From positions 1-64,000 of the forward strand of contig JAFEBX010000003.1 in assembly GCA_018242425.1 (NCBI GenBank): 64,000 nucleotides of DNA, in the 5' to 3' direction. This document shows, piece after piece, positions 1 through 64,000 of the stretch (position 1 is its first letter; the number at the start of each line of letters is the position of its first letter). Under the pieces are notes generated by a model, which was given only the letters and a program-made list of their open reading frames with translations, did not search any database and was not told the origin of the DNA. The DNA is from Pseudomonadota bacterium (lineage in GTDB: Bacteria > Pseudomonadota > Gammaproteobacteria > Xanthomonadales > Xanthomonadaceae). A program made the position numbers and the translations under genes.

Positions 1-401
1 AGCGTCACGCCCGCCGGCAACGTATCCACCAGCGCCGCGCTCAGCGTCGCCGCCGTCGCGTTGTTGTTGTTCAGCGTGATCGTCAGGACGCTCGTGCCAC
101 CCGCCGTGATCGTCGACGGCGCAAATGCCTTCGTCACACTCGGGGCCACCAGCACCGTATCAGTATCTTTGGCGATGCAGGTTCCGTTGGCCGTGGCGGA
201 GTCGAATGAAACCGTCGTCCCGGAAGGTGCCGACCCTGCCGTGCAACTGTTGCCGGAATTGATGATCGTGCCACTAGTCGGCGGCTGGATAGTCGCGGTA
301 TTGGTCACCTGCGCTTGCGCAGTGAACGCGGCCAGCAGCAAAAGCCCCGTGGCGCCCATGCGGCTGCCAACATGCATTGCACGCACCATCTTCCCGATCA
401 T
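1..401 (-). CDS. DUF11-type repeat exported protein, N-terminal fragment
   Basis: Only the first ~133 residues are in the window; the reading frame runs off the left edge. ATG at 401 is chosen because AGGGA lies just upstream; an in-frame ATG at 425 is possible. A hydrophobic stretch (residues ~16-31, GATGLLLLAAFTAQAQ) ends in a likely signal peptidase site (AQA|Q). The mature part shows the pattern V-TKAFAPS, then TAGGTSVLTITLNNNN and VDTLPAGVTL. This is the beta-sandwich repeat seen in DUF11/DUF7933 surface proteins, which usually carry many copies. It is probably a secreted or outer-surface protein; its function is unknown. No neighbour suggests a pathway. Confidence 0.7.
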   Translation of the reverse strand, partial: MIGKMVRAMHVGSRMGATGLLLLAAFTAQAQVTNTATIQPPTSGTIINSGNSCTAGSAPSGTTVSFDSATANGTCIAKDTDTVLVAPSVTKAFAPSTITAGGTSVLTITLNNNNATAATLSAALVDTLPAGVT

Positions 402-892
402 TCCATTCCCTGTCGCGTACTGCATGCTTATCGTCCTGTTGCCGTGGTGGCGCGACCAAGCCTGGAAGCCGCTGCTTTGCCTTTGGGATGAGTGGGGGTT
501 GTCGCGCTTGTATGCAGCACGACGAAAGGGCCACCATTCGGTGACCCACATGTGCACAGCGCGGTATGCGCATCCATTCGAATAAACAAGTCCCCGCCCC
601 CCCTGTAGCGCCGACTAGCAGCATTGCTGCTGCTTGGCTACTGGTAATTATCGCAGTCCCGGCACGCGCGGAGCATCACCCAACCATCACATTTCTGAGC
701 AATTTATTTGTTCAGCGCAACAAATTGCGGTGCTGGTCACAAATTCACGTCTTGTCCGCTCAGCGCAGACAACACCGCCGTCGCGGACACGTACGCCCAG
801 CACGCACGTTATTTATTTCTGGTGCTTCTCGACTGACTGCAAGAAGGCGCGAACAAACCACGTTCCCCCTGCCTGTGGGAAACTTCATTCAA
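402..892. other. intergenic region upstream of the DUF11-type gene
   Basis: This stretch of 490 bases has no convincing gene; the short open frames in it have no family resemblance. It is more AT-rich than its surroundings around 690-830. It contains an inverted repeat, GCAATTT (699-705) with AAATTGC (722-728). It presumably holds the promoter and leader of the leftward DUF11-type gene, but I see no clear -35/-10 pair. Confidence 0.4.
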
Positions 893-968
893 TGGTGGGT
901 CGTGATGGATTCGAACCATCGACCAGCGGATTAAAAGTCCGATGCTCTACCGACTGAGCTAACGACCC
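893..968 (-). tRNA. tRNA-Lys (anticodon TTT)
   Basis: Read on the minus strand it begins GGGTCGTTAGCTCAGTCGG and ends with an encoded CCA. The seven-base acceptor arms GGGTCGT/ACGACCC pair perfectly. The D-arm (GCTC/GAGC), the anticodon loop CTTTTAA (anticodon TTT) on a GGA/TCC-ended stem, and the T-loop GTTCGAATC are all canonical. The length is 76 bases with CCA. It lies just downstream of queC on the same strand. Confidence 0.97.
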
Positions 969-1010
969 GGTCACAGCCCGGCATTGCACCGGGTCGCGTA
1001 TTGTAGCGAA

Positions 1011-1706
1011 TCAGCGATAGCGGGTGGGATCGGCCAGCCCGGCATCGGCGAACCCGCGCGCGCGCAACAGGCAGGCATCGCAATGGCCGCAGGCACGGCC
1101 GGCGGCATCGGCCTGGTAACAACTGACCGTCTGGGCGAAATCGACCCCCAGCCGCTCGCCCTCGCGGGCGATATCGGCCTTGCTCATCCGCATCAGCGGG
1201 GCGTGGACGCGGAAGCGCGTTCCCTCGACACCGGCGCGGGTGGCGAGGTTGGCCAGCGCTTCGAACGCGGCGATGAATTCCGGTCGGCAATCGGGATATC
1301 CGGAATAATCGACGGCATTGACGCCGCAGAAGATGTCCCGCGCCCCCAGCACTTCCGCCCAGCCCAGCGCCGCCGACAGCATCAGCGTGTTGCGCGCCGG
1401 CACATAGGTGACCGGGATGTCGCCGCTGCCGATCTCGTGGCCGTCGGCGTCGGTCGGAACCTCGAACGTCTCGCTGGTCAGCGCCGAACCGCCGATGGTG
1501 CGCAGGTCGATCTCCACCGTCTTGTGCTCAACCGCACCGAGCATCGTCGCGACGCGTTGCGCGGCTTCCAGTTCGGAAAGATGGCGCTGCCCGTAGCGCA
1601 CGCTCATCGCATGCGCGGCGAATCCCTGTTCGCGCGCAATCGCAAGCACGACCGCGGAATCCATGCCGCCGGAAACAAGTACCACTGCAGGTGTCGTCAT
1701 CTTCAT
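1011..1706 (-). CDS. queC: 7-cyano-7-deazaguanine synthase QueC
   Basis: QueC converts 7-carboxy-7-deazaguanine to preQ0 using ATP and ammonia in the queuosine pathway; it is cytosolic. The protein is 231 residues from the ATG at 1706, which lies five bases after the queE stop codon. The PP-loop ATPase motif SGGMDS is at residues ~12-17. A C-terminal four-cysteine zinc site is visible (C-x8-C-x2-C-x2-C, ending [11 protein letters not shown]). It is translated directly after queE, so the two consecutive pathway enzymes are coupled. A slightly later ATG at 1700 is an alternative start. Confidence 0.97.
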
Positions 1707-1711
1707 TGCTG

Positions 1712-2401
1712 TCAACGTCCGGGCTCCTCGCCCCACAGTTGTTTGTGCAATTGCATCTGGAAACGCACCGGCACATGTTCGGCGACGATCCAGTCGGCGA
1801 GCTGGCGCGGCGCCACCTGTCCGTGGCTGGGCGAGAACAGTACGTCGCAGCGTTCGTTCAATGCGTGCTTCGAGACAACATCGCGCGACCAGTCGAAATC
1901 CTCGCGCGAACAGATCACGAACTTGACCTGGTCATGCGGCGTCAGCAAGGCGATGTTTTCCATGCGATTGCGTTCGACTTCACCGGAACCCGGCGTCTTG
2001 ATGTCGACCACGCGCGACACCCGCGTATCCACGTCGCCAATATCGATCGCGCCGGATGTTTCCAGCGACACGACCAACCCCAGGTCGCACAGCTTCTTCA
2101 ACAGTTGCACGCAGCGTTTCTGCGCCAACGGTTCGCCACCGGTCACGCAGACGTGGCGCACGCCATGGCCGGCCACCGTCGCGACGATGTCATCGATATC
2201 CATCCATTCGCCGCCGTGGAAGGCATAGGCGGTATCGCAATACAGGCAGCGCAGCGGGCAGCCGGTGAGGCGCACGAACACCGTCGGCCAGCCGGCATCG
2301 CGGGCTTCGCCTTGCAGGGACAGGAAGATTTCGGTGATCCGGAGCCGCTCGGAAACGGGTTCCGGAGCGGTCTCGGCCGCTGGGGTCGCGACGGCATTCA
2401 T
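1712..2401 (-). CDS. queE: 7-carboxy-7-deazaguanine synthase QueE
   Basis: QueE is the radical SAM enzyme that contracts 6-carboxytetrahydropterin to 7-carboxy-7-deazaguanine. The cluster-binding motif C-x3-C-x2-C is visible in [11 protein letters not shown] (residues ~48-58). It follows a short substrate-binding stretch, [19 protein letters not shown]. The glycine-rich SAM-contact motif VTGGEPL follows. The length of 229 residues is normal. It sits between cpoB (nine-base gap) and queC, at the 3' end of the tol-pal gene run, an arrangement familiar in gammaproteobacteria. Confidence 0.97.
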
Positions 2402-2410
2402 GCCGCCATT

Positions 2411-3100
2411 TTACCTTGCGGCGGGCTTCTTCTGCGGAGTTGGCTGCTTCAGCGCCTGCTGCGACATGCGCAGCTTCAGCGCGGCATCGGCGGCCTTGGG
2501 ATGGGTCGGATAGGTATCGACCACCTGCTTGAACTGCGTCGCCGCCATCTCGTAATTGCCGGTGGCGTAGTAGCTTTCGCCCAGCCAGTAGCGCGCGTTG
2601 GGGATCAACGTGCTCCGGGGCCAGCGATCGATGAAAGCCTTGAAGCCGCGCGAGGACTTGACGTAATCGCCGGCCTTCAACGCCTTGAACGCGGCGTCGT
2701 AATCGGCGCGGTCGTTGCCATTCGATACCGCCGCCGATACCTCCGCAGGCGCACCGGCCTCCGGCTGCACGGGCTGCTGGGCAGGTACGCCCGCATCGTT
2801 GCCGCCCGCAGGCTTGTTGCCGCCCTCGAGGCGATTCAGGCGGCCATCGATATCGAGATACTGATTGCGTCCGGCTTCCTTCTGCTGGTTGAGCTGCTGC
2901 TGCAGCTCTTCCACCTGGCCGCGCAGGTTGCGCACCTCCTCCTTGAGCGCATTGATCTGGTTCAGCGTTTCCAGCTTGTCGCTGTTGTCGGCGGCATGCG
3001 CTTCCAGCGCATCGACGCGTTCGGCGAGGCTGGCCCGCTGTGCCAGCGCAGGCACGGCGGGCAGCATCAGCGCAAACACCAGTGCGGGAAGAATGCGCAT
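2411..3100 (-). CDS. cpoB: Cell division coordinator CpoB (YbgF), apparently lacking the last TPR
   Basis: CpoB is the periplasmic partner of TolA that coordinates peptidoglycan synthesis with outer-membrane constriction. The ATG at 3100 starts a signal peptide (MRILPALVFALMLPAVPALA). A coiled coil for trimerisation follows (residues ~25-80), then a Pro/Ala-rich linker and TPR repeats beginning at YDAAFKALKAGDY (~residue 133). The last repeat of the family (about 35 residues, as in the E. coli protein) is missing. The protein ends ALKQPTPQKKPAAR directly after the second repeat, ten bases before queE. The length is 229 residues against about 260 in E. coli. Confidence 0.9.
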   Translation of the reverse strand: MRILPALVFALMLPAVPALAQRASLAERVDALEAHAADNSDKLETLNQINALKEEVRNLRGQVEELQQQLNQQKEAGRNQYLDIDGRLNRLEGGNKPAGGNDAGVPAQQPVQPEAGAPAEVSAAVSNGNDRADYDAAFKALKAGDYVKSSRGFKAFIDRWPRSTLIPNARYWLGESYYATGNYEMAATQFKQVVDTYPTHPKAADAALKLRMSQQALKQPTPQKKPAAR

Positions 3101-3108
3101 GATCGTGC

Positions 3109-3648
3109 TCAGGGCGTGGTGTAGTTGATGTCCACGCGGCGATTCTTCTGCCAGCATGCTTCATCGGACTCACGGCATTCCGGGCGTTCCTCGCCGTAGC
3201 TCACCACGCTGATCTGGCCGCCGCTGGCGCCCATCGCCTGCATCGCCGAGGACACGCTGCGGGCGCGACGCTCGCCCAGCGCGAGGTTGTATTCACGGCT
3301 GCCGCGTTCGTCGGTATTGCCTTCCAGGCGCATGCGCGCCGACGGGCGATCACGCAGGTACTTGGCGTGGCAGCTGATCGATGCCTGGAATTCCGGCTTG
3401 GTGGTGTCGGAATCGTAGTCGAAGTAGACCGAGCGATTCTTCAGGCAAGCGTCCCGGTCGAGGTCATCGGGACCGTAGGCGCCGGCGATCGGCGCGGTGG
3501 AGACGCCGGTGTCGGCCTTGTTGCCGGCATTGTTCTGGGCGCCGGAATCGACCACCGGCGGCGGTGGCGTGTCCTTGGTCTTGGTGGAACAGGCAACGAT
3601 CATGCCCGAACAGGCAAGGGCGATCACGACGGCACGCAGGTTGTTCAT
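3109..3648 (-). CDS. pal: Peptidoglycan-associated lipoprotein Pal
   Basis: Pal is the outer-membrane lipoprotein that binds peptidoglycan and TolB. The ATG at 3648 has AAGGAG nine bases upstream. A lipoprotein signal ends at the lipobox MIVAC (Cys ~20). A disordered Pro/Asn linker precedes an OmpA-like domain starting at SVYFDYDSD. The peptidoglycan-binding signature is present (GNTDERGSREYNLALGERRA). The length of 179 residues is normal. It lies between tolB and cpoB on the same strand with short gaps, so one operon is likely. Confidence 0.97.
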   Translation of the reverse strand: MNNLRAVVIALACSGMIVACSTKTKDTPPPPVVDSGAQNNAGNKADTGVSTAPIAGAYGPDDLDRDACLKNRSVYFDYDSDTTKPEFQASISCHAKYLRDRPSARMRLEGNTDERGSREYNLALGERRARSVSSAMQAMGASGGQISVVSYGEERPECRESDEACWQKNRRVDINYTTP

Positions 3649-3686
3649 TGTCGACTCCTTCGGGGACTGCAGTTTCAAAGCGGAAA

Positions 3687-4964
3687 TCACGGATTGTTGC
3701 GATACGGCGACCACGCCGGGTCCTGGGCGTTGCCGTCGGTGTCGATGCGTTCGCGCACGCGGCCATCCGACGACACCACATGGATCACGCTGCGGCTGCC
3801 TTCATGGGCGTCGTACATCACCATGCTGCCATTCGGCGCCACGCTCGGCGATTCGTCCAGCGATCCCGGCGACACCGAGGTCCACTGGCCCGGTCCGCTG
3901 CGGGTATCGAACACCGCGATGCGATAGTTGCCGCCATTGCCCTGCGTCACCGCCATCACCTTGCCGTCGAGCGAGAACGCGGCATCGGCGTTGTAATCGC
4001 CCTGGAAGGTGACGCGGCTGGCGCCGCCGCCGGAAGCGGACGTCTTGTAGATCTGCGGGCGTCCGCCGCGATCCGATGTGAAATAGATGCCCGACGACGT
4101 CCACGCCGCGCTGGTGTCGATGCCCAGCTGGTGGGTCACGCGCGTCGGTGCACCGCCGCTGGCCGGCAGCGTGTAGATCTCGGGATTGCCGTCGCGCGAC
4201 AGCGTCACCGCCAGGCGCGCGCCATCCGGCGAGAACGACGGGCTGGCATTGAGTCCTGCAAACGATGCAACCGTGGTGTCGCCGCCGGACAGGCTGCGCA
4301 CCTTCACCGTGGAATTGCCGTTGGCGAAACTGACGTACGCGATGCGACGGCCGTCCGGGCTCCACGTCGGCGACATGATCGGCGCGTTGGCGGTTTCCAG
4401 CACGCGCGCATTGTGGCCATCGGCGTCGGCGACGACGAGGCTGTAGGTGGCGCGCTTGCCGAGGCCGGACACGCGCACGTAGGCCATGCGCGTCCAGAAC
4501 GCACCACGCACGTTCAACACCTTCTGGTAGATGTCGTCGGCGATCTGGTGGGCGATGTCGCGCGCCGCGCTGGCCGGGCCGCTCTTGGCGAAACCGAGCA
4601 GGCGCTGCTTGTGCACGGCGTCGTACAACTCGTATTCGACGCGCATCGATGCGCCATTGCTGACGCGACCGATCAGCACCAACCCCTGCCCCGCGGCCTG
4701 CCACACCGGCAGATGCAGTTCGGCTGCAGTGCTCGGCTTCTCGGGCATGGCCGATTCCGGCATCGCCTTGAACTGGCCGGAACGCTGCAGATCGGCGCGG
4801 ATCACCGCGGCAATGTCGTTCTCGCCAGGCGCACTGCCCGCGAACGGCACCACGGCGATCGGCTGGGCGGCATCGCGACCGCCGATCACGTCGACCTGCG
4901 GGCTGGACTGCGCGAAGGCCGCGCCGGAAAGCATGAAGATTGAAATCGCGAAGAAGAATCGCAT
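3687..4964 (-). CDS. tolB: Tol-Pal system protein TolB
   Basis: TolB is the periplasmic beta-propeller that links TolA to Pal. It has 425 residues: a signal peptide (ends SGAAFA|QSS), an N-terminal TolB domain (residues ~20-150), then six WD40/PD40-type blades from about residue 190. The blades repeat the motif SPTWSPDGRRIAYVS and close relatives such as SPSFSPDGARLAVTLS. It is followed after 38 bases by pal and preceded by tolA, as in the canonical order tolQRAB-pal. Confidence 0.97.
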   Translation of the reverse strand: MRFFFAISIFMLSGAAFAQSSPQVDVIGGRDAAQPIAVVPFAGSAPGENDIAAVIRADLQRSGQFKAMPESAMPEKPSTAAELHLPVWQAAGQGLVLIGRVSNGASMRVEYELYDAVHKQRLLGFAKSGPASAARDIAHQIADDIYQKVLNVRGAFWTRMAYVRVSGLGKRATYSLVVADADGHNARVLETANAPIMSPTWSPDGRRIAYVSFANGNSTVKVRSLSGGDTTVASFAGLNASPSFSPDGARLAVTLSRDGNPEIYTLPASGGAPTRVTHQLGIDTSAAWTSSGIYFTSDRGGRPQIYKTSASGGGASRVTFQGDYNADAAFSLDGKVMAVTQGNGGNYRIAVFDTRSGPGQWTSVSPGSLDESPSVAPNGSMVMYDAHEGSRSVIHVVSSDGRVRERIDTDGNAQDPAWSPYRNNP

Positions 4965-5053
4965 CAGGGGGGAGTTCTGCGTTGGGATGCGTCCGACTAG
5001 GGTAAACGCGGAGGCGTCATTTAGCTGAATGCCGGTTCACCGTGGGTGCGCGC

Positions 5054-5935
5054 CTACCGCGATGGCCGGAAATTCGCAGTGAAATCACGCGAGTAGACGT
5101 CTTCATAGCCCTTGAACGGCAACGGACTGGCATCGCGCACGGCCTTCTCGACGCTGCGCTTGGCCTCATCGGAATACGGACAACCCGGCAGCACGGTGGC
5201 GGCAATGACCTCGCCACCGGGGATGATGCGGATATGGATCGGGCACTCCTGCCCCGGCGAAATATCGTCGGGGCGCAGCCATTTCGCCTCGATCGCCCGG
5301 CCTACGGCATCCAGCCATTTCTGCTGGCCGCTATTGCGGCTCTTGCCGGCACCCACGCCCGCCCGCGCCGATGTCGGGCTGCGTGCGCCATCGGACACGC
5401 CTGCGTCTGCCACCTGCAATGCGCGCTGCTTGGCCAGGTTGGTCGCCTTCGCCAGGCGAGCGGCTTCCGCTGCGGCACGCGCGGCGAGATCGGACTCGGC
5501 GCTTTTTTTGCTGGGCTCGGGCGTCGGCACTTTCTTGCCCATGTCCACCGGCGCCGGTTCGGGTTTCGGTGGAGTCGTCTTGATCGGTGGTTGCGGACGT
5601 GCGGGCGCCGGTTTCTCCGCAGGCGCCTGCTTTGCGGCTGGGGGCGGCGTGGCTTCGACCGGCGTTTCCGTGGGCTTCGGCAATTCCTGCGGAGCTTCGA
5701 CCGGCTGCGGCAGCGGCTGCACCTCTGCCTTCGGTTCACCCAGCAAGGCGCGGCGCGCTTTCGCGGAGAGATCGTTGACCGACGCGATATCCGTCTGCAA
5801 TGCGCCATCACCGCCGGCATCACCACCCTGCTGGCTGACGCGATGAAGGCCGAACAACAGCAGTCCGATCAGGAATGCGTGCAGCAGGATCGCGTATCCG
5901 GTCCCGCGCGCGGCAGCGGCGCGCTGCTCCTTCAC
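5054..5935 (-). CDS. tolA: Cell envelope integrity protein TolA
   Basis: TolA is an inner-membrane-anchored protein that spans the periplasm and connects TolQR to TolB, Pal and CpoB. It starts at GTG 5935, overlapping the tolR stop by four bases (GTGA). One membrane helix lies at residues ~13-32 (GYAILLHAFLIGLLLFGLH). A Pro/Lys/Glu-rich and Ala-rich rod (~60-190) leads to the C-terminal TolA domain, which holds CPIHIRIIPGGEV and a second cysteine (LPGCPYS), likely a disulfide pair. The length of 293 residues is on the short side because the helical rod is reduced. Confidence 0.95.
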   Translation of the reverse strand: MKEQRAAAARGTGYAILLHAFLIGLLLFGLHRVSQQGGDAGGDGALQTDIASVNDLSAKARRALLGEPKAEVQPLPQPVEAPQELPKPTETPVEATPPPAAKQAPAEKPAPARPQPPIKTTPPKPEPAPVDMGKKVPTPEPSKKSAESDLAARAAAEAARLAKATNLAKQRALQVADAGVSDGARSPTSARAGVGAGKSRNSGQQKWLDAVGRAIEAKWLRPDDISPGQECPIHIRIIPGGEVIAATVLPGCPYSDEAKRSVEKAVRDASPLPFKGYEDVYSRDFTANFRPSR

Positions 5936-6375
5936 TTTGCGGACGCTCCGCTCGGCATGCTCATCAATCCGGCACGCGGCACATGCGCCTCCGTTTGCAG
6001 CAGGCTCAACACGTCATAGACGGTCTGGTACGAAGCCTTGCCATCCCCGGCCACGTAGACCGGTGCTTTCGGGTGCGCGGCGACAAAGGCCTGCACCCGC
6101 TGGACCACCTCGTCGCGCGATGATGGCGTGCGGGTGCCGTCGATGGTGAGCGACAGCGCGCCTTCGGCATCAACGCTGACGATCGCGGGCTCGACATCGA
6201 CCTGGATCGATTGCGCGCTGCTCTGCGGCAGGTCGACATCGACGCCGAGATTGAGCAACGGCGCGGTGGCCATGAAGATGATCAACAGCACCAGCATGAC
6301 GTCGATGTAGGGCACGACGTTGATTTCCGACTTCAGCCGGTGCTTGCGTCGCCGCGATGTGTTGCGTGCAGCCAT
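5932..6375 (-). CDS. tolR: Tol-Pal system protein TolR
   Basis: TolR is an ExbD/TolR family proton-channel subunit with one membrane helix and a periplasmic domain. The N-terminus KSEINVVPYIDVMLVLLIIF contains the conserved membrane aspartate of the proton path (D in YIDVMLVLL). The periplasmic part contains the family pattern VYVAGDGKASYQTVYDVL. The length is 147 residues. It starts one base after the tolQ stop and overlaps tolA, consistent with tightly coupled translation of the motor complex. Confidence 0.97.
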   Translation of the reverse strand: MAARNTSRRRKHRLKSEINVVPYIDVMLVLLIIFMATAPLLNLGVDVDLPQSSAQSIQVDVEPAIVSVDAEGALSLTIDGTRTPSSRDEVVQRVQAFVAAHPKAPVYVAGDGKASYQTVYDVLSLLQTEAHVPRAGLMSMPSGASAK

Positions 6376-6376
6376 G

Positions 6377-7099
6377 TCAGCGTGCGTCGGGCAACGGCGA
6401 CCAGCGTTGCAGGATCGACGAGAACTCTTCCGAGAACGCGTCGTAGCGCGATGCCAGGCGATCGACGCGGGTGGCGAGGCGGTTGTAGGCCCACACCGCC
6501 GGGATCGCCGCGAACAGGCCCATCGCCGTCGCGATCAGTGCTTCCGAGATGCCGGGCGCGACGGTGGCGATCGTCGCCTGCTTCAAGTTGGCGAGGCCCT
6601 GGAACGAAATCATGATGCCCCACACCGTGCCGAACAGGCCGATGTAAGGACTGATCGAACCGGTATTGGCGAGGAATTCGAGGTTGTGCTCGAGGCTGTC
6701 GAGTTCACGCGCGGTGGCGGCGCGCATCGCGCGTTGCGCGCCTTCCAGCTGCAGGCGGCTGTCCGCGCCGCGCATCTGGGTGACGCGATGGAACTCGCGC
6801 ATGCCGGCGTCGAAGATCGCTTCCATGCCGTCGATGCCGCCGTTCTTGCCGGCGCGCGCATGCAGGTCGCCGAGCTGCGCGCCCGACCAGAAGCGCTCCT
6901 CGAAATCGGCGGCTTCGCGCTCGGCGGCGCCCAGTTGCGCGCGCTTGCGGAAGATGATCGCCCACGACGCCACCGAGACCACCAGCAGGATGGCCATCAC
7001 CAGTTGCACCGGCAGCGAAGCGTGCAGGACCAGTTGCAATGGATTGATATCGGCCGCGGGGATTACGGCCGGCACATCAAGCAACATCGAGGAAACCAT
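6377..7099 (-). CDS. tolQ: Tol-Pal system protein TolQ
   Basis: TolQ is a MotA/TolQ/ExbB proton channel subunit; it forms the inner-membrane motor with TolR. Three hydrophobic segments are visible: LVMAILLVVSVASWAIIF near residue 35, and two around 135-195 that include GSISPYIGLFGTVWGIM and SEALIATAMGLFAAIPAVW. These two helices carry the family's conserved small and polar residues. ATG 7099 shares one base with the ybgC stop (TGATG), so it is preferred over a TTG three bases earlier. The length is 240 residues. Confidence 0.97.
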   Translation of the reverse strand: MVSSMLLDVPAVIPAADINPLQLVLHASLPVQLVMAILLVVSVASWAIIFRKRAQLGAAEREAADFEERFWSGAQLGDLHARAGKNGGIDGMEAIFDAGMREFHRVTQMRGADSRLQLEGAQRAMRAATARELDSLEHNLEFLANTGSISPYIGLFGTVWGIMISFQGLANLKQATIATVAPGISEALIATAMGLFAAIPAVWAYNRLATRVDRLASRYDAFSEEFSSILQRWSPLPDAR

Positions 7100-7545
7100 C
7101 AATCACCTTTGCATTCAAGCGACTTCAATTGTTCGTACAAGGCCGGCGGCAACGGGCATGGCCGGAAGGTTTGCGCCAGCAGTGCCGCAATGCGGACTTC
7201 GCCATCGACCAGCAGCGTTCCATCGCGGCGGATCTCCTGTTTCAGCACCAGCGATGCCCGCCGGCATTCGCGCAATTCCACGCTCACCTGCAACGCATCG
7301 TCGAGGCGAGCGGGCGCACGGAAATCGACCTGCATCGCCCGCACCACGAAAACCAGGCCGTCGCGCTCGCGCAACAGTTCCTGGCCGTGGCCGGTGGCGC
7401 GCATCCATTCGCTGCGCGCGCGTTCCATGAAGGCCAGGTACTGGGCGTGGTACACGACGCCACCGGCATCGGTATCCTCCCAGTACACCCGCACCGGCCA
7501 CTGGAAGACAAGCCCTGCGGCGCCGGCGGTTGGGCCTGCGTTCAA
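7099..7545 (-). CDS. ybgC: Tol-Pal-associated acyl-CoA thioesterase YbgC
   Basis: YbgC is a hotdog-fold thioesterase of the 4-hydroxybenzoyl-CoA thioesterase type, encoded first in most tol-pal operons. The signature [19 protein letters not shown] contains the catalytic aspartate. The length of 148 residues is typical. The best start is TTG 7545, which overlaps the ruvB stop (TTGA) and has GGGGA upstream. It places the start a few residues before [11 protein letters not shown], matching the E. coli protein length. Its substrate is thought to be an acyl-CoA or acyl carrier protein thioester; the link to Tol function is unclear. Confidence 0.94.
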
Positions 7546-8576
7546 ATCAGGTTCCCCGATTCCCCGGCTCCGGCACCACCGCGCGGCTTCAGGCCGAGAT
7601 GGCGCCAGGCCTTGTGGGTGGCCATGCGTCCCCGCGCGGTTCGCACGAGGAATCCCTGCTGGATCAGGTAGGGCTCGATCACGTCTTCGAGCGTACCGCG
7701 TTCCTCGCTGAGTGCCGCGGCCAGCGATTCGACGCCGACCGGGCCGCCGTCGAAATTCTCGATGATGAGGTTGAGCAGGCGGCGATCGAGCTCATCGAAA
7801 CCTTCCGGATCGACCTTGAGCATCTGCATCGCGGCCTGCGCGCTGGCATGGTCGATGCGTCCGTCCGCGCGCACCTGCGCGTAGTCGCGCACGCGCCGCA
7901 GCAGGCGATTGGCAATGCGCGGCGTCCCGCGCGAACGGCGGGCGATCTCGGCGGCGCCCTCGTGTTCGCAATGGATGCCCAGGATCTGCGCCGAACGCAC
8001 CACGATCTGGGTCAATTCGGCGGTGCTGTAGAACTCGAGGCGCTGGACGATGCCGAAGCGATCACGCAGCGGCGCGGTCAACAGGCCTGCGCGCGTGGTC
8101 GCGCCAACCAGCGTGAACGGCGGCAGGTCGAGCTTGATCGAGCGCGCGGCCGGGCCTTCGCCGATCATGATGTCGATCTGGAAATCCTCCATCGCCGGAT
8201 ACAGCACCTCCTCCACCACGGGAGACAGGCGATGGATCTCGTCGATGAACAGCACGTCATGCGGCTGCAGGTTGGTGAGCAGCGCGGCGAGATCGCCGGC
8301 ACGCTCGATCACCGGACCGCTGGTGACGCGCAGGTTGACCCCGAGTTCGTTGGCGATGACGTGCGACAACGTGGTCTTGCCGAGTCCGGGTGGCCCGAAG
8401 ATCAACACATGGTCGAGCGCCTCGCCGCGGCCGCGGGCGGCGTCGATGTAGATCTGCATCTGCTCGCGCACCTGCTGCTGGCCGAGGTAGTCGGCCAGGC
8501 GGCGCGGGCGGATGCTGGCTTCGCTGGCCTCGTCCTCGCGGGTGGCGCCGGAAGCGATGATGCGGTCTTCGGTCAT
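7542..8576 (-). CDS. ruvB: Holliday junction branch migration helicase RuvB
   Basis: RuvB is the AAA+ motor that drives branch migration with RuvA. It has 344 residues from ATG 8576. Visible motifs are Walker [10 protein letters not shown] (61-69), Walker B VLFIDEIH (~108-115), sensor 1 around LVGATTRAG, the arginine finger region LRDRFG, and the C-terminal winged-helix domain [19 protein letters not shown]. It is separated from ruvA by two kup genes, whereas in many gammaproteobacteria ruvA and ruvB are adjacent. Confidence 0.98.
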
Positions 8577-8607
8577 GCCCCGATTATGAAGGAAAGCGCG
8601 GGGGTGC

Positions 8608-10521
8608 TCAGATCTGCACCTGCGTGCCCAGCTCCACCAGCCGGTTGCTGGGGATGTTGAAGAAATCGCTGGCCGGGGCGGCATTTCGCATCATGAAGGC
8701 GAACAGCTTGTCGCGCCAGATCGGCATGCCCTGGCGGCGGCTGGCGATGATGCGCTCGCGGCTGGCGAAATAGGTGGTTTCCATCGGATCGAGGCACATC
8801 TGGCTGCAATCGGCCATTTCCATCAATGCGCGCGGCACGTCCGGCGTTTCCATGAAGCCGAAGCGGACGATCACGCGGAAGAAGTCGTCGCCGATCGCCT
8901 GCACCGACAACCGCTGCCCGCGCGGCGCCACCGGCACCGTCAGCGTCGCCACCGTGAGGAAGATGTTGCGGGCATGCAGGACGCGGTTGTGCTTGAGGTT
9001 GTGCAGGAAGGCGTGCGGCACCATCGTCTTGTCGGCGGTCAGGAAGATCGCCGTGCCCTCCACCCGCACCGGCGGCGCCAGCATCAATCCGGGCAGGAAG
9101 GTGTCGAGCTGGATGCCGTCCTTGTGCATCTCCTCGCGCAGCAGGTCGCGACCGCGGCGCCAGGTACGCATCATCGTGAAGATGGCGAGGCCGAGCAGCA
9201 GCGGGAACCACGCGCCATCCATGAACTTGGCGAGGTTCGAACCGAGGAAAGCGACATCGACCAGAACGAAGATCGCCGCCGCCGGCCAGAACAGCAACGG
9301 CATTTTTCGCGTATTGCTGAGGTAGACGATCATCAGGATGCTGGTCATCAGCATGGTCCCGGTCACCGACACGCCATAGGCCGTCGCCAGTCGCGTCGCG
9401 CTGCCGAAGCCGATCACCACCGCGATCACCAGCAGCAGCAGCGTCCAGTTGATCGCCGGCACGTAGATCTGGCCGATGGTGTCCTTCGAAGTGTGGCGGA
9501 TCTGCATGCGCGGGATATAGCCGAGCTGCATCGCCGAACGCGCCATCGAGAACGCGCCGGTGATCACCGCCTGCGAAGCGATGATCGCCGCCATCGTCGC
9601 CAGCACCAGCATCGGGATCAGCAATGCTTTCGGCACCGATTCGTAGAAGGGGTTGCCGATCGATTCCGGTCGCACCAGCACGTGCGCGCCCTGCCCCATG
9701 TAATTGAGGATCAGGCAGGGCTGCACCACGAAATACCAGGCGATGCGAATGGGCCTGGCGCCGAAATGACCCATGTCTGCGTAGAGCGCTTCGCCACCGG
9801 TCACGGCCAGCACCACCGCGCCGAGGATGGTGAGCCCGGCGACGCCATGGTCGAGGAAGAATTTCAGGCCCCACCACGGATTGAGCGACTTCAACACTTC
9901 CGGCGCCAGGCGGATGTTCCAGATGCCCAGCGCGGCAACGGCGATGAACCACACCAGCATCACCGGGCCGAACACGCGGCCGACGCGCGCAGTGCCGAAG
10001 CGCTGCCCGACGAACAGGATGACGAGGATGACCAGCGAAATCGGCAGCACGTAATGGCTGAAGGCCGGCGTCGCCACGTTGAGGCCCTCGACCGCCGCGA
10101 GCGTGGTCATCGCCGGGGTGATCACGCCATCGCCGAAGAACAGAGACGCGCCGAAGATGCCGAGGATGCCCATGCGGTACATCAGTTTCGGCGCCTTCTT
10201 GCCGAGCGCGCCCTGGGCCAGCGCCATCAGCGCCATGATGCCGCCCTCGCCTTCGTTGTCGGCGCGCATGATGATGGCGACGTATTTCACCGTCACCACG
10301 AACACGATCGTCCAGATGATCAGCGACAGCAGGCCGAGCACGGTGTCGTGGTTCACCGCCAGCCGGTAGTGCGGGGTGAAGGCTTCCTGGATCGTGTACA
10401 GCGGGCTGGTGCCGATGTCGCCGAAGACCACGCCCAGCGCACTGACCGCCAGCGCGGCGAGCGGCCCGGCGTGGCCATGCGCCGATTGCGAACCGGAGTG
10501 CTCGTCTGCGGATGCGTTCAT
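8608..10521 (-). CDS. kup: Kup-family potassium uptake protein (copy 1)
   Basis: A KUP/HAK/KT-type K+/H+ symporter of 637 residues in the inner membrane. The N-terminal signature [14 protein letters not shown] is at ~30-43. About twelve hydrophobic segments are visible, with the conserved [19 protein letters not shown] and [16 protein letters not shown]-terminal cytoplasmic domain of ~180 residues ends [12 protein letters not shown]. It lies 13 bases from a second, homologous kup gene with the same C-terminal ending, so a tandem duplication is likely. Both lie between ruvA and ruvB. Confidence 0.96.
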
Positions 10522-10534
10522 GGGATGTGCCGGG

Positions 10535-12454
10535 TCAGATCTGGACCGGTGCGCCGAGTTCGACCAGGCGGTTGCCGGGAATATGGAAGAACGAGGTCGC
10601 CGATACCGCGTTGCGATGCATCAGCGCGAACAGTTTGTCGCGCCAGATCGGCATGCCGCGGCGGGCGCTGGCAACGATGGTTTCGTGGCTGGCGAAATAG
10701 GTGGTGTCCATCGGGTCCAGGCACATCTGGCTGCAATCGGACAGCTGCATCAATGCGCGCGGAACGTCCGGCGTTTCGATGAAGCCGAACGAGACCTCGA
10801 TGCGATAGAACTCGTCGCCGACCGAGCTGATCTTCAAACGCTGGTCGCGATGGGCATGTGGCACCGTCAGCGTCTTCACGGTGAGGAAGATGTTGCGTTC
10901 GTGCAGCACCTTGTTGTGCTTGAGGTTGTGCAGCAGCGCGTGCGGCACCAGCGTCGGATCGGCGGAGAGGAAGATCGCCGTTCCCGGCACCCGCACCGGC
11001 GGCGCAAGCATCAAGCCGGGCAGGAAGCTGTCGAGCTTGATGCCTTCCTTCTGCACTTCCGCGCGCAGCAGCTCGCGGCCGCGGCGCCACGTGCGCATCA
11101 GGGTGAAGATGATCGCCGCCAGCAACAGCGGGAACCACGCGCCGTCGAAGAACTTCACCGCGTTCGCGACCAGGAAGGCGAGATCGACCACGAAGAAGAT
11201 CGCGCACAACGGCAGCACCCAGCGGCGCTGCTTCGGCCACAGGCGGTTGGCGACCAGCGCCAGCAGCAGAGTGTCGATCAACATCGTGCCGGACACCGAA
11301 ACGCCATAGGCGGTGGCCAGCGCGGTGGACGTGCGGAACGTCATCACCAGCGCGATCACCGCAACCATCAGGAACCAGTTGATGCCGGGCACGTAGATCT
11401 GGCCGATGGTGTCGCGCGAGGTATGGCGCACGAACATGCGCGGGATGTAACCCAGCTGCATCGCCGAACGCGCCACCGAGAACGCGCCGGTGATCACCGC
11501 CTGCGAGGCGATGATCGCCGCCATCGTCGCCAGCACCACCATCGGCACCTGCGCCCAGTCGGGCACCGCCTGGAAGAACGGATTGCCCTTTGCGTCCGGG
11601 TTTTCCAGCAGCAGCGCGCCCTGTCCGAGATAGTTCATCACCAGGCAGGGCAACACGAAGAAATACCAGGCGGCGCGGATCGGCCGTGCGCCGAAGTGGC
11701 CCATGTCGGCATACAGTGCTTCGCCGCCGGTGACGGCCAGCACCACGGCGCCGAGGATGAAGATGCCGTGCCAGCCATGCTCGACGAAGAAGCGCGCGCC
11801 CCACCACGGATTCAAGGCGTGGATCACTTCCGGCGCATCGACGATGTTGTGCACGCCGATCGCCGCCAGCGCCAGGAACCACACCACCATCACCGGCCCG
11901 AACACGCGCCCGACCTTGGCCGAACCGAAGCGCTGGCTGACGAACAGGCCGATCAGGATCACGATGGTCAGCGGCAGGATGAACCTGTGCAGCGCCGGCG
12001 CCGCGACCTCGAGGCCTTCGACCGCCGACAACGTGGTGATGGCGGGCGTGATCACGCCATCGCCGAAGAACAGCGAGGCGCCGAAGATGCCGAGGATGCC
12101 GACCACGTAGAACGAGCGCGAGGTCTTGCCGAGCGTGCGCTGGGCCAGCGCCATCAACGCCATGATGCCGCCCTCGCCTTCGTTGTCGGCGCGCATGATG
12201 ATGGTCACATATTTCAACGTCACCACGATCATCAGCGCCCAGAACGCCAGCGACAGCACGCCGAGCACGGTGTCGTGGTCGGGCGTCAGCCCGTAGTGCG
12301 GGATGAAGGCTTCCTTGAGCGTGTACAGCGGGCTGGTGCCGATGTCGCCGAAGACCACGCCGATCGCGCCCAGCGCAAGGCCCGGCAATCCCCCTGGTGC
12401 CTGGTGTCCATGTCCGCTTTGCGCGTGTTCCGGGTGCTTGGGGTGGTCGTTCAT
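10535..12454 (-). CDS. kup: Kup-family potassium uptake protein (copy 2)
   Basis: A second KUP-type potassium transporter of 639 residues. ATG 12454 is chosen because it aligns with the N-terminus of copy 1; upstream in-frame codons overlap the end of ruvA. The signature [14 protein letters not shown], the [19 protein letters not shown] stretch, and [17 protein letters not shown] are all intact, so both copies look functional. Divergence from copy 1 is concentrated in the termini and in some loops and helices, which argues for an old duplication. No ribosome binding site is evident. Confidence 0.95.
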
Positions 12455-12506
12455 TTCGGGAGGAGGACCGTCCAGGGGCGCATGGTACGCCGATGGCGTG
12501 ATCGCG

Positions 12507-13094
12507 TCAGCGCAGCGCCTGTTGCAGGGCCTTGCGGATGATGGTCTCGACGCTGTCGCCGGCGGCGGCCACCGCCTTGACCATGCGCTCGGCTTCGGCT
12601 GGCTTGTAGCCAAGCTGCTGTAGCGCAACCAGCGATTCCGATTGCGGATCGGCCGGCCCCTGCAGCATCTGCGATGCTCCGCCTCCGGCGAGATCGGCTG
12701 CGCGATCGCGCAGCTCCACCACCATGCGTTCCGCGGTTTTCTTGCCGATGCCGGGAATGCGCGTGAGCGCGGTCACGTCGGAGGCCTGCAGCTGGCGCGC
12801 GAATTCGTCGACGCTGACGCCGGACAACACGGCAAGCGCGATCTTGGCGCCGATGCCGCTGACGCGCTGCACGTCGCGGAACAGCCGGCGCTCGCTCTCG
12901 GTGAGGAAACCGTAGAGCGAAACGCTGTCTTCCTTCTGCGCGTAATGGGTGAACAGCACCACGTCCCTGCCGACGTCGGGCAGGTCGTAGAACGTGCTCA
13001 TCGGCGCCTCCAGCTCGTAGCCGACGCCATGGACGTCGACCACCAGCCACGGCGGCTGCTTGTGGATGATGGTTCCGCGCAAACGTCCGATCAC
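12507..13094 (-). CDS. ruvA: Holliday junction branch migration protein RuvA
   Basis: RuvA is the tetrameric junction-binding partner of RuvB. GTG 13094 is the start: AAGGAG lies eight bases upstream and the product then begins MIGRLRGTI like other RuvA proteins. It has 195 residues: an OB-fold domain (1-65), two helix-hairpin-helix motifs ([15 protein letters not shown] and [12 protein letters not shown]), and a C-terminal domain that contacts RuvB ([17 protein letters not shown]). It follows ruvC by four bases. Confidence 0.97.
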
Positions 13095-13098
13095 CGCT

Positions 13099-13629
13099 TC
13101 ATCTCCTTGACCACGCCTGGCGCACGCCGACACCCAATCGTGCCGCACTGGCGCGCACATGCGCATGCGTCACCGCGATCGCCAATGCATCGGCGGCGTC
13201 CGCCTGCAATTTGCCTTTCAGGTTCAGCATCGCACCGACCATGTGCTGCACCTGTTCCTTGTCGGCGCCGCCGCGCCCGACCAGCGCCAGCTTCACTTCC
13301 TTGGCCGCGTATTCATTCACTTTCAAGCCGCGACTGACACAGGCCACGATCGCCGCGCCACGCGCATGGCCGAGCTTCAACGCCGACATCGCATTGCGGG
13401 CAAGGAACACCTGTTCGATCGCCACTTCGTCCGGCTGCCATTCCACCAGCAATTCGCCGAGGCGGGCGACGAGTTCGCCAAGCCGCTGCGGGAAATCCTC
13501 GGCACCGAGCAGGTTGATCGCCGCATGATGGACATGCGCGAGCTTGCCGTCCGCCGCGACATCGATGATGCCGACGCCGGTGCGTTGCGACCCGGGATCG
13601 ATGCCGATGATGCGCACTGCGCTGCTCAC
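13099..13629 (-). CDS. ruvC: Crossover junction endodeoxyribonuclease RuvC
   Basis: RuvC resolves Holliday junctions by paired nicking. It has 176 residues from GTG 13629. The four acidic catalytic residues are in place: D11 ([10 protein letters not shown]), E72 (AIEQVF), D144 and D147 ([11 protein letters not shown]). The RNase H-like fold is evident. It lies 22 bases after yebC and four bases before ruvA, giving the usual yebC-ruvC-ruvA order. Confidence 0.97.
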
Positions 13630-13651
13630 TCAGGCAATCCCGCCCTGATCG

Positions 13652-14368
13652 TCACTCCGACAACTCCGCATTGGAATAGACGTTCTGCACGTCGTCCATT
13701 TCCTCCATGCGCGCCAGCAGCTTGCGCACCTGGTCGGCGGTATCGCCGCTCACGGCGATGTCGTTGTCGGCGCGCAGGGTGACTTCGGCAAGATCGGGCG
13801 CGAGCCCGGCCGCGACCATCGCATCCTTGACGTCGTTGAAGGCTTCGGGCGAGGTGATGACGTCGATCGCGCCATCGTCGTAGACCACCACGTCGTCGGC
13901 GCCGGCCTCGATCGCCGCTTCGGTGACGCGATCCTCGTCAACCCCCGCCGCGTAGCTCAGCGCACCCAGCTTGCGGAACATGAAGGCGACCGAACCCTCG
14001 GTCCCCATGTTGCCGCCGAACTTGGTGAAGGCGTGGCGGACGTCGGCGACGGTGCGCACGCGATTGTCGGTGAGGCAATCGACGATCACCGCGACGCCGC
14101 CGGGCGCATAGCCTTCGTAACGGATTTCCTCGTACTCGACGCCTTCGAGTTCGCCGGTCGCCTTCTTGATCGCGCGCTCGATCACGTCCTTGCTCATGTT
14201 GGCGCCAAGGCCCTTGTCGATGGCGCTGCGCAGGCGCGGATTGCTGGCGGGATCGCCGCCACCGGCGCGTGCCGCCACCGAAATCTCGCGAATCACCTTG
14301 GTGAAGATCTTGCCGCGCTGGGCATCGACAGCGTTCTTGCGCTGCTCGATCGAAGGACCACGACCCAT
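13652..14368 (-). CDS. yebC: YebC/PmpR family protein
   Basis: A TACO1/YebC family protein of 238 residues. These are cytosolic proteins described as transcriptional regulators and, more recently, as translation factors that ease stalling at proline stretches. The N-terminal signature [20 protein letters not shown] and the region [19 protein letters not shown] are diagnostic. It is immediately upstream of ruvC, a widely conserved position. Confidence 0.95.
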
Positions 14369-14413
14369 GGATGCAACCGTATCGGGGAAAGCCGCGATTT
14401 TACTAGATTCGGT

Positions 14414-15049
14414 TCAGGCGATCGCCGCCAGCTCCGCCGTCTCGGTGAAGCGCCCTTCGCGCAGGAAGCAGGCGGCGTGGCTGGCCGCCTCCCGGGAGAA
14501 GATCAGGCCGGTGTGGCTGGCCGCGACCACGACATGGGCGGCCAGTCCCGGAATCCGGGTTTCCGCGAGTGCGACGGTGCCGTCGTGCGGGCTCGGCAAT
14601 CGTGCGATGGCACCACCCAAGCCGCGCGGCAGGGTGCCGGCAACCATCCCGACCTCGATGCCCGACGGCAGGGCCCCAGCGCCGCGCAACAGCAATTCGC
14701 GATGCTGCCCGATCAGGCTGCGCCCGCCCGGCACCCGCGAAGCCACGCCGTCGGCCGCCTGGCTACCCGCCAGCGGCGACCCGAGGCACACCACCCGCCC
14801 CACTCGCGACCGTGCCGCGGCTTGCACCGCCATCAACCCGCCAAGACTGTGTCCGACCAGATGCGTGCCCGGCTGGCGATCCAGGACGCGCACGATCCGC
14901 GCGACCGCGCTCTCCGTGCTTTCCAGCACGCTGAAATAGCCCATCGGCGTGACGTCGAAGCCATCACGGCGCAGGCGCGACGCGAACCATTGCATGGCCG
15001 GCGCATGCATCCACAGGCCATGCAACAGGACGACGCGGGGACGCGGCAT
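14414..15049 (-). CDS. Alpha/beta hydrolase, lipase-like
   Basis: A small (211 residues) alpha/beta hydrolase with no signal peptide. The oxyanion-side motif VVLLHGLWMHAPAM opens the protein. The nucleophile elbow is VGHSLGG (serine ~68). Likely acid and base are the aspartate in SPHDGTVAL and the histidine in AASHTGLIFS. This resembles the LipA/PGAP1-like lipases found in gammaproteobacteria; the substrate is unknown. ATG 15049 shares one base with the stop codon of the upstream DUF3016 gene, so the two are translationally coupled. Confidence 0.85.
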   Translation of the reverse strand: MPRPRVVLLHGLWMHAPAMQWFASRLRRDGFDVTPMGYFSVLESTESAVARIVRVLDRQPGTHLVGHSLGGLMAVQAAARSRVGRVVCLGSPLAGSQAADGVASRVPGGRSLIGQHRELLLRGAGALPSGIEVGMVAGTLPRGLGGAIARLPSPHDGTVALAETRIPGLAAHVVVAASHTGLIFSREAASHAACFLREGRFTETAELAAIA

Positions 15050-15573
15050 CAACGCTTGCCGAGCAGCTTGCGCAGCCAGTCGTCGACCATGCGCTTTTCG
15101 TAGCGCAGAGGATCGCTGTTCCCTGGCAGTCCCGGGGGATTCATCATGAAGGCCAGGTCCGACAACTTGGCGTCTGCATCGGCCGCGGCCACGCCATTGC
15201 CCGACAGGCGGTAGTGCAGCGTGATGCGTGGCGGATACATGTCGCGGATGATGCGGATCTGCTCCGCGCCCATCGTCGGGCGGCATTCGCCGGCGCGATC
15301 GATGTCGATGAAATGCACGTCAAGATGCGCCCCGGCAGGCAGGTTCTTTTCGGCGCGATCGCGGGTGTATTTCGCAAGATCGCGAACCCATTCGGTATCG
15401 CGGCCGCCCGGTGCGAAATCGCAGCTGTGCTCGCTGAAACTCGCGGGATCCGCCCACGACACGTTGACGCGTTCGTTGGCGGGCAGTTGCAGCGGTTGCG
15501 GATCACGCGTCCTGGCCGTGGAGGCGCAGGCGACGAGCAACAAGGCAGGAAGTGCGACGGTCAGGATGCGCAT
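15049..15573 (-). CDS. DUF3016 family lipoprotein
   Basis: A predicted lipoprotein of 174 residues. ATG 15573 has GGAG at a good distance. The signal peptide MRILTVALPALLLVACAS ends in the lipobox LVAC. The body matches the DUF3016 pattern: VSWADPASFSE near the start, and later MYPPRITLHYRLSGNGV and SDLAFMMNP. Function is unknown. It is co-transcribed with the downstream hydrolase (one-base overlap). Confidence 0.8.
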   Translation of the reverse strand: MRILTVALPALLLVACASTARTRDPQPLQLPANERVNVSWADPASFSEHSCDFAPGGRDTEWVRDLAKYTRDRAEKNLPAGAHLDVHFIDIDRAGECRPTMGAEQIRIIRDMYPPRITLHYRLSGNGVAAADADAKLSDLAFMMNPPGLPGNSDPLRYEKRMVDDWLRKLLGKR

Positions 15574-15611
15574 GGCAGTCTCCACTCGGGATTCGTTGCC
15601 AGTATGCACTT

Positions 15612-16120
15612 TCAGTCCATGTCGCGACGGAATATGAATTCGAGGTCGCGCGCCGTTCCGACTTCATACAGATATTCGCCAACCTTGTCGAAACCATGAC
15701 GCTGGTAGAAGCGTTGTGCTCCCGGGTTTTCGCTCCACACGCCGAGCCAGCACGATCTCGGCCCGTTGGCGGCGATCCATTCCATCGCCTGCGCGAACAG
15801 CCGCGCACCATGCCCGCCGTTCTGCAACTCGCGGCGCACGTACAGGCGCATCAGCTCCATGTCGCCGGATTGCACGTCGGCATGCGGCAGCTTGCACGGG
15901 CCGGCCATCACGTAGCCGAGGGCGCGACCTTCATCTTCCAGCAGCCAGGCCGCGCAACCGAGCTCGTCCAGTTGCGCGGCATACCGCACGGGGTCGTACG
16001 TGGCGTCGAGATAGTGCTGCAGATCGTCGGCCGTGTAACAGTGGCCAAACGTCTCGTCGAAGGTATCGCGCGACAGCGCCGACAGCGCTTCGGCATCGGC
16101 GGCACTGGCGCGACGGATGA

Positions 16121-16124
<4 letters not shown>
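15612..16124 (-). CDS. GNAT family N-acetyltransferase
   Basis: A GCN5-related acetyltransferase of 170 residues. GTG 16124 overlaps the aspS stop by four bases (GTGA) and gives an N-terminus [13 protein letters not shown] typical of the family. The acetyl-CoA-binding region reads [17 protein letters not shown], with the expected loop N-GGHG in place of the usual R/Q-x-x-G-x-G/A. The C-terminal [15 protein letters not shown] is also characteristic. The substrate cannot be told. Confidence 0.9.
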
Positions 16125-17884
<1,760 letters not shown>

Positions 17885-17974
17885 GGAAACTCCGGGAAAT
17901 CGGCTGCAAGCCCGGGACAGCACCGGTGCTTGCTCATTGGAAGCCGGTCATTTTAGCCCGGACGGGGCGCGGGA

Positions 17975-18265
17975 TCAGGAATCCGACGGTTTCGGCGCCG
18001 CGGGGGCCGGAGCCGGGGCGGAATCGCTCTTGGGCTTGGACCCGCCGCTGGCATCCCCCGCCAGGTTGCGCTTCTTGTCGCCGTCCTTCTTGAAGTCGGT
18101 CTCGTACCAGCCGCCGCCGGCAAGACGGAAGCTGGGCGCGGTCAGCATGCGCTTGACCGTATGCGCGCCGCACTTCGGGCAGGTGTCGGGATCGGGATCG
18201 GACATCTTCTGCAGGCGGTCGAACTCGTGGCCGCAGGCGTCACAGACGAAGGCGTAGATGGGCAT
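17975..18265 (-). CDS. FmdB family zinc-ribbon protein
   Basis: A small protein of 96 residues starting MPIYAFVCDACGHEF. The two CxxC knuckles (CDAC and CPKC) form the FmdB/CxxC_CXXC_SSSS zinc ribbon at residues 1-42. A low-complexity Lys/Ser/Pro/Ala tail follows. It is often found beside aspS, as here, but its role is unknown; a regulatory or nucleic-acid-binding function has been proposed for the family. Confidence 0.9.
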   Translation of the reverse strand: MPIYAFVCDACGHEFDRLQKMSDPDPDTCPKCGAHTVKRMLTAPSFRLAGGGWYETDFKKDGDKKRNLAGDASGGSKPKSDSAPAPAPAAPKPSDS

Positions 18266-18371
18266 GGCGTGTGTTGCGGGGTGCAAACCGGTATTGTGGG
18301 GCCTGGCGCGTCGTTTTCAACGCAATCGCCAATGCAAGACATCCATACACCGTCTGGAGGGAGAGGTCGTC

Positions 18372-19076
18372 ATGGTTTCATTGCTCAAATCACTCGCCGT
18401 CGCGTCCGCGCTGGCCCTGCTCGTCCCCGTGACCGCTTCCGCACAGGCCCAGGCCCGGGCCTACGCGCCCGAGAACCTGCGCACGCTGTCGCGCAACGAC
18501 CAGATCCGCGTGATCAGCCTGGAATATTCCGAACAGGCGCGTGGCCGAACCATCCCCGACGACCAGCTGCGCTTCTACCTCGACCAGGTCAATCGCTCCA
18601 ACTGGACCTTCAGCCAGATCAAGTCGGATATCGCCAAATCGCTCGCCGGCAACGGCGGCGGGGTTCCCGGCCCGAATCCCGGCCCCGGCCCCATCCACCA
18701 GACCATCCGCTGTGAAAGCACCGGCAATCGCCTCAACACCTGCCGCACGCCGTGGCAGGGACAGTCGCGACTGGTGCGGCAACTCTCGAACAGCGGCTGC
18801 GATCGTGGGCGCGGCTGGGATTCCCGCAACGGCCAGGTCTGGGTGAACCACGGCTGCCGCGGCGAATTCGCGCGCGTGAACAGCAATTACACGGTGACTT
18901 GTTCCAGCCAGAACGCGCGCCACACCACCTGCGCCTGGGATCGGACGCAGGGCACGCCCTATGTGCAGCAACGCCTGTCCGGCGCCGCATGCACCGAGGG
19001 CCGCACCTGGGGCTACAACACCCGCCAGGGCCTGTGGGTGAGCGGCGGTTGCCGCGCCCGCTTCGGCGCGCGCTGA
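18372..19076 (+). CDS. Secreted DUF3011 domain protein
   Basis: A predicted exported protein of 234 residues. ATG 18372 follows a purine-rich GGAGGGAGAGG and begins a signal peptide (VASALALLVPVTASA|QAQ). Residues ~30-95 form a short helical region. The C-terminal half has two cysteine-containing DUF3011 repeats: one from TIRCESTGNRLNTC to WVNHGCRGEF and one from TVTCSSQNARHTTC to WVSGGCRARF. A Gly/Pro linker (GNGGGVPGPNPGPGP) joins the halves. A lectin-like or wall-associated role is possible but unproven. It starts a rightward gene run. Confidence 0.82.
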   Translation: MVSLLKSLAVASALALLVPVTASAQAQARAYAPENLRTLSRNDQIRVISLEYSEQARGRTIPDDQLRFYLDQVNRSNWTFSQIKSDIAKSLAGNGGGVPGPNPGPGPIHQTIRCESTGNRLNTCRTPWQGQSRLVRQLSNSGCDRGRGWDSRNGQVWVNHGCRGEFARVNSNYTVTCSSQNARHTTCAWDRTQGTPYVQQRLSGAACTEGRTWGYNTRQGLWVSGGCRARFGAR

Positions 19077-19086
19077 GGAAGCCTGC

Positions 19087-19803
19087 ATGAAGATCGACAA
19101 GATTGTCGCGGCGGTGATCGTCGCGCTTGGCCTCGCCGCCGGCGGCTGGTTCATGTCGAAGGGACTGGCCGATCTGCGCACCGGCGATCGCTACGTTTCG
19201 GTGAAAGGATCCGCCGAAAAGGTGGTGGACGCCGATCTCGTGGTCTGGCCGCTGGCGCATACGGTCAGCGGCAACGACCTCGGCGAAGTGCAGCGCGGGC
19301 TTGAAACCAACACCACGGCGATCCGTGATTTCTTCAAGACGGCGGGATTCGGCGATGACGAGATCGTGGTCGCGCCCGCGCGGCTCGAAGATCGTTGGGC
19401 CTATGCCTATGGCGAGAACAAACCGCCGGAACGCTATCGCTATTCCACCACCGTGACCCTGCGCACCACCAAGGTCGGCAAGGCGATGGAGGCGCTGCGC
19501 CGCACCGGCGACCTCCTTGCCAAGGGCGTGATACTGGGCGGCAATGGCGGCGAAGGCGATTCGCCGAACGGTCCCGAGTTCAACTACACCAAACTGAATG
19601 ACATCAAGCCGGCGCTGATCGCGGAAGCAACCGCGAATGCGCGCAAGTCCGCCGAGCAATTCGCCAAGGACAGCGGCGCGCGCATCGGCGGCATCCGCAC
19701 CGCCAACCAGGGCGTGGTCGACATCAGCAACCGCGACGCCGGCAGCCCGCAGGTGAAGAAGGTGCGGGTCGTCAGCACGGTCGAATATTTCCTGAGGGAT
19801 TGA
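19087..19803 (+). CDS. SIMPL domain protein (DUF541)
   Basis: A protein of 238 residues with one N-terminal hydrophobic segment (IVAAVIVALGLAAGGWFM) that acts as a signal anchor or signal peptide. The SIMPL/DUF541 domain starts at YVSVKGSAEKVVDADL and ends VRVVSTVEYFL. Bacterial homologues such as BP26 and YggE are periplasmic and form ring assemblies; some are tied to oxidative stress. It lies ten bases after the DUF3011 gene and four bases before the next gene, so an operon is likely. Confidence 0.88.
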   Translation: MKIDKIVAAVIVALGLAAGGWFMSKGLADLRTGDRYVSVKGSAEKVVDADLVVWPLAHTVSGNDLGEVQRGLETNTTAIRDFFKTAGFGDDEIVVAPARLEDRWAYAYGENKPPERYRYSTTVTLRTTKVGKAMEALRRTGDLLAKGVILGGNGGEGDSPNGPEFNYTKLNDIKPALIAEATANARKSAEQFAKDSGARIGGIRTANQGVVDISNRDAGSPQVKKVRVVSTVEYFLRD

Positions 19804-19807
19804 CGCG

Positions 19808-20413
19808 ATGAACGCGCGTTTCGCGGCAGCGATCGTTGCCGCGCTTGCATGGACGGCATTGCTGCTGCAGTTGTTCCTGTCGCTGCGCCTGTCGATCGAC
19901 AACGGCAATGGCGTCATCCACGGCCTGTGGATGTATCTCGCCTACTTCACCGTCCTCACCAACCTGCTGGTGGCGATCACCGCCACCGTCGCCGCACGAC
20001 GCAACGACGGGGGACGCGACCTTCCATGGCGCGGCTGCGCGGTCACGGCGATCGCGTTGGTCGGGCTCGCCTACCACTTCCTGTTGAGCGACGAGGAAAT
20101 CCCGGCGGGCCCGCACTGGCTGTCCAACGCACTGCTGCACTACGCCGTTCCGCTGGCCGCGCTGGCGTGGTGGCTGCTGCTGCCTCCGCGCCGGCACATC
20201 GCGCCGACTGCACCGCTTCGCTGGCTGCAATGGCCCGCGCTCTATGCCGTGTATGCATTGGTTCGTGGCGCGATCACGGGGTTCTATCCCTATCCCTTCA
20301 TCGATGTGCCAACACTCGGCATCATCCGCACATTGATCCATTGCGCCGGCCTCGGGCTGGCGTTCCTCGCCCTCGCCTACGTGCTGCGCGCGCTGCCCCG
20401 CCTGCGCGCCTGA
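19808..20413 (+). CDS. Pr6Pr-like membrane protein
   Basis: An integral membrane protein of 201 residues with about six hydrophobic segments. The sequence YLAYFTVLTNLLVAITAT in the second segment, LVGLAYHFLL in the third, and ALVRGAITGFYPYPFIDV in the fifth resemble the Pr6Pr family. The family function is not established. It follows the SIMPL gene at four bases. Confidence 0.72.
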   Translation: MNARFAAAIVAALAWTALLLQLFLSLRLSIDNGNGVIHGLWMYLAYFTVLTNLLVAITATVAARRNDGGRDLPWRGCAVTAIALVGLAYHFLLSDEEIPAGPHWLSNALLHYAVPLAALAWWLLLPPRRHIAPTAPLRWLQWPALYAVYALVRGAITGFYPYPFIDVPTLGIIRTLIHCAGLGLAFLALAYVLRALPRLRA

Positions 20414-20493
20414 CACGCAGGCCGATTGCGAATGTCTCGCGTATGATTCGCACTGGCTTGCGGTGCCCGATGCACCGGCTCTAACGGCGGATC

Positions 20494-21594
20494 ATGAAAT
20501 CAAGTACCGGAGTCCATTTTGCCGGGCTCGATCATTTGCGAGCCTTGGCCGCGTTCATGGTCATCTGTTGGCATTTCACGCCGGTGGCGATCCACAAGGT
20601 CGACCAGGCCCCCGTGCTGATGCCGTTGTCCCTGTTGCATGAAGGGAACACCGGCGTGTCGCTGTTCATGGCCTTGTCGGGCTACCTGTTCGCCAAGCTG
20701 CTCGATGGCCGCGACATCCTGTTTGGCGAATTCGTCCGCAATCGCTTCCTCAGGCTTGCACCGTTGCTGTCGGTGGTGCTTGCGATCGAAATCTGGAACC
20801 TGACGAACAACCAGGGCTGGAAGTTCCATCGCGCCACGGAATTCATCGCCAAGGGCCTGGTCCTGCCGACATGGCCTAATGGCGGCTGGTCGATCGCGGT
20901 CGAATTCCACTTCTACCTGCTGCTCCCCTTCCTGTTGCGCTGGTCAAGAAACACAGTCGCCCCCTTGATTGCACTTCTCGTCGCGGCAGTCGCCCTGCGC
21001 ACCGGCGTCCACTTCCTGCGCGGCAATATCCAGGACCTTGCCTACTGGACGATCGGCGGACGGATCGACCAGTTCGTCCTGGGGATCCTCGCGTGGCGCT
21101 GCCGCCATCTGGCGACAGGCCGCCATACGGCCATCGCCTTCGGTGCCTTCACGGCATTCTGGTGGTGGCTCGACTCCCACGGCGGCCTGTACGGCACGCG
21201 TGACTCGGCCATCTGGATCCTGCAGCCAGCCATCGAAGGTGTGGCCTGGGCATTCTTGATCGCCTGGTACGACGCGAGGCAGGTTACGGATCAGTCGCGC
21301 ATCTCGCGCATCATCGGCGCGTTCGGCAGCATCTCGTTCTCGCTCTACCTGCTGCACTTCTACTGGATCTTCGGCTACGCGCGATCGCTGGCCGATGCCG
21401 GCTACCCGATCGAAAACCAGTATGCAGCGACGATGGCGGCATTGGTCTTCTACGTGCTGATGTTCTTCCCGGCCTGGGCGACCCACCAATTGATAGAGCG
21501 GCCATTCCTGCGCTGGCGCAGGAGCTATATCGCCACGCCCGGGGCTACCCGCGCGCCGGGGATGCAAGAAGCCGACAAGGGTCCTGCCGCCTGA
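20494..21594 (+). CDS. Acyltransferase 3 family membrane protein
   Basis: An integral membrane acyltransferase (OafA/NodX-like) of 366 residues. The N-terminus FAGLDHLRALAAFMVICWHF holds the conserved catalytic histidine and arginine region (LDHLRALA). About ten hydrophobic segments follow, with RFLRLAPLL and WSIAVEFHFYLLLPFLL as typical family landmarks. Such proteins acetylate or acylate cell-surface sugars or antibiotics; the substrate is not visible. It is followed by the convergent ABC-F gene only 15 bases away. Confidence 0.9.
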   Translation: MKSSTGVHFAGLDHLRALAAFMVICWHFTPVAIHKVDQAPVLMPLSLLHEGNTGVSLFMALSGYLFAKLLDGRDILFGEFVRNRFLRLAPLLSVVLAIEIWNLTNNQGWKFHRATEFIAKGLVLPTWPNGGWSIAVEFHFYLLLPFLLRWSRNTVAPLIALLVAAVALRTGVHFLRGNIQDLAYWTIGGRIDQFVLGILAWRCRHLATGRHTAIAFGAFTAFWWWLDSHGGLYGTRDSAIWILQPAIEGVAWAFLIAWYDARQVTDQSRISRIIGAFGSISFSLYLLHFYWIFGYARSLADAGYPIENQYAATMAALVFYVLMFFPAWATHQLIERPFLRWRRSYIATPGATRAPGMQEADKGPAA

Positions 21595-21609
21595 CGCGCA
21601 GGCCGATCG

Positions 21610-23472
21610 TCATTCGTACAACGCCAGCAACTCGCCTTCGGCTTCCTCCAGCTCGCTGCGCAACTGCATCTGGGTGCGACCGATATCGGCGACGCGCGCA
21701 CCATCGGAATACACCGCCGGATCGGCGAGTTGCGCATCGCATTCGGAGAGTTTCTCTTCGAGTCGCGCAACCCGCGCTTCGGCCTGCGCCAGCTTGTGCG
21801 GGTTGATCTTGCTGGCCGGCTTCTTCGCGACGGGTGCAGGCGCGGGCGCAGGAACTGGCGCAACCTCCTTCTTCGCTTCCGGTTTCGCTTCGCCCGCGGC
21901 CGGACGCGAACGCAGCCACGCCGCGTAATCGTCGAGGTCGCCGTTGAACGGCTCCACTTCGCCATCGTGCACGCGACTGAACTGGTCGCAGACCAGGCCG
22001 ATCAGGTGGCGGTCATGGCTGACCATCACGATCGCACCATCAAAATCACTGAGCGCTTCGGCCAGCGCCTCGCGCATCTCGAGGTCGAGATGGTTGGTCG
22101 GCTCGTCGAGCAGCAGCAGGTTGGGCTTGCGCCAGGCGATCAGCGCCAGCGCCAGGCGCGCCTTCTCGCCACCGGAGAAGTTGTCGATCACCTCGAACGC
22201 GCGATCGCCGACGAACTGCCAGCGCCCGAGGAAATTGCGGAAATCCTGGGTCGCGGTATTCGGCGACAGTTCCTTGAAGTGATCGATCGGCGAAGTGCCG
22301 GCGACCAGCGATTCCACCGTGTGCTGGGCGAAGTAGCCGATCACCAGGTCCGGATGCGCGATGCGTTCGCCGGCCATCGGTTCAAGATCGCCAACCAGCG
22401 TCTTCACCAGCGTCGACTTGCCGGCGCCGTTCGGACCGAGCAGGCCGATGCGATCGCCCGCCTCCAGTGCGAAGCCGACATTCGAAAGAATCTTCGCGCC
22501 CTCGCCATAGCCGGCATCGACGTGGCGCAACGACAGCAGTGAATTCGGCATGCGCGCCGGTTCCGGGAAATCGATGTGGATGCCGCGCTCGGCGCGCACC
22601 GCTTCCGTTCCCGTGAGCTTTTCCAGCCGCTTCATGCGGCTTTGCGCCTGGCGCGCCTTGCTGGCCTTGGCCTTGAAGCGATCGATGAACTTCTGCAGGT
22701 GCGCGCGTTCGGCCTGTTCCTTGTCGAACGCGATCTGCTGCTGGCGCAGGTGCTCGGCGCGCTGGCGCTCGAATGCGGTGTAGTTGCCGACGTAGAGCTT
22801 GGCCTTGCCGTCGTGCAGGTGGAGGATGTGGGTGGTGACGTTGTCGAGGAATTCGCGGTCGTGCGAAATCACCAGCAACGTGCCGTCGTAACGGCGCAGC
22901 CAGTCTTCCAGCCACACCACGGCATCAAGGTCGAGGTGGTTGGTCGGTTCGTCGAGCAGCAACAGGTCGCTCGGCGTCATCAGCGCGCGCGCCACGTTCA
23001 GGCGCACGCGCCAACCGCCGGAGAAATCGGAGACCGGGCGATCATGCGTCGTCGCCGGGAACCCGAGGCCGTGCAGCAGGCGGCCGGCGCGCGCATCGGC
23101 GTCGTAACCGTTGAGTTCGGCCAGGCGGTGGTGCGCTTCGGCGACCGCCTCCCAGTCCTCGTTGATCATCGCCTCGCGTTCCATGCGCACGGCATCGTGC
23201 AGCGAGGCATCACCCGACAGCACGAAATCGAGCGCGGGATCGGGCAGGTGCGGCGTTTCCTGGGCCACGCTTGCGATGCGCGCCTTGCCGGGGAGATCGA
23301 GGTCTCCCTTGTCGGGTTCGACATCGCCCAGCAATGCAGCGAACAGGGACGATTTGCCGGCGCCATTGCGGCCGACCACGCCGACGCGATACCCGGCGTG
23401 GAGGGCCAGGTCGACATCGGACAGCAGCAGGCGTTCGCCCCGGCGCAGGGCGAAATTGCGGAAGGAGATCAT
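21610..23472 (-). CDS. ABC-F family ATPase (YheS-like)
   Basis: A soluble protein with two ABC domains and no membrane segments, 620 residues. First Walker A GRNGAGKSS (~34-42) with signature FSGGWRVRLNVARAL; second Walker A GPNGAGKST with signature FSGGEKARLALAL. Each Walker B is followed by a LLLDEPTNHLDL motif. The linker between domains is Lys/Arg-rich (KFIDRFKAKASKARQAQSR), as in ABC-F translation factors. The C-terminus is a Pro/Ala stretch and a coiled coil. It most resembles YheS, which acts on the ribosome; a role in antibiotic protection cannot be judged. Confidence 0.93.
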   Translation of the reverse strand: MISFRNFALRRGERLLLSDVDLALHAGYRVGVVGRNGAGKSSLFAALLGDVEPDKGDLDLPGKARIASVAQETPHLPDPALDFVLSGDASLHDAVRMEREAMINEDWEAVAEAHHRLAELNGYDADARAGRLLHGLGFPATTHDRPVSDFSGGWRVRLNVARALMTPSDLLLLDEPTNHLDLDAVVWLEDWLRRYDGTLLVISHDREFLDNVTTHILHLHDGKAKLYVGNYTAFERQRAEHLRQQQIAFDKEQAERAHLQKFIDRFKAKASKARQAQSRMKRLEKLTGTEAVRAERGIHIDFPEPARMPNSLLSLRHVDAGYGEGAKILSNVGFALEAGDRIGLLGPNGAGKSTLVKTLVGDLEPMAGERIAHPDLVIGYFAQHTVESLVAGTSPIDHFKELSPNTATQDFRNFLGRWQFVGDRAFEVIDNFSGGEKARLALALIAWRKPNLLLLDEPTNHLDLEMREALAEALSDFDGAIVMVSHDRHLIGLVCDQFSRVHDGEVEPFNGDLDDYAAWLRSRPAAGEAKPEAKKEVAPVPAPAPAPVAKKPASKINPHKLAQAEARVARLEEKLSECDAQLADPAVYSDGARVADIGRTQMQLRSELEEAEGELLALYE

Positions 23473-23502
23473 CCCCCTATTTTAGCCCGTCAGAACCCAC
23501 AT

Positions 23503-23622
23503 GCGCTCCGTCGCGAGCGATGGCCTGCGGTTCGTGGCGGAGCGGAGCAAGCGCAGCGTATATGCAAATACGTGAGCATTGCGAGCACCGCACGCGGACC
23601 GCAGGGCGAGCGCAGCAGGAGC
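23503..23622. repeat. long imperfect palindrome between ABC-F and M28 genes
   Basis: The 120 bases between the M28 stop and the ABC-F start can fold into one long imperfect dyad centred near 23564. The core is CGTAT-ATGCAA-ATACG (23557-23572). The outer arms share CGCTCC and CCTGCGGT blocks (23504-23533 against 23593-23621). It looks like a dispersed intergenic repeat and could also end ABC-F transcription. No coding potential is apparent. Confidence 0.55.
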
Positions 23623-23623
23623 G

Positions 23624-25240
23624 TCAATCCTTGTCGGGATCGTCCACCTTGAACGGATTACTCTTGCTCGGCGCGGTCGGCAGCGGCGGGCGCGGCAACA
23701 CGGCATCGCTGTTGGCGGCCTGCCACAGCATCGCCGCCAGCACCGTCGCGGCCTGGCGGACGTCGTCCGGCGGGGCGTGGTCGAGGGTGTCGATGTTCGA
23801 ATGGTGGACGCGGCTGCCGTAATCGAGCGGATCCTGGATGAACTGGAAGCCCGGCAATCCCACCGCCTGCATGTACTCGTGGTCGGTGCCGCCGGTGCGA
23901 CTGGTCACGACGGTGCCCGCGCCCATGTCGGCGAACGGACTCAGCCACTTCTTGAGCAGGGGCTCGGCCGCCACGTTGTTCTCGGCGTAGATGCCGCGGA
24001 TCTTGCCGGCACCGTTGTCGAGGTTGAAATAGGCCTTGAGCTGGTCGTAGCCGGCGCCCTTGGTGATCGGGAACTTCGTCGTCCATTTGGCGAAGCGCTC
24101 GACGCCATAGGCGTTGCGATCGACCGGCCGGGTGGCAAGGTGCTTCTCGATGTAGGCGATCGAGCCGAGCAGGCCCTGCTCCTCGCCCGACCACAGCGCG
24201 AAACGGATCGTCCGCTTCGGCTGCACGCCGAGGCTCTTGATGATGCGCGCGGCCTCGATCACGATCACGCTCGGCACGCCATCGTCGGTCGCGCCGTCGG
24301 CGGCGATCCAGCTGTCGAAGTGGCCGCCGGCCATGACATAGCCGGCGTTGGGATCGCTGCCGGCGATGTCGGCAATCAGATAGTCGGCGGTGGTGTCGGC
24401 ATCATTGGTATGCGCGGCGATGGCGAGACTGATGACCGGCGGCTTGCCCGTGGTCTCAAGTCGCGCAAGGCGGCGATAGTCTTCCGACGACAGCTCCATG
24501 AACGGCAATTCGAGCCGCTTCGCCGGATCGATGTTGTAGCCCTCGCCGGTGACCAGGCCATTCTCGCGATAGCTCTTGCGCACCATCGCGACCGCGCCTT
24601 CGGCCTTGAGGAACTGCGACAACTCGCGCGCGAAGGCCACCGATTTGGTGAACCCCTTGTATGGTTCCAGTTCGTCGCTCGGCAGGTCGTACTTGTCGAG
24701 GTCAGCGAGCTCCTTGCCGTCGTAACGATGGAACTGCCCCTTCTCCGACTGGCTGGCCTCGCCCGGCAGCGTGACCAGCACGATCTTGCCGGCGAGCTTG
24801 CCGCGCCATTTCTCGAAATGTTCCTTCTTGCTCATCGGCGCCAGGATCACCGGCGCGGTGATGGTGCCGTTGGTCGGCGGCGTCCACGCGACCGGGATCG
24901 CATGCATGGTGATCGCGCGCGGCTGCACCACCTTCGCATCCCAGGAATCGAGGTTCCAGTTGACGCCGAACGGGTACGACTCCTTGTGGATGTTGCTCAA
25001 TCCGTAGGCATGGAACTTGCCCAGCGCCCAATCGGCGGCCTTGTCGAAATTCTCGGAGTTGGTCAGGCGCGGGCCGATGCCGTCCATCAATTCCGACGCA
25101 TTGGCCATGGCCTGGCTGTGGCTCAGGCCCTCGTTGACGATTTTCGCGATCTGCGCATCGGTGGCGTCACCGGGCGCTGCCTGCAAAGGCTGCGCGAGGA
25201 GGAACAGCGTGGTGGCGACGGCGAGGAGCTTGCGTTGCAT
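23624..25240 (-). CDS. Exported M28 family zinc metallopeptidase
   Basis: A secreted or periplasmic peptidase of 538 residues. The signal peptide (LLAVATTLFLLAQPLQA) is followed by an N-terminal segment, a PA-like insertion (~130-260), and the M28 catalytic domain. The metal and catalytic residues of the family are present: H307 and D309 (GGHFDSW), D319/D320 (ATDDG), E353/E354 (SGEEQGLLGS), D408 (FNLDNGAG) and a C-terminal histidine in VHHSNIDTL. AAGGAAA precedes ATG 25240. It belongs to the aminopeptidase/carboxypeptidase Q-like group. Confidence 0.9.
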   Translation of the reverse strand: MQRKLLAVATTLFLLAQPLQAAPGDATDAQIAKIVNEGLSHSQAMANASELMDGIGPRLTNSENFDKAADWALGKFHAYGLSNIHKESYPFGVNWNLDSWDAKVVQPRAITMHAIPVAWTPPTNGTITAPVILAPMSKKEHFEKWRGKLAGKIVLVTLPGEASQSEKGQFHRYDGKELADLDKYDLPSDELEPYKGFTKSVAFARELSQFLKAEGAVAMVRKSYRENGLVTGEGYNIDPAKRLELPFMELSSEDYRRLARLETTGKPPVISLAIAAHTNDADTTADYLIADIAGSDPNAGYVMAGGHFDSWIAADGATDDGVPSVIVIEAARIIKSLGVQPKRTIRFALWSGEEQGLLGSIAYIEKHLATRPVDRNAYGVERFAKWTTKFPITKGAGYDQLKAYFNLDNGAGKIRGIYAENNVAAEPLLKKWLSPFADMGAGTVVTSRTGGTDHEYMQAVGLPGFQFIQDPLDYGSRVHHSNIDTLDHAPPDDVRQAATVLAAMLWQAANSDAVLPRPPLPTAPSKSNPFKVDDPDKD

Positions 25241-25266
25241 GAGTGTGTTTCCTTCGTGAATTCAGG

Positions 25267-26895
25267 TCATTTCGCCGTCGTTTCGACCGGCACCTTGGGC
25301 AGGTCGGCGGGCAACTTCACGCCCGGTCGCGCGACGCGATACATCTCCCACGCAATCACCCGCGACAGTGCGCGACGATCGCTGCCGATGGCATAGAGAT
25401 CGCCATGGGTGCGATCGGGAACGAAGCGGAAATCGGTCTTGGCACCCACCGACTTCATCGCCGCCTCGAGCTTGCGTGCGGCGCCATCGAGATAGAAGGT
25501 GTCGGCGGTGCCGACGATCAGGTGGACCTTGCCGTCGAGATCGGGCTTGAGCGTTTTCCATTGCGTGGTGATGCGATGGGCGACGTCGTAGTGATCACGC
25601 CAGTAGGCGACGACCTGCGGATCGACCGCACCGGTGCGGCGATCGAACATCTGCATCGGGCGACCGTCGGTGCCGCGCGGCGAGAACACCCATTCGAAGG
25701 ACGCCATCTGCCCGCCAACCGGGCCGGTCACTTCCTCGAGCTTGGCGAACTGCTCGAAGCTGGCGATCACCATGGCGTGGTCGCGCACCAGCGGGATCGG
25801 CGTGCCATCGGCGTGGTGGTAGACATTCGCGTTCGGCGCGTAGAGATCGGCGCCGGTGAAATCGTGGAAGTCGCTGGGATCGGGCGCGGTCGGCCAACCG
25901 CCGCCGAACACCTTGGGATAGCGCACCTGCAGCCACAGCGATGCCCAGCCACCGGAGGAGTGACCCGTGACGAAGCGGCTCGCCGGCTTGCCATCGGTGC
26001 GGTAGTCGCGATCGACCTGCGGGATCAATTCTTCCGTGAGCGCCGCGCCCCACGGTCCGTTGTTCACCGAATCGGCGAATTCATGCGTGCCGGTCGCACT
26101 CGATTCGTCGAGGAAAACCCAGATCATCGGCGGCGTGTCGCCCTTCTCCATGCTGGCCGACGCCGATGCAGCGGGATACAGCGAATTGCGCAGGTTACCG
26201 CCGAAGCCATGGGTGGAATAGGCGATCGGGTAACGCGCCTTGGTGTCCTTCTCGTAACCGGGCGGCAACACCACCCAACCGCGCATGTGGATCGGACGCC
26301 CCCAGAACGCACTGAGCTTCGGGCTGACGATGTCGAGCAGCTTCACGTGCGGCTTGGCAGCGAGGACTTGCGCACGCATCGCTTCCGGCATGGCTTTCGG
26401 CAGGTCCCAGTAGTCGCCCGGCGCCGGTTCGCGCTGGTCGAGCATGATCAACGGCAGGTCGCCGCCCTTGCCGAGCGTGATCTTGCGTGGCGCACTCGAG
26501 ATGTCGTCGCTGCTGCCGCCGTAATTGTTGTCGCGGGCGGTATCGAGCACCGCCTGGATGTAGTAATCGCCAGCCGGCAATGCCGCGAGTCCGGTCGGAT
26601 ATGCCATCGTTTCAGTGTCGACCACGAACGACTGGCCCGCAGCCATGCCCGGCACGTCCATGCCGATCAACGCGCCGTTGCTGCGACCGAAGGGACTGAC
26701 TTCGACCCGTGTGACCTTGCCGTCCTTCGCCGCCTTCTCGGCTTCCGCTGCCGGCTGCAGGCTCACCAGCAGGCGACCCGATGCCGATGCACTGCCCGCG
26801 GGCAATTCGACGCGCAAGGGCGTCCCGGCGAGCGCGGACTGACAGGCAACGATCAGCGCAACCGCCAGCACCTGGCGCGGCATCGATTTCGACAT
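25267..26895 (-). CDS. Exported putative esterase (esterase D/PF00756 type)
   Basis: A predicted exported hydrolase of 542 residues starting at ATG 26895 with GGGGAG upstream. The signal peptide is MPRQVLAVALIVACQSALAG. A beta-rich N-terminal domain (~25-190) precedes an alpha/beta hydrolase domain. The latter shows GWVVLPPGYEKD, the HGFGGN oxyanion region, the nucleophile elbow VTGHSSGGWAS and a C-terminal histidine in VPDRTHGDLY. It is 26 bases upstream of the M28 peptidase, so the two hydrolases are probably one operon. The substrate is unknown. Confidence 0.85.
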   Translation of the reverse strand: MSKSMPRQVLAVALIVACQSALAGTPLRVELPAGSASASGRLLVSLQPAAEAEKAAKDGKVTRVEVSPFGRSNGALIGMDVPGMAAGQSFVVDTETMAYPTGLAALPAGDYYIQAVLDTARDNNYGGSSDDISSAPRKITLGKGGDLPLIMLDQREPAPGDYWDLPKAMPEAMRAQVLAAKPHVKLLDIVSPKLSAFWGRPIHMRGWVVLPPGYEKDTKARYPIAYSTHGFGGNLRNSLYPAASASASMEKGDTPPMIWVFLDESSATGTHEFADSVNNGPWGAALTEELIPQVDRDYRTDGKPASRFVTGHSSGGWASLWLQVRYPKVFGGGWPTAPDPSDFHDFTGADLYAPNANVYHHADGTPIPLVRDHAMVIASFEQFAKLEEVTGPVGGQMASFEWVFSPRGTDGRPMQMFDRRTGAVDPQVVAYWRDHYDVAHRITTQWKTLKPDLDGKVHLIVGTADTFYLDGAARKLEAAMKSVGAKTDFRFVPDRTHGDLYAIGSDRRALSRVIAWEMYRVARPGVKLPADLPKVPVETTAK

Positions 26896-26936
26896 GGCAC
26901 GACTCCCCGGGGACGAATCCTCCGAGTGTGCGCCTC

Positions 26937-26966
26937 CGAAAAGACCCGTGGCATATGCCACAGGTC
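26937..26966 (-). terminator. rho-independent terminator of btuB
   Basis: On the minus strand a 12-base-pair stem, GACCTGTGGCAT/ATGCCACGGGTC (one U-G pair), is followed by TTTT. It lies 34 bases downstream of the btuB stop codon and just before the esterase gene, so it should separate btuB from the hydrolase operon. Confidence 0.75.
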
Positions 26967-26999
26967 ATCTTCCGCTTTGCTGCAGGCGCAGCAGGGGCG

Positions 27000-28886
27000 T
27001 TACTGCTTCGGGGACCAGCGCGCCGAGAACATCAGCGTGCGCCCGGCCTGGTTGTACCAGCGCGAGGTTTCGTAGGCCTTGTCGAAGATGTTCTGTGCCG
27101 TCAGCTGCAAAGTCCACGCAGCATCCGGGCGATACGCCACGCGCAGGTCGCTGGTGGCGTAACCGCCCATGCGCACGAGGTTGGACGGATCGTCGTAGCG
27201 ATGGCTGGCGGCATTGATGGACGCACCGACGCTCCACTTGCCGGACGCGCCAAGTTTGCGATCGGCATCGATGCGTCCCATGCGCTGCGGACGACGGTTG
27301 AGCAGGTTGTCGTAGTCGGCGCCCGGAGTGCGATTGCGCGGATCGATCACGCTGGCGGTCGCGTTGATGTCCCACTGCGCCAGCGTGGTGCCGAGCGTGG
27401 CCTCGACGCCATCGACGCGCGCGCGCTGGATGTTGTCGGGCATGCCCCAGGGACTGCGCGGTGAAGTCAGGAAGGGATTGAACGCGATCAGGTCGCGCAA
27501 TTCGTTGCGATAGGCATGCACGCTCCAGCGCCCCCAACCATGCGAACCGTCGACGCCGAGTTCGATGCTGCGCGAGGTTTCCGGGCGCAGGCCGGGATTG
27601 CTGTAACCCGGGTAGTAGAGGTCGTTGAAGGTTGGTGCACGGAAGGCGGTGCCGTAGCTCGCGCTCACGCGCAGTGCCTTGGCGATGTCCCAGCCCCAGG
27701 CGACGTGGCCGGTGTCGTGCTTGCCGAACTGGCTGTTGTCCTCGTGGCGTGCGCCCAGTTGCAGGTGCTGCGAACCGAAATCACCGCGCCAGTCGGCGAA
27801 CACGGCGTGCGTATTGCGGCGCGTGGCATCGAAGATGGTGTCGCTTGCCAGCGAATCGCGCTGCCAGTCGACGCCAACGCTGGCGAGATTCGTGCGCGTG
27901 CCGATGTCGGCCTTGAGGCTGGCGGTATCCCGACGCGTGTTGATGTAGCCGACAAATCCGTAATCACCATAGTTCTTCGACTGGTCGTCGTTGCGCCCGG
28001 CGTTGAGGTCGAACGCCAGCCATGCCAGCGGCGCGTACTGCACGTGCGCGCCGGCGACCTGCTGCACGATCTTGCTGCGATTGGCCCAGGAGCCGTCGAA
28101 TTCATTGTCGCCCTCGACGCGCATCACGCGGGCGTCGGCCTTCCAGTCCTCATTGAAGCGGTAGCCGAGCGCGACATTGGCGGAACGGTTGCGGTAGCCA
28201 TCGCGATCGGGCTCGTACGTGCCGCAACCGGCGAAGGTGACCGGATCGCCATTGCAGGCATTGAAGCCGCGGGTGCGATCGTAGCCGACGTTGGCGGAAT
28301 ACCACAGGCCGCCGTGGCGACCATCGATGCCGGCATCGCCCTTCCAGGTGTCGTAGGTACCGAAGGACACGCCGACATGCGGCGCCACGCCATCGGTATT
28401 GGGGCGACGGGTGAATATCTGGATCACGCCACCCATCGCTTCCGATCCGTAAAGCGACGACAGCGGCCCGCGCACGATTTCGACGCGCTCGATCTGTGAC
28501 ACAGGGATGTCGGTGAGCGCGGCGAAACCGGCCGACACCGAACCGACCTTGACGCCGTCGATCATCACCAGGGTCTGGCCGTTGCCGGTCCCGCGCATGA
28601 ATACCGCCGAGATCTTGCCTTCGCCACCCTGGTTGTAGATGGCGAGCCCGGGCTGGCCGCGCAACAGTTCCGGCAGCGACGACGGCTGCAGGCGTTCGAT
28701 GTCGGCCCGCGTGATGGTGGTGCTGGCGGCGAGTGTTGCCGGGCCGCGTTCGCTGCGGGTGCCGGTGACGGTCACGCTGTCGAGTGCGTTGTCGTCTGTC
28801 TGCTGTTGCGCGAGCGCCGACGGGGACATGGCGAACGCAAGCGCAATGACGAGCGCGCGTTGGGATAGGGATTGCTTGGATGGCAT
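27000..28886 (-). CDS. btuB: TonB-dependent vitamin B12 receptor BtuB
   Basis: An outer-membrane receptor of 628 residues that imports cobalamins with TonB energy. ATG 28886 begins a signal peptide (LVIALAFAMSPSALAQQ). The TonB box region is DSVTVTGTRSERG. The plug domain contains QPSSLPELLRGQPGLAIYNQ and ERVEIVRGPLSSLYGSEAMG. The 22-strand barrel ends with the aromatic-containing MFSARWSPKQ. Assignment to BtuB rests on the plug and barrel sequence together with a cobalamin riboswitch in the 5' leader. It is transcribed alone and followed by a terminator. Confidence 0.92.
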   Translation of the reverse strand: MPSKQSLSQRALVIALAFAMSPSALAQQQTDDNALDSVTVTGTRSERGPATLAASTTITRADIERLQPSSLPELLRGQPGLAIYNQGGEGKISAVFMRGTGNGQTLVMIDGVKVGSVSAGFAALTDIPVSQIERVEIVRGPLSSLYGSEAMGGVIQIFTRRPNTDGVAPHVGVSFGTYDTWKGDAGIDGRHGGLWYSANVGYDRTRGFNACNGDPVTFAGCGTYEPDRDGYRNRSANVALGYRFNEDWKADARVMRVEGDNEFDGSWANRSKIVQQVAGAHVQYAPLAWLAFDLNAGRNDDQSKNYGDYGFVGYINTRRDTASLKADIGTRTNLASVGVDWQRDSLASDTIFDATRRNTHAVFADWRGDFGSQHLQLGARHEDNSQFGKHDTGHVAWGWDIAKALRVSASYGTAFRAPTFNDLYYPGYSNPGLRPETSRSIELGVDGSHGWGRWSVHAYRNELRDLIAFNPFLTSPRSPWGMPDNIQRARVDGVEATLGTTLAQWDINATASVIDPRNRTPGADYDNLLNRRPQRMGRIDADRKLGASGKWSVGASINAASHRYDDPSNLVRMGGYATSDLRVAYRPDAAWTLQLTAQNIFDKAYETSRWYNQAGRTLMFSARWSPKQ

Positions 28887-28974
28887 GTGGGCTCCTGCTC
28901 CGCGCCTGCCCGCGCGGGAAAGTCGATGGAAGACATGCAGGAACACGTAACGGACACGCGGTTGGCCGCGATCA

Positions 28975-29205
28975 CCGCCACCATGCCCACCGCATGTCCG
29001 GGAATGCTTCGGCCGGTCTCCGGGCTCGCGAGCGTTGCGGATCGGCGCCTTCCCATGCTCGAGGCACAGTGGCATTCGCCGATCCCGAACCAGCCTGCTC
29101 ATCAGGAGCCGTGGTTCTGCTCGCCTACCGTTGCGGGGGCAGCTCCGGAATTTCACCGGATTCCCGTTTCAACCGCTCGCGCGGTCACCGAGGCCCGCAC
29201 AGTCT
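28975..29205 (-). promoter_or_regulatory. cobalamin (AdoCbl) riboswitch upstream of btuB
   Basis: The minus strand carries the core of a cobalamin riboswitch. The 5' part has GGTGAAATTCCGGAGCTG followed by CCCCCGCAACGGT (about 29126-29157). The middle part has GCCACTG and GGGAAGGC (about 29050-29090). The B12 box AGCCCGGAGACCGGCC is at about 29011-29026. An expression-platform hairpin region and the btuB start follow. High cobalamin should repress btuB. The outer boundaries are approximate. Confidence 0.93.
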
Positions 29206-29259
29206 ACCCGATCGCCGGCGGCTACACTTGGCGCTGGCAACGCTGCGCGATCCCACCCC

Positions 29260-30156
29260 ATGAGCCTGCAACTCCACATCGACCTCGCCCGCTGGCTGCG
29301 CGACCGCCTCGACGACGGCACGTCCCGCGAGATGGTGATGGCCTCGATGCTCAACACCGGCTACGACGCCAAGACCACCGAAGAGGCCTGCGCGCTCGCT
29401 TTCGACACCACGGACAAGCTCGACGCCATCATCGCCAAGCATGCGAAGAATGCGGAGAACGCCAAACCCCCCGCGACCTGGGCCGAAGAATTCACGCCGG
29501 CGTATCCGATTCCCCTGGCGGAAGCGCGCAATCGCGTTCCCTCCGACCACGGCGACATCCAGATCGTCGCGCGATCCGGCCGTCCCTACGTGCTGGCGCT
29601 GGCCAACTTCATGACCGCGGACGAATGCCGCGAACTGATCGAATACGCACGCGGCCGCATCAGCCGCGCCACCGTGGTCAACAGCGTGGATGGCGGCGAC
29701 CTCGTCGACGAACGCCGCACCAGCGAACTGGTGATGTTGCGCCTCGCCGAAACGCCGTTGATCGATCGCATCGACAAACGCATCGAGGCATTGACCGGCA
29801 TCCCGGTGCCGCACGGCGAAGGCCTGCAGGTGATGCGCTACACCGTCGGCGCCGAATACCAGGCGCATTACGACTATTTCGATTTCGCATCCCCCGGCGA
29901 AGCCATGCACCTCAAGTTCGGCCAGCGCGTCGCGACCCTGGTGATGTACCTCAATGATGTCGACGGCGGCGGCCAGACCACGTTCCCCAATGGCGACATC
30001 GAAGTGGTGCCGCAAACCGGCCACGCGGTCTATTTCGCCTATACCGATCGCGAAGGCCGCAGCGACACCATGTCATTCCATGGCGGCGCGCCGGTGACCG
30101 CGGGCGAGAAGTGGATCGCCACCAAATGGATGCGCGAGCGCCCGTACCACTCCTGA
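29260..30156 (+). CDS. Prolyl 4-hydroxylase-like 2-oxoglutarate/Fe(II) oxygenase
   Basis: A cytosolic dioxygenase of 298 residues. The C-terminal P4Hc domain (~105-298) has the iron ligands H and D in HYDYFDF, the distal histidine in SFHGGAPVTAGEKWIATKW and the 2-oxoglutarate-binding lysine in the same stretch (GEKW). LVMYLNDVDGGGQTTFPNG is a typical landmark. The N-terminal ~90 residues are helical. Bacterial relatives hydroxylate proline or peptides such as those of EF-Tu; the target here is unknown. It is divergent from btuB and starts a rightward operon. Confidence 0.92.
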   Translation: MSLQLHIDLARWLRDRLDDGTSREMVMASMLNTGYDAKTTEEACALAFDTTDKLDAIIAKHAKNAENAKPPATWAEEFTPAYPIPLAEARNRVPSDHGDIQIVARSGRPYVLALANFMTADECRELIEYARGRISRATVVNSVDGGDLVDERRTSELVMLRLAETPLIDRIDKRIEALTGIPVPHGEGLQVMRYTVGAEYQAHYDYFDFASPGEAMHLKFGQRVATLVMYLNDVDGGGQTTFPNGDIEVVPQTGHAVYFAYTDREGRSDTMSFHGGAPVTAGEKWIATKWMRERPYHS

Positions 30157-30166
30157 GGACTTCGCG

Positions 30167-30793
30167 ATGTCGAAGAAATCGAGACCGTTCCACCCGAGCA
30201 TCGTCACGCTCGACCTGCGCGCGGCACGCCCCACCCAGATTTCGGTCGGCATGGCCGAAGTGGACGACAAGCGCCGCGAATGGCAGGAACTCGGGCGCGC
30301 CAAGCGCCAGGATATGATCGGTTCGCACGTCTTCCCCGGCGTCCTCGGCCCGGATCGACAGGTCTACATCGTTGATCACCACCACCTTGGCCTGGCCATG
30401 CTGCTCGACGGCATCACCACCGCGACGACACTGATCCAACGCGACTTCTCGATGCTGGAAGGATCGGTGTTCTGGCGGACGATGGAATATTTCCGCTGGG
30501 CGCATCCCTATGACCGCGACGGCCACCGCGTCGCCTACTCGGAAATCCCGGATTCCCTGCACGGGATGCAGGACGACCCGTATCGCGCGCTGTCCGCTTA
30601 CGTGCGCACGCATGGCGGCTACGCCAAGGACGCACTGCCCTATTCGGAATTCCTCTGGGCCGATTTCTTCCGGCCACGGTTCAAGCTGAAGAAATCGCGC
30701 CCTGCGAAAGCCGACATCAAGCGCGCGGTGGAGTTGGCGCAACAACCCGAAGCGTCCTACCTGCCCGGCTGGAGCGGGCCGCACCACGCGTGA
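30167..30793 (+). CDS. ParB-like domain protein (ParBc_2 type)
   Basis: A cytosolic protein of 208 residues with GAGGA upstream of its ATG. The N-terminal part, FHPSIVTLDLRAARPTQISV, and the motif YIVDHHHLGLAMLLDG match the ParB/sulfiredoxin-like superfamily, ParBc_2 subgroup. The HHH in that motif replaces the ParB-type G-x-R-R motif. It has no DNA-binding HTH, so it is unlikely to be a chromosome partitioner. It sits between a prolyl hydroxylase and a SulP transporter with a four-base overlap to the latter. Confidence 0.78.
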   Translation: MSKKSRPFHPSIVTLDLRAARPTQISVGMAEVDDKRREWQELGRAKRQDMIGSHVFPGVLGPDRQVYIVDHHHLGLAMLLDGITTATTLIQRDFSMLEGSVFWRTMEYFRWAHPYDRDGHRVAYSEIPDSLHGMQDDPYRALSAYVRTHGGYAKDALPYSEFLWADFFRPRFKLKKSRPAKADIKRAVELAQQPEASYLPGWSGPHHA

Positions 30794-32409
30794 ACGCGAC
30801 GCCCGCCGCCTCCGGTTTGCGCGGCGACGTCATTGCCGGATTGTCGGTGGCGGCATTGCTGGTGCCGGAAGCGCTGGCCTATTCCGGGATCGCCGGCCTG
30901 CCGCCAAGCGCAGGCGTGATCGCATTGCTGGCCGGCCTGCTGGTGTATGGCGTGCTCGGCCACAGTCGCTTCGCCATCGTGTCCGGAACGTCATCGGCAG
31001 CGGCATTGCTCGCAGCCGATCTGGTCGCGGCGCATTCGTCCGTCGATCGCACCGCGTATGCGGCCACGCTGGTGGTCGCCACCGGCATCTGTTTCGGGAT
31101 CGCGGCGCTCCTCAGGCTGGGCGGATTGTCGAACCTGATAGCGCGACCGGTCCTGCGCGGCTATGCGGCGGGACTCGCCTGCGTCATCGCCATCAAGCAA
31201 TGCGCGCATCTCGTGCAGGTTCCGTCGACACAGACGCAACCGTTGTTGATGGTCCCGGAACTGCTGCAGGGATATTCGCGCTGGGCGTGGCCGAGCCTCG
31301 TCACCGGCATCGTAGCGCTCGCACTCCTGTTCGCGTTCGCGCAGCTGCGCAAACTGCCCGCAGCATTCGTCGTCGCCGCACTCGGCATCGCGTTGTCGCC
31401 GTGGCTGTCGATGCATGGCGTCGCAGTGGTCGGCCCTTCGACGCTGCTGCCGGCATTCGCCGCGCCTGCGTTGCCGCCCGCAGGCGAATGGCTGGGCACG
31501 CTGCAACTCGGCGCTGCATTGGTGCTGGTGCTTTACGCCGAGTCGTATAGCGCGATCAGCGCGGCGGCAATGCGCCACGGCGATCCGGTGCAACGCAATC
31601 GCGATCTGTTCGTGCTCGCCGTCGCCAACGTCGCGTCGGGCGCGTTGCGCGGACTGCCGGTCGGTGCCGGCTTCACCGCCACCAGCGCCAATGACGACGC
31701 CGGCGCGCAATCACGCCGCGCCGGGCTTTTCGCGGCACTCGCCAGCGCGATCCTGGTCATCGTGTGCACGCCATTGATCGCACGCATCCCGCTGCCGGTG
31801 CTGGCGGCGATCGTCATCCATGCCGTCTCCGGGGCATGGGCGCCTTCGGCGTTCCGTCCCTACTTCCTGTGGCGGCGCGATCGCCTGCTGCTGATTGCCG
31901 CGGCCATCGCGGTGCTGGTGTTCGGCATCCTCAACGGCCTGCTGGTCGCCGTCGTGCTCAGCATCGTGCTGTGGTTGCACCAGGTCGCGACGCCACGCCT
32001 GAGCGTGCTCGGGCGCCTGCCCGGCAGCCACGATTTCGTTCGCATCGACCAGCATCCCGATGCCCGTGCCGTGCCCGGCTGGCTGGTGCTGCGTCCTGAG
32101 GAACCGCTGTTCTTCGGCAACGCATCGGCGATGTTCGATGCCGCCCATGCCCGCGTACTCGAGGCGCACGGCATCCACACCGTCGTGGTCAGCCTGGAAG
32201 CGTCCTCCGATCTCGACGGCACTGCGGTGGAAGCGCTCGGCAACTTCGCCACCTGGCTCCACAACCGTGGCATCGGGCTGCGGATCGCCCGCCCGCGCCA
32301 GCAGATTGTTGATCTGCTGGAACGTGCGCGCCTGCCGGATCTGCCGCCTGACGCCCTGCGTTACTGGAGCGTCGATGACGCGGTGCAACAAAATCGCATA
32401 ACGTCATGA
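30790..32409 (+). CDS. SulP family anion transporter with STAS domain
   Basis: An inner-membrane transporter of 539 residues, starting at GTG 30790 and overlapping the ParB-like gene by four bases. The transmembrane region begins GDVIAGLSVAALLVPEALAY, a SulP/SLC26 signature, and contains about ten to twelve hydrophobic segments (residues ~10-410). A cytoplasmic STAS domain (~430-530) follows with VVSLEASSDLDGTAVEAL. The family carries sulfate, bicarbonate, dicarboxylates or other anions; the substrate cannot be told. Confidence 0.93.
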   Translation: MNATPAASGLRGDVIAGLSVAALLVPEALAYSGIAGLPPSAGVIALLAGLLVYGVLGHSRFAIVSGTSSAAALLAADLVAAHSSVDRTAYAATLVVATGICFGIAALLRLGGLSNLIARPVLRGYAAGLACVIAIKQCAHLVQVPSTQTQPLLMVPELLQGYSRWAWPSLVTGIVALALLFAFAQLRKLPAAFVVAALGIALSPWLSMHGVAVVGPSTLLPAFAAPALPPAGEWLGTLQLGAALVLVLYAESYSAISAAAMRHGDPVQRNRDLFVLAVANVASGALRGLPVGAGFTATSANDDAGAQSRRAGLFAALASAILVIVCTPLIARIPLPVLAAIVIHAVSGAWAPSAFRPYFLWRRDRLLLIAAAIAVLVFGILNGLLVAVVLSIVLWLHQVATPRLSVLGRLPGSHDFVRIDQHPDARAVPGWLVLRPEEPLFFGNASAMFDAAHARVLEAHGIHTVVVSLEASSDLDGTAVEALGNFATWLHNRGIGLRIARPRQQIVDLLERARLPDLPPDALRYWSVDDAVQQNRITS

Positions 32410-32420
32410 CTTTCGTTGAG

Positions 32421-32449
32421 TTGACGCACCCTTCGATACTGTTAATACT
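32421..32449 (+). promoter_or_regulatory. sigma-70-type promoter of the TonB-dependent receptor
   Basis: A -35 element TTGACG (32421-32426) is followed by a 17-base spacer and the -10 candidate AATACT (32444-32449). The surrounding 70 bases are AT-rich compared with the flanking genes. It sits 30 bases before the receptor start, which has GGAGG as ribosome binding site. Recognised by consensus similarity only. Confidence 0.55.
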
Positions 32450-32479
32450 GCGTTAAACCAAATATGCGGAGGTCATCAC

Positions 32480-34894
32480 ATGACCCGTCTTTCACTGCTT
32501 TCCGTGGCGATTGCCGCCGGCCTCGCCAGTCCACTCGCCTCCTTCGCCCAGAGTGCTGCCCCGGCCGCTTCCAATGCGCCGGCAGCCCAGGCCGACAAGA
32601 GCGACCTCGACAAGGTCGTGGTCACCGGCACCCGTACCAGCACCCGCACCGTCGTCACTTCGCAGGCGCCGATCGACATCGTCTCGGCGGAAACCCTGCA
32701 AGCCACCGGCACAACCGAACTCGCGACCGCGCTGTCGCGCGTGCTGCCCTCGCTCAACTTCCCGCGCCCGGCCCTGACCGACGGCACCAGTGCGATCCGT
32801 CCGGCGCAGTTGCGCGGACTCGCGCCCGACCAGGTGCTGGTGCTGGTCAACGGCAAGCGCCGCCACACCTCGTCGCTGCTCAACGTCAACGGCAGCATCG
32901 GTCGCGGCTCGGCGCCGGTCGATCTCAACACCATTCCGGTCTCGGCGGTCGACCACGTCGAAGTGCTGCGTGATGGCGCATCGGCGCAATACGGTTCCGA
33001 CGCGATCGCCGGCGTGGTCAACGTCATCCTCAAGCACGCCAACCACGGCGGCACCCTCGGCTATTCGCAGGGCAAGACCAGCGCGGGCGACGGCGAGCAG
33101 ATCCAGATCGCGGGCGATGCCAGCTTCAAGCTCGGCGGTGATCGCGGCTATGCACATCTCTCGGCGCAGGTGAACTCACAGGAGCGCACCGATCGCGCAC
33201 GCGCCTATGCCGGCGCACCCTCGGCCACGCAGCCGCAGGTCGGACAGAAGGCCTTCGTGATCGGCGATCCATCGGTGGATGCCGGTGCAGTCTCGATCAA
33301 CAGCGCCTTCAAGATCACCGACAACATCGAGTTGTACGGCTGGGGCACCGCGAGCCGCCGCGACATCACCTCGTACGCGTTCTTCCGTGCACCCGGCAAC
33401 ACCAGCCAGAACGTCATCTCGGTCTATCCACTCGGCTTCCTGCCCGAGATCAACAACATCTCGCAGGACCGCTCGGCGGTGTTCGGCGCCCGCGGCACCA
33501 TCGGCAGCAACTGGGACTGGGACCTCAGCTACAACTACGGCTACAACCATCTTGAGTTCTATACCCGCAACACCATCAACACCAGCATCGGCGCGACCTC
33601 GCCGCGCGAGTTCTACGACGGCGCGCTGGAAACCACCCAGAACGTGCTGAACCTCGACCTGCGCCGCCAGGTCGACATCGGCACCGCGTCGCCGCTCAGC
33701 ATCGCCTTTGGCGCCGAATCGCGCTACGACAAGTGGAACCAGTCGCCGGGCGAGTTCGGTTCGTATTACGGCCTGCCCGATGGCAGCAAGCCGGCCGGTG
33801 CCCAAGGCTTCGGTGGCTTCGCGCCCGCGGTATCCGGTCACTATCATCGCCGCAGCTATGCGTTCTATGGCGACGCCGAAACCGACATCACCAGCAAGTT
33901 CAGCGCCGGCGCCGCCGTGCGTTACGAGCACTACAGCGATTTCGGCGGACAGACTTCGGGCAAGGTGTCGGCGCGCTACGCGTTCACGCCGGACATCGCC
34001 GTGCGCGGCACGCTGTCGACCGGCTTCCGCGCGCCGTCGCTGGCCCAGCAGTACTTCCAGACCGTCAGCACCACCTTCCTCGCCGGCAATCCGGTGCCGT
34101 TCGAGATCCGCACCTTCCCTGCCAGCAGCGCGATCGCCAAGGCCTTCGGCGCCGAGCCGCTGAAACCCGAGAAGTCGCGCAACGCCAGCCTCGGCGTGGT
34201 GCTGCAACCGGCGCATGGCCTGTTCGTGACCGTGGATGCGTACCAGGTGACAGTGAAGGACCGCATCGTGCTGTCCTCGAACCTCACCGGCACCGCCGTG
34301 CGCACGCTGCTTGAATCGCAGGGCATCTTCGGCGTGAACGGCGGCCGCTACTTCACCAACGCGATCGACACCCGCAGCCGCGGCATCGACCTGGTGAGCA
34401 GCTACCGCTGGCGCACCGATGCCGGCACGCTCGACCTGACCGCCGGTTACAACTACAGCAGCACCAAGATCACCCGCGTGGCGCCGAATCCGGCCGTGCT
34501 GCAACAGAACGGCCTGAACCTGGAACGCATCGACCGCACCGAGAAGGGACGCATCGAGGAAGGCTTCCCGCGCAACAAGGTCACGCTGTCCGGCTTGTGG
34601 AAGGCGCACAACTGGGAAGCCTCGCTGTCGGGCACGCGCTACGGCAGCGTGACCTCGCGCGCGACCACCGCGGTGAACGACCAGACCTACGGCGCGAAGT
34701 GGATCGCCGATGCATCGGTGAGCTACAAGCTGGGCGGCTGGAAGTTCACGGTCGGTGCCGACAACGTGTTCAACACCTACCCGGACGAGAACACCTTCGC
34801 CAACTCGACCAACGGCCAGTTCCCGTACAGCAACCTGTCGCCGTTCGGTTTCAACGGCCGCTACTACTACGGCAAGGTCGGTTTCAGCTGGTGA
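32480..34894 (+). CDS. TonB-dependent receptor
   Basis: An outer-membrane receptor of 804 residues. The signal peptide ends SPLASFA|QSA. A linker precedes the TonB-box-like DKVVVTGTRTSTRTVV. The plug domain includes RGLAPDQVLVLVNGKRRH and VDHVEVLRDGASAQYGSDAIAG. The beta barrel (~240-804) ends YYYGKVGFSW with a terminal aromatic. The substrate is unknown. It has its own promoter, an SD sequence and a strong terminator, so it is probably monocistronic. Confidence 0.95.
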   Translation: MTRLSLLSVAIAAGLASPLASFAQSAAPAASNAPAAQADKSDLDKVVVTGTRTSTRTVVTSQAPIDIVSAETLQATGTTELATALSRVLPSLNFPRPALTDGTSAIRPAQLRGLAPDQVLVLVNGKRRHTSSLLNVNGSIGRGSAPVDLNTIPVSAVDHVEVLRDGASAQYGSDAIAGVVNVILKHANHGGTLGYSQGKTSAGDGEQIQIAGDASFKLGGDRGYAHLSAQVNSQERTDRARAYAGAPSATQPQVGQKAFVIGDPSVDAGAVSINSAFKITDNIELYGWGTASRRDITSYAFFRAPGNTSQNVISVYPLGFLPEINNISQDRSAVFGARGTIGSNWDWDLSYNYGYNHLEFYTRNTINTSIGATSPREFYDGALETTQNVLNLDLRRQVDIGTASPLSIAFGAESRYDKWNQSPGEFGSYYGLPDGSKPAGAQGFGGFAPAVSGHYHRRSYAFYGDAETDITSKFSAGAAVRYEHYSDFGGQTSGKVSARYAFTPDIAVRGTLSTGFRAPSLAQQYFQTVSTTFLAGNPVPFEIRTFPASSAIAKAFGAEPLKPEKSRNASLGVVLQPAHGLFVTVDAYQVTVKDRIVLSSNLTGTAVRTLLESQGIFGVNGGRYFTNAIDTRSRGIDLVSSYRWRTDAGTLDLTAGYNYSSTKITRVAPNPAVLQQNGLNLERIDRTEKGRIEEGFPRNKVTLSGLWKAHNWEASLSGTRYGSVTSRATTAVNDQTYGAKWIADASVSYKLGGWKFTVGADNVFNTYPDENTFANSTNGQFPYSNLSPFGFNGRYYYGKVGFSW

Positions 34895-34920
34895 TATCGC
34901 ATGCAATTCGTACTGCAACG

Positions 34921-34949
34921 ACAACGGGCCGCGAGGCCCGTTGTTTTTT
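34921..34949 (+). terminator. rho-independent terminator of the TonB-dependent receptor
   Basis: A perfect ten-base-pair stem ACAACGGGCC (34921-34930)/GGCCCGTTGT (34935-34944) with loop GCGA is followed by TTTTT. It lies 26 bases after the receptor stop codon. Confidence 0.9.
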
Positions 34950-35006
34950 GCGAAAGCGGCTTGTTATCCGCGAAAGCATCGCCCGGCTGAGCGCCTTTAG
35001 CGGTTA

Positions 35007-35087
35007 TCCGCAGTGACCGACGCGCCGTGAACCCATCCATGGGGGCTCGACTCGGCATCCATGCCTCGTATGGTCGGCCACTGCGGA
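35007..35087. repeat. REP-like palindromic unit A
   Basis: Outer arms TCCGCAGTGACCGA (35007-35020) and TCGGCCACTGCGGA (35074-35087) pair with one mismatch. Inside lie GCCGTGAACCCATCCATGG (35024-35042) and a small hairpin GGCAT-CC-ATGCC (35054-35065). The inner block recurs inverted at 35208-35232. Confidence 0.7.
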
Positions 35088-35152
35088 CGAACCGCACGGC
35101 GCCGCCGGTGGCGAGTTTTTCGCTTCTTCTCCTGAGAGCAACAACACGCGCG

Positions 35153-35263
35153 CTCAGTGGGTAGCCGGTCCGGTCAGCGGGCATTGCGCCGCATGGATGC
35201 GGCGCATGAGCCTCCATGGATGGATTCACGGCGTCCCGCGCACCGGACTGACTACCCGCTGAG
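35153..35263. repeat. REP-like palindromic unit B (inverted)
   Basis: Arms CTCAGTGGGTAGCCGGTCCG (35153-35172) and CGGACTGACTACCCGCTGAG (35244-35263) pair with few mismatches. Inside are the hairpin GCGCCGCAT-GG-ATGCGGCGC (35186-35205) and the block at 35208-35232, whose reverse complement matches unit A positions 35024-35048 at 23 of 25 bases. Confidence 0.7.
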
Positions 35264-35273
35264 ACAGCGCGTG

Positions 35274-37868
35274 CTATTGCGTCCGCACGAACACCAGTTT
35301 TCCACCCTGCGCGTCGACCTTGACCACGTCGCCATTGCCGAAGTTCCCCTGCAGGATCTGGCTGGCCAGCGGGTTCTCGATCTGCTGCTGGATCGCGCGC
35401 TTGAGCGGACGCGCACCGTAGACCGGATCGAAGCCGACATTGCCCAGCAGTTCGAACGCCTTGTCGCTGAGCTCGATGCCGATGCCGCGCTCGGCGAGGC
35501 GCTTTTCCAGGCCTTTCAGCTGGATCGCCGCAATCGACTTGATCTGCGCCTTGGTCAGCGGATGGAACACCACGATGTCGTCGAGGCGGTTGATGAACTC
35601 GGGACGGAAGTGCGCCTGCACCACGCCCATGACCGCAGCCTTCATCTGGATGTAGGCCTCGGGCGAATCGTCGCCGGCCATTTCCTGGATCTGGTGCGAG
35701 CCGAGGTTCGAGGTCATCACGATCACGGTGTTGCGGAAGTCGACCGTGCGGCCCTGGCCGTCGGTCAGGCGGCCATCGTCCAGCACCTGCAGCAGGATGT
35801 TGAACACGTCCGGATGCGCTTTCTCGACTTCATCGAGCAGCACCACGCTGTAGGGACGACGGCGCACCGCTTCGGTCAGGTAACCGCCTTCCTCGTAGCC
35901 GACGTAGCCGGGAGGCGCGCCGATCAGCCGCGACACGCTGTGCTTCTCCATGAACTCGCTCATGTCGATGCGCACCATGGCATCGCCCGAGTCGAACAGG
36001 AAATCCGCCAGTGCCTTCGTCAGTTCGGTCTTGCCAACGCCGGTCGGGCCAAGGAACAGGAAGGAACCGCTGGGGCGATTGGGATCGGACAGGCCCGCGC
36101 GTGAACGCCGCACCGCGTCCGACACCACCTTGATCGCCTCCTCCTGGCCGACCACGCGCGTGCCGAGATGCTGCTCCATCTTCAGCAACTTGTCGCGTTC
36201 GCCTTCCAGCATCTTGCTGACCGGGATTCCGGTCCAGCGCGACACCACTTCGGCGATTTCCTCGGCAGTCACCTTGTCCTGCAGCAGCTTGAAGCCACTC
36301 TTGTCGGCCTCGCGTTCCTGCGCGACGTGCAGTTCCTTTTCCAGCTGCGGCAACTCGCCGTACTGGATCTCGCTCATCTTCGCGAAGTCCTGCGCGCGTT
36401 GCGCGGCTTCCAGCTGCAGCTTGGCGTCCTCGATCTTCTCCTTGATCCTGGTCGCGCCCTGCAAGGTGGCCTTCTCGGATTTCCAGATTTCCTCGAGATC
36501 GTTGTACTCGCGTTCGAGCTTGTCGATTTCTTCCTGGAGATCGGCGAGGCGCTTCTTCGAGGCGTCGTCCTTCTCCTTCTTCAGTGCCTCGCGCTGGATC
36601 TTGAGCTGGATCAGGCGGCGTTCCTTGCGATCAAGCTCTTCAGGCTTGGAGTCGATTTCCATGCGGATCCGCGATGCCGCCTCGTCCATCAGGTCGATGG
36701 CCTTGTCGGGCAGCTGGCGGTCGGCGATGTAGCGATTCGACAGCGTGGCCGCCGCGACGATCGCCGGATCGGTGATCTCGACGCCGTGGTGGACCGCGTA
36801 CTTTTCCTTCAGCCCGCGGAGGATGGCGATGGTGTCCTCGACGCTGGGTTCGCCCACGAAGACTTTCTGGAAGCGGCGTTCGAGCGCAGCGTCCTTCTCG
36901 ATGTACTTGCGGTATTCGTCGAGCGTGGTCGCGCCGATGCAATGCAGTTCGCCGCGCGCCAGCGCCGGCTTCAGCATGTTGCCGGCGTCCATCGCGCCCT
37001 CGGCCTTGCCGGCGCCGACCATGGTATGGATTTCATCGATGAAGAGGATGATCTGGCCTTCGTTCTTGGCGAGATCATTCAACACCGACTTGAGCCGTTC
37101 CTCGAATTCACCGCGGAACTTGGCGCCAGCGATCAGCGCGCCCATGTCGAGCGAGAGCAGGCGCTTGCCGCGCAGCCCTTCCGGCACTTCGTTGTTGATG
37201 ATGCGCTGCGCCAGCCCTTCGACGATCGCGGTCTTGCCGACGCCAGGCTCGCCGATCAGCACCGGATTGTTCTTGGTGCGACGTTGCAACACCTGGATGC
37301 AGCGGCGGATTTCCTCGTCGCGGCCGACCACCGGATCCATCTTGCCCTTCTCGGCGCGCGCGGTGAGGTCGATGGTGTATTTCTCCAGCGCCTGGCGCTG
37401 GTCTTCGGCGTTTTCGTCCTGCACTTTTTCTCCTCCCCGCATCTGGTCGATGGCGGCTTCCAGTTGTGTCTTGTTGCCACCCGCCGCCTTCAATGCGCGC
37501 CCGGCGTCGCTGTTGTCGTCGATCAGCGCCAACAGGAACAGTTCGCTTGCGATGAAGGCATCGCCGCGCTGCTGCGCCAGCTTGTCGGTGACATTGAGCA
37601 GGCGCGCCAGGTCGTTGCCGACGCTGATGTTGCCGGCCTGGCCGCTGACTTTCGGCAACTTGTCGAGCGATTCGGCCAAACGCTCGCGCAGCACCGGGAC
37701 GTTGACGCCGGCCTGCGCCAGCAACGGGCGGGTGCCGCCACCCTGCTGGTCGACCAACGCCAGCAGCAGGTGGGCAGGTTCGATGATGGAATTGTCGCGG
37801 CCGACCGCCAGCGATTGCGCATCGCTGAGCGCCTGCTGGAACCGCGAGGTGAGTTTGTCCATGCGCAT
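35274..37868 (-). CDS. clpB: ATP-dependent chaperone ClpB
   Basis: ClpB is the Hsp100 disaggregase that works with DnaK. It has 864 residues. An N-terminal Clp_N repeat domain (1-150) is followed by the first AAA+ module with Walker [10 protein letters not shown] (~206-214), a long coiled-coil middle domain (~410-525, marked by [20 protein letters not shown]), and the second AAA+ module with Walker [10 protein letters not shown] (~610) and the C-terminal ClpB_D2-small domain. ATG 37868 has AAGGA at eight bases. Stress regulation is likely, but no sigma-32 promoter was checked. Confidence 0.98.
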
Positions 37869-38008
37869 GAGGGGGATCCTTGGAGGGGCCGCCTGCGGAC
37901 GGCCAACATTACACCTGAAATGTGGTGTTCGCGTGCAAATTCAAGACACGGCTGCATGGCGGTGATGCCTGCGCTATGGTCGACTCATCTCCATCGGGCC
38001 ATGCCGAC

Positions 38009-39322
38009 ATGCCTTCGATCACCCGCCTCGCCTGCACCGCGATTTCCTGCTTGCTCCTGGCCACGCCCGCATGGGCGGACGGGCTTTCGCCGCAGGAACA
38101 GAAAATCGCGACCACGGTCGATGCCGGCTACGAAAACGACATCGCCCTGCTCGCTCGGCTGGTTGAACAAAACAGCGGCACCTACAACCTTGCAGGCGTG
38201 GAAGCGGTCGCGCGGATGCTCAGGCCCGAATTCGAGGCCCTGGGGTTCCGCGTGCAATGGAAGCCGATGACGCAGGCCAAGCGCGCCGGCCACCTGATCG
38301 CCACCCACGCCGGCTCCGGCAAGGGCAAGCGCATCCTGCTGATCGGCCACCTCGACACCGTGTTCGAACCCGACAGTCCGTTCAAGGGCTTCCGCCGCGA
38401 GGGTGAGCGCGCCATCGGGCCCGGTGTCGGCGACGACAAGGGCGGCAGCGTGGTGATCCTCGCTGCGCTGCGCGCGATGCAGGCCGCCGGCACCCTGCGC
38501 GATGCCGATATCGAAGTGGTGTTGACCGGCGACGAGGAAGACGTCGGCAGCCCGCTCGAAATCGCGCGCGCCGACCTGATCGCCGCCGGCAAGCGCGCCG
38601 ACGTCGCCCTCGACTTCGAGAACCTGTCGCAGGAGGACGGACGCGACATCGGTTCGATCGCGCGCCGGTCGTCGAACATCTGGACGCTCACCGTGAGCGG
38701 CAAGTCCGGCCACAGTTCGGGGATCTTCTCGGAATCGATGGGCGACGGCGCGATCTTCGAACTCGCGCGGATCATCGCCGCGTTCCGCAATGAACTGCCG
38801 GAACCCAATCTCACCTTCAACGTCGGCCTGGTCGGCGGCGGCCAGGAAGCCACGTTCGATACCAGCAAGTCGCGCGTCAACGCCAGCGGCAAGGACAACA
38901 TCATCCCGCCGATCGCGGTTGCCCGCGGCGACTTCCGCACGCTCAGCGTCGACCAGACGAAGCGCGTGAAGGCGAAGATGCAGGCGATCGTCGCCCGTCA
39001 TTTGCCGAAGACCGATGCCGCCATCGAAATCGAGGAACACTACCCGCCGATGGCGCCGACCGCGGGCAATCGCGCGCTGTTGGCGAAACTCAACGAAGTG
39101 AATCGCGACCTCGGCCTGCAACCCATGGCCGAACTCGATCCGCTCAAGCGTGGCGCCGGCGACATCTCGTTCGTGGCTGCGGACACCGATGGATTGATCG
39201 GCATGGGCGTGTCGGGGTCTGGCAGCCATGCGTCCGGTGAAACCGCCGACCTCGATTCGATCAGGCGGCAGGCCAAGCGCGCGGCGATCCTGATGACGAG
39301 GCTCGCGCAAACACCTCGTTGA
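38009..39322 (+). CDS. Exported M20/M25/M40 family metallopeptidase
   Basis: A predicted exported peptidase of 437 residues. ATG 38009 begins the signal peptide (LACTAISCLLLATPAWA|DG). The M20 dinuclear zinc site is complete: H and D in LIGHLDTVF, D in GVGDDKGG, EE in TGDEEDVGS, D or E in DFENL, and H in GSGSHASGET. The dimerisation domain lies between ~205 and 320. This group includes glutamate carboxypeptidase-like enzymes; the true substrate is unknown. No operon partner is evident. Confidence 0.9.
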   Translation: MPSITRLACTAISCLLLATPAWADGLSPQEQKIATTVDAGYENDIALLARLVEQNSGTYNLAGVEAVARMLRPEFEALGFRVQWKPMTQAKRAGHLIATHAGSGKGKRILLIGHLDTVFEPDSPFKGFRREGERAIGPGVGDDKGGSVVILAALRAMQAAGTLRDADIEVVLTGDEEDVGSPLEIARADLIAAGKRADVALDFENLSQEDGRDIGSIARRSSNIWTLTVSGKSGHSSGIFSESMGDGAIFELARIIAAFRNELPEPNLTFNVGLVGGGQEATFDTSKSRVNASGKDNIIPPIAVARGDFRTLSVDQTKRVKAKMQAIVARHLPKTDAAIEIEEHYPPMAPTAGNRALLAKLNEVNRDLGLQPMAELDPLKRGAGDISFVAADTDGLIGMGVSGSGSHASGETADLDSIRRQAKRAAILMTRLAQTPR

Positions 39323-39459
39323 GCCCTTGGTATCGCTGCGTATTCACTTTTTGTTCCGGAGCCGTTTAGGAACACATCCACCGCGACCGTTAGCATCGAC
39401 CCATACATTCATATTCAAACCATGTGGTGCAGGGGGCGCCGCTCAACCAGAGAGCCCCG

Positions 39460-40215
39460 ATGTTCGATGCCGTCGTCAACGATTTGTCCGATCGCTATGG
39501 ATTGGGCGATCGCAGCCCGGAGTTGTTCGGCCTGCTGGTCGGCTACATCTTCAATGATCGTCGTGGCGGTTTCGGCGGCTTCGTCGAAGGCTTCCGCGAA
39601 CAGGGCCACGGCGACATGGTCACCTCCTGGCTCGGCAATCCGCGCAATGGCCGCAGCCTGAACGCAGGCGACGTCGGTACCGTGTTCGGGCAAGGCCTGC
39701 TCAACGACTGGAGCACCCGCCTCGGCACCAGTCGCGCCACATTGTCCGCCGCCATCGCCGGCGTGCTGCCGCGCATCGTTGGCGAACTCACGCCGAATGG
39801 ACGCTTGCCGGGCAACGTCGCACCCACGCGCGCCTACGAATCCGTAGCCGCGAACGAGCCTGTCGTCGAAAGCGTCGAATCCTCGGTAGTGGAAATGCCG
39901 ACGCCGGTCGCCGCGACGATCGCGCCACAAGCATCATCGTTGCGCTCGCCGAATTCCGTACCGAAGGTGGCACCGAGCCGAGCCGAGGAAATGGCCGCGG
40001 CCATCGCCTCGCCCGCGATCAACCCGACCACGGGATTCGCCGCCGATCCTTATGCGGATCGCCATCCATCCCATCGGCCAGCGGCGCGCAAGCAAGGCGG
40101 GATGGGCTGGCTGGCGTGGTTGGTCGTTCTCGCCATCATCGCCGGCGCCGGCTCACTATGGTGGAGCGGCCAGCTCGATCCCTGGCTCAAGCAGTACGGC
40201 CTGATGCCGCGGTGA
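39460..40215 (+). CDS. YidB-like DUF937 protein with C-terminal membrane anchor
   Basis: A protein of 251 residues starting MFDAVVNDLSDRYGL. The N-terminal ~115 residues match DUF937/YidB: GFGGFVEGFREQGHGDMVTS, a GRSLNAGDV stretch and LPRIVGELTPNGRLP. A variable Ser/Ala/Pro linker (~120-220) leads to one C-terminal transmembrane helix (GWLAWLVVLAIIAGAGSLWW) and a short tail. YidB itself is shorter (~130 residues); the linker and anchor are additions. Function is unknown. Confidence 0.78.
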   Translation: MFDAVVNDLSDRYGLGDRSPELFGLLVGYIFNDRRGGFGGFVEGFREQGHGDMVTSWLGNPRNGRSLNAGDVGTVFGQGLLNDWSTRLGTSRATLSAAIAGVLPRIVGELTPNGRLPGNVAPTRAYESVAANEPVVESVESSVVEMPTPVAATIAPQASSLRSPNSVPKVAPSRAEEMAAAIASPAINPTTGFAADPYADRHPSHRPAARKQGGMGWLAWLVVLAIIAGAGSLWWSGQLDPWLKQYGLMPR

Positions 40216-40227
40216 TCGCGGATACCG

Positions 40228-40656
40228 TCAATCGATGAAGCGCCGGCGCTCCGCCGCATCCGGAACGTGGCAGGTCGTCACGCCAAACAGGCGATAGCGA
40301 TTGCGCGCAACCGGGCGATACAGCGCATCGCGCAACGGCCGCGGCAGCAGCACCAGTGCGTGCCCGATTCGCCACACGCCACCGAGGCCGGTCACGACGC
40401 GACGGATCGCGTCGGTATCGCGCCACGACTGTCCGCCTTCGATCAGCAGGAACGACGACGGATCATGGGGATCGAGTCCGTGCGCCGCGAGCAATCGCTG
40501 TCCGGCCTCGCCCTGCATCGCGGCAAAACGATAACGGCCCCTGCGATCGTGCTTCAACAGGAAACGCACCCAGCCATTGCATAGCACGCAGACGCCATCG
40601 AAGACGATGATCGCGCCCGCTGCATCGTGTCCGGCTTCAGGCAGCTGTCGCGCCAT
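40228..40656 (-). CDS. DCC family thiol-disulfide oxidoreductase-like protein (DUF393)
   Basis: A protein of 142 residues containing the DCC signature FDGVCVLCNGWVRF (D-x-x-C-x-x-C) near the N-terminus. The body continues RYRFAAMQGEAGQRLL and ends at RNRYRLFG, typical of DUF393. The start ATG at 40656 overlaps the upstream DUF4166 gene by 20 bases. The function of the family is not settled. The stop is 12 bases from the convergent YidB-like gene. Confidence 0.88.
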   Translation of the reverse strand: MARQLPEAGHDAAGAIIVFDGVCVLCNGWVRFLLKHDRRGRYRFAAMQGEAGQRLLAAHGLDPHDPSSFLLIEGGQSWRDTDAIRRVVTGLGGVWRIGHALVLLPRPLRDALYRPVARNRYRLFGVTTCHVPDAAERRRFID

Positions 40657-41200
40657 CGTCCGGCTCCAGCCAGCCTTCGTAGCCGACCAGCAGGCCCAGC
40701 ACCGGCAGCCTCGCCTCGACGAAGAAACAGTAGCGGCCGGCCTCACCCTGCGATTCGCGGCAGCGCACGCCGTCGAACATTTTTGCCGGCACCGGGATGA
40801 TCCCGAACAGCCGCGCGCGTTCCACCGTCCACGCCAGCTCCTTGCCGACGCGTACCAGCCGGTAGTCAAACGTGCATGGCCCCAGGCGTTCCTTCAACAG
40901 GCCATCGCGAGCCAGCAGTTTCGTCTGCATCGATGCGCTGCCGAACCGCCGCTGCCACGATTCGACTTCCGCCCTGGCGCTGAAACGGATCACGATCGGT
41001 GCGTCCTCCATCGCCGGCGGCAAGCGCAGCATGCGCGCCAGCAACGCCTTCGACAGGCCGCGCCCGCGACGGACATTGGCGCGCCCTGCGTAGCGGAATT
41101 CGCCGCTGCGGCCATGCAAGGCCTTGATGGCCGGCGCGAGATGGAAGAATTCGGCGCCGAGCAGGCGCTGGAACAGAGTGATGCTCAAGGTTCGATCCAT
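40637..41200 (-). CDS. DUF4166 domain protein
   Basis: A protein of 187 residues from ATG 41200. It contains LFQRLLGAEFFHLAPAIKAL near the start, GRANVRRGRGLSKALL in the middle, and FGIIPVPAKMFDGV near the C-terminus, matching DUF4166. No membrane helix is evident and the function is unknown. It overlaps pgeF upstream by 16 bases and the DCC gene downstream by 20 bases. Confidence 0.82.
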   Translation of the reverse strand: MDRTLSITLFQRLLGAEFFHLAPAIKALHGRSGEFRYAGRANVRRGRGLSKALLARMLRLPPAMEDAPIVIRFSARAEVESWQRRFGSASMQTKLLARDGLLKERLGPCTFDYRLVRVGKELAWTVERARLFGIIPVPAKMFDGVRCRESQGEAGRYCFFVEARLPVLGLLVGYEGWLEPDDGATAA

Positions 41201-41940
41201 GCGAGCGTCGCCATGCGTCCGCTGTTGCGGTCGCGGCGATGCGAGAAAAAGGATTCCGATTCGCGGATGGTGCAATGCGTGCCGCCATGCACGTCGTTCA
41301 CGCCGGCATCGGCGAGGCGCTGGCGCGCGAGCGCGTAGAGATCGACCCGCCAGTGGCCGGGCCGCGTCGCCACGAAGGCGGATTCAATACGATGGTCGGC
41401 GCGACGATCATGCGCGATGAAGGCATCACGCACTTCCTCGCCGATCTCGTAAGCCTGCGGCCCCGCCGCCGGCCCCAGCCACGCAACGCAATCCGCAGGC
41501 GCAGCCTGCATCGATGCGACCGTCGCCTCCAGCACGCCAGCGGCGAGCCCCTTCCAGCCGGCGTGCGCCGCCGCGACTTCGCTGCCATCGCGGGCAGCCA
41601 CCACCATCGGCAAACAATCGGCGGTGAGGATGGCGAGGACGACGCCGGGCGTCGATGTCACCGCGGCGTCGGCTTGCGGCCCTGCATCGACAGCCGCGCC
41701 ATCGAAGCGCACCACATCGACGCCATGCACCTGGCGCAGCCAGCGCGGCGACGACGGCAGCTCCAGCGCGCGTTCGAGCTGGCGCCGGTTCTCCAGCGCC
41801 GCCTCGGCATCATCGCCATTGCGCAACCCGAGATTGAGGTGATCGAACGGTGGCTGCGATACCCCGAGTCCGTGGCGCGTCGTCGTCAGGGCACGGATGC
41901 GCGGTGGTGCCGGCCAATCGGCATCAAGCCAGGCGCTCAT
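41185..41940 (-). CDS. pgeF: Multicopper polyphenol oxidase/purine nucleoside phosphorylase PgeF (YfiH)
   Basis: A cytosolic protein of 251 residues of the YfiH/LACC1 family, reported as peptidoglycan editing factor and as a purine nucleoside phosphorylase/adenosine deaminase. The metal-binding residues are present: H72 (RQVHGVD), C109 (LTADCLP) and H126 (AAHAGWKG). The C-terminal [19 protein letters not shown] is typical. It starts at ATG 41940 overlapping the rluD stop by four bases; rluD-pgeF adjacency is common in gammaproteobacteria. Confidence 0.95.
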
Positions 41941-42968
41941 CGACGGCCGCTGTTCGCTTCTTCGTGGGCGCGCGCATCCTCGCGCAGCGCCTGCATCAGG
42001 CCGCGCATGTCGGCCGGCACTTCGGCCTGGCAACGCAATGGTTCGCCGGTGGTCGGGTGCGCGAACTCCAGCACTTCCGCGTGCAGGGCCTGGCGCTTGA
42101 AACCACGCAGCGCGGTGGCCAGTTCCTCGCTCGCGCCCTTGGGCAGGCGCAGGGATCCGCCATACAGCGGATCGCCGAGGATGGGATGCTTGAGGTGCTG
42201 CATGTGGACGCGGATCTGGTGGGTGCGCCCGGTCTCGAGCCGGCACTCCAGCGCGGTGTGCGCGCGGAAGCGTTCGCGCAGGCGGTAGTGCGTCACGGCG
42301 TCGCGGCCATCCTCGCGCACGGCCATGCGCAGGCGATCGCGCGGGTGGCGATCGATCGCGGCGTTGGCGGTCCCGCCCGAGACCAGCGCGCCGACCACGA
42401 CCGCCAGGTATTGGCGATGGACATCGCGCGCCGCCAGCATCTCCACCAGTTTGGTTTGTGCCGGCAGGGTCCGCGCCACCACCATCACGCCCGAAGTGTC
42501 CTTGTCGAGGCGGTGCACCACGCCCGCGCGCGGCAGCGCCGCCAATGACGGGTCGCGGTACAGCAGCGCGTTGACCAGGGTTCCGTCGGGATTGCCAGCG
42601 CCCGGATGTACGACCAGGCCCGCGGGCTTGTCGATCACGAACAGGTCGGGATCCTCGTGGAGGATGGTCAGCGGGATGTCCTGCGCCACCGCATGGGTCT
42701 GGGTCTCCTGCACGACCACCAGGGAGACCAGCTCGCCGCCGCGCAGGATGTCGCGCGGACGCAGGTCGCGGACACCGTCCACGCTGACGTCACCGGACTT
42801 GACCCAGGCAGTCAGCCGCGCCCGCGAGTACTGCGGGAACAGCTCGGCGAGGGCGGCGTCCAGGCGCTTGCCGGCCATTGCGTAGGGGACGCTGGCGACG
42901 AGAGTTTCGGAATCGGGGTTGGATGCGGAGTCGGTCACGGCAGGCCAGATGAGTCGGGTGGCGTTCAT
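41937..42968 (-). CDS. rluD: 23S rRNA pseudouridine synthase RluD
   Basis: RluD isomerises uridines of 23S rRNA helix 69 (positions 1911, 1915 and 1917 in E. coli). It has 343 residues: an S4 RNA-binding domain (~30-80, [18 protein letters not shown]) and a RluA-type catalytic domain with the catalytic aspartate D155 in [10 protein letters not shown]. It is divergent from bamD (73 bases apart), the arrangement known from E. coli and many relatives. Confidence 0.96.
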
Positions 42969-43041
42969 CCGGACGGCGGGGCCGCCGGATCGGCTGGGGT
43001 ATTATCGCGGTTCCGCTTTCCCGGCGTCCTGCCCGCGATCC

Positions 43042-43902
43042 ATGACCCCACGCCTGCGTTCCATCTCCCCGGCCATCGTTGCCCTGCTGGCCATCACCGT
43101 GGCCATGACCGGCTGCAAATCGCTCGGCAAATCCAAGAAGGGCAAGGACGTCGAGGGCCAGCCCGTCGCCACGATCTACGAGAAGGCGCACGACCAGATC
43201 ATGGGCGGCAGCTACGGCAATGCTGAAGAGGACTTCAAGCGCCTCATCGCGCAGTATCCGTACGGCCCGTACGCCGAGCAGGCACTGATGGAAATGGCCT
43301 ACGCGCAATACAAGTCGAACAACAACGACGACGCGATCTCCTCGATCGACCGCTTCCTGCGCACCTATCCGACCAATCGCAACGTGCCGTACATGTACTA
43401 CCTGCGCGGCCTGGCCAACCAGTCGCGCAACACGGTGTTCCTGCAGCACGTGTTCGACCTCGACATGAGCCAGCGCGACCTCGCCGCGCCGATGCAGGCG
43501 TACAACGACTTCGGCCTGATCGTCGAACGTTTCCCGAACAGCCGTTACGCCGGCGATGCGCGCCAGCGCATGATCTACTTGCGTGACCAGTTCGCCCGCT
43601 TCGAACTCGGCACCGCCGTCTACTACCTGCGCCGCGACGCCTGGGTCGGCGCCGCCGACCGCGCCAAGTACCTGCTGGAAACCTATCCGCAGAGCGCCTA
43701 CCAGAACGATGCCGTCGCGGTGCTGGCCGAAGCCAGCACCCGTCTCGGCAACCAGGTGCTGGCCGATGACGCCAAGCGCGTGCTGGCGCTGAACGATCCC
43801 AACCACCCGTGGCTCAAGGGCGGCTGGCCGAAGAATCCGTCGATCTTCCACCGCCTGAACCCGTTCGCGCGCGGTGGCGACGAGGCCATCGGTCGCCACT
43901 GA
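43042..43902 (+). CDS. bamD: Outer membrane protein assembly factor BamD
   Basis: BamD is the essential lipoprotein of the BAM complex that inserts outer-membrane beta-barrels. It has 286 residues from ATG 43042. The lipoprotein signal ends at the lipobox AMTGC (Cys ~24). Five TPR-type repeats are visible, e.g. YEKAHDQIMGGSYGNAEEDF and YGPYAEQALMEMAYAQYKS. The C-terminal tail runs ~30 residues beyond the last repeat. Confidence 0.97.
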   Translation: MTPRLRSISPAIVALLAITVAMTGCKSLGKSKKGKDVEGQPVATIYEKAHDQIMGGSYGNAEEDFKRLIAQYPYGPYAEQALMEMAYAQYKSNNNDDAISSIDRFLRTYPTNRNVPYMYYLRGLANQSRNTVFLQHVFDLDMSQRDLAAPMQAYNDFGLIVERFPNSRYAGDARQRMIYLRDQFARFELGTAVYYLRRDAWVGAADRAKYLLETYPQSAYQNDAVAVLAEASTRLGNQVLADDAKRVLALNDPNHPWLKGGWPKNPSIFHRLNPFARGGDEAIGRH

Positions 43903-43923
43903 TCAAGACGCATCGGATGCATG

Positions 43924-43954
43924 ACGAAACGGGACCCTCGGGTCCCGTTTTCGT
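43924..43954. terminator. bidirectional terminator between bamD and nadE
   Basis: The dyad AAACGGGACCC (43927-43937)/GGGTCCCGTTT (43940-43950) gives a stem of about ten base pairs with a four-base loop. It is followed by TTTTCGTT on the plus strand and by TTTCGTC on the minus strand. It lies between convergent stop codons and can serve both genes. Confidence 0.85.
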
Positions 43955-43959
43955 TGATG

Positions 43960-45597
43960 CTATCCGCGATAGCCGTTGCTGATCGGATAGCGGCGTTCCT
44001 TTCCGAACGCCCGCCGCGACACCTTCGGTCCCGGCGCGGCCTGGTGGCGCTTCCATTCGCTGATACGCACCAGCCGCACCACCTTGTCGACCAGCGCGGC
44101 ATCGAAACCTGCCGCCACGATCTCGTCGCGCGACTGTTCCTGGTCGACGTAGCGCAGCAGGATCGCATCGAGCACGTCGTAGGGCGGCAGCGAATCCTGG
44201 TCCTTCTGGTTCTCGCGCAGTTCCGCGCTGGGCGGACGCTCGATCACCGCGACCGGGATCTCCTCGCGCGCGGTCGCGGCGTTGCGCCAGTGCGACAGCG
44301 CGAAGATTTCGGTCTTGTAGAGATCCTTGATCGGCGCATAACCACCGCACATGTCCCCGTAGATGGTGGCGTAGCCGACCGCGTACTCGCTCTTGTTGCC
44401 GGTGGTCAGCAACAGTCCGCCGAACTTGTTGCTCATCGCCATCATCAACGCACCGCGGATGCGCGATTGCAGGTTTTCCTCGGTGACGTCGACCGCCTTC
44501 CCGGTGAACGCTTCGTGCAGGGTATCGAGATAGGCCTTGAACGGCTGCTCGATCGGCAACGCCAGCAGGCGCACGCCGAGCACGTCGCATTGCTGCTGCG
44601 CGAGATCATTGGAGAGACCGGCGGTGTAGCGCGACGGCATCCGCACCGCGGTGACGTTGTCGGTGCCCAGCGCATCGACCGCGAGCGCCAGCACCAGAGA
44701 TGAGTCGATGCCGCCCGACAACCCCAGCCATGCGTTCTTGAACCCGTTCTTGCCGCAGTAGTCGCGAATGCCCCGCACGATCGCGCGCCACGCCTGGCTC
44801 TCGCGGCTCTCGTCGGTTTCGGCCGGCCACTGCACCTGGGCAAACTTGCGCGTCGCCGCGTCGTAGTCTGCCACCAGCCAGTGCTCGGCAAACGCCTGCG
44901 CCGCCGGATGCACCGTGCCGTCGCCATCGGCCAGCACCGAGCCGCCATCGAACACCAGCGCGTCCTGGCCGCCGACCACGTTGAGATAGGCGATGCCGAC
45001 GCCGGTCTCGCGGCTGCGCTCGGCCATCAGTGCGTCGCGCTGCGCCGCCTTGTCGCGTTCGAACGGCGATGCGTTCGGCACCAGCACCAGTTGCGCACCG
45101 GCCTTCACGGTGGATGCGATCGGTTCCGGGAACCACAGGTCCTCGCAGATCACCAATCCGACGGACACGCCCCCGACCTCGAACACGCAGTCGTCGCGAT
45201 CGGGGTCGATATCGAAATAGCGGCGCTCATCGAACACTGCGTAATTGGGCAATTCGCGCTTGCGGTAGGTGCGTTCGATACCGCCATCGCGCAGCACGCT
45301 GGCCGCGTTGTAGACCACCGCGCCGGCCGATTGCGGCCAGCCGACGATCGCGACGATGCCTTCCACCGAACGCGCTACCGATTCCAGCGCCGATTCGCAA
45401 TCGTGGAGGAACGAAGGCCGGTACAGCAGGTCTTCCGGCGGGTAACCGGAGATCGCCAGTTCCGGGAACATCACGATATCGGCGCGATGGACATCGCGCG
45501 CCTCGACGATCATCCGGGCGATGCGTTGCGTATTGCCGGCGACATCGCCGACCGGGAAATCGAATTGCGCGAGTGCGATGCGGAGCGATGAAGCCAT
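43960..45597 (-). CDS. nadE: Glutamine-dependent NAD+ synthetase
   Basis: This enzyme makes NAD+ from nicotinic acid adenine dinucleotide, taking ammonia from glutamine through its own nitrilase domain. It has 545 residues from ATG 45597. The Glu-Lys-Cys triad of the amidase is E46 (FPELAIS), K113 (YRKRELPNYAVFDE) and C151 (VICEDLW). The synthetase domain has the PP-loop SGGIDSS (294-300). C-terminal KRHQAAPGPKVSRRAFG is typical. Confidence 0.97.
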   Translation of the reverse strand: MASSLRIALAQFDFPVGDVAGNTQRIARMIVEARDVHRADIVMFPELAISGYPPEDLLYRPSFLHDCESALESVARSVEGIVAIVGWPQSAGAVVYNAASVLRDGGIERTYRKRELPNYAVFDERRYFDIDPDRDDCVFEVGGVSVGLVICEDLWFPEPIASTVKAGAQLVLVPNASPFERDKAAQRDALMAERSRETGVGIAYLNVVGGQDALVFDGGSVLADGDGTVHPAAQAFAEHWLVADYDAATRKFAQVQWPAETDESRESQAWRAIVRGIRDYCGKNGFKNAWLGLSGGIDSSLVLALAVDALGTDNVTAVRMPSRYTAGLSNDLAQQQCDVLGVRLLALPIEQPFKAYLDTLHEAFTGKAVDVTEENLQSRIRGALMMAMSNKFGGLLLTTGNKSEYAVGYATIYGDMCGGYAPIKDLYKTEIFALSHWRNAATAREEIPVAVIERPPSAELRENQKDQDSLPPYDVLDAILLRYVDQEQSRDEIVAAGFDAALVDKVVRLVRISEWKRHQAAPGPKVSRRAFGKERRYPISNGYRG

Positions 45598-45614
45598 GGG
45601 TGAAATCTCCGGGC

Positions 45615-45639
45615 AAACAAAAGGCCGCACGCGGCGGCC
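45615..45639 (-). terminator. rho-independent terminator of sucCD
   Basis: On the minus strand GGCCGC-CGCGT-GCGGCC is followed by TTTTGTTT. It lies 26 bases after the sucD stop codon and before the nadE start, so nadE needs its own promoter. Confidence 0.8.
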
Positions 45640-45664
45640 CGTTGTTCCTGCGTGTGGCTGCAGT

Positions 45665-46540
<876 letters not shown>

Positions 46541-46562
46541 GTTCTTTTCCTCGAAGCTGTGA

Positions 46563-47732
46563 TCAGGCGGCGTTCTTGACGGCTTCCACCGCCTTCTTCG
46601 CGCCATCGTTGATGTCGTCGGCCGGGATGATCGCCAGGCCGGAGTTCTTCAGCAGCTCCTTGCCGGCATCCACGTTCGTGCCTTCAAGACGCACGATCAC
46701 CGGCACCTTGACGCCCACTTCCTTGACCGCGGCGATGATGCCTTCTGCGATCATGTCGCAGCGGACGATGCCGCCGAAGATGTTGACGAAGATCGCCTTG
46801 ACGGTCGGCGAGCGCAGAATCAGCTTGAATGCCTCGGTCACCTTCTCCTTGTTGGCGCCGCCGCCGACGTCGAGGAAGTTGGCCGGCGAGCCGCCGTTGA
46901 GCGAGATCACGTCCATCGTCGCCATCGCGAGGCCTGCGCCGTTGACCATGCAGCCGATGTTGCCGTCCATGGTCACGTAGTTGAGGTCGTACTTCGAAGC
47001 GAGCACTTCGGTCTCGTCTTCCTGGCGCACGTCGCGCATCGCGACCAGTTCCGGATGACGGAAGTTGGCGTTGTCGTCGGAATTGATCTTGCCGTCGAGC
47101 ACGGCGAGGTTGCCGTCGTCGAGGATCGCCAGCGGGTTGAGTTCGACCAGCGCCAGGTCCTTGTCGTTGAACAGCTTGTACAGGCCCAGCATGATCTTGG
47201 TCAGCTGGCCGGCCTGCTTGGCGTTCAAGCCGAGCGCGAAGGCGAGATCGCGGCACTGGTACGGCTGCAGCCCTTCGACGTAGTTCACGTGCAGGGTCTT
47301 GATCGCTTCCGGCTTCTCGTGGGCGACCTGCTCGATGTCCATGCCGCCTTCCGCCGAGGCGATGAAGGTGACGGTCTGGGTGGCGCGATCGACCAGCACC
47401 GACAGGTAGAGTTCCTTGTCGATATTGGTGGCCTGGGTGATCAGCACGCTGTCGACCGGCAGCTCGACGCCGGCGGTCTGGTAGGTCGCCATCTTGGTGC
47501 CCAGCATCGCCTTGGCGTACTGCTTCACCTCATCCAGGGTCTTGGCGAGCTTGACGCCGCCGGCCTTGCCACGGCCGCCCGCGTGGATCTGGGCTTTCAC
47601 CACCCAGAAATCGCCGCCGATGGCCTTCGCGGCCGCAACCGCCTCATCGGGGGAATGGGCCACCTGGCCCTTGGGGACGGCAATGCCGTAGTCGCCGAAC
47701 AATTGTTTGGCCTGGTACTCGTGGAAATTCAT
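46563..47732 (-). CDS. sucC: Succinyl-CoA ligase (ADP-forming) beta subunit
   Basis: The nucleotide-binding partner of SucD, 389 residues. The N-terminal [17 protein letters not shown] opens an ATP-grasp domain ([17 protein letters not shown], the first ATP-binding loop). The C-terminal CoA-ligase domain contains [16 protein letters not shown]. The gene is divergent from pilS, with 164 bases between. Confidence 0.98.
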
Positions 47733-47896
47733 GGCTCACCGGGGGTCGGGAAGGGAAATTCTGGGATGAAAGCACGGCCGCGGATTGCCCCGGCCAGCCC
47801 CCTATTGTCGCGCAGATGTCGCACTGCGGCAAAACCTGTCCGGATGGCGGCCCGATACACTCGCCCGACCAGGGCCAGCAGGCCCCAGGAGCTCCC
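47733..47896. promoter_or_regulatory. divergent intergenic region between sucC and pilS
   Basis: About 160 bases must hold the promoter of sucCD on the minus strand and that of pilSR on the plus strand. I find no strong -35/-10 pair. The pilS start at GTG 47897 has AGGAG six bases upstream. Confidence 0.35.
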
Positions 47897-49513
47897 GTGT
47901 CCCGCCCCAGATCGATCCAGCGCTTCGACGACGACAGCATCCGCCGCGAACTGCGCGCCTACGCCATCTATCGCGCCTTCGCCGCAGCCATGATCGCCGC
48001 CGTCACCACCGGCATCGGCGGCAAGTGGCTGGGCGATTTCGACGACCCGATGCTGGCCACGTGGATCAGCTGCGGCTACCTCGTCCTCGCCGTCATCCTG
48101 ATGCTGTTTGCGCGCACGAAAATGCGCGTGGGCCCGCAGATCGCCATCGGCACCCTGATCGACATCTTCTTCGCCAACGCGGCGATCAACGCGATTCCGG
48201 AAGCATCGCCGGTGATCGCGATCATGCTCATCCTCAACGTCGCCGCGGCATCCCTGCTGCTGTCGCTGTGGTTCGGGCTGGTTACCGCGGCGCTCGCCAC
48301 CCTCACCTTCGTCGCGCCGCTGGTGTGGCGCCAGTTGTTCGGCACGGATTGGAGCCATCCGTGGATCGAACCGTTGATCTTCGGCGCCAGTTATTTCGCC
48401 ATCGCCTGGCTGGCGCACGTAATGGGCCAGCGCATGGTGCGCGGCGAAACCGAAGCCAGCCGCCGTGGCGAGGAGGTCGCCGATCTTGCCGCATTGAACG
48501 AGCTGATCATCCGGCGCATGCCGACCGGCGTGGTGATCGTCGAACGCGACGGCCTGATCCGTCTCGCCAATGAAGCGGCGCTTGCGCTGCTTGGCGAGGC
48601 CGGCGATGGCCATCGACCTCTGGGACTGGCATCGCCCGACCTGGCGCAACGCCTGCGCGACTGGCAGGCCGACGGCGCACTCAACACCCAGCCGCTGCGC
48701 ATGGGGGCCGAACAGGCGGAGATCCTCCCGCAATTCCTGCGCCTGCACGCCGGCGGCGACGACGTGCTGGTCTTCCTTGATGACACCTCGCAGGCATCGC
48801 GACGCGCCGAAGGCATAACCCTCGCCGCGCTCGGCCGCTTCTCCGCCAGCCTTGCCCACGAGATCCGCAACCCGCTGTCGGCGATCAGCTATTCCACGCA
48901 ATTGCTGGAAGAGTCCGACGACCTGACGGTGATGGACCGCAAGATGCTGGAGATCGTGCGCAAGCAGACCACGCGGATGAACGGCATCGTCGAAAGCGTG
49001 CTGAGCATGGCGCGACGCGAACGCGCCAACCCGCAGGCAATCGACCTGCGTACCGTGGTCGCGGAATTCGCCGAGGAATACCGGCGCAGCTATCCGCTTG
49101 ATGCAGACACGCTAGAGCTGGTGTTGCCGCCGGAACCGCAGCCCGCGCTCGCCGATCCCAAGCATGTCCACCAGATCCTGCTGGTGCTGGTCAGCAACGC
49201 ACGCTACTACGGGCGCATGCCCGGCGAACCGGCGCGCATCACCTTGCGCGTGCGCCGCGAACGTCAGCAGGCTTTGGTGGACGTCCTCGACACCGGTCCC
49301 GGCATCGCCGAAGCCGACGAACGCAACCTGTTCCGGCCGTTCTTCACCACCTCGGAACACGGCACCGGCCTCGGCCTGCACATCGCCCGCGAACTGGCCC
49401 ACGCCAACCAGGGCGAACTCGGATACCTGCGCCTGCCCTTCGGCAGCTGTTTCCGGCTAAGCCTGCAAGGAGCCACCGCCCTGCTGCCGACCACGACGCA
49501 ATCGTCGCGCTAA
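47897..49513 (+). CDS. pilS: Type IV pilus sensor histidine kinase PilS
   Basis: The membrane sensor kinase that controls pilin transcription through PilR. It has 538 residues from GTG 47897. Six hydrophobic segments fill the N-terminus (~25-175). A PAS-like domain (~195-300) precedes the kinase core: the phosphorylated histidine is H321 in SLAHEIRNPLSAIS, followed by the N-box DPKHVHQILLVLVSNA, G1 DTGPGIAE and G2 GTGLGLHIARELA. PilS can sense pilin in the membrane in other species. It is co-transcribed with pilR (35-base gap). Confidence 0.95.
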   Translation: MSRPRSIQRFDDDSIRRELRAYAIYRAFAAAMIAAVTTGIGGKWLGDFDDPMLATWISCGYLVLAVILMLFARTKMRVGPQIAIGTLIDIFFANAAINAIPEASPVIAIMLILNVAAASLLLSLWFGLVTAALATLTFVAPLVWRQLFGTDWSHPWIEPLIFGASYFAIAWLAHVMGQRMVRGETEASRRGEEVADLAALNELIIRRMPTGVVIVERDGLIRLANEAALALLGEAGDGHRPLGLASPDLAQRLRDWQADGALNTQPLRMGAEQAEILPQFLRLHAGGDDVLVFLDDTSQASRRAEGITLAALGRFSASLAHEIRNPLSAISYSTQLLEESDDLTVMDRKMLEIVRKQTTRMNGIVESVLSMARRERANPQAIDLRTVVAEFAEEYRRSYPLDADTLELVLPPEPQPALADPKHVHQILLVLVSNARYYGRMPGEPARITLRVRRERQQALVDVLDTGPGIAEADERNLFRPFFTTSEHGTGLGLHIARELAHANQGELGYLRLPFGSCFRLSLQGATALLPTTTQSSR

Positions 49514-49548
49514 ACTGGCGGCTCCCCCGAGACAATCAGAATTCACGC

Positions 49549-50967
49549 ATGGCGGATACGCAAAGCGCCCTTGTGGTCGATGACGAGCGCGACATCCGCG
49601 AACTGCTGGTGGTCACCCTCACGCGCATGGGCCTGCGGGTGGAAACCGCCGCAACGGTTGCCGCCGCCAAGGCCCAGCTGGCGGGCCAGGAATTCGATTT
49701 CTGCCTCACCGACATGCGCCTGCCCGATGGCTCGGGCATGGACCTGATCACCCACATCGCGGCTGCGCATCCCGGCATGCCGGTGGCGATGATCACCGCC
49801 TTCGGCAACGTCGAAGCCGCGGTGGAAGCGCTCAAGCGCGGTGCCTTCGACTTCGTCAGCAAGCCGGTCGACCTCAACATCCTGCGCGAACTGGTGCGCA
49901 ACGCGCTGCGCCTGCGTTCCGAACACGAAACCGCGCAGACGCAATCGCCCGGCGGACGCATGCTCGGGCAATCACCGGCGATGCAGACGCTGCGCCAGAC
50001 GATCGACAAGGTCGCGCGCAGCCAGGCGCCGGTCTACATCCATGGCGAATCGGGATCGGGCAAGGAACTGGTCGCGCGCACCATCCACCATAGCGGCCCG
50101 CGCACTTCCGGCCCGTTCGTTCCGGTCAACTGCGGCGCGATTCCCGCGGAACTGATGGAAAGCGAATTCTTCGGACACCGGAAGGGCAGCTTCACCGGCG
50201 CCCACGCCGACAAGCAGGGCCTGTTCCAGGCGGCCAACGGCGGCACCCTGTTCCTCGATGAAGTCGCCGAGCTGCCACTGGGCATGCAGGTGAAGCTGCT
50301 GCGCGCCATCCAGGAGAAATCGGTGCGCCCGGTCGGCGGCCAGGCCGAGGAACAGGTGGACGTGCGCATCCTCTCCGCGACCCACAAGGACCTGGCGAAA
50401 CTGGTCGAACTTGGCAGCTTCCGCCATGACCTCTACTACCGCATCAACGTGATCGAGCTGAGCGTGCCGCCGTTGCGCGAACGTGGCGACGACTTGCCGG
50501 TACTGAGCGCTGCCATCCTCGCCAGGCTTGCGGAACGCCACGGACTGCCGGCGCCGCCGTCACTGTCGGACGATGCCCTCGCCGCCCTGCGCGCCTATTC
50601 CTTCCCCGGCAACATCCGCGAACTCGAGAACACCCTGGAACGCGCGATGACCCTGGCCGATGGCGAGCTGATCCACGCCAGCGACCTGCGCCTGCCGCAG
50701 GCCGCACCGGTGCCGGCTTCCGAACCAAGCGCAGCCATCCCCGTGGCGACCATCGCCCCGGCACCTGCCGCGCCCGCCATTGCAGCACCCGTTCCCGCCG
50801 CGCCCGGCACCAATGGCGACCTCACCGGCGCCATGGAACAGCTGGAACGCGCGGCCATCGAAAAGGCCCTGTTGGAAAACCGCTACAACAAGACGAAAAC
50901 GGCGGCGGCGCTGGGCATCACCTTCCGGGCCCTGCGCTACAAGCTGAAGAAACTGGGGATGGAGTAA
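49549..50967 (+). CDS. pilR: Sigma-54 response regulator PilR
   Basis: An NtrC-type activator of pilin genes, 472 residues. The receiver domain has the acidic pocket D11/D12 and phosphorylation site D55 (LTDMRLPDGSG). The AAA+ domain has Walker A GESGSGKE (166-173) and the sigma-54-contacting loop GSFTGA (213-218). A Pro/Ala linker leads to a Fis-type HTH (NRYNKTKTAAALGITFRALR). Two sigma-54 promoters lie downstream in front of the two pilin genes, consistent with direct control. Confidence 0.95.
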   Translation: MADTQSALVVDDERDIRELLVVTLTRMGLRVETAATVAAAKAQLAGQEFDFCLTDMRLPDGSGMDLITHIAAAHPGMPVAMITAFGNVEAAVEALKRGAFDFVSKPVDLNILRELVRNALRLRSEHETAQTQSPGGRMLGQSPAMQTLRQTIDKVARSQAPVYIHGESGSGKELVARTIHHSGPRTSGPFVPVNCGAIPAELMESEFFGHRKGSFTGAHADKQGLFQAANGGTLFLDEVAELPLGMQVKLLRAIQEKSVRPVGGQAEEQVDVRILSATHKDLAKLVELGSFRHDLYYRINVIELSVPPLRERGDDLPVLSAAILARLAERHGLPAPPSLSDDALAALRAYSFPGNIRELENTLERAMTLADGELIHASDLRLPQAAPVPASEPSAAIPVATIAPAPAAPAIAAPVPAAPGTNGDLTGAMEQLERAAIEKALLENRYNKTKTAAALGITFRALRYKLKKLGME

Positions 50968-50983
50968 CCATTCATCGGCGAAA

Positions 50984-50998
50984 GGCCGGAAACCGGCC
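50984..50998 (+). terminator. possible terminator hairpin after pilR
   Basis: GGCCGG-AAA-CCGGCC is a perfect six-base-pair hairpin 16 bases after the pilR stop. It lacks a T run, so it may be only a weak or rho-assisted terminator. Confidence 0.35.
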
Positions 50999-51014
50999 AT
51001 TCCTGCCCAGTTTT

Positions 51015-51048
51015 GTCACATTTGGCTTCACGAAGGTGAACATGTGAC
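51015..51048. promoter_or_regulatory. candidate PilR-binding dyad upstream of pilin 1
   Basis: A nested inverted repeat has outer arms GTCACAT (51015-51021)/ATGTGAC (51042-51048) and inner arms TTCAC/GTGAA around GAAG. It lies about 80-115 bases upstream of the expected transcription start of pilin 1, where an activator of sigma-54 would bind. The assignment to PilR is inference from position. Confidence 0.45.
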
Positions 51049-51103
51049 CTACCCCCGGAACGACGCACACCATTTATCAACGGGTTAGCGGGGGATTGAC
51101 GAC

Positions 51104-51120
51104 TGGCATGGCGCCTGCTT
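51104..51120 (+). promoter_or_regulatory. sigma-54 promoter of pilin 1
   Basis: TGGCATGGCGCCTGCTT fits the -24/-12 consensus, with GG (51105-51106) and GC (51117-51118) separated by ten bases as required. Transcription would start near 51130, giving a leader of about 90 bases. Confidence 0.85.
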
Positions 51121-51219
51121 CACTCTTCCGGCACGTGTCCTGTCGTCTGGTTCCAAGGACTGGATCCCCCGCCCGGCGCACGTGATACGCGAAACTTCCA
51201 CTCCATGGGGATTATCCAA

Positions 51220-51567
51220 ATGAAGAAGCAGCAAGGTTTCACCCTGATCGAACTGATGATCGTCGTCGCGATCATCGCCATCCTGGCCGCCATCGCGCTG
51301 CCGGCCTACAACAACTACCGCATCAAGTCGGCTGAAGGCGCCTGCCAGGCAGAAGCCAAGGCTTACATGAACTCGGCCGTGGCTGCCGTGATGTCGAACA
51401 TGACGCCGGTTCCGGTGCCGCTGGCCAAGGCTTGCACCTCGCCTACCGCCGCTCTGACGGCTGCTGACGTGAGCAACAACTCGTCCATCACCTTCGGCCC
51501 CGCTGCCCCGGGCACGAAGAGCACCCATTGCGCCGCTGGTTCGGCCACCTGCTCGGCCCCGCGCTGA
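51220..51567 (+). CDS. pilA: Type IV major pilin (copy 1)
   Basis: A short type IVa pilin of 115 residues. The leader MKKQQG is cut by PilD before the N-methylated Phe; the mature N-terminus is [20 protein letters not shown] with the conserved Glu5. Four cysteines follow (GACQAE, KACTSP, and a C-terminal pair [10 protein letters not shown]). The mature protein is ~109 residues, shorter than the common ~145. Only the first ~36 residues match pilin 2 almost exactly; the rest differs. Transcription from a sigma-54 promoter is ended by the terminator at 51600-51629. Confidence 0.95.
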
Positions 51568-51599
51568 GCCAAGATTTCGCCGGCATCGCTGGTGAATCA

Positions 51600-51629
51600 A
51601 AAAGCCCCTCGCAGAGGGGCTTTTTTTAT
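51600..51629 (+). terminator. rho-independent terminator between the pilin genes
   Basis: AAGCCCCTC-GCA-GAGGGGCTT gives a nine-base-pair stem followed by TTTTT(AT). It lies about 35 bases after the pilin 1 stop codon and just before the second sigma-54 promoter. Confidence 0.9.
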
Positions 51630-51647
51630 TTGCGCAAAGCCGGCCAT

Positions 51648-51664
51648 TGGCACGCACTTTGCTT
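51648..51664 (+). promoter_or_regulatory. sigma-54 promoter of pilin 2
   Basis: TGGCACGCACTTTGCTT is a near-perfect match to the -24/-12 consensus (TGGCACG-N4-TTGCW), with GG (51649-51650) and GC (51661-51662) ten bases apart. Transcription would start near 51673, 30 bases before the pilin 2 ATG, which has GGGGGAA as ribosome binding site. Confidence 0.92.
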
Positions 51665-51702
51665 TATCCCCATAGCAGCAATTCCTTGGGGGAATCGACG
51701 AC

Positions 51703-52035
51703 ATGTCCAAGACCGAAAGCGGCTTTACGCTCATCGAACTGATGATCGTGGTTGCGATCATTGCCATTCTGGCCGCCATCGCGCTGCCGGCCTACAACAA
51801 TTACCGCATCAAGTCGGCCAACAACGCCTGCCTGATGGAAATGAAGAACTACGCCAACTTCTCCCTTGCTGCCTTGTACAACAGCAGCACGCCTGCGGCA
51901 CCGCCACAAAAGGCCTGCAGCACCGCCGACACCGCAACCAATTTCAGTACTCCCATCACGGGCACCCCGCATCAGCCGGGGAACAAGCAAACGACCTGCA
52001 GCATGCAGACCGGGAACTGCACTGTCGCCCCCTGA
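51703..52035 (+). CDS. pilA: Type IV pilin (copy 2)
   Basis: A second short pilin of 110 residues. The leader MSKTESG is cleaved before [20 protein letters not shown], identical to pilin 1 through [12 protein letters not shown]. After that the two diverge, but all four cysteine positions are kept ([23 protein letters not shown]). The C-terminal half is rich in Ser, Thr and Pro (e.g. [22 protein letters not shown]), which could be O-glycosylated. It has its own sigma-54 promoter. Confidence 0.94.
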
Positions 52036-52107
52036 GCGGATCCCCCCAGGCCCGATCGGTTCACCTCGAAGGCATGCCCTGCATGAGCATGGGTATCCCA
52101 GAGGCTG

Positions 52108-52134
52108 AGCGACCACGATAATCATGTGGTCGCT
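52108..52134 (+). other. hairpin between pilin 2 and the GT-C-like gene
   Basis: AGCGACCAC (52108-52116) and GTGGTCGCT (52126-52134) form a perfect nine-base-pair stem with the loop GATAATCAT. It could terminate or attenuate transcription from the pilin 2 promoter, although only TAATCATTTG follows. An in-frame upstream ATG (52124) falls inside the hairpin, favouring translation from 52157. Confidence 0.5.
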
Positions 52135-52156
52135 TAATCATTTGCATCCACCCCCC

Positions 52157-54010
52157 ATGACCCTGTCGATTCGTTGGTTTCTGTTGGCCAGCCTGATTTG
52201 TGGCGCGCTGGCCAGCTTGTTGTTTCTACCCGGCCTGCATGGCGGGTTCGTTTTCGACGATGGGGCAAACATCGTCGACAACCCGGCAGTGCACTTGCAG
52301 AGCGTGGATGCCGCCTCGCTGTACGCCGCGGCATTCGGCCCGCAGCCCGGTGGCGTCACGCGCGTACTCCCAACGCTCAGCCTCGCCCTCGACTATTGGC
52401 GCGGAGGCCTTGATCCCACGGTATTCAAGGCTACCAACATCGCCATCCATGCATTGACCACGATCGTACTTGCCTGGTTCTTCCGGGCATTGCTGCTGGC
52501 AGCAGGCGTGCGCATCGCACGCGCGCAATGGGCAGGCCTTGCACTGGCTTTGGCCTGGGCAGTTCATCCCCTGCAGGCGTCTTCGGTGCTGTACGTAGTA
52601 CAACGCATGCAGACCATGTCCACGCTGTTCCTGCTGCTGGCGTTGCTGGCATACCTGGGAGCACGGCAGGCCCAGATCAAAGGAAACTCCGGTCGCACGG
52701 GATTGATGTTGACCGGATTGTTGTGGGCGCTTGCATTCGCATGCAAGGAAGATGCAATCATCCTGCCTGCCTACATGCTCGCCCTTGAGCTCACCGTACT
52801 GCGCTTTCAGGCAGCCAGCCCGGAAGTCGGGCGATTGCTGCGCAAGGGCTACCTCTACGCGACCGTAGCCGGGGCCGCGCTCTATCTGCTGGTGGTCGTG
52901 CCGCATTTCTGGCATTCGGATGCCTATCCCGGCCGCGACTTTTCCAGTTCCGAGCGCCTGCTGACGCAAGGCCGGGTGCTGTGCATGTACCTGTGGGAGA
53001 TCCTGCTTCCCCTCCCCTCGCACATGCCGTTCTATTACGACTGGCTCCAGCCGTCACGTGGACTGTTTCAACCCTGGACCACCCTGCCATCGATCCTGCT
53101 GGTGGTTTCGTTGTTGATCGTTACCTGGCGCTTGCGTATTCAAAGGCCGCTGCTGGCACTGGGCATATTGCTTTTTTTCGCCGGCCATTTCGTAACCAGC
53201 AACGTCATCGGCCTCGAGCTCGCATTCGAACATAGAAATCATTTCCCGCTCATTGGCATAGTCCTCGCTGTTGGGGACCTGTTGGTGCTGGTCGGGCAGC
53301 GCATGCGCATTCGCCCGGCGGCTGGTGTGGCGGCATGCGTTCTTTTGCTGGGGTTGCTTGCCGGCGCCACCACCGTTCGTGTTCGGACGTGGAGCAACCC
53401 ATTGACACTTGCGCGTGCCAGCACCGAGTTGGCTCCCCACTCCGCGCGCGCCTGGAATTCAATGTGTCTGTATTACTACAAGCTTGGTGGCGGGAAAGAC
53501 CCGGCAAACCCCTACCTCGACAAGGCGATCGATATTTGCGGGAAGGGCGCGGCCGCCGCGCCATACTCCGTTACCAGCCTGGTCAACCTGATTGTTTTCA
53601 AAACAAAACGCGGCAGCGTCACCCAATCGGATTGGAACGACCTTCTCGAACGACTTCAACGAGTCAATTTGGGACCGGAAAACATGCGAACAACCTCGGT
53701 CCTCATGTACAACGTCAGTGAGGGCGTCGCCCTGAATGAAGACGGAGTGCTTGAAAGCCTCGATATCATTTCCAACCGGGCCGTGTTGGGAATGAACGAA
53801 TTGTCCTCGATCGGTTATTTCGTGCTCGGCCAGACCCGCCAACCAGAACGTGCATATGCCTACTTTGCGCGAGCCGTGGAACAGGCCCCGCCGGGCGATG
53901 CATTCCCTGGAAAAATTGCTGCCGACATGAGATCACGCGGTCGACAGGAGTGGGCCGCGAAGTTGGAAGCCGTTGCCAACGCCAGTCGGAAAAAACAAGC
54001 CGTTCGCTGA
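52157..54010 (+). CDS. GT-C-like membrane glycosyltransferase with TPR-like C-terminus
   Basis: An integral membrane protein of 617 residues. The first periplasmic loop has GGFVFDDGANIVDNPAV, the paired-aspartate motif typical of PMT/TMTC-like GT-C enzymes. Also TMTC-like are HPLQASSVLYVVQRMQTMS and FACKEDAIILPAYML. About ten hydrophobic segments (to ~residue 430) precede a soluble TPR-like region (~440-610, ARAWNSMCLYYYKLGGG). Immediately after the pilins, it may transfer a lipid-linked sugar to a pilin, but that is inference. Start 52157 is preferred; no clear SD is seen. Confidence 0.75.
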   Translation: MTLSIRWFLLASLICGALASLLFLPGLHGGFVFDDGANIVDNPAVHLQSVDAASLYAAAFGPQPGGVTRVLPTLSLALDYWRGGLDPTVFKATNIAIHALTTIVLAWFFRALLLAAGVRIARAQWAGLALALAWAVHPLQASSVLYVVQRMQTMSTLFLLLALLAYLGARQAQIKGNSGRTGLMLTGLLWALAFACKEDAIILPAYMLALELTVLRFQAASPEVGRLLRKGYLYATVAGAALYLLVVVPHFWHSDAYPGRDFSSSERLLTQGRVLCMYLWEILLPLPSHMPFYYDWLQPSRGLFQPWTTLPSILLVVSLLIVTWRLRIQRPLLALGILLFFAGHFVTSNVIGLELAFEHRNHFPLIGIVLAVGDLLVLVGQRMRIRPAAGVAACVLLLGLLAGATTVRVRTWSNPLTLARASTELAPHSARAWNSMCLYYYKLGGGKDPANPYLDKAIDICGKGAAAAPYSVTSLVNLIVFKTKRGSVTQSDWNDLLERLQRVNLGPENMRTTSVLMYNVSEGVALNEDGVLESLDIISNRAVLGMNELSSIGYFVLGQTRQPERAYAYFARAVEQAPPGDAFPGKIAADMRSRGRQEWAAKLEAVANASRKKQAVR

Positions 54011-54023
54011 TGACAGCCCGCCA

Positions 54024-54662
54024 TCAAGAACCACTCGCCCGCCTGTAAACCATAAACCTCGTATACCCCCCCTCTCCTTGCTCGACGGGCGGCGGTAACA
54101 TCGCCTCGACTTCCACCAACCTGGTGAAGCCGGGAAAGCGCGCGCGAATATCCGTCTCCACGGGGCGATGGCGCACGTGACGAAGCGTGCGCGGCGCATC
54201 GGCGACTGAAGTCGCATAGACGACGACAAAGCGCCGGCCTGCTGCAAACAGCCGGTCCAGGTAGTCGAAATACACTTCATCCTCGACCAAATGGAAAAGT
54301 ACATCGAGTGACAGCGCAAGATCCGCATCTTCCCCGGTGTAGTCGTCCAGCAATGCGAACCGCTTGCCGGGATCTCCCCCGAAACGCTGGCGGCACCATG
54401 CAATGGCTTCCTCGCTGATGTCCAATCCCAGGTAGGCAGGGTATTGCGCCAACTCCAGTTGGCGCCCGTCCCCGCAACCGAATTCGATGACGTCGGCCAC
54501 TCCATGCGCACGCACGAAATCATTCAAGACCTGCGCCTTGTATTCCGCGGCGATGCCGCCCGATCCGGCACCGGAATCACCGCCCAAGCGGTAGCGTTGT
54601 CGCCAATAATTGCTCGAACCGCGGAAACCCAGCAGCGGCAACCATTTTGCGAGCCATTTCAT
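54024..54662 (-). CDS. Class I SAM-dependent methyltransferase
   Basis: A cytosolic protein of 212 residues. The SAM-binding motif I is VIEFGCGDGRQLEL; YLGLDISEEAIAWC follows as motif post-I and LALSLDVLFHLVEDEVYFDY as motif II/III. It is the last gene of a leftward operon: its start overlaps the stop of the membrane-protein gene by four bases (ATGA). The substrate is unknown; a sugar or lipid-linked glycan is possible from the context. Confidence 0.85.
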   Translation of the reverse strand: MKWLAKWLPLLGFRGSSNYWRQRYRLGGDSGAGSGGIAAEYKAQVLNDFVRAHGVADVIEFGCGDGRQLELAQYPAYLGLDISEEAIAWCRQRFGGDPGKRFALLDDYTGEDADLALSLDVLFHLVEDEVYFDYLDRLFAAGRRFVVVYATSVADAPRTLRHVRHRPVETDIRARFPGFTRLVEVEAMLPPPVEQGEGGYTRFMVYRRASGS

Positions 54663-55564
54663 ACCCTGTTTCCCTCTGTGTTTTTCATGCGTTTCCCGGA
54701 CAGGACCGCGACACTGCCAGCCCCCATATCGAGCAAGGTGTTGAGTATGCGCAGTAATGCCGTGATGAAAATCGCCTGCTCCGTGCCAATCCAACGCGAC
54801 GCCAACCCCACCAATGCAGCCTCCCGTACCCCGATGCCCCCCGGCGCGAAAATCGCGAGCATGCCGGCTGCGACTGCAAGCAGGAATGCCCCCGCCACAC
54901 CCGAGGCCGCATAACCATCCACCCCGTACAGTTCACATGCCAACAAAATGACCAGCGCCGCCCATGCCAACTGTTGGATCAACTGCATCGATGCTGCAAT
55001 CAACAGTTTCCGCCATGGAAACCGCAGGGAAAGAATTTCATGCCGGCGCAGCCATGGTAGCCATGCCGTGGAGTGACGCAGCAACCATAATCCCAGGATG
55101 GCAATCAAAGGCAATGGAATTACAAGGCATGCCCATGCCAGGTCGCGCAGGACGGCGGTCGCATAAAGCACGCCCCCCACGGCAATCGACATGGCGACGG
55201 CCACCATTTGTTCGGCAAGTCCGGCCCAGAGCAAGCGGTGGCGCGGCGCCCCCGCATGGTCGTACATGCGAGCAAGGAAACCGAACACCCCACCCGGCAC
55301 GTATTTCCCCACTAGCAGCAACCCGAGTTGCCGCGCGCTCATTCGCCAGCCGGGATCGTGCCCGGTACAGGCCAGCAAATACTGGCGCCAGGCCAATACC
55401 GCAAATAGCCACCCGGCAACCAGCAACGATCCGGCCATCAGCCAACCTACCGGGCTGATTCGAACAAAAGCATCTCCTGCCAGCGCGCGCGCGCGCCACA
55501 ATGCATACAAACACAGCAACAGGCCGAGCCACAGCACGATGCGCTTGAGCCAGGCCTTGATCAC
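54659..55564 (-). CDS. LPG-synthase-type/AglD-like membrane protein (UPF0104)
   Basis: An integral membrane protein of 301 residues with about eight hydrophobic segments. The motifs VGKYVPGGVFGFLARMY and FAPGGIGVREAALVGLA are the hallmarks of the lysylphosphatidylglycerol synthase transmembrane (UPF0104) family. It has no soluble synthase domain, so it is more likely a flippase-like or lipid-handling protein, as seen in glycan loci. GTG 55564 overlaps the upstream gene's stop (GTGA); GTG 55585 is an alternative. Confidence 0.78.
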   Translation of the reverse strand: MIKAWLKRIVLWLGLLLCLYALWRARALAGDAFVRISPVGWLMAGSLLVAGWLFAVLAWRQYLLACTGHDPGWRMSARQLGLLLVGKYVPGGVFGFLARMYDHAGAPRHRLLWAGLAEQMVAVAMSIAVGGVLYATAVLRDLAWACLVIPLPLIAILGLWLLRHSTAWLPWLRRHEILSLRFPWRKLLIAASMQLIQQLAWAALVILLACELYGVDGYAASGVAGAFLLAVAAGMLAIFAPGGIGVREAALVGLASRWIGTEQAIFITALLRILNTLLDMGAGSVAVLSGKRMKNTEGNRV

Positions 55565-56784
55565 TTCGACGTGATCCCCATGCACGATCCGAGCAGCCGC
55601 GCATATTCATCCGCGACATTCTTCCAGTCGAATCGTTCGCCAATCGCCTTCCGCAGAAGTGCTGCGCGGGCATTCGTTTCGATGGGATCGCCCAGCATCT
55701 TGATGATGCGATTCGACAAATCCGTCGCGTCCAGGGGATCAACCGCCATGTCATCGAAGTCGTCGCCCAAAACCTCCGCCAGCGCGGGCACGTTGCCCGC
55801 CAGAATCGGGCAGCCGCAGCCAATCGCTTCGACCAGGACCAAGCCAAGCCCTTCTTCGTCGCCGGATTTCGCGCGTATGAACGGCGCAACGAACAATGCC
55901 GCATGGTGATACAGGGCCGGAAGTCCGGCCTGCGGCACCGCCCCGAGGAAACGCACGCTTGATCCCAGTCGCAACGCCTCTGCCTGCGCCTTGAGCCTGC
56001 CATCCTCCGGCCCAAAACCTGCGATGGTCAGCGTTGCGTCGGGCAGGCTGCGCAACACCATCGGCATTGCGTCCAGCAAATGCCGAAGCCCCTTCTTCTC
56101 GACAAGGCGTCCGACGAACAGGAGCTCCCGGGCCGATCGTGACTCCGCCCCGGAAGCACTGAAACGCTCTTGCATGTCCACGCCCATGGGCAGCACCGAT
56201 ATTTTCGCCGTGCCCACGCCCAGCGCGCGCAACTTGTCTTTCATCGCCCCACTGACGACGGTCACCGCCGCCGCTCGATTTGCGACAAGGCGCTTCAACC
56301 GGTTCAGCACGCCACCTTGCACTGCATGGAGGTCCGCACCATGCGACGTAACAAGATATGGAATATTTGTGCCGGGCATCAACTGCAACAGCGCGGCAAC
56401 AACCCCCTGCGGCACCAGCCAATGGGCGTGGATGATCCCGACTTTCTCGCGCCGGCAGATCCTCCATGCATGCCATGCCTGGGCCAACGCGAATCCTGGC
56501 GCCAGGAAATATTTCCAGCGATTCGCGCGCAGGTTCGCCACGATGCCGCCGTCATTGACAAGTGTTTCCCAGCTTCGCGGTGCATAGCGATAGCGGATGA
56601 TTTCCACGCCATCAAGGATTTCCCGCTCCGATGCCCCGACAGCATGCGGACAAAGGACGATCACGCGGAAACGACCTGCGAGCCTTTTCGCCAACTCATG
56701 CACGAACCCCGGCTCATGATCGTCTTTCCATCTCGGGTAGGTGGATGCCAGCACCAGCAATGTCGATGGCTCGCGCGGCGTCAT
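55561..56784 (-). CDS. GT4 family glycosyltransferase
   Basis: A GT-B glycosyltransferase of 407 residues. N-terminal LLVLASTYPRWKDDHEPGFV and HAHWLVPQG are typical acceptor-domain landmarks. The C-terminal donor domain has ELLFVGRLVEKKGLRHLLDA and the E-x7-E motif in SGDEEGLGLVLVEAIGCGCP. It starts at ATG 56784, overlapping the next gene's stop by four bases (ATGA). The sugar is unknown; it probably builds a lipid-linked glycan. Confidence 0.9.
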   Translation of the reverse strand: MTPREPSTLLVLASTYPRWKDDHEPGFVHELAKRLAGRFRVIVLCPHAVGASEREILDGVEIIRYRYAPRSWETLVNDGGIVANLRANRWKYFLAPGFALAQAWHAWRICRREKVGIIHAHWLVPQGVVAALLQLMPGTNIPYLVTSHGADLHAVQGGVLNRLKRLVANRAAAVTVVSGAMKDKLRALGVGTAKISVLPMGVDMQERFSASGAESRSARELLFVGRLVEKKGLRHLLDAMPMVLRSLPDATLTIAGFGPEDGRLKAQAEALRLGSSVRFLGAVPQAGLPALYHHAALFVAPFIRAKSGDEEGLGLVLVEAIGCGCPILAGNVPALAEVLGDDFDDMAVDPLDATDLSNRIIKMLGDPIETNARAALLRKAIGERFDWKNVADEYARLLGSCMGITSK

Positions 56785-57512
56785 GCCCCCGGTTTCCTGG
56801 CCAGGATCCGATATCCAATCGACATCGCGTCCCATGATGGCCACAAACCCGCAACGATCCATGCGGTCAAGTTCACGACCGGAAACACGGCCATCAAGAC
56901 TGGAGCCGCCACCAGCAGGGCCAGGGGACGCCCGCGATGGAACGGGCCTGCCAGCCCCAGGCACAACGTCGTGGCCGCAGCGTGCAACGAGTGCCCCCTC
57001 GCCTCGATGGACTCCGGGTCCAAACCTGCCTGCTTCAAGCCTCTTGCCCAGCCATGCCGCGTCCAGCGCTGGTAGTCGTGTGGCGCGTCATGGATCGGGT
57101 AGAAAAATGGCATGGTGAATTCAGCCACGCCGCCGGGCGCCAGCACCCTTGCAACTTCTGCCAGCAGGTCATCTGGCCGGCTCACGTGCTCCATGACTTC
57201 ATAACACGCGACCGCATCGATACTTTCGTCCGCAATCGGCATGCAGCATGCATCGGCGTATACATGGGGTCGCGTGCCATACAGCCCCATTGCCGTGACC
57301 GGATAATCGACCGAAATATAGTGCGCGCCTTCGTGCAACCGGGAAGCGAGCCAGCCATCGGCAGCACCTATGTCAAGCACTCGCCCCCGGCACTCCCGGA
57401 TGCTCGCATCCACGGCCCTTGATGGCATCAACCATTGTGGATGAAACGGCGTACGTCGCAGCCACGAAGCGATGCCGCTTGCTGCTATCCCAGCCTCACG
57501 ATCCACGGCCAT
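56781..57512 (-). CDS. Class I SAM-dependent methyltransferase
   Basis: A methyltransferase of 243 residues with motif I GRVLDIGAADGWLASRL, acidic residue in YISVDYP, and motif VACYEVMEHVSRPDDLLAEV. Near the C-terminus it has two hydrophobic segments (LALLVAAPVLMAVFPVVNLT and around AWIVAGLW) that may contact the membrane, an unusual addition. It overlaps the upstream GT2 gene by 17 bases and the downstream GT4 gene by four. Confidence 0.85.
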   Translation of the reverse strand: MAVDREAGIAASGIASWLRRTPFHPQWLMPSRAVDASIRECRGRVLDIGAADGWLASRLHEGAHYISVDYPVTAMGLYGTRPHVYADACCMPIADESIDAVACYEVMEHVSRPDDLLAEVARVLAPGGVAEFTMPFFYPIHDAPHDYQRWTRHGWARGLKQAGLDPESIEARGHSLHAAATTLCLGLAGPFHRGRPLALLVAAPVLMAVFPVVNLTAWIVAGLWPSWDAMSIGYRILARKPGA

Positions 57513-58371
57513 TCGACTCGCGTGCCGCCAAATACGTCAGGTTGGTGATCTGCTCCGATATCAGGCCAATCAGAAAAATGATCACCGCCGCACTGAGCAA
57601 CAACATGCTCATGTTGGTGAAGCGCCCGCTTTCGTGGAATGTCCACGCATACCAGCCCAGTCCGGCAATGCCAAAGCAGGCGGCAACCGGCGCAAACAAC
57701 TTCAACGGCGAATACAGCGTGGCGATCTTGAAGATGATCAGCAAAAAGCGGATGCCATCCTTGACCGGGCGGATATGGCTGCTGGTCCCCACGCGCTTCG
57801 CCACCGGGATCGCCACATAGGCCACCGGATAGGCGCTGCGGAAGAAAGCCATCGTGCTGGTCGTTGGATAACTGAACCCGTTCGGGAGCAGGTGGAGGAA
57901 CTCCATGAACTTGCCGGCGCGCGCTGCGCGGAATCCGGAAGTCAGGTCGAGGATGCTGTGGCCTGTCATCCAGCTTGCCAGGCGGTTGTAGAGAGCATTG
58001 GCCAGCCCCCGCCCGGCATTGGCCTGCCCGCTGCCGTCACGCGCCCCCACCACCATGTCGTAGCCGGCATCCAGCTGGTCCAGCAACGTCTGGATATGCG
58101 CCGGATCGTGCTGGCCATCCGCGTCCATGAAAACCAGGGTGTCGCCCGACGCTGCGCGCGCACCACGCTTGATGGCGGCCCCATTGCCCATCGAATACGG
58201 CGAGGACAGCACCATTGCACCAAATTCGCTCGCCACCGCCGCCGTCTGGTCCGTGGAACCATCATCGACCACGATCACCTCGGCCTCCGGCCAGCGTGCC
58301 CGCAACGCGGGTAATGCCTTGGCCAGGCCGGCTTCCTCGTTCTTGGCCGGCAGGATGATCGACAACCGCAT
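57496..58371 (-). CDS. Polyprenyl-phosphate-type GT2 glycosyltransferase
   Basis: A GT-A glycosyltransferase of the DPM1/GtrB type, 291 residues. MRLSIILPAKNEEAGL opens the domain, with VVDDGSTDQT and the metal-binding DADGQHDP. The C-terminus has two transmembrane helices (LFAPVAACFGIAGLGWYAW and MSMLLLSAAVIIFLIGLI). Such enzymes load a sugar on polyprenyl phosphate, a donor that GT-C enzymes use. It heads the leftward operon and is divergent from pilB (117-base gap). Confidence 0.9.
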   Translation of the reverse strand: MRLSIILPAKNEEAGLAKALPALRARWPEAEVIVVDDGSTDQTAAVASEFGAMVLSSPYSMGNGAAIKRGARAASGDTLVFMDADGQHDPAHIQTLLDQLDAGYDMVVGARDGSGQANAGRGLANALYNRLASWMTGHSILDLTSGFRAARAGKFMEFLHLLPNGFSYPTTSTMAFFRSAYPVAYVAIPVAKRVGTSSHIRPVKDGIRFLLIIFKIATLYSPLKLFAPVAACFGIAGLGWYAWTFHESGRFTNMSMLLLSAAVIIFLIGLISEQITNLTYLAARESNGRGS

Positions 58372-58488
58372 GCAGCATTTCCCCAGGGACCTGATCTTCA
58401 CGCGAGTTTACGGTACGGCCTGCCCCGATTCGCATCCGGCGGGCAGGTGCGTTAAATTTCCGGTAACGACCGGAGCCCCGCCCGCAGA

Positions 58489-60216
58489 ATGAACGCAGCC
58501 CCCTCGCAGAACCTGCTCGGCATTACCGGCATCGCCCGACGTCTGGTGCTGGACGGCAGCCTTGACGCCGACGCCGCAAGGCTGGCCCAGGACGCAGCCA
58601 CCGCCGAACGCAAGCCGATCGCCAACTACCTGCTGGAGCACAGTCTGGTGGGGACGCCGGCATTGGCCGCCGCGCAATCCATGGAATTCGGTCTGCCGGT
58701 GTTCGATCCGGCGACGATGGATCCGCAGCTCGATGCGATGAAGCTCGTCTCCGCCGAGATGATCGCCAAGCATGGCGTGCTGCCGCTGTTCCGCCGCGGC
58801 ACCCGCCTCTATATCGGCATCTCCGATCCCACCCATACCCAGGGACTGGAGGAAATCCGCTTCCAGTCCGGCAGCACCGGCATCGAGACCATCCTGATCG
58901 ACGAAGCCACGCTCAAGCGCACGCTGGAAGCTTGGCAGGCGGCCGGCGAAAGCTTCAGCGCCATGATGGATGACGCCGAAGGCCTGGAAGGGCTGGAGGT
59001 GGATACCAGCGACGAAGATGGCGGCGGCGACGTTTCGGTAGGTGACGGCAGCGACGATGCCCCGATCGTCAAATTCGTCAACAAGGTGCTGCTGGATTCG
59101 GTGCGCCGTGGCGCTTCCGATATCCACTTCGAGCCCTTCGAGTCGGAATACCGCATCCGCATGCGCGTCGACGGTCTGCTGCGGATCATGACCCGGGTGC
59201 CGATCAAGATGAAGGATCGCGTCGCCGCCCGCATCAAGGTGATGGCCCAGCTCGACATTGCCGAAAAGCGCGTGCCGCAGGACGGCCGCATCAAGCTCAA
59301 TGTCAGCCGCACCAAGCAGATGGACTTCCGCGTCAGCACGCTGCCGACCCTGTTTGGCGAAAAGATCGTGCTGCGCCTCCTTGACGGCAGCGCCGCCAAG
59401 CTCGGTATCGACAAGCTCGGCTACGAGGACGACCAGCGCCAAATGTTCGAGGCCGCCATCCAGAAACCCTACGGCATGGTCCTGGTGACCGGGCCGACCG
59501 GCTCGGGCAAGACGGTGTCGCTGTATACCGCGCTGAACATCCTCAACGACGAGTCGCGCAACATCTCCACCGTCGAGGATCCGGTGGAAATCCGCGTCGG
59601 CGGCATCAACCAGGTCCAGCAGAACCAGAAGCGCGGCATGACCTTCGCCGCCGCCCTCCGCAGCTTCCTGCGCCAGGATCCGGACGTGATCATGGTCGGC
59701 GAAATCCGCGACCTCGAGACCGCGGAAATCGCGGTCAAGGCCGCCCAGACCGGCCACATGGTGCTGTCCACCCTGCACACCAACGACGCCCCGCAGACCA
59801 TCTCGCGCCTGATGAACATGGGCATCGCGCCCTACAACATCACCAGCTCGGTCACGCTGGTGATCGCGCAGCGCCTGGCCCGCCGCCTCCACGACTGCAA
59901 GCGCCCGGTCCAGCTGCCGGCGGAAGCCCTGCTGGCGGAAGGGTTCACGCAGGAAGAAGTTGACGCCGGCATCACATTGTATGAGGCTGTCGGCTGCCCG
60001 GACTGTACCGAGGGCTACAAGGGGCGTACCGGCATCTACCAGGTGATGCCGATGAACGAGGAGATCCAAGCCATCGTGCTGAAGGGCGGCAACATGCTGC
60101 AGATCGGGGAAGCCGCGCAACGCAGCGGTATCCGTGACCTGCGTCAGTCGGCGCTCATGAAGGCGAAGAACGGAATCACCAGCCTGGCCGAAATCAACCG
60201 AGTCACCAAGGACTGA
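58489..60216 (+). CDS. pilB: Type IV pilus assembly ATPase PilB
   Basis: The hexameric extension ATPase of the pilus machine, 575 residues. The N-terminal MshEN domain (~40-140) binds regulators such as c-di-GMP in homologues. The ATPase core has Walker A GPTGSGKT (~330), the Asp box and Walker B (DVIMVGEIRD), and a zinc-binding cysteine pair in CPDCTEGYKGRTGIYQ. No canonical pilin or PilA receptor lies between. It starts a rightward operon with pilC, pilD and coaE. Confidence 0.97.
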   Translation: MNAAPSQNLLGITGIARRLVLDGSLDADAARLAQDAATAERKPIANYLLEHSLVGTPALAAAQSMEFGLPVFDPATMDPQLDAMKLVSAEMIAKHGVLPLFRRGTRLYIGISDPTHTQGLEEIRFQSGSTGIETILIDEATLKRTLEAWQAAGESFSAMMDDAEGLEGLEVDTSDEDGGGDVSVGDGSDDAPIVKFVNKVLLDSVRRGASDIHFEPFESEYRIRMRVDGLLRIMTRVPIKMKDRVAARIKVMAQLDIAEKRVPQDGRIKLNVSRTKQMDFRVSTLPTLFGEKIVLRLLDGSAAKLGIDKLGYEDDQRQMFEAAIQKPYGMVLVTGPTGSGKTVSLYTALNILNDESRNISTVEDPVEIRVGGINQVQQNQKRGMTFAAALRSFLRQDPDVIMVGEIRDLETAEIAVKAAQTGHMVLSTLHTNDAPQTISRLMNMGIAPYNITSSVTLVIAQRLARRLHDCKRPVQLPAEALLAEGFTQEEVDAGITLYEAVGCPDCTEGYKGRTGIYQVMPMNEEIQAIVLKGGNMLQIGEAAQRSGIRDLRQSALMKAKNGITSLAEINRVTKD

Positions 60217-60218
60217 GC

Positions 60219-61493
60219 ATGTCTTCCTCCCCCAGGACTGCCGCCCGCAACGGGCTGTTCGCCCCGAAGGCGAAACCCGATCCCAATGCCATGAAGACCT
60301 TTGCCTGGAAGGGGAAGGACAAGCGCGGCGTGGTGATGAAAGGCGAGATCGACGCCAAGAACGAGGCGTTGGTCAAGGCTGAGCTGCGCAAGCAGGGCAT
60401 CACTCCGGATGTGGTCAAACTCAAGGCCAAGCCCCTGTTGGGCGGCGCCGGCAAGAAGATCACTCCGCGCGACATTGCCACCTTCAGCCGCATGTGGGCG
60501 ACGATGATGAAGTCCGGCGTGCCGATCGTGCAGTCGCTGGAGATCATCGGCAGCGGCCAGAAGAACCCGAAGATGGCGAACATGATCATGGCCCTGCGCG
60601 ATGACATCTCCGGCGGTTCGTCGCTCTACGAAACCCTGAGCAAGCACCCGGTCCAGTTCGACGAGTTGTATCGAAACCTGGTTCGCGCCGGCGAAAGCGC
60701 CGGTGTGCTGGAAACCGTGCTGGAGACCATCGCCAGCTACAAGGAAAACATCGAGACCATCAAGGGCAAGATCAAGAAGGCCTTGTTCTATCCCGCGATG
60801 GTGATCGCGGTGGCGATCCTGGTCAGCGGCGTGCTGCTGGTCTACGTGGTGCCGCAGTTCGAGGACATCTTCAAGAGCTTCGGCACCGACCTCCCCGCCT
60901 TCACCCAGATGATCGTGTGGGCGAGCCGGATCGTGGTCAAGATCTGGTGGCTCATCCTGATCGCGATCGCCGGCGGCATTTTCGGCTTCATCTATGTCTA
61001 CAAGCGCTCGCTCAAGCTGCAGCACTTCATCGATCGCATCTCGCTGAAGATCCCGATCATCGGCACCATCCTCAACAATTCGGCGATCGCGCGCTTCGCC
61101 CGTACCTTGGCCGTGACCTTCGCCGCCGGCGTGCCGCTGGTGGAGGCACTGGAATCCGTGGCTGGCGCCACCGGCAACATGGTCTATACCGATGCGGTGA
61201 AACGCATCCGCGATGACGTCGCGGTCGGCTACCAGGTCAATACCGCGATGAAGCAGACCAACCTGTTCCCGCACATGGTGGTGCAGATGACCGCCATCGG
61301 CGAAGAGGCCGGCGCGCTCGACACCATGATGTACAAGGTCGCCGACTTCTACGAGGAAGAGGTGAACAACTCGGTGGATGCGCTGTCCAGCCTGATCGAA
61401 CCCCTGGTGATGGTGGTGATCGGCGTCCTGGTCGGCAGCATGGTGATCGGCATGTACCTGCCCATCTTCAAGCTGGCCTCGGTGGTCGGCTGA
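60219..61493 (+). CDS. pilC: Type IV pilus inner membrane platform protein PilC
   Basis: The GspF-type platform protein that PilB acts on to assemble pilin subunits. It has 424 residues, with three hydrophobic segments (about residues 190, 235 and 395) and two cytoplasmic GspF domains, each opening with FSRMWATMMKSGVPIVQSLE or FARTLAVTFAAGVPLVEALE. Two bases separate it from pilB. Confidence 0.97.
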   Translation: MSSSPRTAARNGLFAPKAKPDPNAMKTFAWKGKDKRGVVMKGEIDAKNEALVKAELRKQGITPDVVKLKAKPLLGGAGKKITPRDIATFSRMWATMMKSGVPIVQSLEIIGSGQKNPKMANMIMALRDDISGGSSLYETLSKHPVQFDELYRNLVRAGESAGVLETVLETIASYKENIETIKGKIKKALFYPAMVIAVAILVSGVLLVYVVPQFEDIFKSFGTDLPAFTQMIVWASRIVVKIWWLILIAIAGGIFGFIYVYKRSLKLQHFIDRISLKIPIIGTILNNSAIARFARTLAVTFAAGVPLVEALESVAGATGNMVYTDAVKRIRDDVAVGYQVNTAMKQTNLFPHMVVQMTAIGEEAGALDTMMYKVADFYEEEVNNSVDALSSLIEPLVMVVIGVLVGSMVIGMYLPIFKLASVVG

Positions 61494-61496
61494 CGG

Positions 61497-62363
61497 ATGG
61501 CCTATCTCGACACCCAGCCGGCGCTCGGCTACGGCCTGATCGCCGGTCTGGGCTTGGCGACCGGCAGCTTCCTCAATGTGGTGATCCTGCGCCTGCCCAG
61601 GCGCATGGAGTGGGAATGGAAACGCGAAGCCCGCGAGGCCCTGGAGCTGCCCGAGGTCTATGAGCCGGCGCCGCCCGGCATCGCGGTGGAACCGTCGCAC
61701 TGCCCGCATTGCAAGACGCGTCTGCGCTGGTACGAGAACATCCCGCTGCTGAGCTGGATCGCATTGCGCGGTAAGTGCCGCCACTGCGGTACCCCGATCT
61801 CCCTGCAGTACCCGCTGGTGGAACTGCTGACCATGCTGTTGTCGCTGGCCTGCGTCTGGCGCTTCGGCTTCGGTTGGCAGGGTTGGGGGGCGCTGATCTT
61901 CAGCTGGTTCCTGATCGCGCTCTCCGGCATCGACGTCCGCACCCAGCTGCTGCCGGACAAGCTCACCCTGCCCCTGCTGTGGCTGGGGCTGATCGCCGCC
62001 AGCGATCATCTCTACGTGCCGGCCAAGTCGGCGATCCTCGGCGCAGCCTGGGGCTATGTCTCGCTGTGGATCGTGTGGTGGGTGTTCAAGCAGCTCACCG
62101 GCAAGAACGGCATGGGCCATGGTGACTTCAAGCTGCTGGCCGCGATCGGTGCATGGTGCGGATCGAAGGCCCTGCTCCCGACCCTGCTGATCTCCTCGGT
62201 GCTGGGCGCGGTGATCGGCGCGATCCTGCTCGCCGTGCAGGGCCGCGACAAGGCCACGCCGCTGCCGTTCGGCCAATACCTGGCGCTGGCGGGATGGATC
62301 GTCTTCATGTGGGGAGGACAGATCATCGACGCCTACATGCGCGTGACCGGATTGCGGCCCTGA
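61497..62363 (+). CDS. pilD: Prepilin peptidase/N-methyltransferase PilD
   Basis: The bifunctional membrane aspartyl protease that cleaves and methylates prepilins. It has 288 residues, with a cytoplasmic loop carrying two CxxC pairs (CPHCKTRL and CRHCGTPI), as in zinc-binding PilD. The two catalytic aspartates are in SGIDVRTQLLPD and MGHGDFKLLAA. About eight hydrophobic segments are visible. It would process both pilins in the window. Confidence 0.97.
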   Translation: MAYLDTQPALGYGLIAGLGLATGSFLNVVILRLPRRMEWEWKREAREALELPEVYEPAPPGIAVEPSHCPHCKTRLRWYENIPLLSWIALRGKCRHCGTPISLQYPLVELLTMLLSLACVWRFGFGWQGWGALIFSWFLIALSGIDVRTQLLPDKLTLPLLWLGLIAASDHLYVPAKSAILGAAWGYVSLWIVWWVFKQLTGKNGMGHGDFKLLAAIGAWCGSKALLPTLLISSVLGAVIGAILLAVQGRDKATPLPFGQYLALAGWIVFMWGGQIIDAYMRVTGLRP

Positions 62364-62367
62364 CGCC

Positions 62368-62997
62368 ATGTTCTGCGTCGGATTGACCGGTGGTATCGCT
62401 TCCGGAAAATCGGCCCTGGCGGATCGCCTACATGCGCGGGGCGCCTTCCTCGCCGACGCCGACGTCATCGCCCGCGAAATCGTCGCGCCCGGACAACCGG
62501 CCCTCGCCGAGATCGCCGCGCACTTCGGCAACGACGTGCTCCAGGCCGATGGCAGCCTCGATCGCGCCAAGGTGCGCCAGCGCGTCTTCGGCGCCCCCGC
62601 GCAACGCAAGGCACTCGAGGCGATCACCCATCCGCGTATCCGCGTCGCACTGCACGATGCCTGCATGGCCGCAGATGCGCCATATGCCGTCGCCGCGATC
62701 CCGTTGCTGGCCGAAGGTGGCGGACGCACCGCGTATCCGTGGCTCGATCGCATCGTGGTGGTCGACGTGCCGGCGGAATTGCAGCGCGCGCGCCTGCTGG
62801 CACGCGATGGCATCGACGCCGCGCTGGCAGACGGGATGATCGCGGCGCAGGCGACTCGCGCGCAGCGGCTGGCGATCGCCGATGACGTCGTCGAAAACAG
62901 CGGCACGCTGGAAGACCTTGACCGGGCAGCCGATGCGCTCGATCGGCTGTATCGGAGTCTGGCGGAAATCAGTAGTGGTAGCGCAGTTGGGCGATGA
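62368..62997 (+). CDS. coaE: Dephospho-CoA kinase
   Basis: CoaE catalyses the last step of CoA synthesis, phosphorylating dephospho-CoA. It has 209 residues. The P-loop is [11 protein letters not shown], and [15 protein letters not shown] and [10 protein letters not shown] are family landmarks. It follows pilD by four bases, an arrangement common in gammaproteobacteria. The last 29 bases (encoding the C-terminal SSGSAVGR and preceding residues) overlap the end of yoeB on the other strand. Confidence 0.96.
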
Positions 62998-63223
62998 ACA
63001 CGGAATCATCCGTCATCCGGTACACGATCCTGTGTTCGTCATTGATCCGGCGCGACCAGTAGCCGGACAAGGCGTGCTTCAGCGGTTCCGGCTTGCCGGT
63101 ACCGGTATGCGGGGTCCTGGCGATTTCCTTGATCAGTCCGTTGATGCGCAACACGAGTTTCCTGTCGGTCTTTTGCCAATGGAGGTAGTCCTCCCAAGCC
63201 TGCTCGGAAAAGACCAATTTCAA
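62969..63223 (-). CDS. yoeB: YoeB family toxin (mRNA interferase)
   Basis: A RelE-fold RNase that cleaves mRNA on the ribosome. Starting at TTG 63223, which overlaps the yefM stop by four bases (TTGA), the protein has exactly 84 residues like E. coli YoeB. The catalytic residues E46 (GKPEPLK), R65 (NDEHRIVY) and H83 (RYHY at the C-terminus) fall on the same numbers as in E. coli. No in-frame ATG or GTG start exists nearby. It lies tail to tail with coaE. Confidence 0.94.
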
Positions 63224-63471
63224 CCCGCCAGGCTCCGCACCTTGCCTTTTCCTGATTCGAGTTCCGCAATGCTCTCGAGCAATCGCCTCATGTTCTTCGG
63301 GCTGCGCAGCAGGTAGGAGGTTTCCTCCAATGCCTTGAAGTCGTCCAGCGACATCATCACGACGGCCTGTTCGCCATTGCGGGTAATCATGATCGGCTCG
63401 TGATCCTCGCACACCCGGTTCATGGTGTCGGCGAGATTGGCACGCGCTGTGCTGTAAGTGATTGCGTCCAT
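63220..63471 (-). CDS. yefM: YefM family antitoxin
   Basis: A Phd/YefM antitoxin of 83 residues. [20 protein letters not shown] is the DNA-binding, dimerising N-terminus. [20 protein letters not shown] is the family core, followed by a toxin-binding helical tail ([19 protein letters not shown]). ATG 63471 follows the TGTACA operator region. The stop overlaps yoeB, giving the usual antitoxin-first order. Confidence 0.94.
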
Positions 63472-63485
63472 GGGGGCTCCGCGCA

Positions 63486-63507
63486 TTTGTACATATATTT
63501 GTACAAT
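63486..63507 (-). promoter_or_regulatory. yefM-yoeB operator
   Basis: Two TGTACA palindromes (63488-63493 and 63500-63505) lie 12 bases centre to centre in an AT-rich stretch (TTTGTACATATATTTGTACA). This matches the reported E. coli YefM-YoeB operator geometry. Autoregulation by the antitoxin-toxin complex is expected. Confidence 0.85.
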
Positions 63508-63548
63508 GCCATGCACGAAGGGTCAAGCAGGGAAATCCTGTTATTCGT

Positions 63549-64000
63549 TCAGGCTTGGTCGTGACCTGCTGTCGGCCAGAATCCGCTGATCGCGGCAACG
63601 CCCTGCGCGCCATTCCCGCGCGCGATCGCAACATCATCCATGCCCAGCCCGCCCAGTGCGTACACCGGGATTGCCGGGACATGCGCGCGCATCTCGCGGA
63701 AAACCTCCCAGCCGATGCCGGCGACACCGGGATGGCTGCGCGTCTCTTTCACCGGGCCAAGGAATGCGAACGCGCACCCCAGCGTGGCCGCAGCATCGAG
63801 TTCGGCGACGGAATGACAGGATGCCGCGAGGCGCAAGCCGTTCCAGTCCTCGTCCGTCGACATCAGCTGCGATGAACGCAGGTGCAGGCCGATATCGAGT
63901 TCGCGAGCAAGCCCGGCATCACCGTTGATCCAGGCATCGACGCCCTGCTCGCGCAGCCATGCACTCGCCCGCCCGACCAACGCGCGCCATGCTTCGGGAT
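63549..64000 (-). CDS. ThiE-like domain protein, probably Nudix hydrolase/ThiE fusion, C-terminal part
   Basis: Only the C-terminal ~150 residues are in the window; the frame is open to the right edge. It is a ThiE-like (thiamine phosphate synthase-type) TIM-barrel fragment: [38 protein letters not shown] and [19 protein letters not shown]. This arrangement is the second half of Nudix/ThiE-like fusion proteins (MutT-like) of gammaproteobacteria. The Nudix box would lie beyond base 64000 and cannot be confirmed here. Confidence 0.8.

Follow-up and report, generated by a model that had tools for sequence, protein, structure and literature searches.

A pilin-linked GT-C/GT2 module with a variable cassette between pilA and pilB, a probable type IV pilin O-glycosylation locus of Xanthomonadaceae

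The window analysed here, a 64,000-nucleotide stretch of a Xanthomonadaceae genome (assembly GCA_018242425.1, contig JAFEBX010000003.1, positions 1 to 64,000), carries a set of putative glycan genes between its pilin genes and pilB. On the forward strand, pilA1 (51205-51567), which encodes a major-type type IV pilin with an N_methyl motif (Pfam N_methyl, E 5.5e-12), is separated from a second type IV pilin gene, pilA2 (51703-52035, forward), by a terminator-like hairpin of 12 pairs with a T run (51599-51625, forward). Directly downstream of pilA2 lies GT-C (52124-54010, forward), predicted to encode a 628-residue TMTC-like membrane transferase with C-terminal TPR-like helices. It faces a convergent five-gene operon on the reverse strand, here called the cassette operon, which runs from 58371 down to 54024 and comprises the genes for a GT2 polyprenyl-phosphate sugar synthase (57496-58371; best NCBIfam match AglJ, E 1.1e-33), a methyltransferase (56781-57512; class-I SAM fold, Pfam and NCBIfam), a GT4 glycosyltransferase (55561-56784; Pfam and NCBIfam), a UPF0104/LPG_synthase_TM membrane protein (54659-55564; Pfam, GTG start at 55564) and a second methyltransferase (54024-54662; class-I SAM fold, Pfam), with successive overlaps of 17, 4, 4 and 4 bases. 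The gene for the pilB assembly ATPase (58489-60216, forward) forms the right-hand boundary of the module, and pilB, pilC, pilD and coaE (58489-62997, forward) lie beyond the operon.

The gene positions given in an earlier sequence-only reading of this DNA were all confirmed, including its convergent five-gene operon with 4- to 17-base overlaps, and Pfam agrees with its calls of GT2, GT4, UPF0104 and two methyltransferases. The start that it chose for GT-C, 52157, is a valid in-frame ATG and corresponds to codon 12 of a longer open reading frame, which opens at 52124. It should be noted that a PF00114 profile search of the genome recovered only one other pilin (C24) and missed the pilins of the window, and therefore the pilins of the window and of its relatives were found by motif search. 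The G+C content of GT-C and the cassette genes is 59-62%, compared with 65% window-wide. No terminator-like hairpin was found between pilA2 and GT-C, and promoter-like sites in the locus were not more frequent than in shuffled sequences. Read-through into pilA2 and GT-C may be reduced by the hairpin that follows pilA1; a terminator 3' of the pilin gene that damps accessory genes is known at other pilin loci (PMC11841053).

The GT-C protein matched no Pfam (E up to 0.1) or NCBIfam model. A structure prediction, which the sequence-only reading had proposed as a check, was run with AlphaFold2 and gave a confident model (pLDDT 94, pTM 0.91) that is all-helical at its C-terminus and whose membrane half resembles GT-C enzymes. 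Foldseek matches to the full-length model were swamped by TPR proteins, and the membrane half was therefore modelled separately. Among the matches listed for this half, all PDB entries with a probability of at least 0.9 are GT-C enzymes (AftD, AftB, Pmt1/2, Pmt4, STT3, ArnT, AglB, PglB and ALG3), at weak to modest scores (best E 0.009, TM-scores 0.33-0.49). Across 42 Xanthomonadaceae GT-C proteins, D45, D46, R80, Q160, R161, K208, E209, D306 and E369-H-R-N (including R371) are invariant, and D45, D46, R80, R161, K208 and R371 are kept in practically all of 43 GT-C proteins from other families; an acidic DD motif is located in the first periplasmic loop of the predicted fold. The ligand site of TMTC proteins is marked by motifs that include DD, SHKSYRP, RxD, KE, DW and ERxxY (PMC7801869). 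Mapped by eye, the conserved residues resemble motifs M1-M5 and M7 of that site in residue and order, and motif M6 (PxxP) was not seen in this mapping.

Taken together, the model, the structural matches and the residue conservation support a GT-C fold for the predicted membrane half, like that of PMT, ArnT and the oligosaccharyltransferases, and they back the earlier suggestion of a GT-C-like fold with TMTC-style motifs. The TPR-like tail suggested at the same time finds its counterpart in the helical C-terminus of the model and in the TPR profiles that matched several of 42 GT-C relatives, one of which also matched PMT_2 (1e-6). The eukaryotic TMTC1-4 O-mannosyltransferases of the GT-C/PMT clan likewise consist of a GT-C domain, with the motifs that the conserved residues resemble by eye, followed by TPRs (PMC7801869); the present protein differs from them in being bacterial and pilin-linked, and DUF1736 (PF08409) was not among the matches listed for the 42 relatives (25 of 28 families listed).

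Relatives of GT-C were detected in 98 of 197 other Xanthomonadaceae genomes and relatives of GT2 in 88 of them (89 of 198 counting all). Both genes are present in 86 of the 197 genomes, GT2 alone in two and neither in 97, and the 12 genomes with GT-C and without this GT2 include some matches that are weak or fragments; the resulting odds ratio for co-occurrence, ~350, comes from genomes that are not phylogenetically independent. In 78 of 81 Xanthomonadaceae loci (80 fetched loci and the window), the first GT-C gene is preceded on the same strand by a pilin gene at a distance of at most 270 nt, the three exceptions being two loci at contig ends and one with an overlapping pilin open reading frame. 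Since these loci were picked by GT-C similarity alone, the pilin adjacency is not a selection effect. In 11 of 16 loci free of GT-C and GT2, pilA lies within ~310 nt of pilB, and three such empty sites (L197, L198 and L199) belong to the window's own genus. Genomes without the pair thus mostly join pilA to pilB, and the module behaves as an insertion/deletion unit between these two genes. Judged by its conservation across genomes, the arrangement of GT-C and the cassette beside the pilin is not a product of chance. At two loci (L098 and L105), pilB comes immediately after the GT-C genes and genes for making a donor are missing locally, and therefore the donor there would come from elsewhere or be of a different kind.

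This conservation also bears on whether the GT-C/TPR protein is an enzyme. TfpY-like proteins encoded beside pilA aid assembly without modifying the pilin (PMC11841053), and a protein with a TPR-like tail could similarly be a non-enzymatic pilin assembly factor that retains a relic fold. We give this explanation very little credence, as all the motif residues that should serve donor binding and catalysis stay unchanged even between widely diverged proteins, and GT-C is coupled to the donor-making GT2.

The association extends well outside the family. GT2 relatives (E up to 1e-60) were found in 97 of 369 genomes of the class; elsewhere in the phylum, a few less closely related genomes carry the gene at 49-54% identity. 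At 33 of 40 GT2 loci from outside the Xanthomonadaceae a GT-C gene is located nearby, usually within 300 nt, and the two genes are often directly adjacent, with gaps from 6 nt; a pilin gene lies directly upstream of GT-C in 24 of the 40. Of the remaining loci, several are cut off by the end of a contig, or have pilR together with a pilin gene or pilB and no detected GT-C. The usual order outside the family is pilA-GT-C-GT2, which occurs on one strand in Marinobacter, Gilvimarinus, Alcanivorax, Acinetobacter, Roseateles and Pseudomonas chengduensis. The pilin-linked GT-C/GT2 module is widespread and not local to one lineage. The sequence-only reading had named, as the pattern that would speak against it, homologues lying consistently away from pilin genes and tied to another glycan; this was not the pattern that emerged.

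By family, the homologues of GT2 are of the AglJ, ArnC, DPMS and GtrB types, all polyprenyl- or dolichyl-phosphate sugar synthases, and its best PDB relatives are ArnC and dolichol-phosphate mannose synthase. No phosphoglycosyltransferase (PF02397, PF00953) was found inside the cassette in the 20 genomes examined, which leaves GT2 as the sole local candidate for priming. From this and from the likeness of GT2 to AglJ and ArnC, we infer that GT2 primes the pathway on undecaprenyl monophosphate and that the later steps follow from there.

The genes between the two invariant partners behave very differently from them. Mean identity to the window's proteins is 73% for GT2, 69% for pilB and 37% for GT-C; relatives of the four middle genes at 45% identity or more occur in 2, 0, 7 and 7 of 55 cassettes, the methyltransferase at 54024-54662 having such a relative in two of the 55. 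In other cassettes their places are taken by GT4s and methyltransferases, and sometimes by aminotransferases or acetyltransferases. On these comparisons, GT-C and GT2 are a fixed core, and both methyltransferases, the GT4 and the UPF0104 gene are a fast-changing cassette. Of the six genes whose recurrence beside pilins in other Xanthomonadales the sequence-only reading had proposed to check, GT-C and GT2 do recur there, nearly always; the other four are not fixed.

Among 55 non-redundant cassettes, 41 carry a UPF0104 gene, ten a Wzx gene and two an ABC exporter, none carries two together (Fisher P 2e-10), and the loci L163 and L180 have no recognised exporter. The exporters were counted with profiles on all long open reading frames, because the cassette gene caller was crude and missed MT1 and MT2 of the window. 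Wzx or ABC exporters are also present in five loci outside the Xanthomonadaceae. UPF0104 proteins have been predicted, from MprF and AglD, to act as flippases in archaeal glycosylation (PMC5898192). Since each cassette with a recognised exporter has exactly one type, UPF0104 is likely to be the flippase, and the mutual exclusivity of UPF0104, Wzx and ABC provides independent support for that predicted role.

The composition of the cassette is also what separates two views of the donor. GT-C might take only the undecaprenyl-phosphate monosaccharide made by GT2, with the middle genes building a separate glycan or acting later: the two genes are the sole invariant pair, outside the Xanthomonadaceae they often lie side by side, and TfpW, ArnT and the PMT enzymes use monosaccharide donors. 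However, the genes that do lie between GT-C and GT2 are nearly always GT4s, methyltransferases and exactly one exporter, a combination that suits an oligosaccharide built on the GT2 product. We therefore regard a monosaccharide donor as unlikely.

The pilins next to GT-C offer evidence on the acceptor. Once the pilR background is taken into account, GT-C and the variable part of the pilin still diverge together (partial rank correlation 0.41, P 0.001, n=69), and no such co-divergence beyond pilR was detected between GT-C and GT2 (partial r 0.04, P 0.35). GT2 would appear to track the species background and GT-C the pilin, which is consistent with a transferase that keeps pace with its acceptor and with one and the same first sugar throughout. 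An ITGTP-like motif is common to the pilins beside the closest relatives of GT-C, and PilA2 has TPITGTP; a second group of pilins retains S/T-[PA]-R-C, and both motifs are candidate glycan sites. Serine and threonine are no more than slightly enriched in pilins next to GT-C (20.7% versus 18.4%, P 0.02). The product of pilA1 is a candidate acceptor as well; PilA2, with its ITGTP motif and its gene directly upstream of GT-C, is the most likely one.

A different target for the glycan has to be weighed against these data. By homology, the parts of the three-component systems (Gtr; GT136 pentofuranose, PMC11127046), namely a polyprenyl-phosphate sugar synthase, a flippase and a GT-C enzyme, are all present here as GT2, a single gene of exporter type in 53 of the 55 cassettes and the predicted GT-C fold. 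As this is the layout of systems that modify O-antigen, the locus might decorate another surface glycan, such as an O-antigen side group or exopolysaccharide, and the pilA neighbourhood might reflect regulation or history. We consider this highly improbable, given that pilin adjacency persists in dozens of families whose other neighbours differ and that GT-C co-diverges with the pilin. The two kinds of system also differ in that the exporter here is UPF0104, Wzx or ABC and there GtrA, that the proposed acceptor here is pilin and there O-antigen, and that the GT4s and methyltransferases here suggest an oligosaccharide donor.

We conclude that the locus very probably serves the O-glycosylation of type IV pilins; the possibility of a pilin glycosylation system raised by the sequence-only reading is largely supported through comparative genomics, by the pilin adjacency and the GT-C/GT2 pairing. 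We infer the enzymatic steps, the identity of the sugars and the acceptor residue from sequence. In the proposed pathway, cytoplasmic GT2 would load the first sugar onto undecaprenyl phosphate, GT4 would extend the glycan by one or more sugars on the cytoplasmic side, the methyltransferases would modify or cap its sugars, and the UPF0104 protein would flip the lipid-linked product to the periplasmic side of the inner membrane. GT-C, with its putative catalytic DD loop in the periplasm and its TPR tail, would then pass the glycan from its lipid monophosphate carrier to a pilin Ser/Thr, the candidate residue being the Thr of the PilA2 ITGTP motif, either ahead of pilus assembly or in the course of it. 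Swapping of the middle genes between strains would give pili that differ in their glycan, probably as a means of escape from pilus-binding phages and of varying an exposed surface.

A search of the open-access literature returned pilin glycosylation of other bacteria and no description of this locus. TfpW (group IV) and TfpO (group I) of P. aeruginosa likewise glycosylate pilins, and TfpW is also a GT-C enzyme (PMC11841053); the present system is set apart from TfpW, as described, by its TPR tail, the lack of a Pfam match, its own GT2 and a variable cassette, here with an exporter. O-oligosaccharyltransferases of the PglL/TfpO type glycosylate pilins from a lipid-linked glycan, as proposed here, but the Wzy_C/PglL domain was absent from the GT-C protein (Pfam, E up to 0.1). 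In archaeal N-glycosylation initiated by AglJ on dolichyl monophosphate, an AglJ-like GT2, UPF0104/AglD domains and a GT-C enzyme occur as they do here (PMC5898192), and in both an oligosaccharide would be carried on a lipid monophosphate, in our case by proposal; the present locus is bacterial, its proposed linkage to pilin is O-linked, and its GT-C is TMTC-like rather than orthologous to AglB. We tentatively propose, with somewhat less than even confidence in the joint reading, that these loci form a widespread and so far undescribed class of pilin O-oligosaccharyltransferase systems. In them a TMTC-type GT-C would use a variable oligosaccharide on undecaprenyl monophosphate, a near-invariant GT2 would prime it, and UPF0104 would stand in interchangeably for Wzx or ABC flippases, which would parallel in bacteria the archaeal pathway on dolichyl monophosphate.

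The frequency of GT2 in the class, together with its GT-C partner at most loci outside the Xanthomonadaceae, suggests that the glycosylation of pilins may be much more frequent than the handful of examples from Pseudomonas and Neisseria would indicate, and it would be strain-variable in the manner of O-antigen. This may be relevant to the host range of pilus-dependent phages in Stenotrophomonas, Xanthomonas, Lysobacter and Acinetobacter. With UPF0104 swapped for Wzx or ABC in the same slot, the long-predicted flippase role of UPF0104 becomes open to direct testing, and the exporter type varies even within genera (UPF0104/Wzx in the genome pairs G058/G111, G063/G091 and G129/G181).

The gene for GT-C, the TMTC-like membrane protein proposed to transfer O-glycans to pilin, occurs at many of the loci fetched for comparison (e.g., L033, L050, L066, L121, L137 and L241) as two or three tandem copies following one or two pilin genes; the copies may differ in the site, or in the pilin, on which they act. 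At two loci of genus g16 (L098 and L105), the pilins are followed by GT-C genes and then directly by pilB, with neither GT2, the polyprenyl-phosphate sugar synthase gene, nor glycan genes at the locus. In a genome of the window's genus, an in-frame TAG lies within the GT-C gene (L039; G149:C1:247097-248926), which may have been switched off or else mis-assembled.

The changeable glycan cassette of L163 lacks UPF0104, Wzx and ABC genes, and its exporter slot is filled by a protein with ~11 predicted transmembrane segments and no Pfam match (L163:6291-7562), possibly a fourth exporter type.

In genome G026, the pilA-pilB interval is occupied by a pilin-linked insert unlike the GT-C/GT2 module (L189:3835-7719), encoding a 632-aa polytopic-looking protein without a Pfam match, a small GtrA-type flippase and a flavin amine oxidase; this is possibly another three-component system that modifies pilin. 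Polytopic spermine-synthase-like proteins adjoin pilin genes at two loci (L205:3577-5699 and L157:10283-13264), in the first of which the gene sits between pilA and pilB and GT-C is absent.

Within the window, two short ORFs on the reverse strand (62969-63516) look, judging by their sequence alone, like a YefM/YoeB-type toxin-antitoxin pair.
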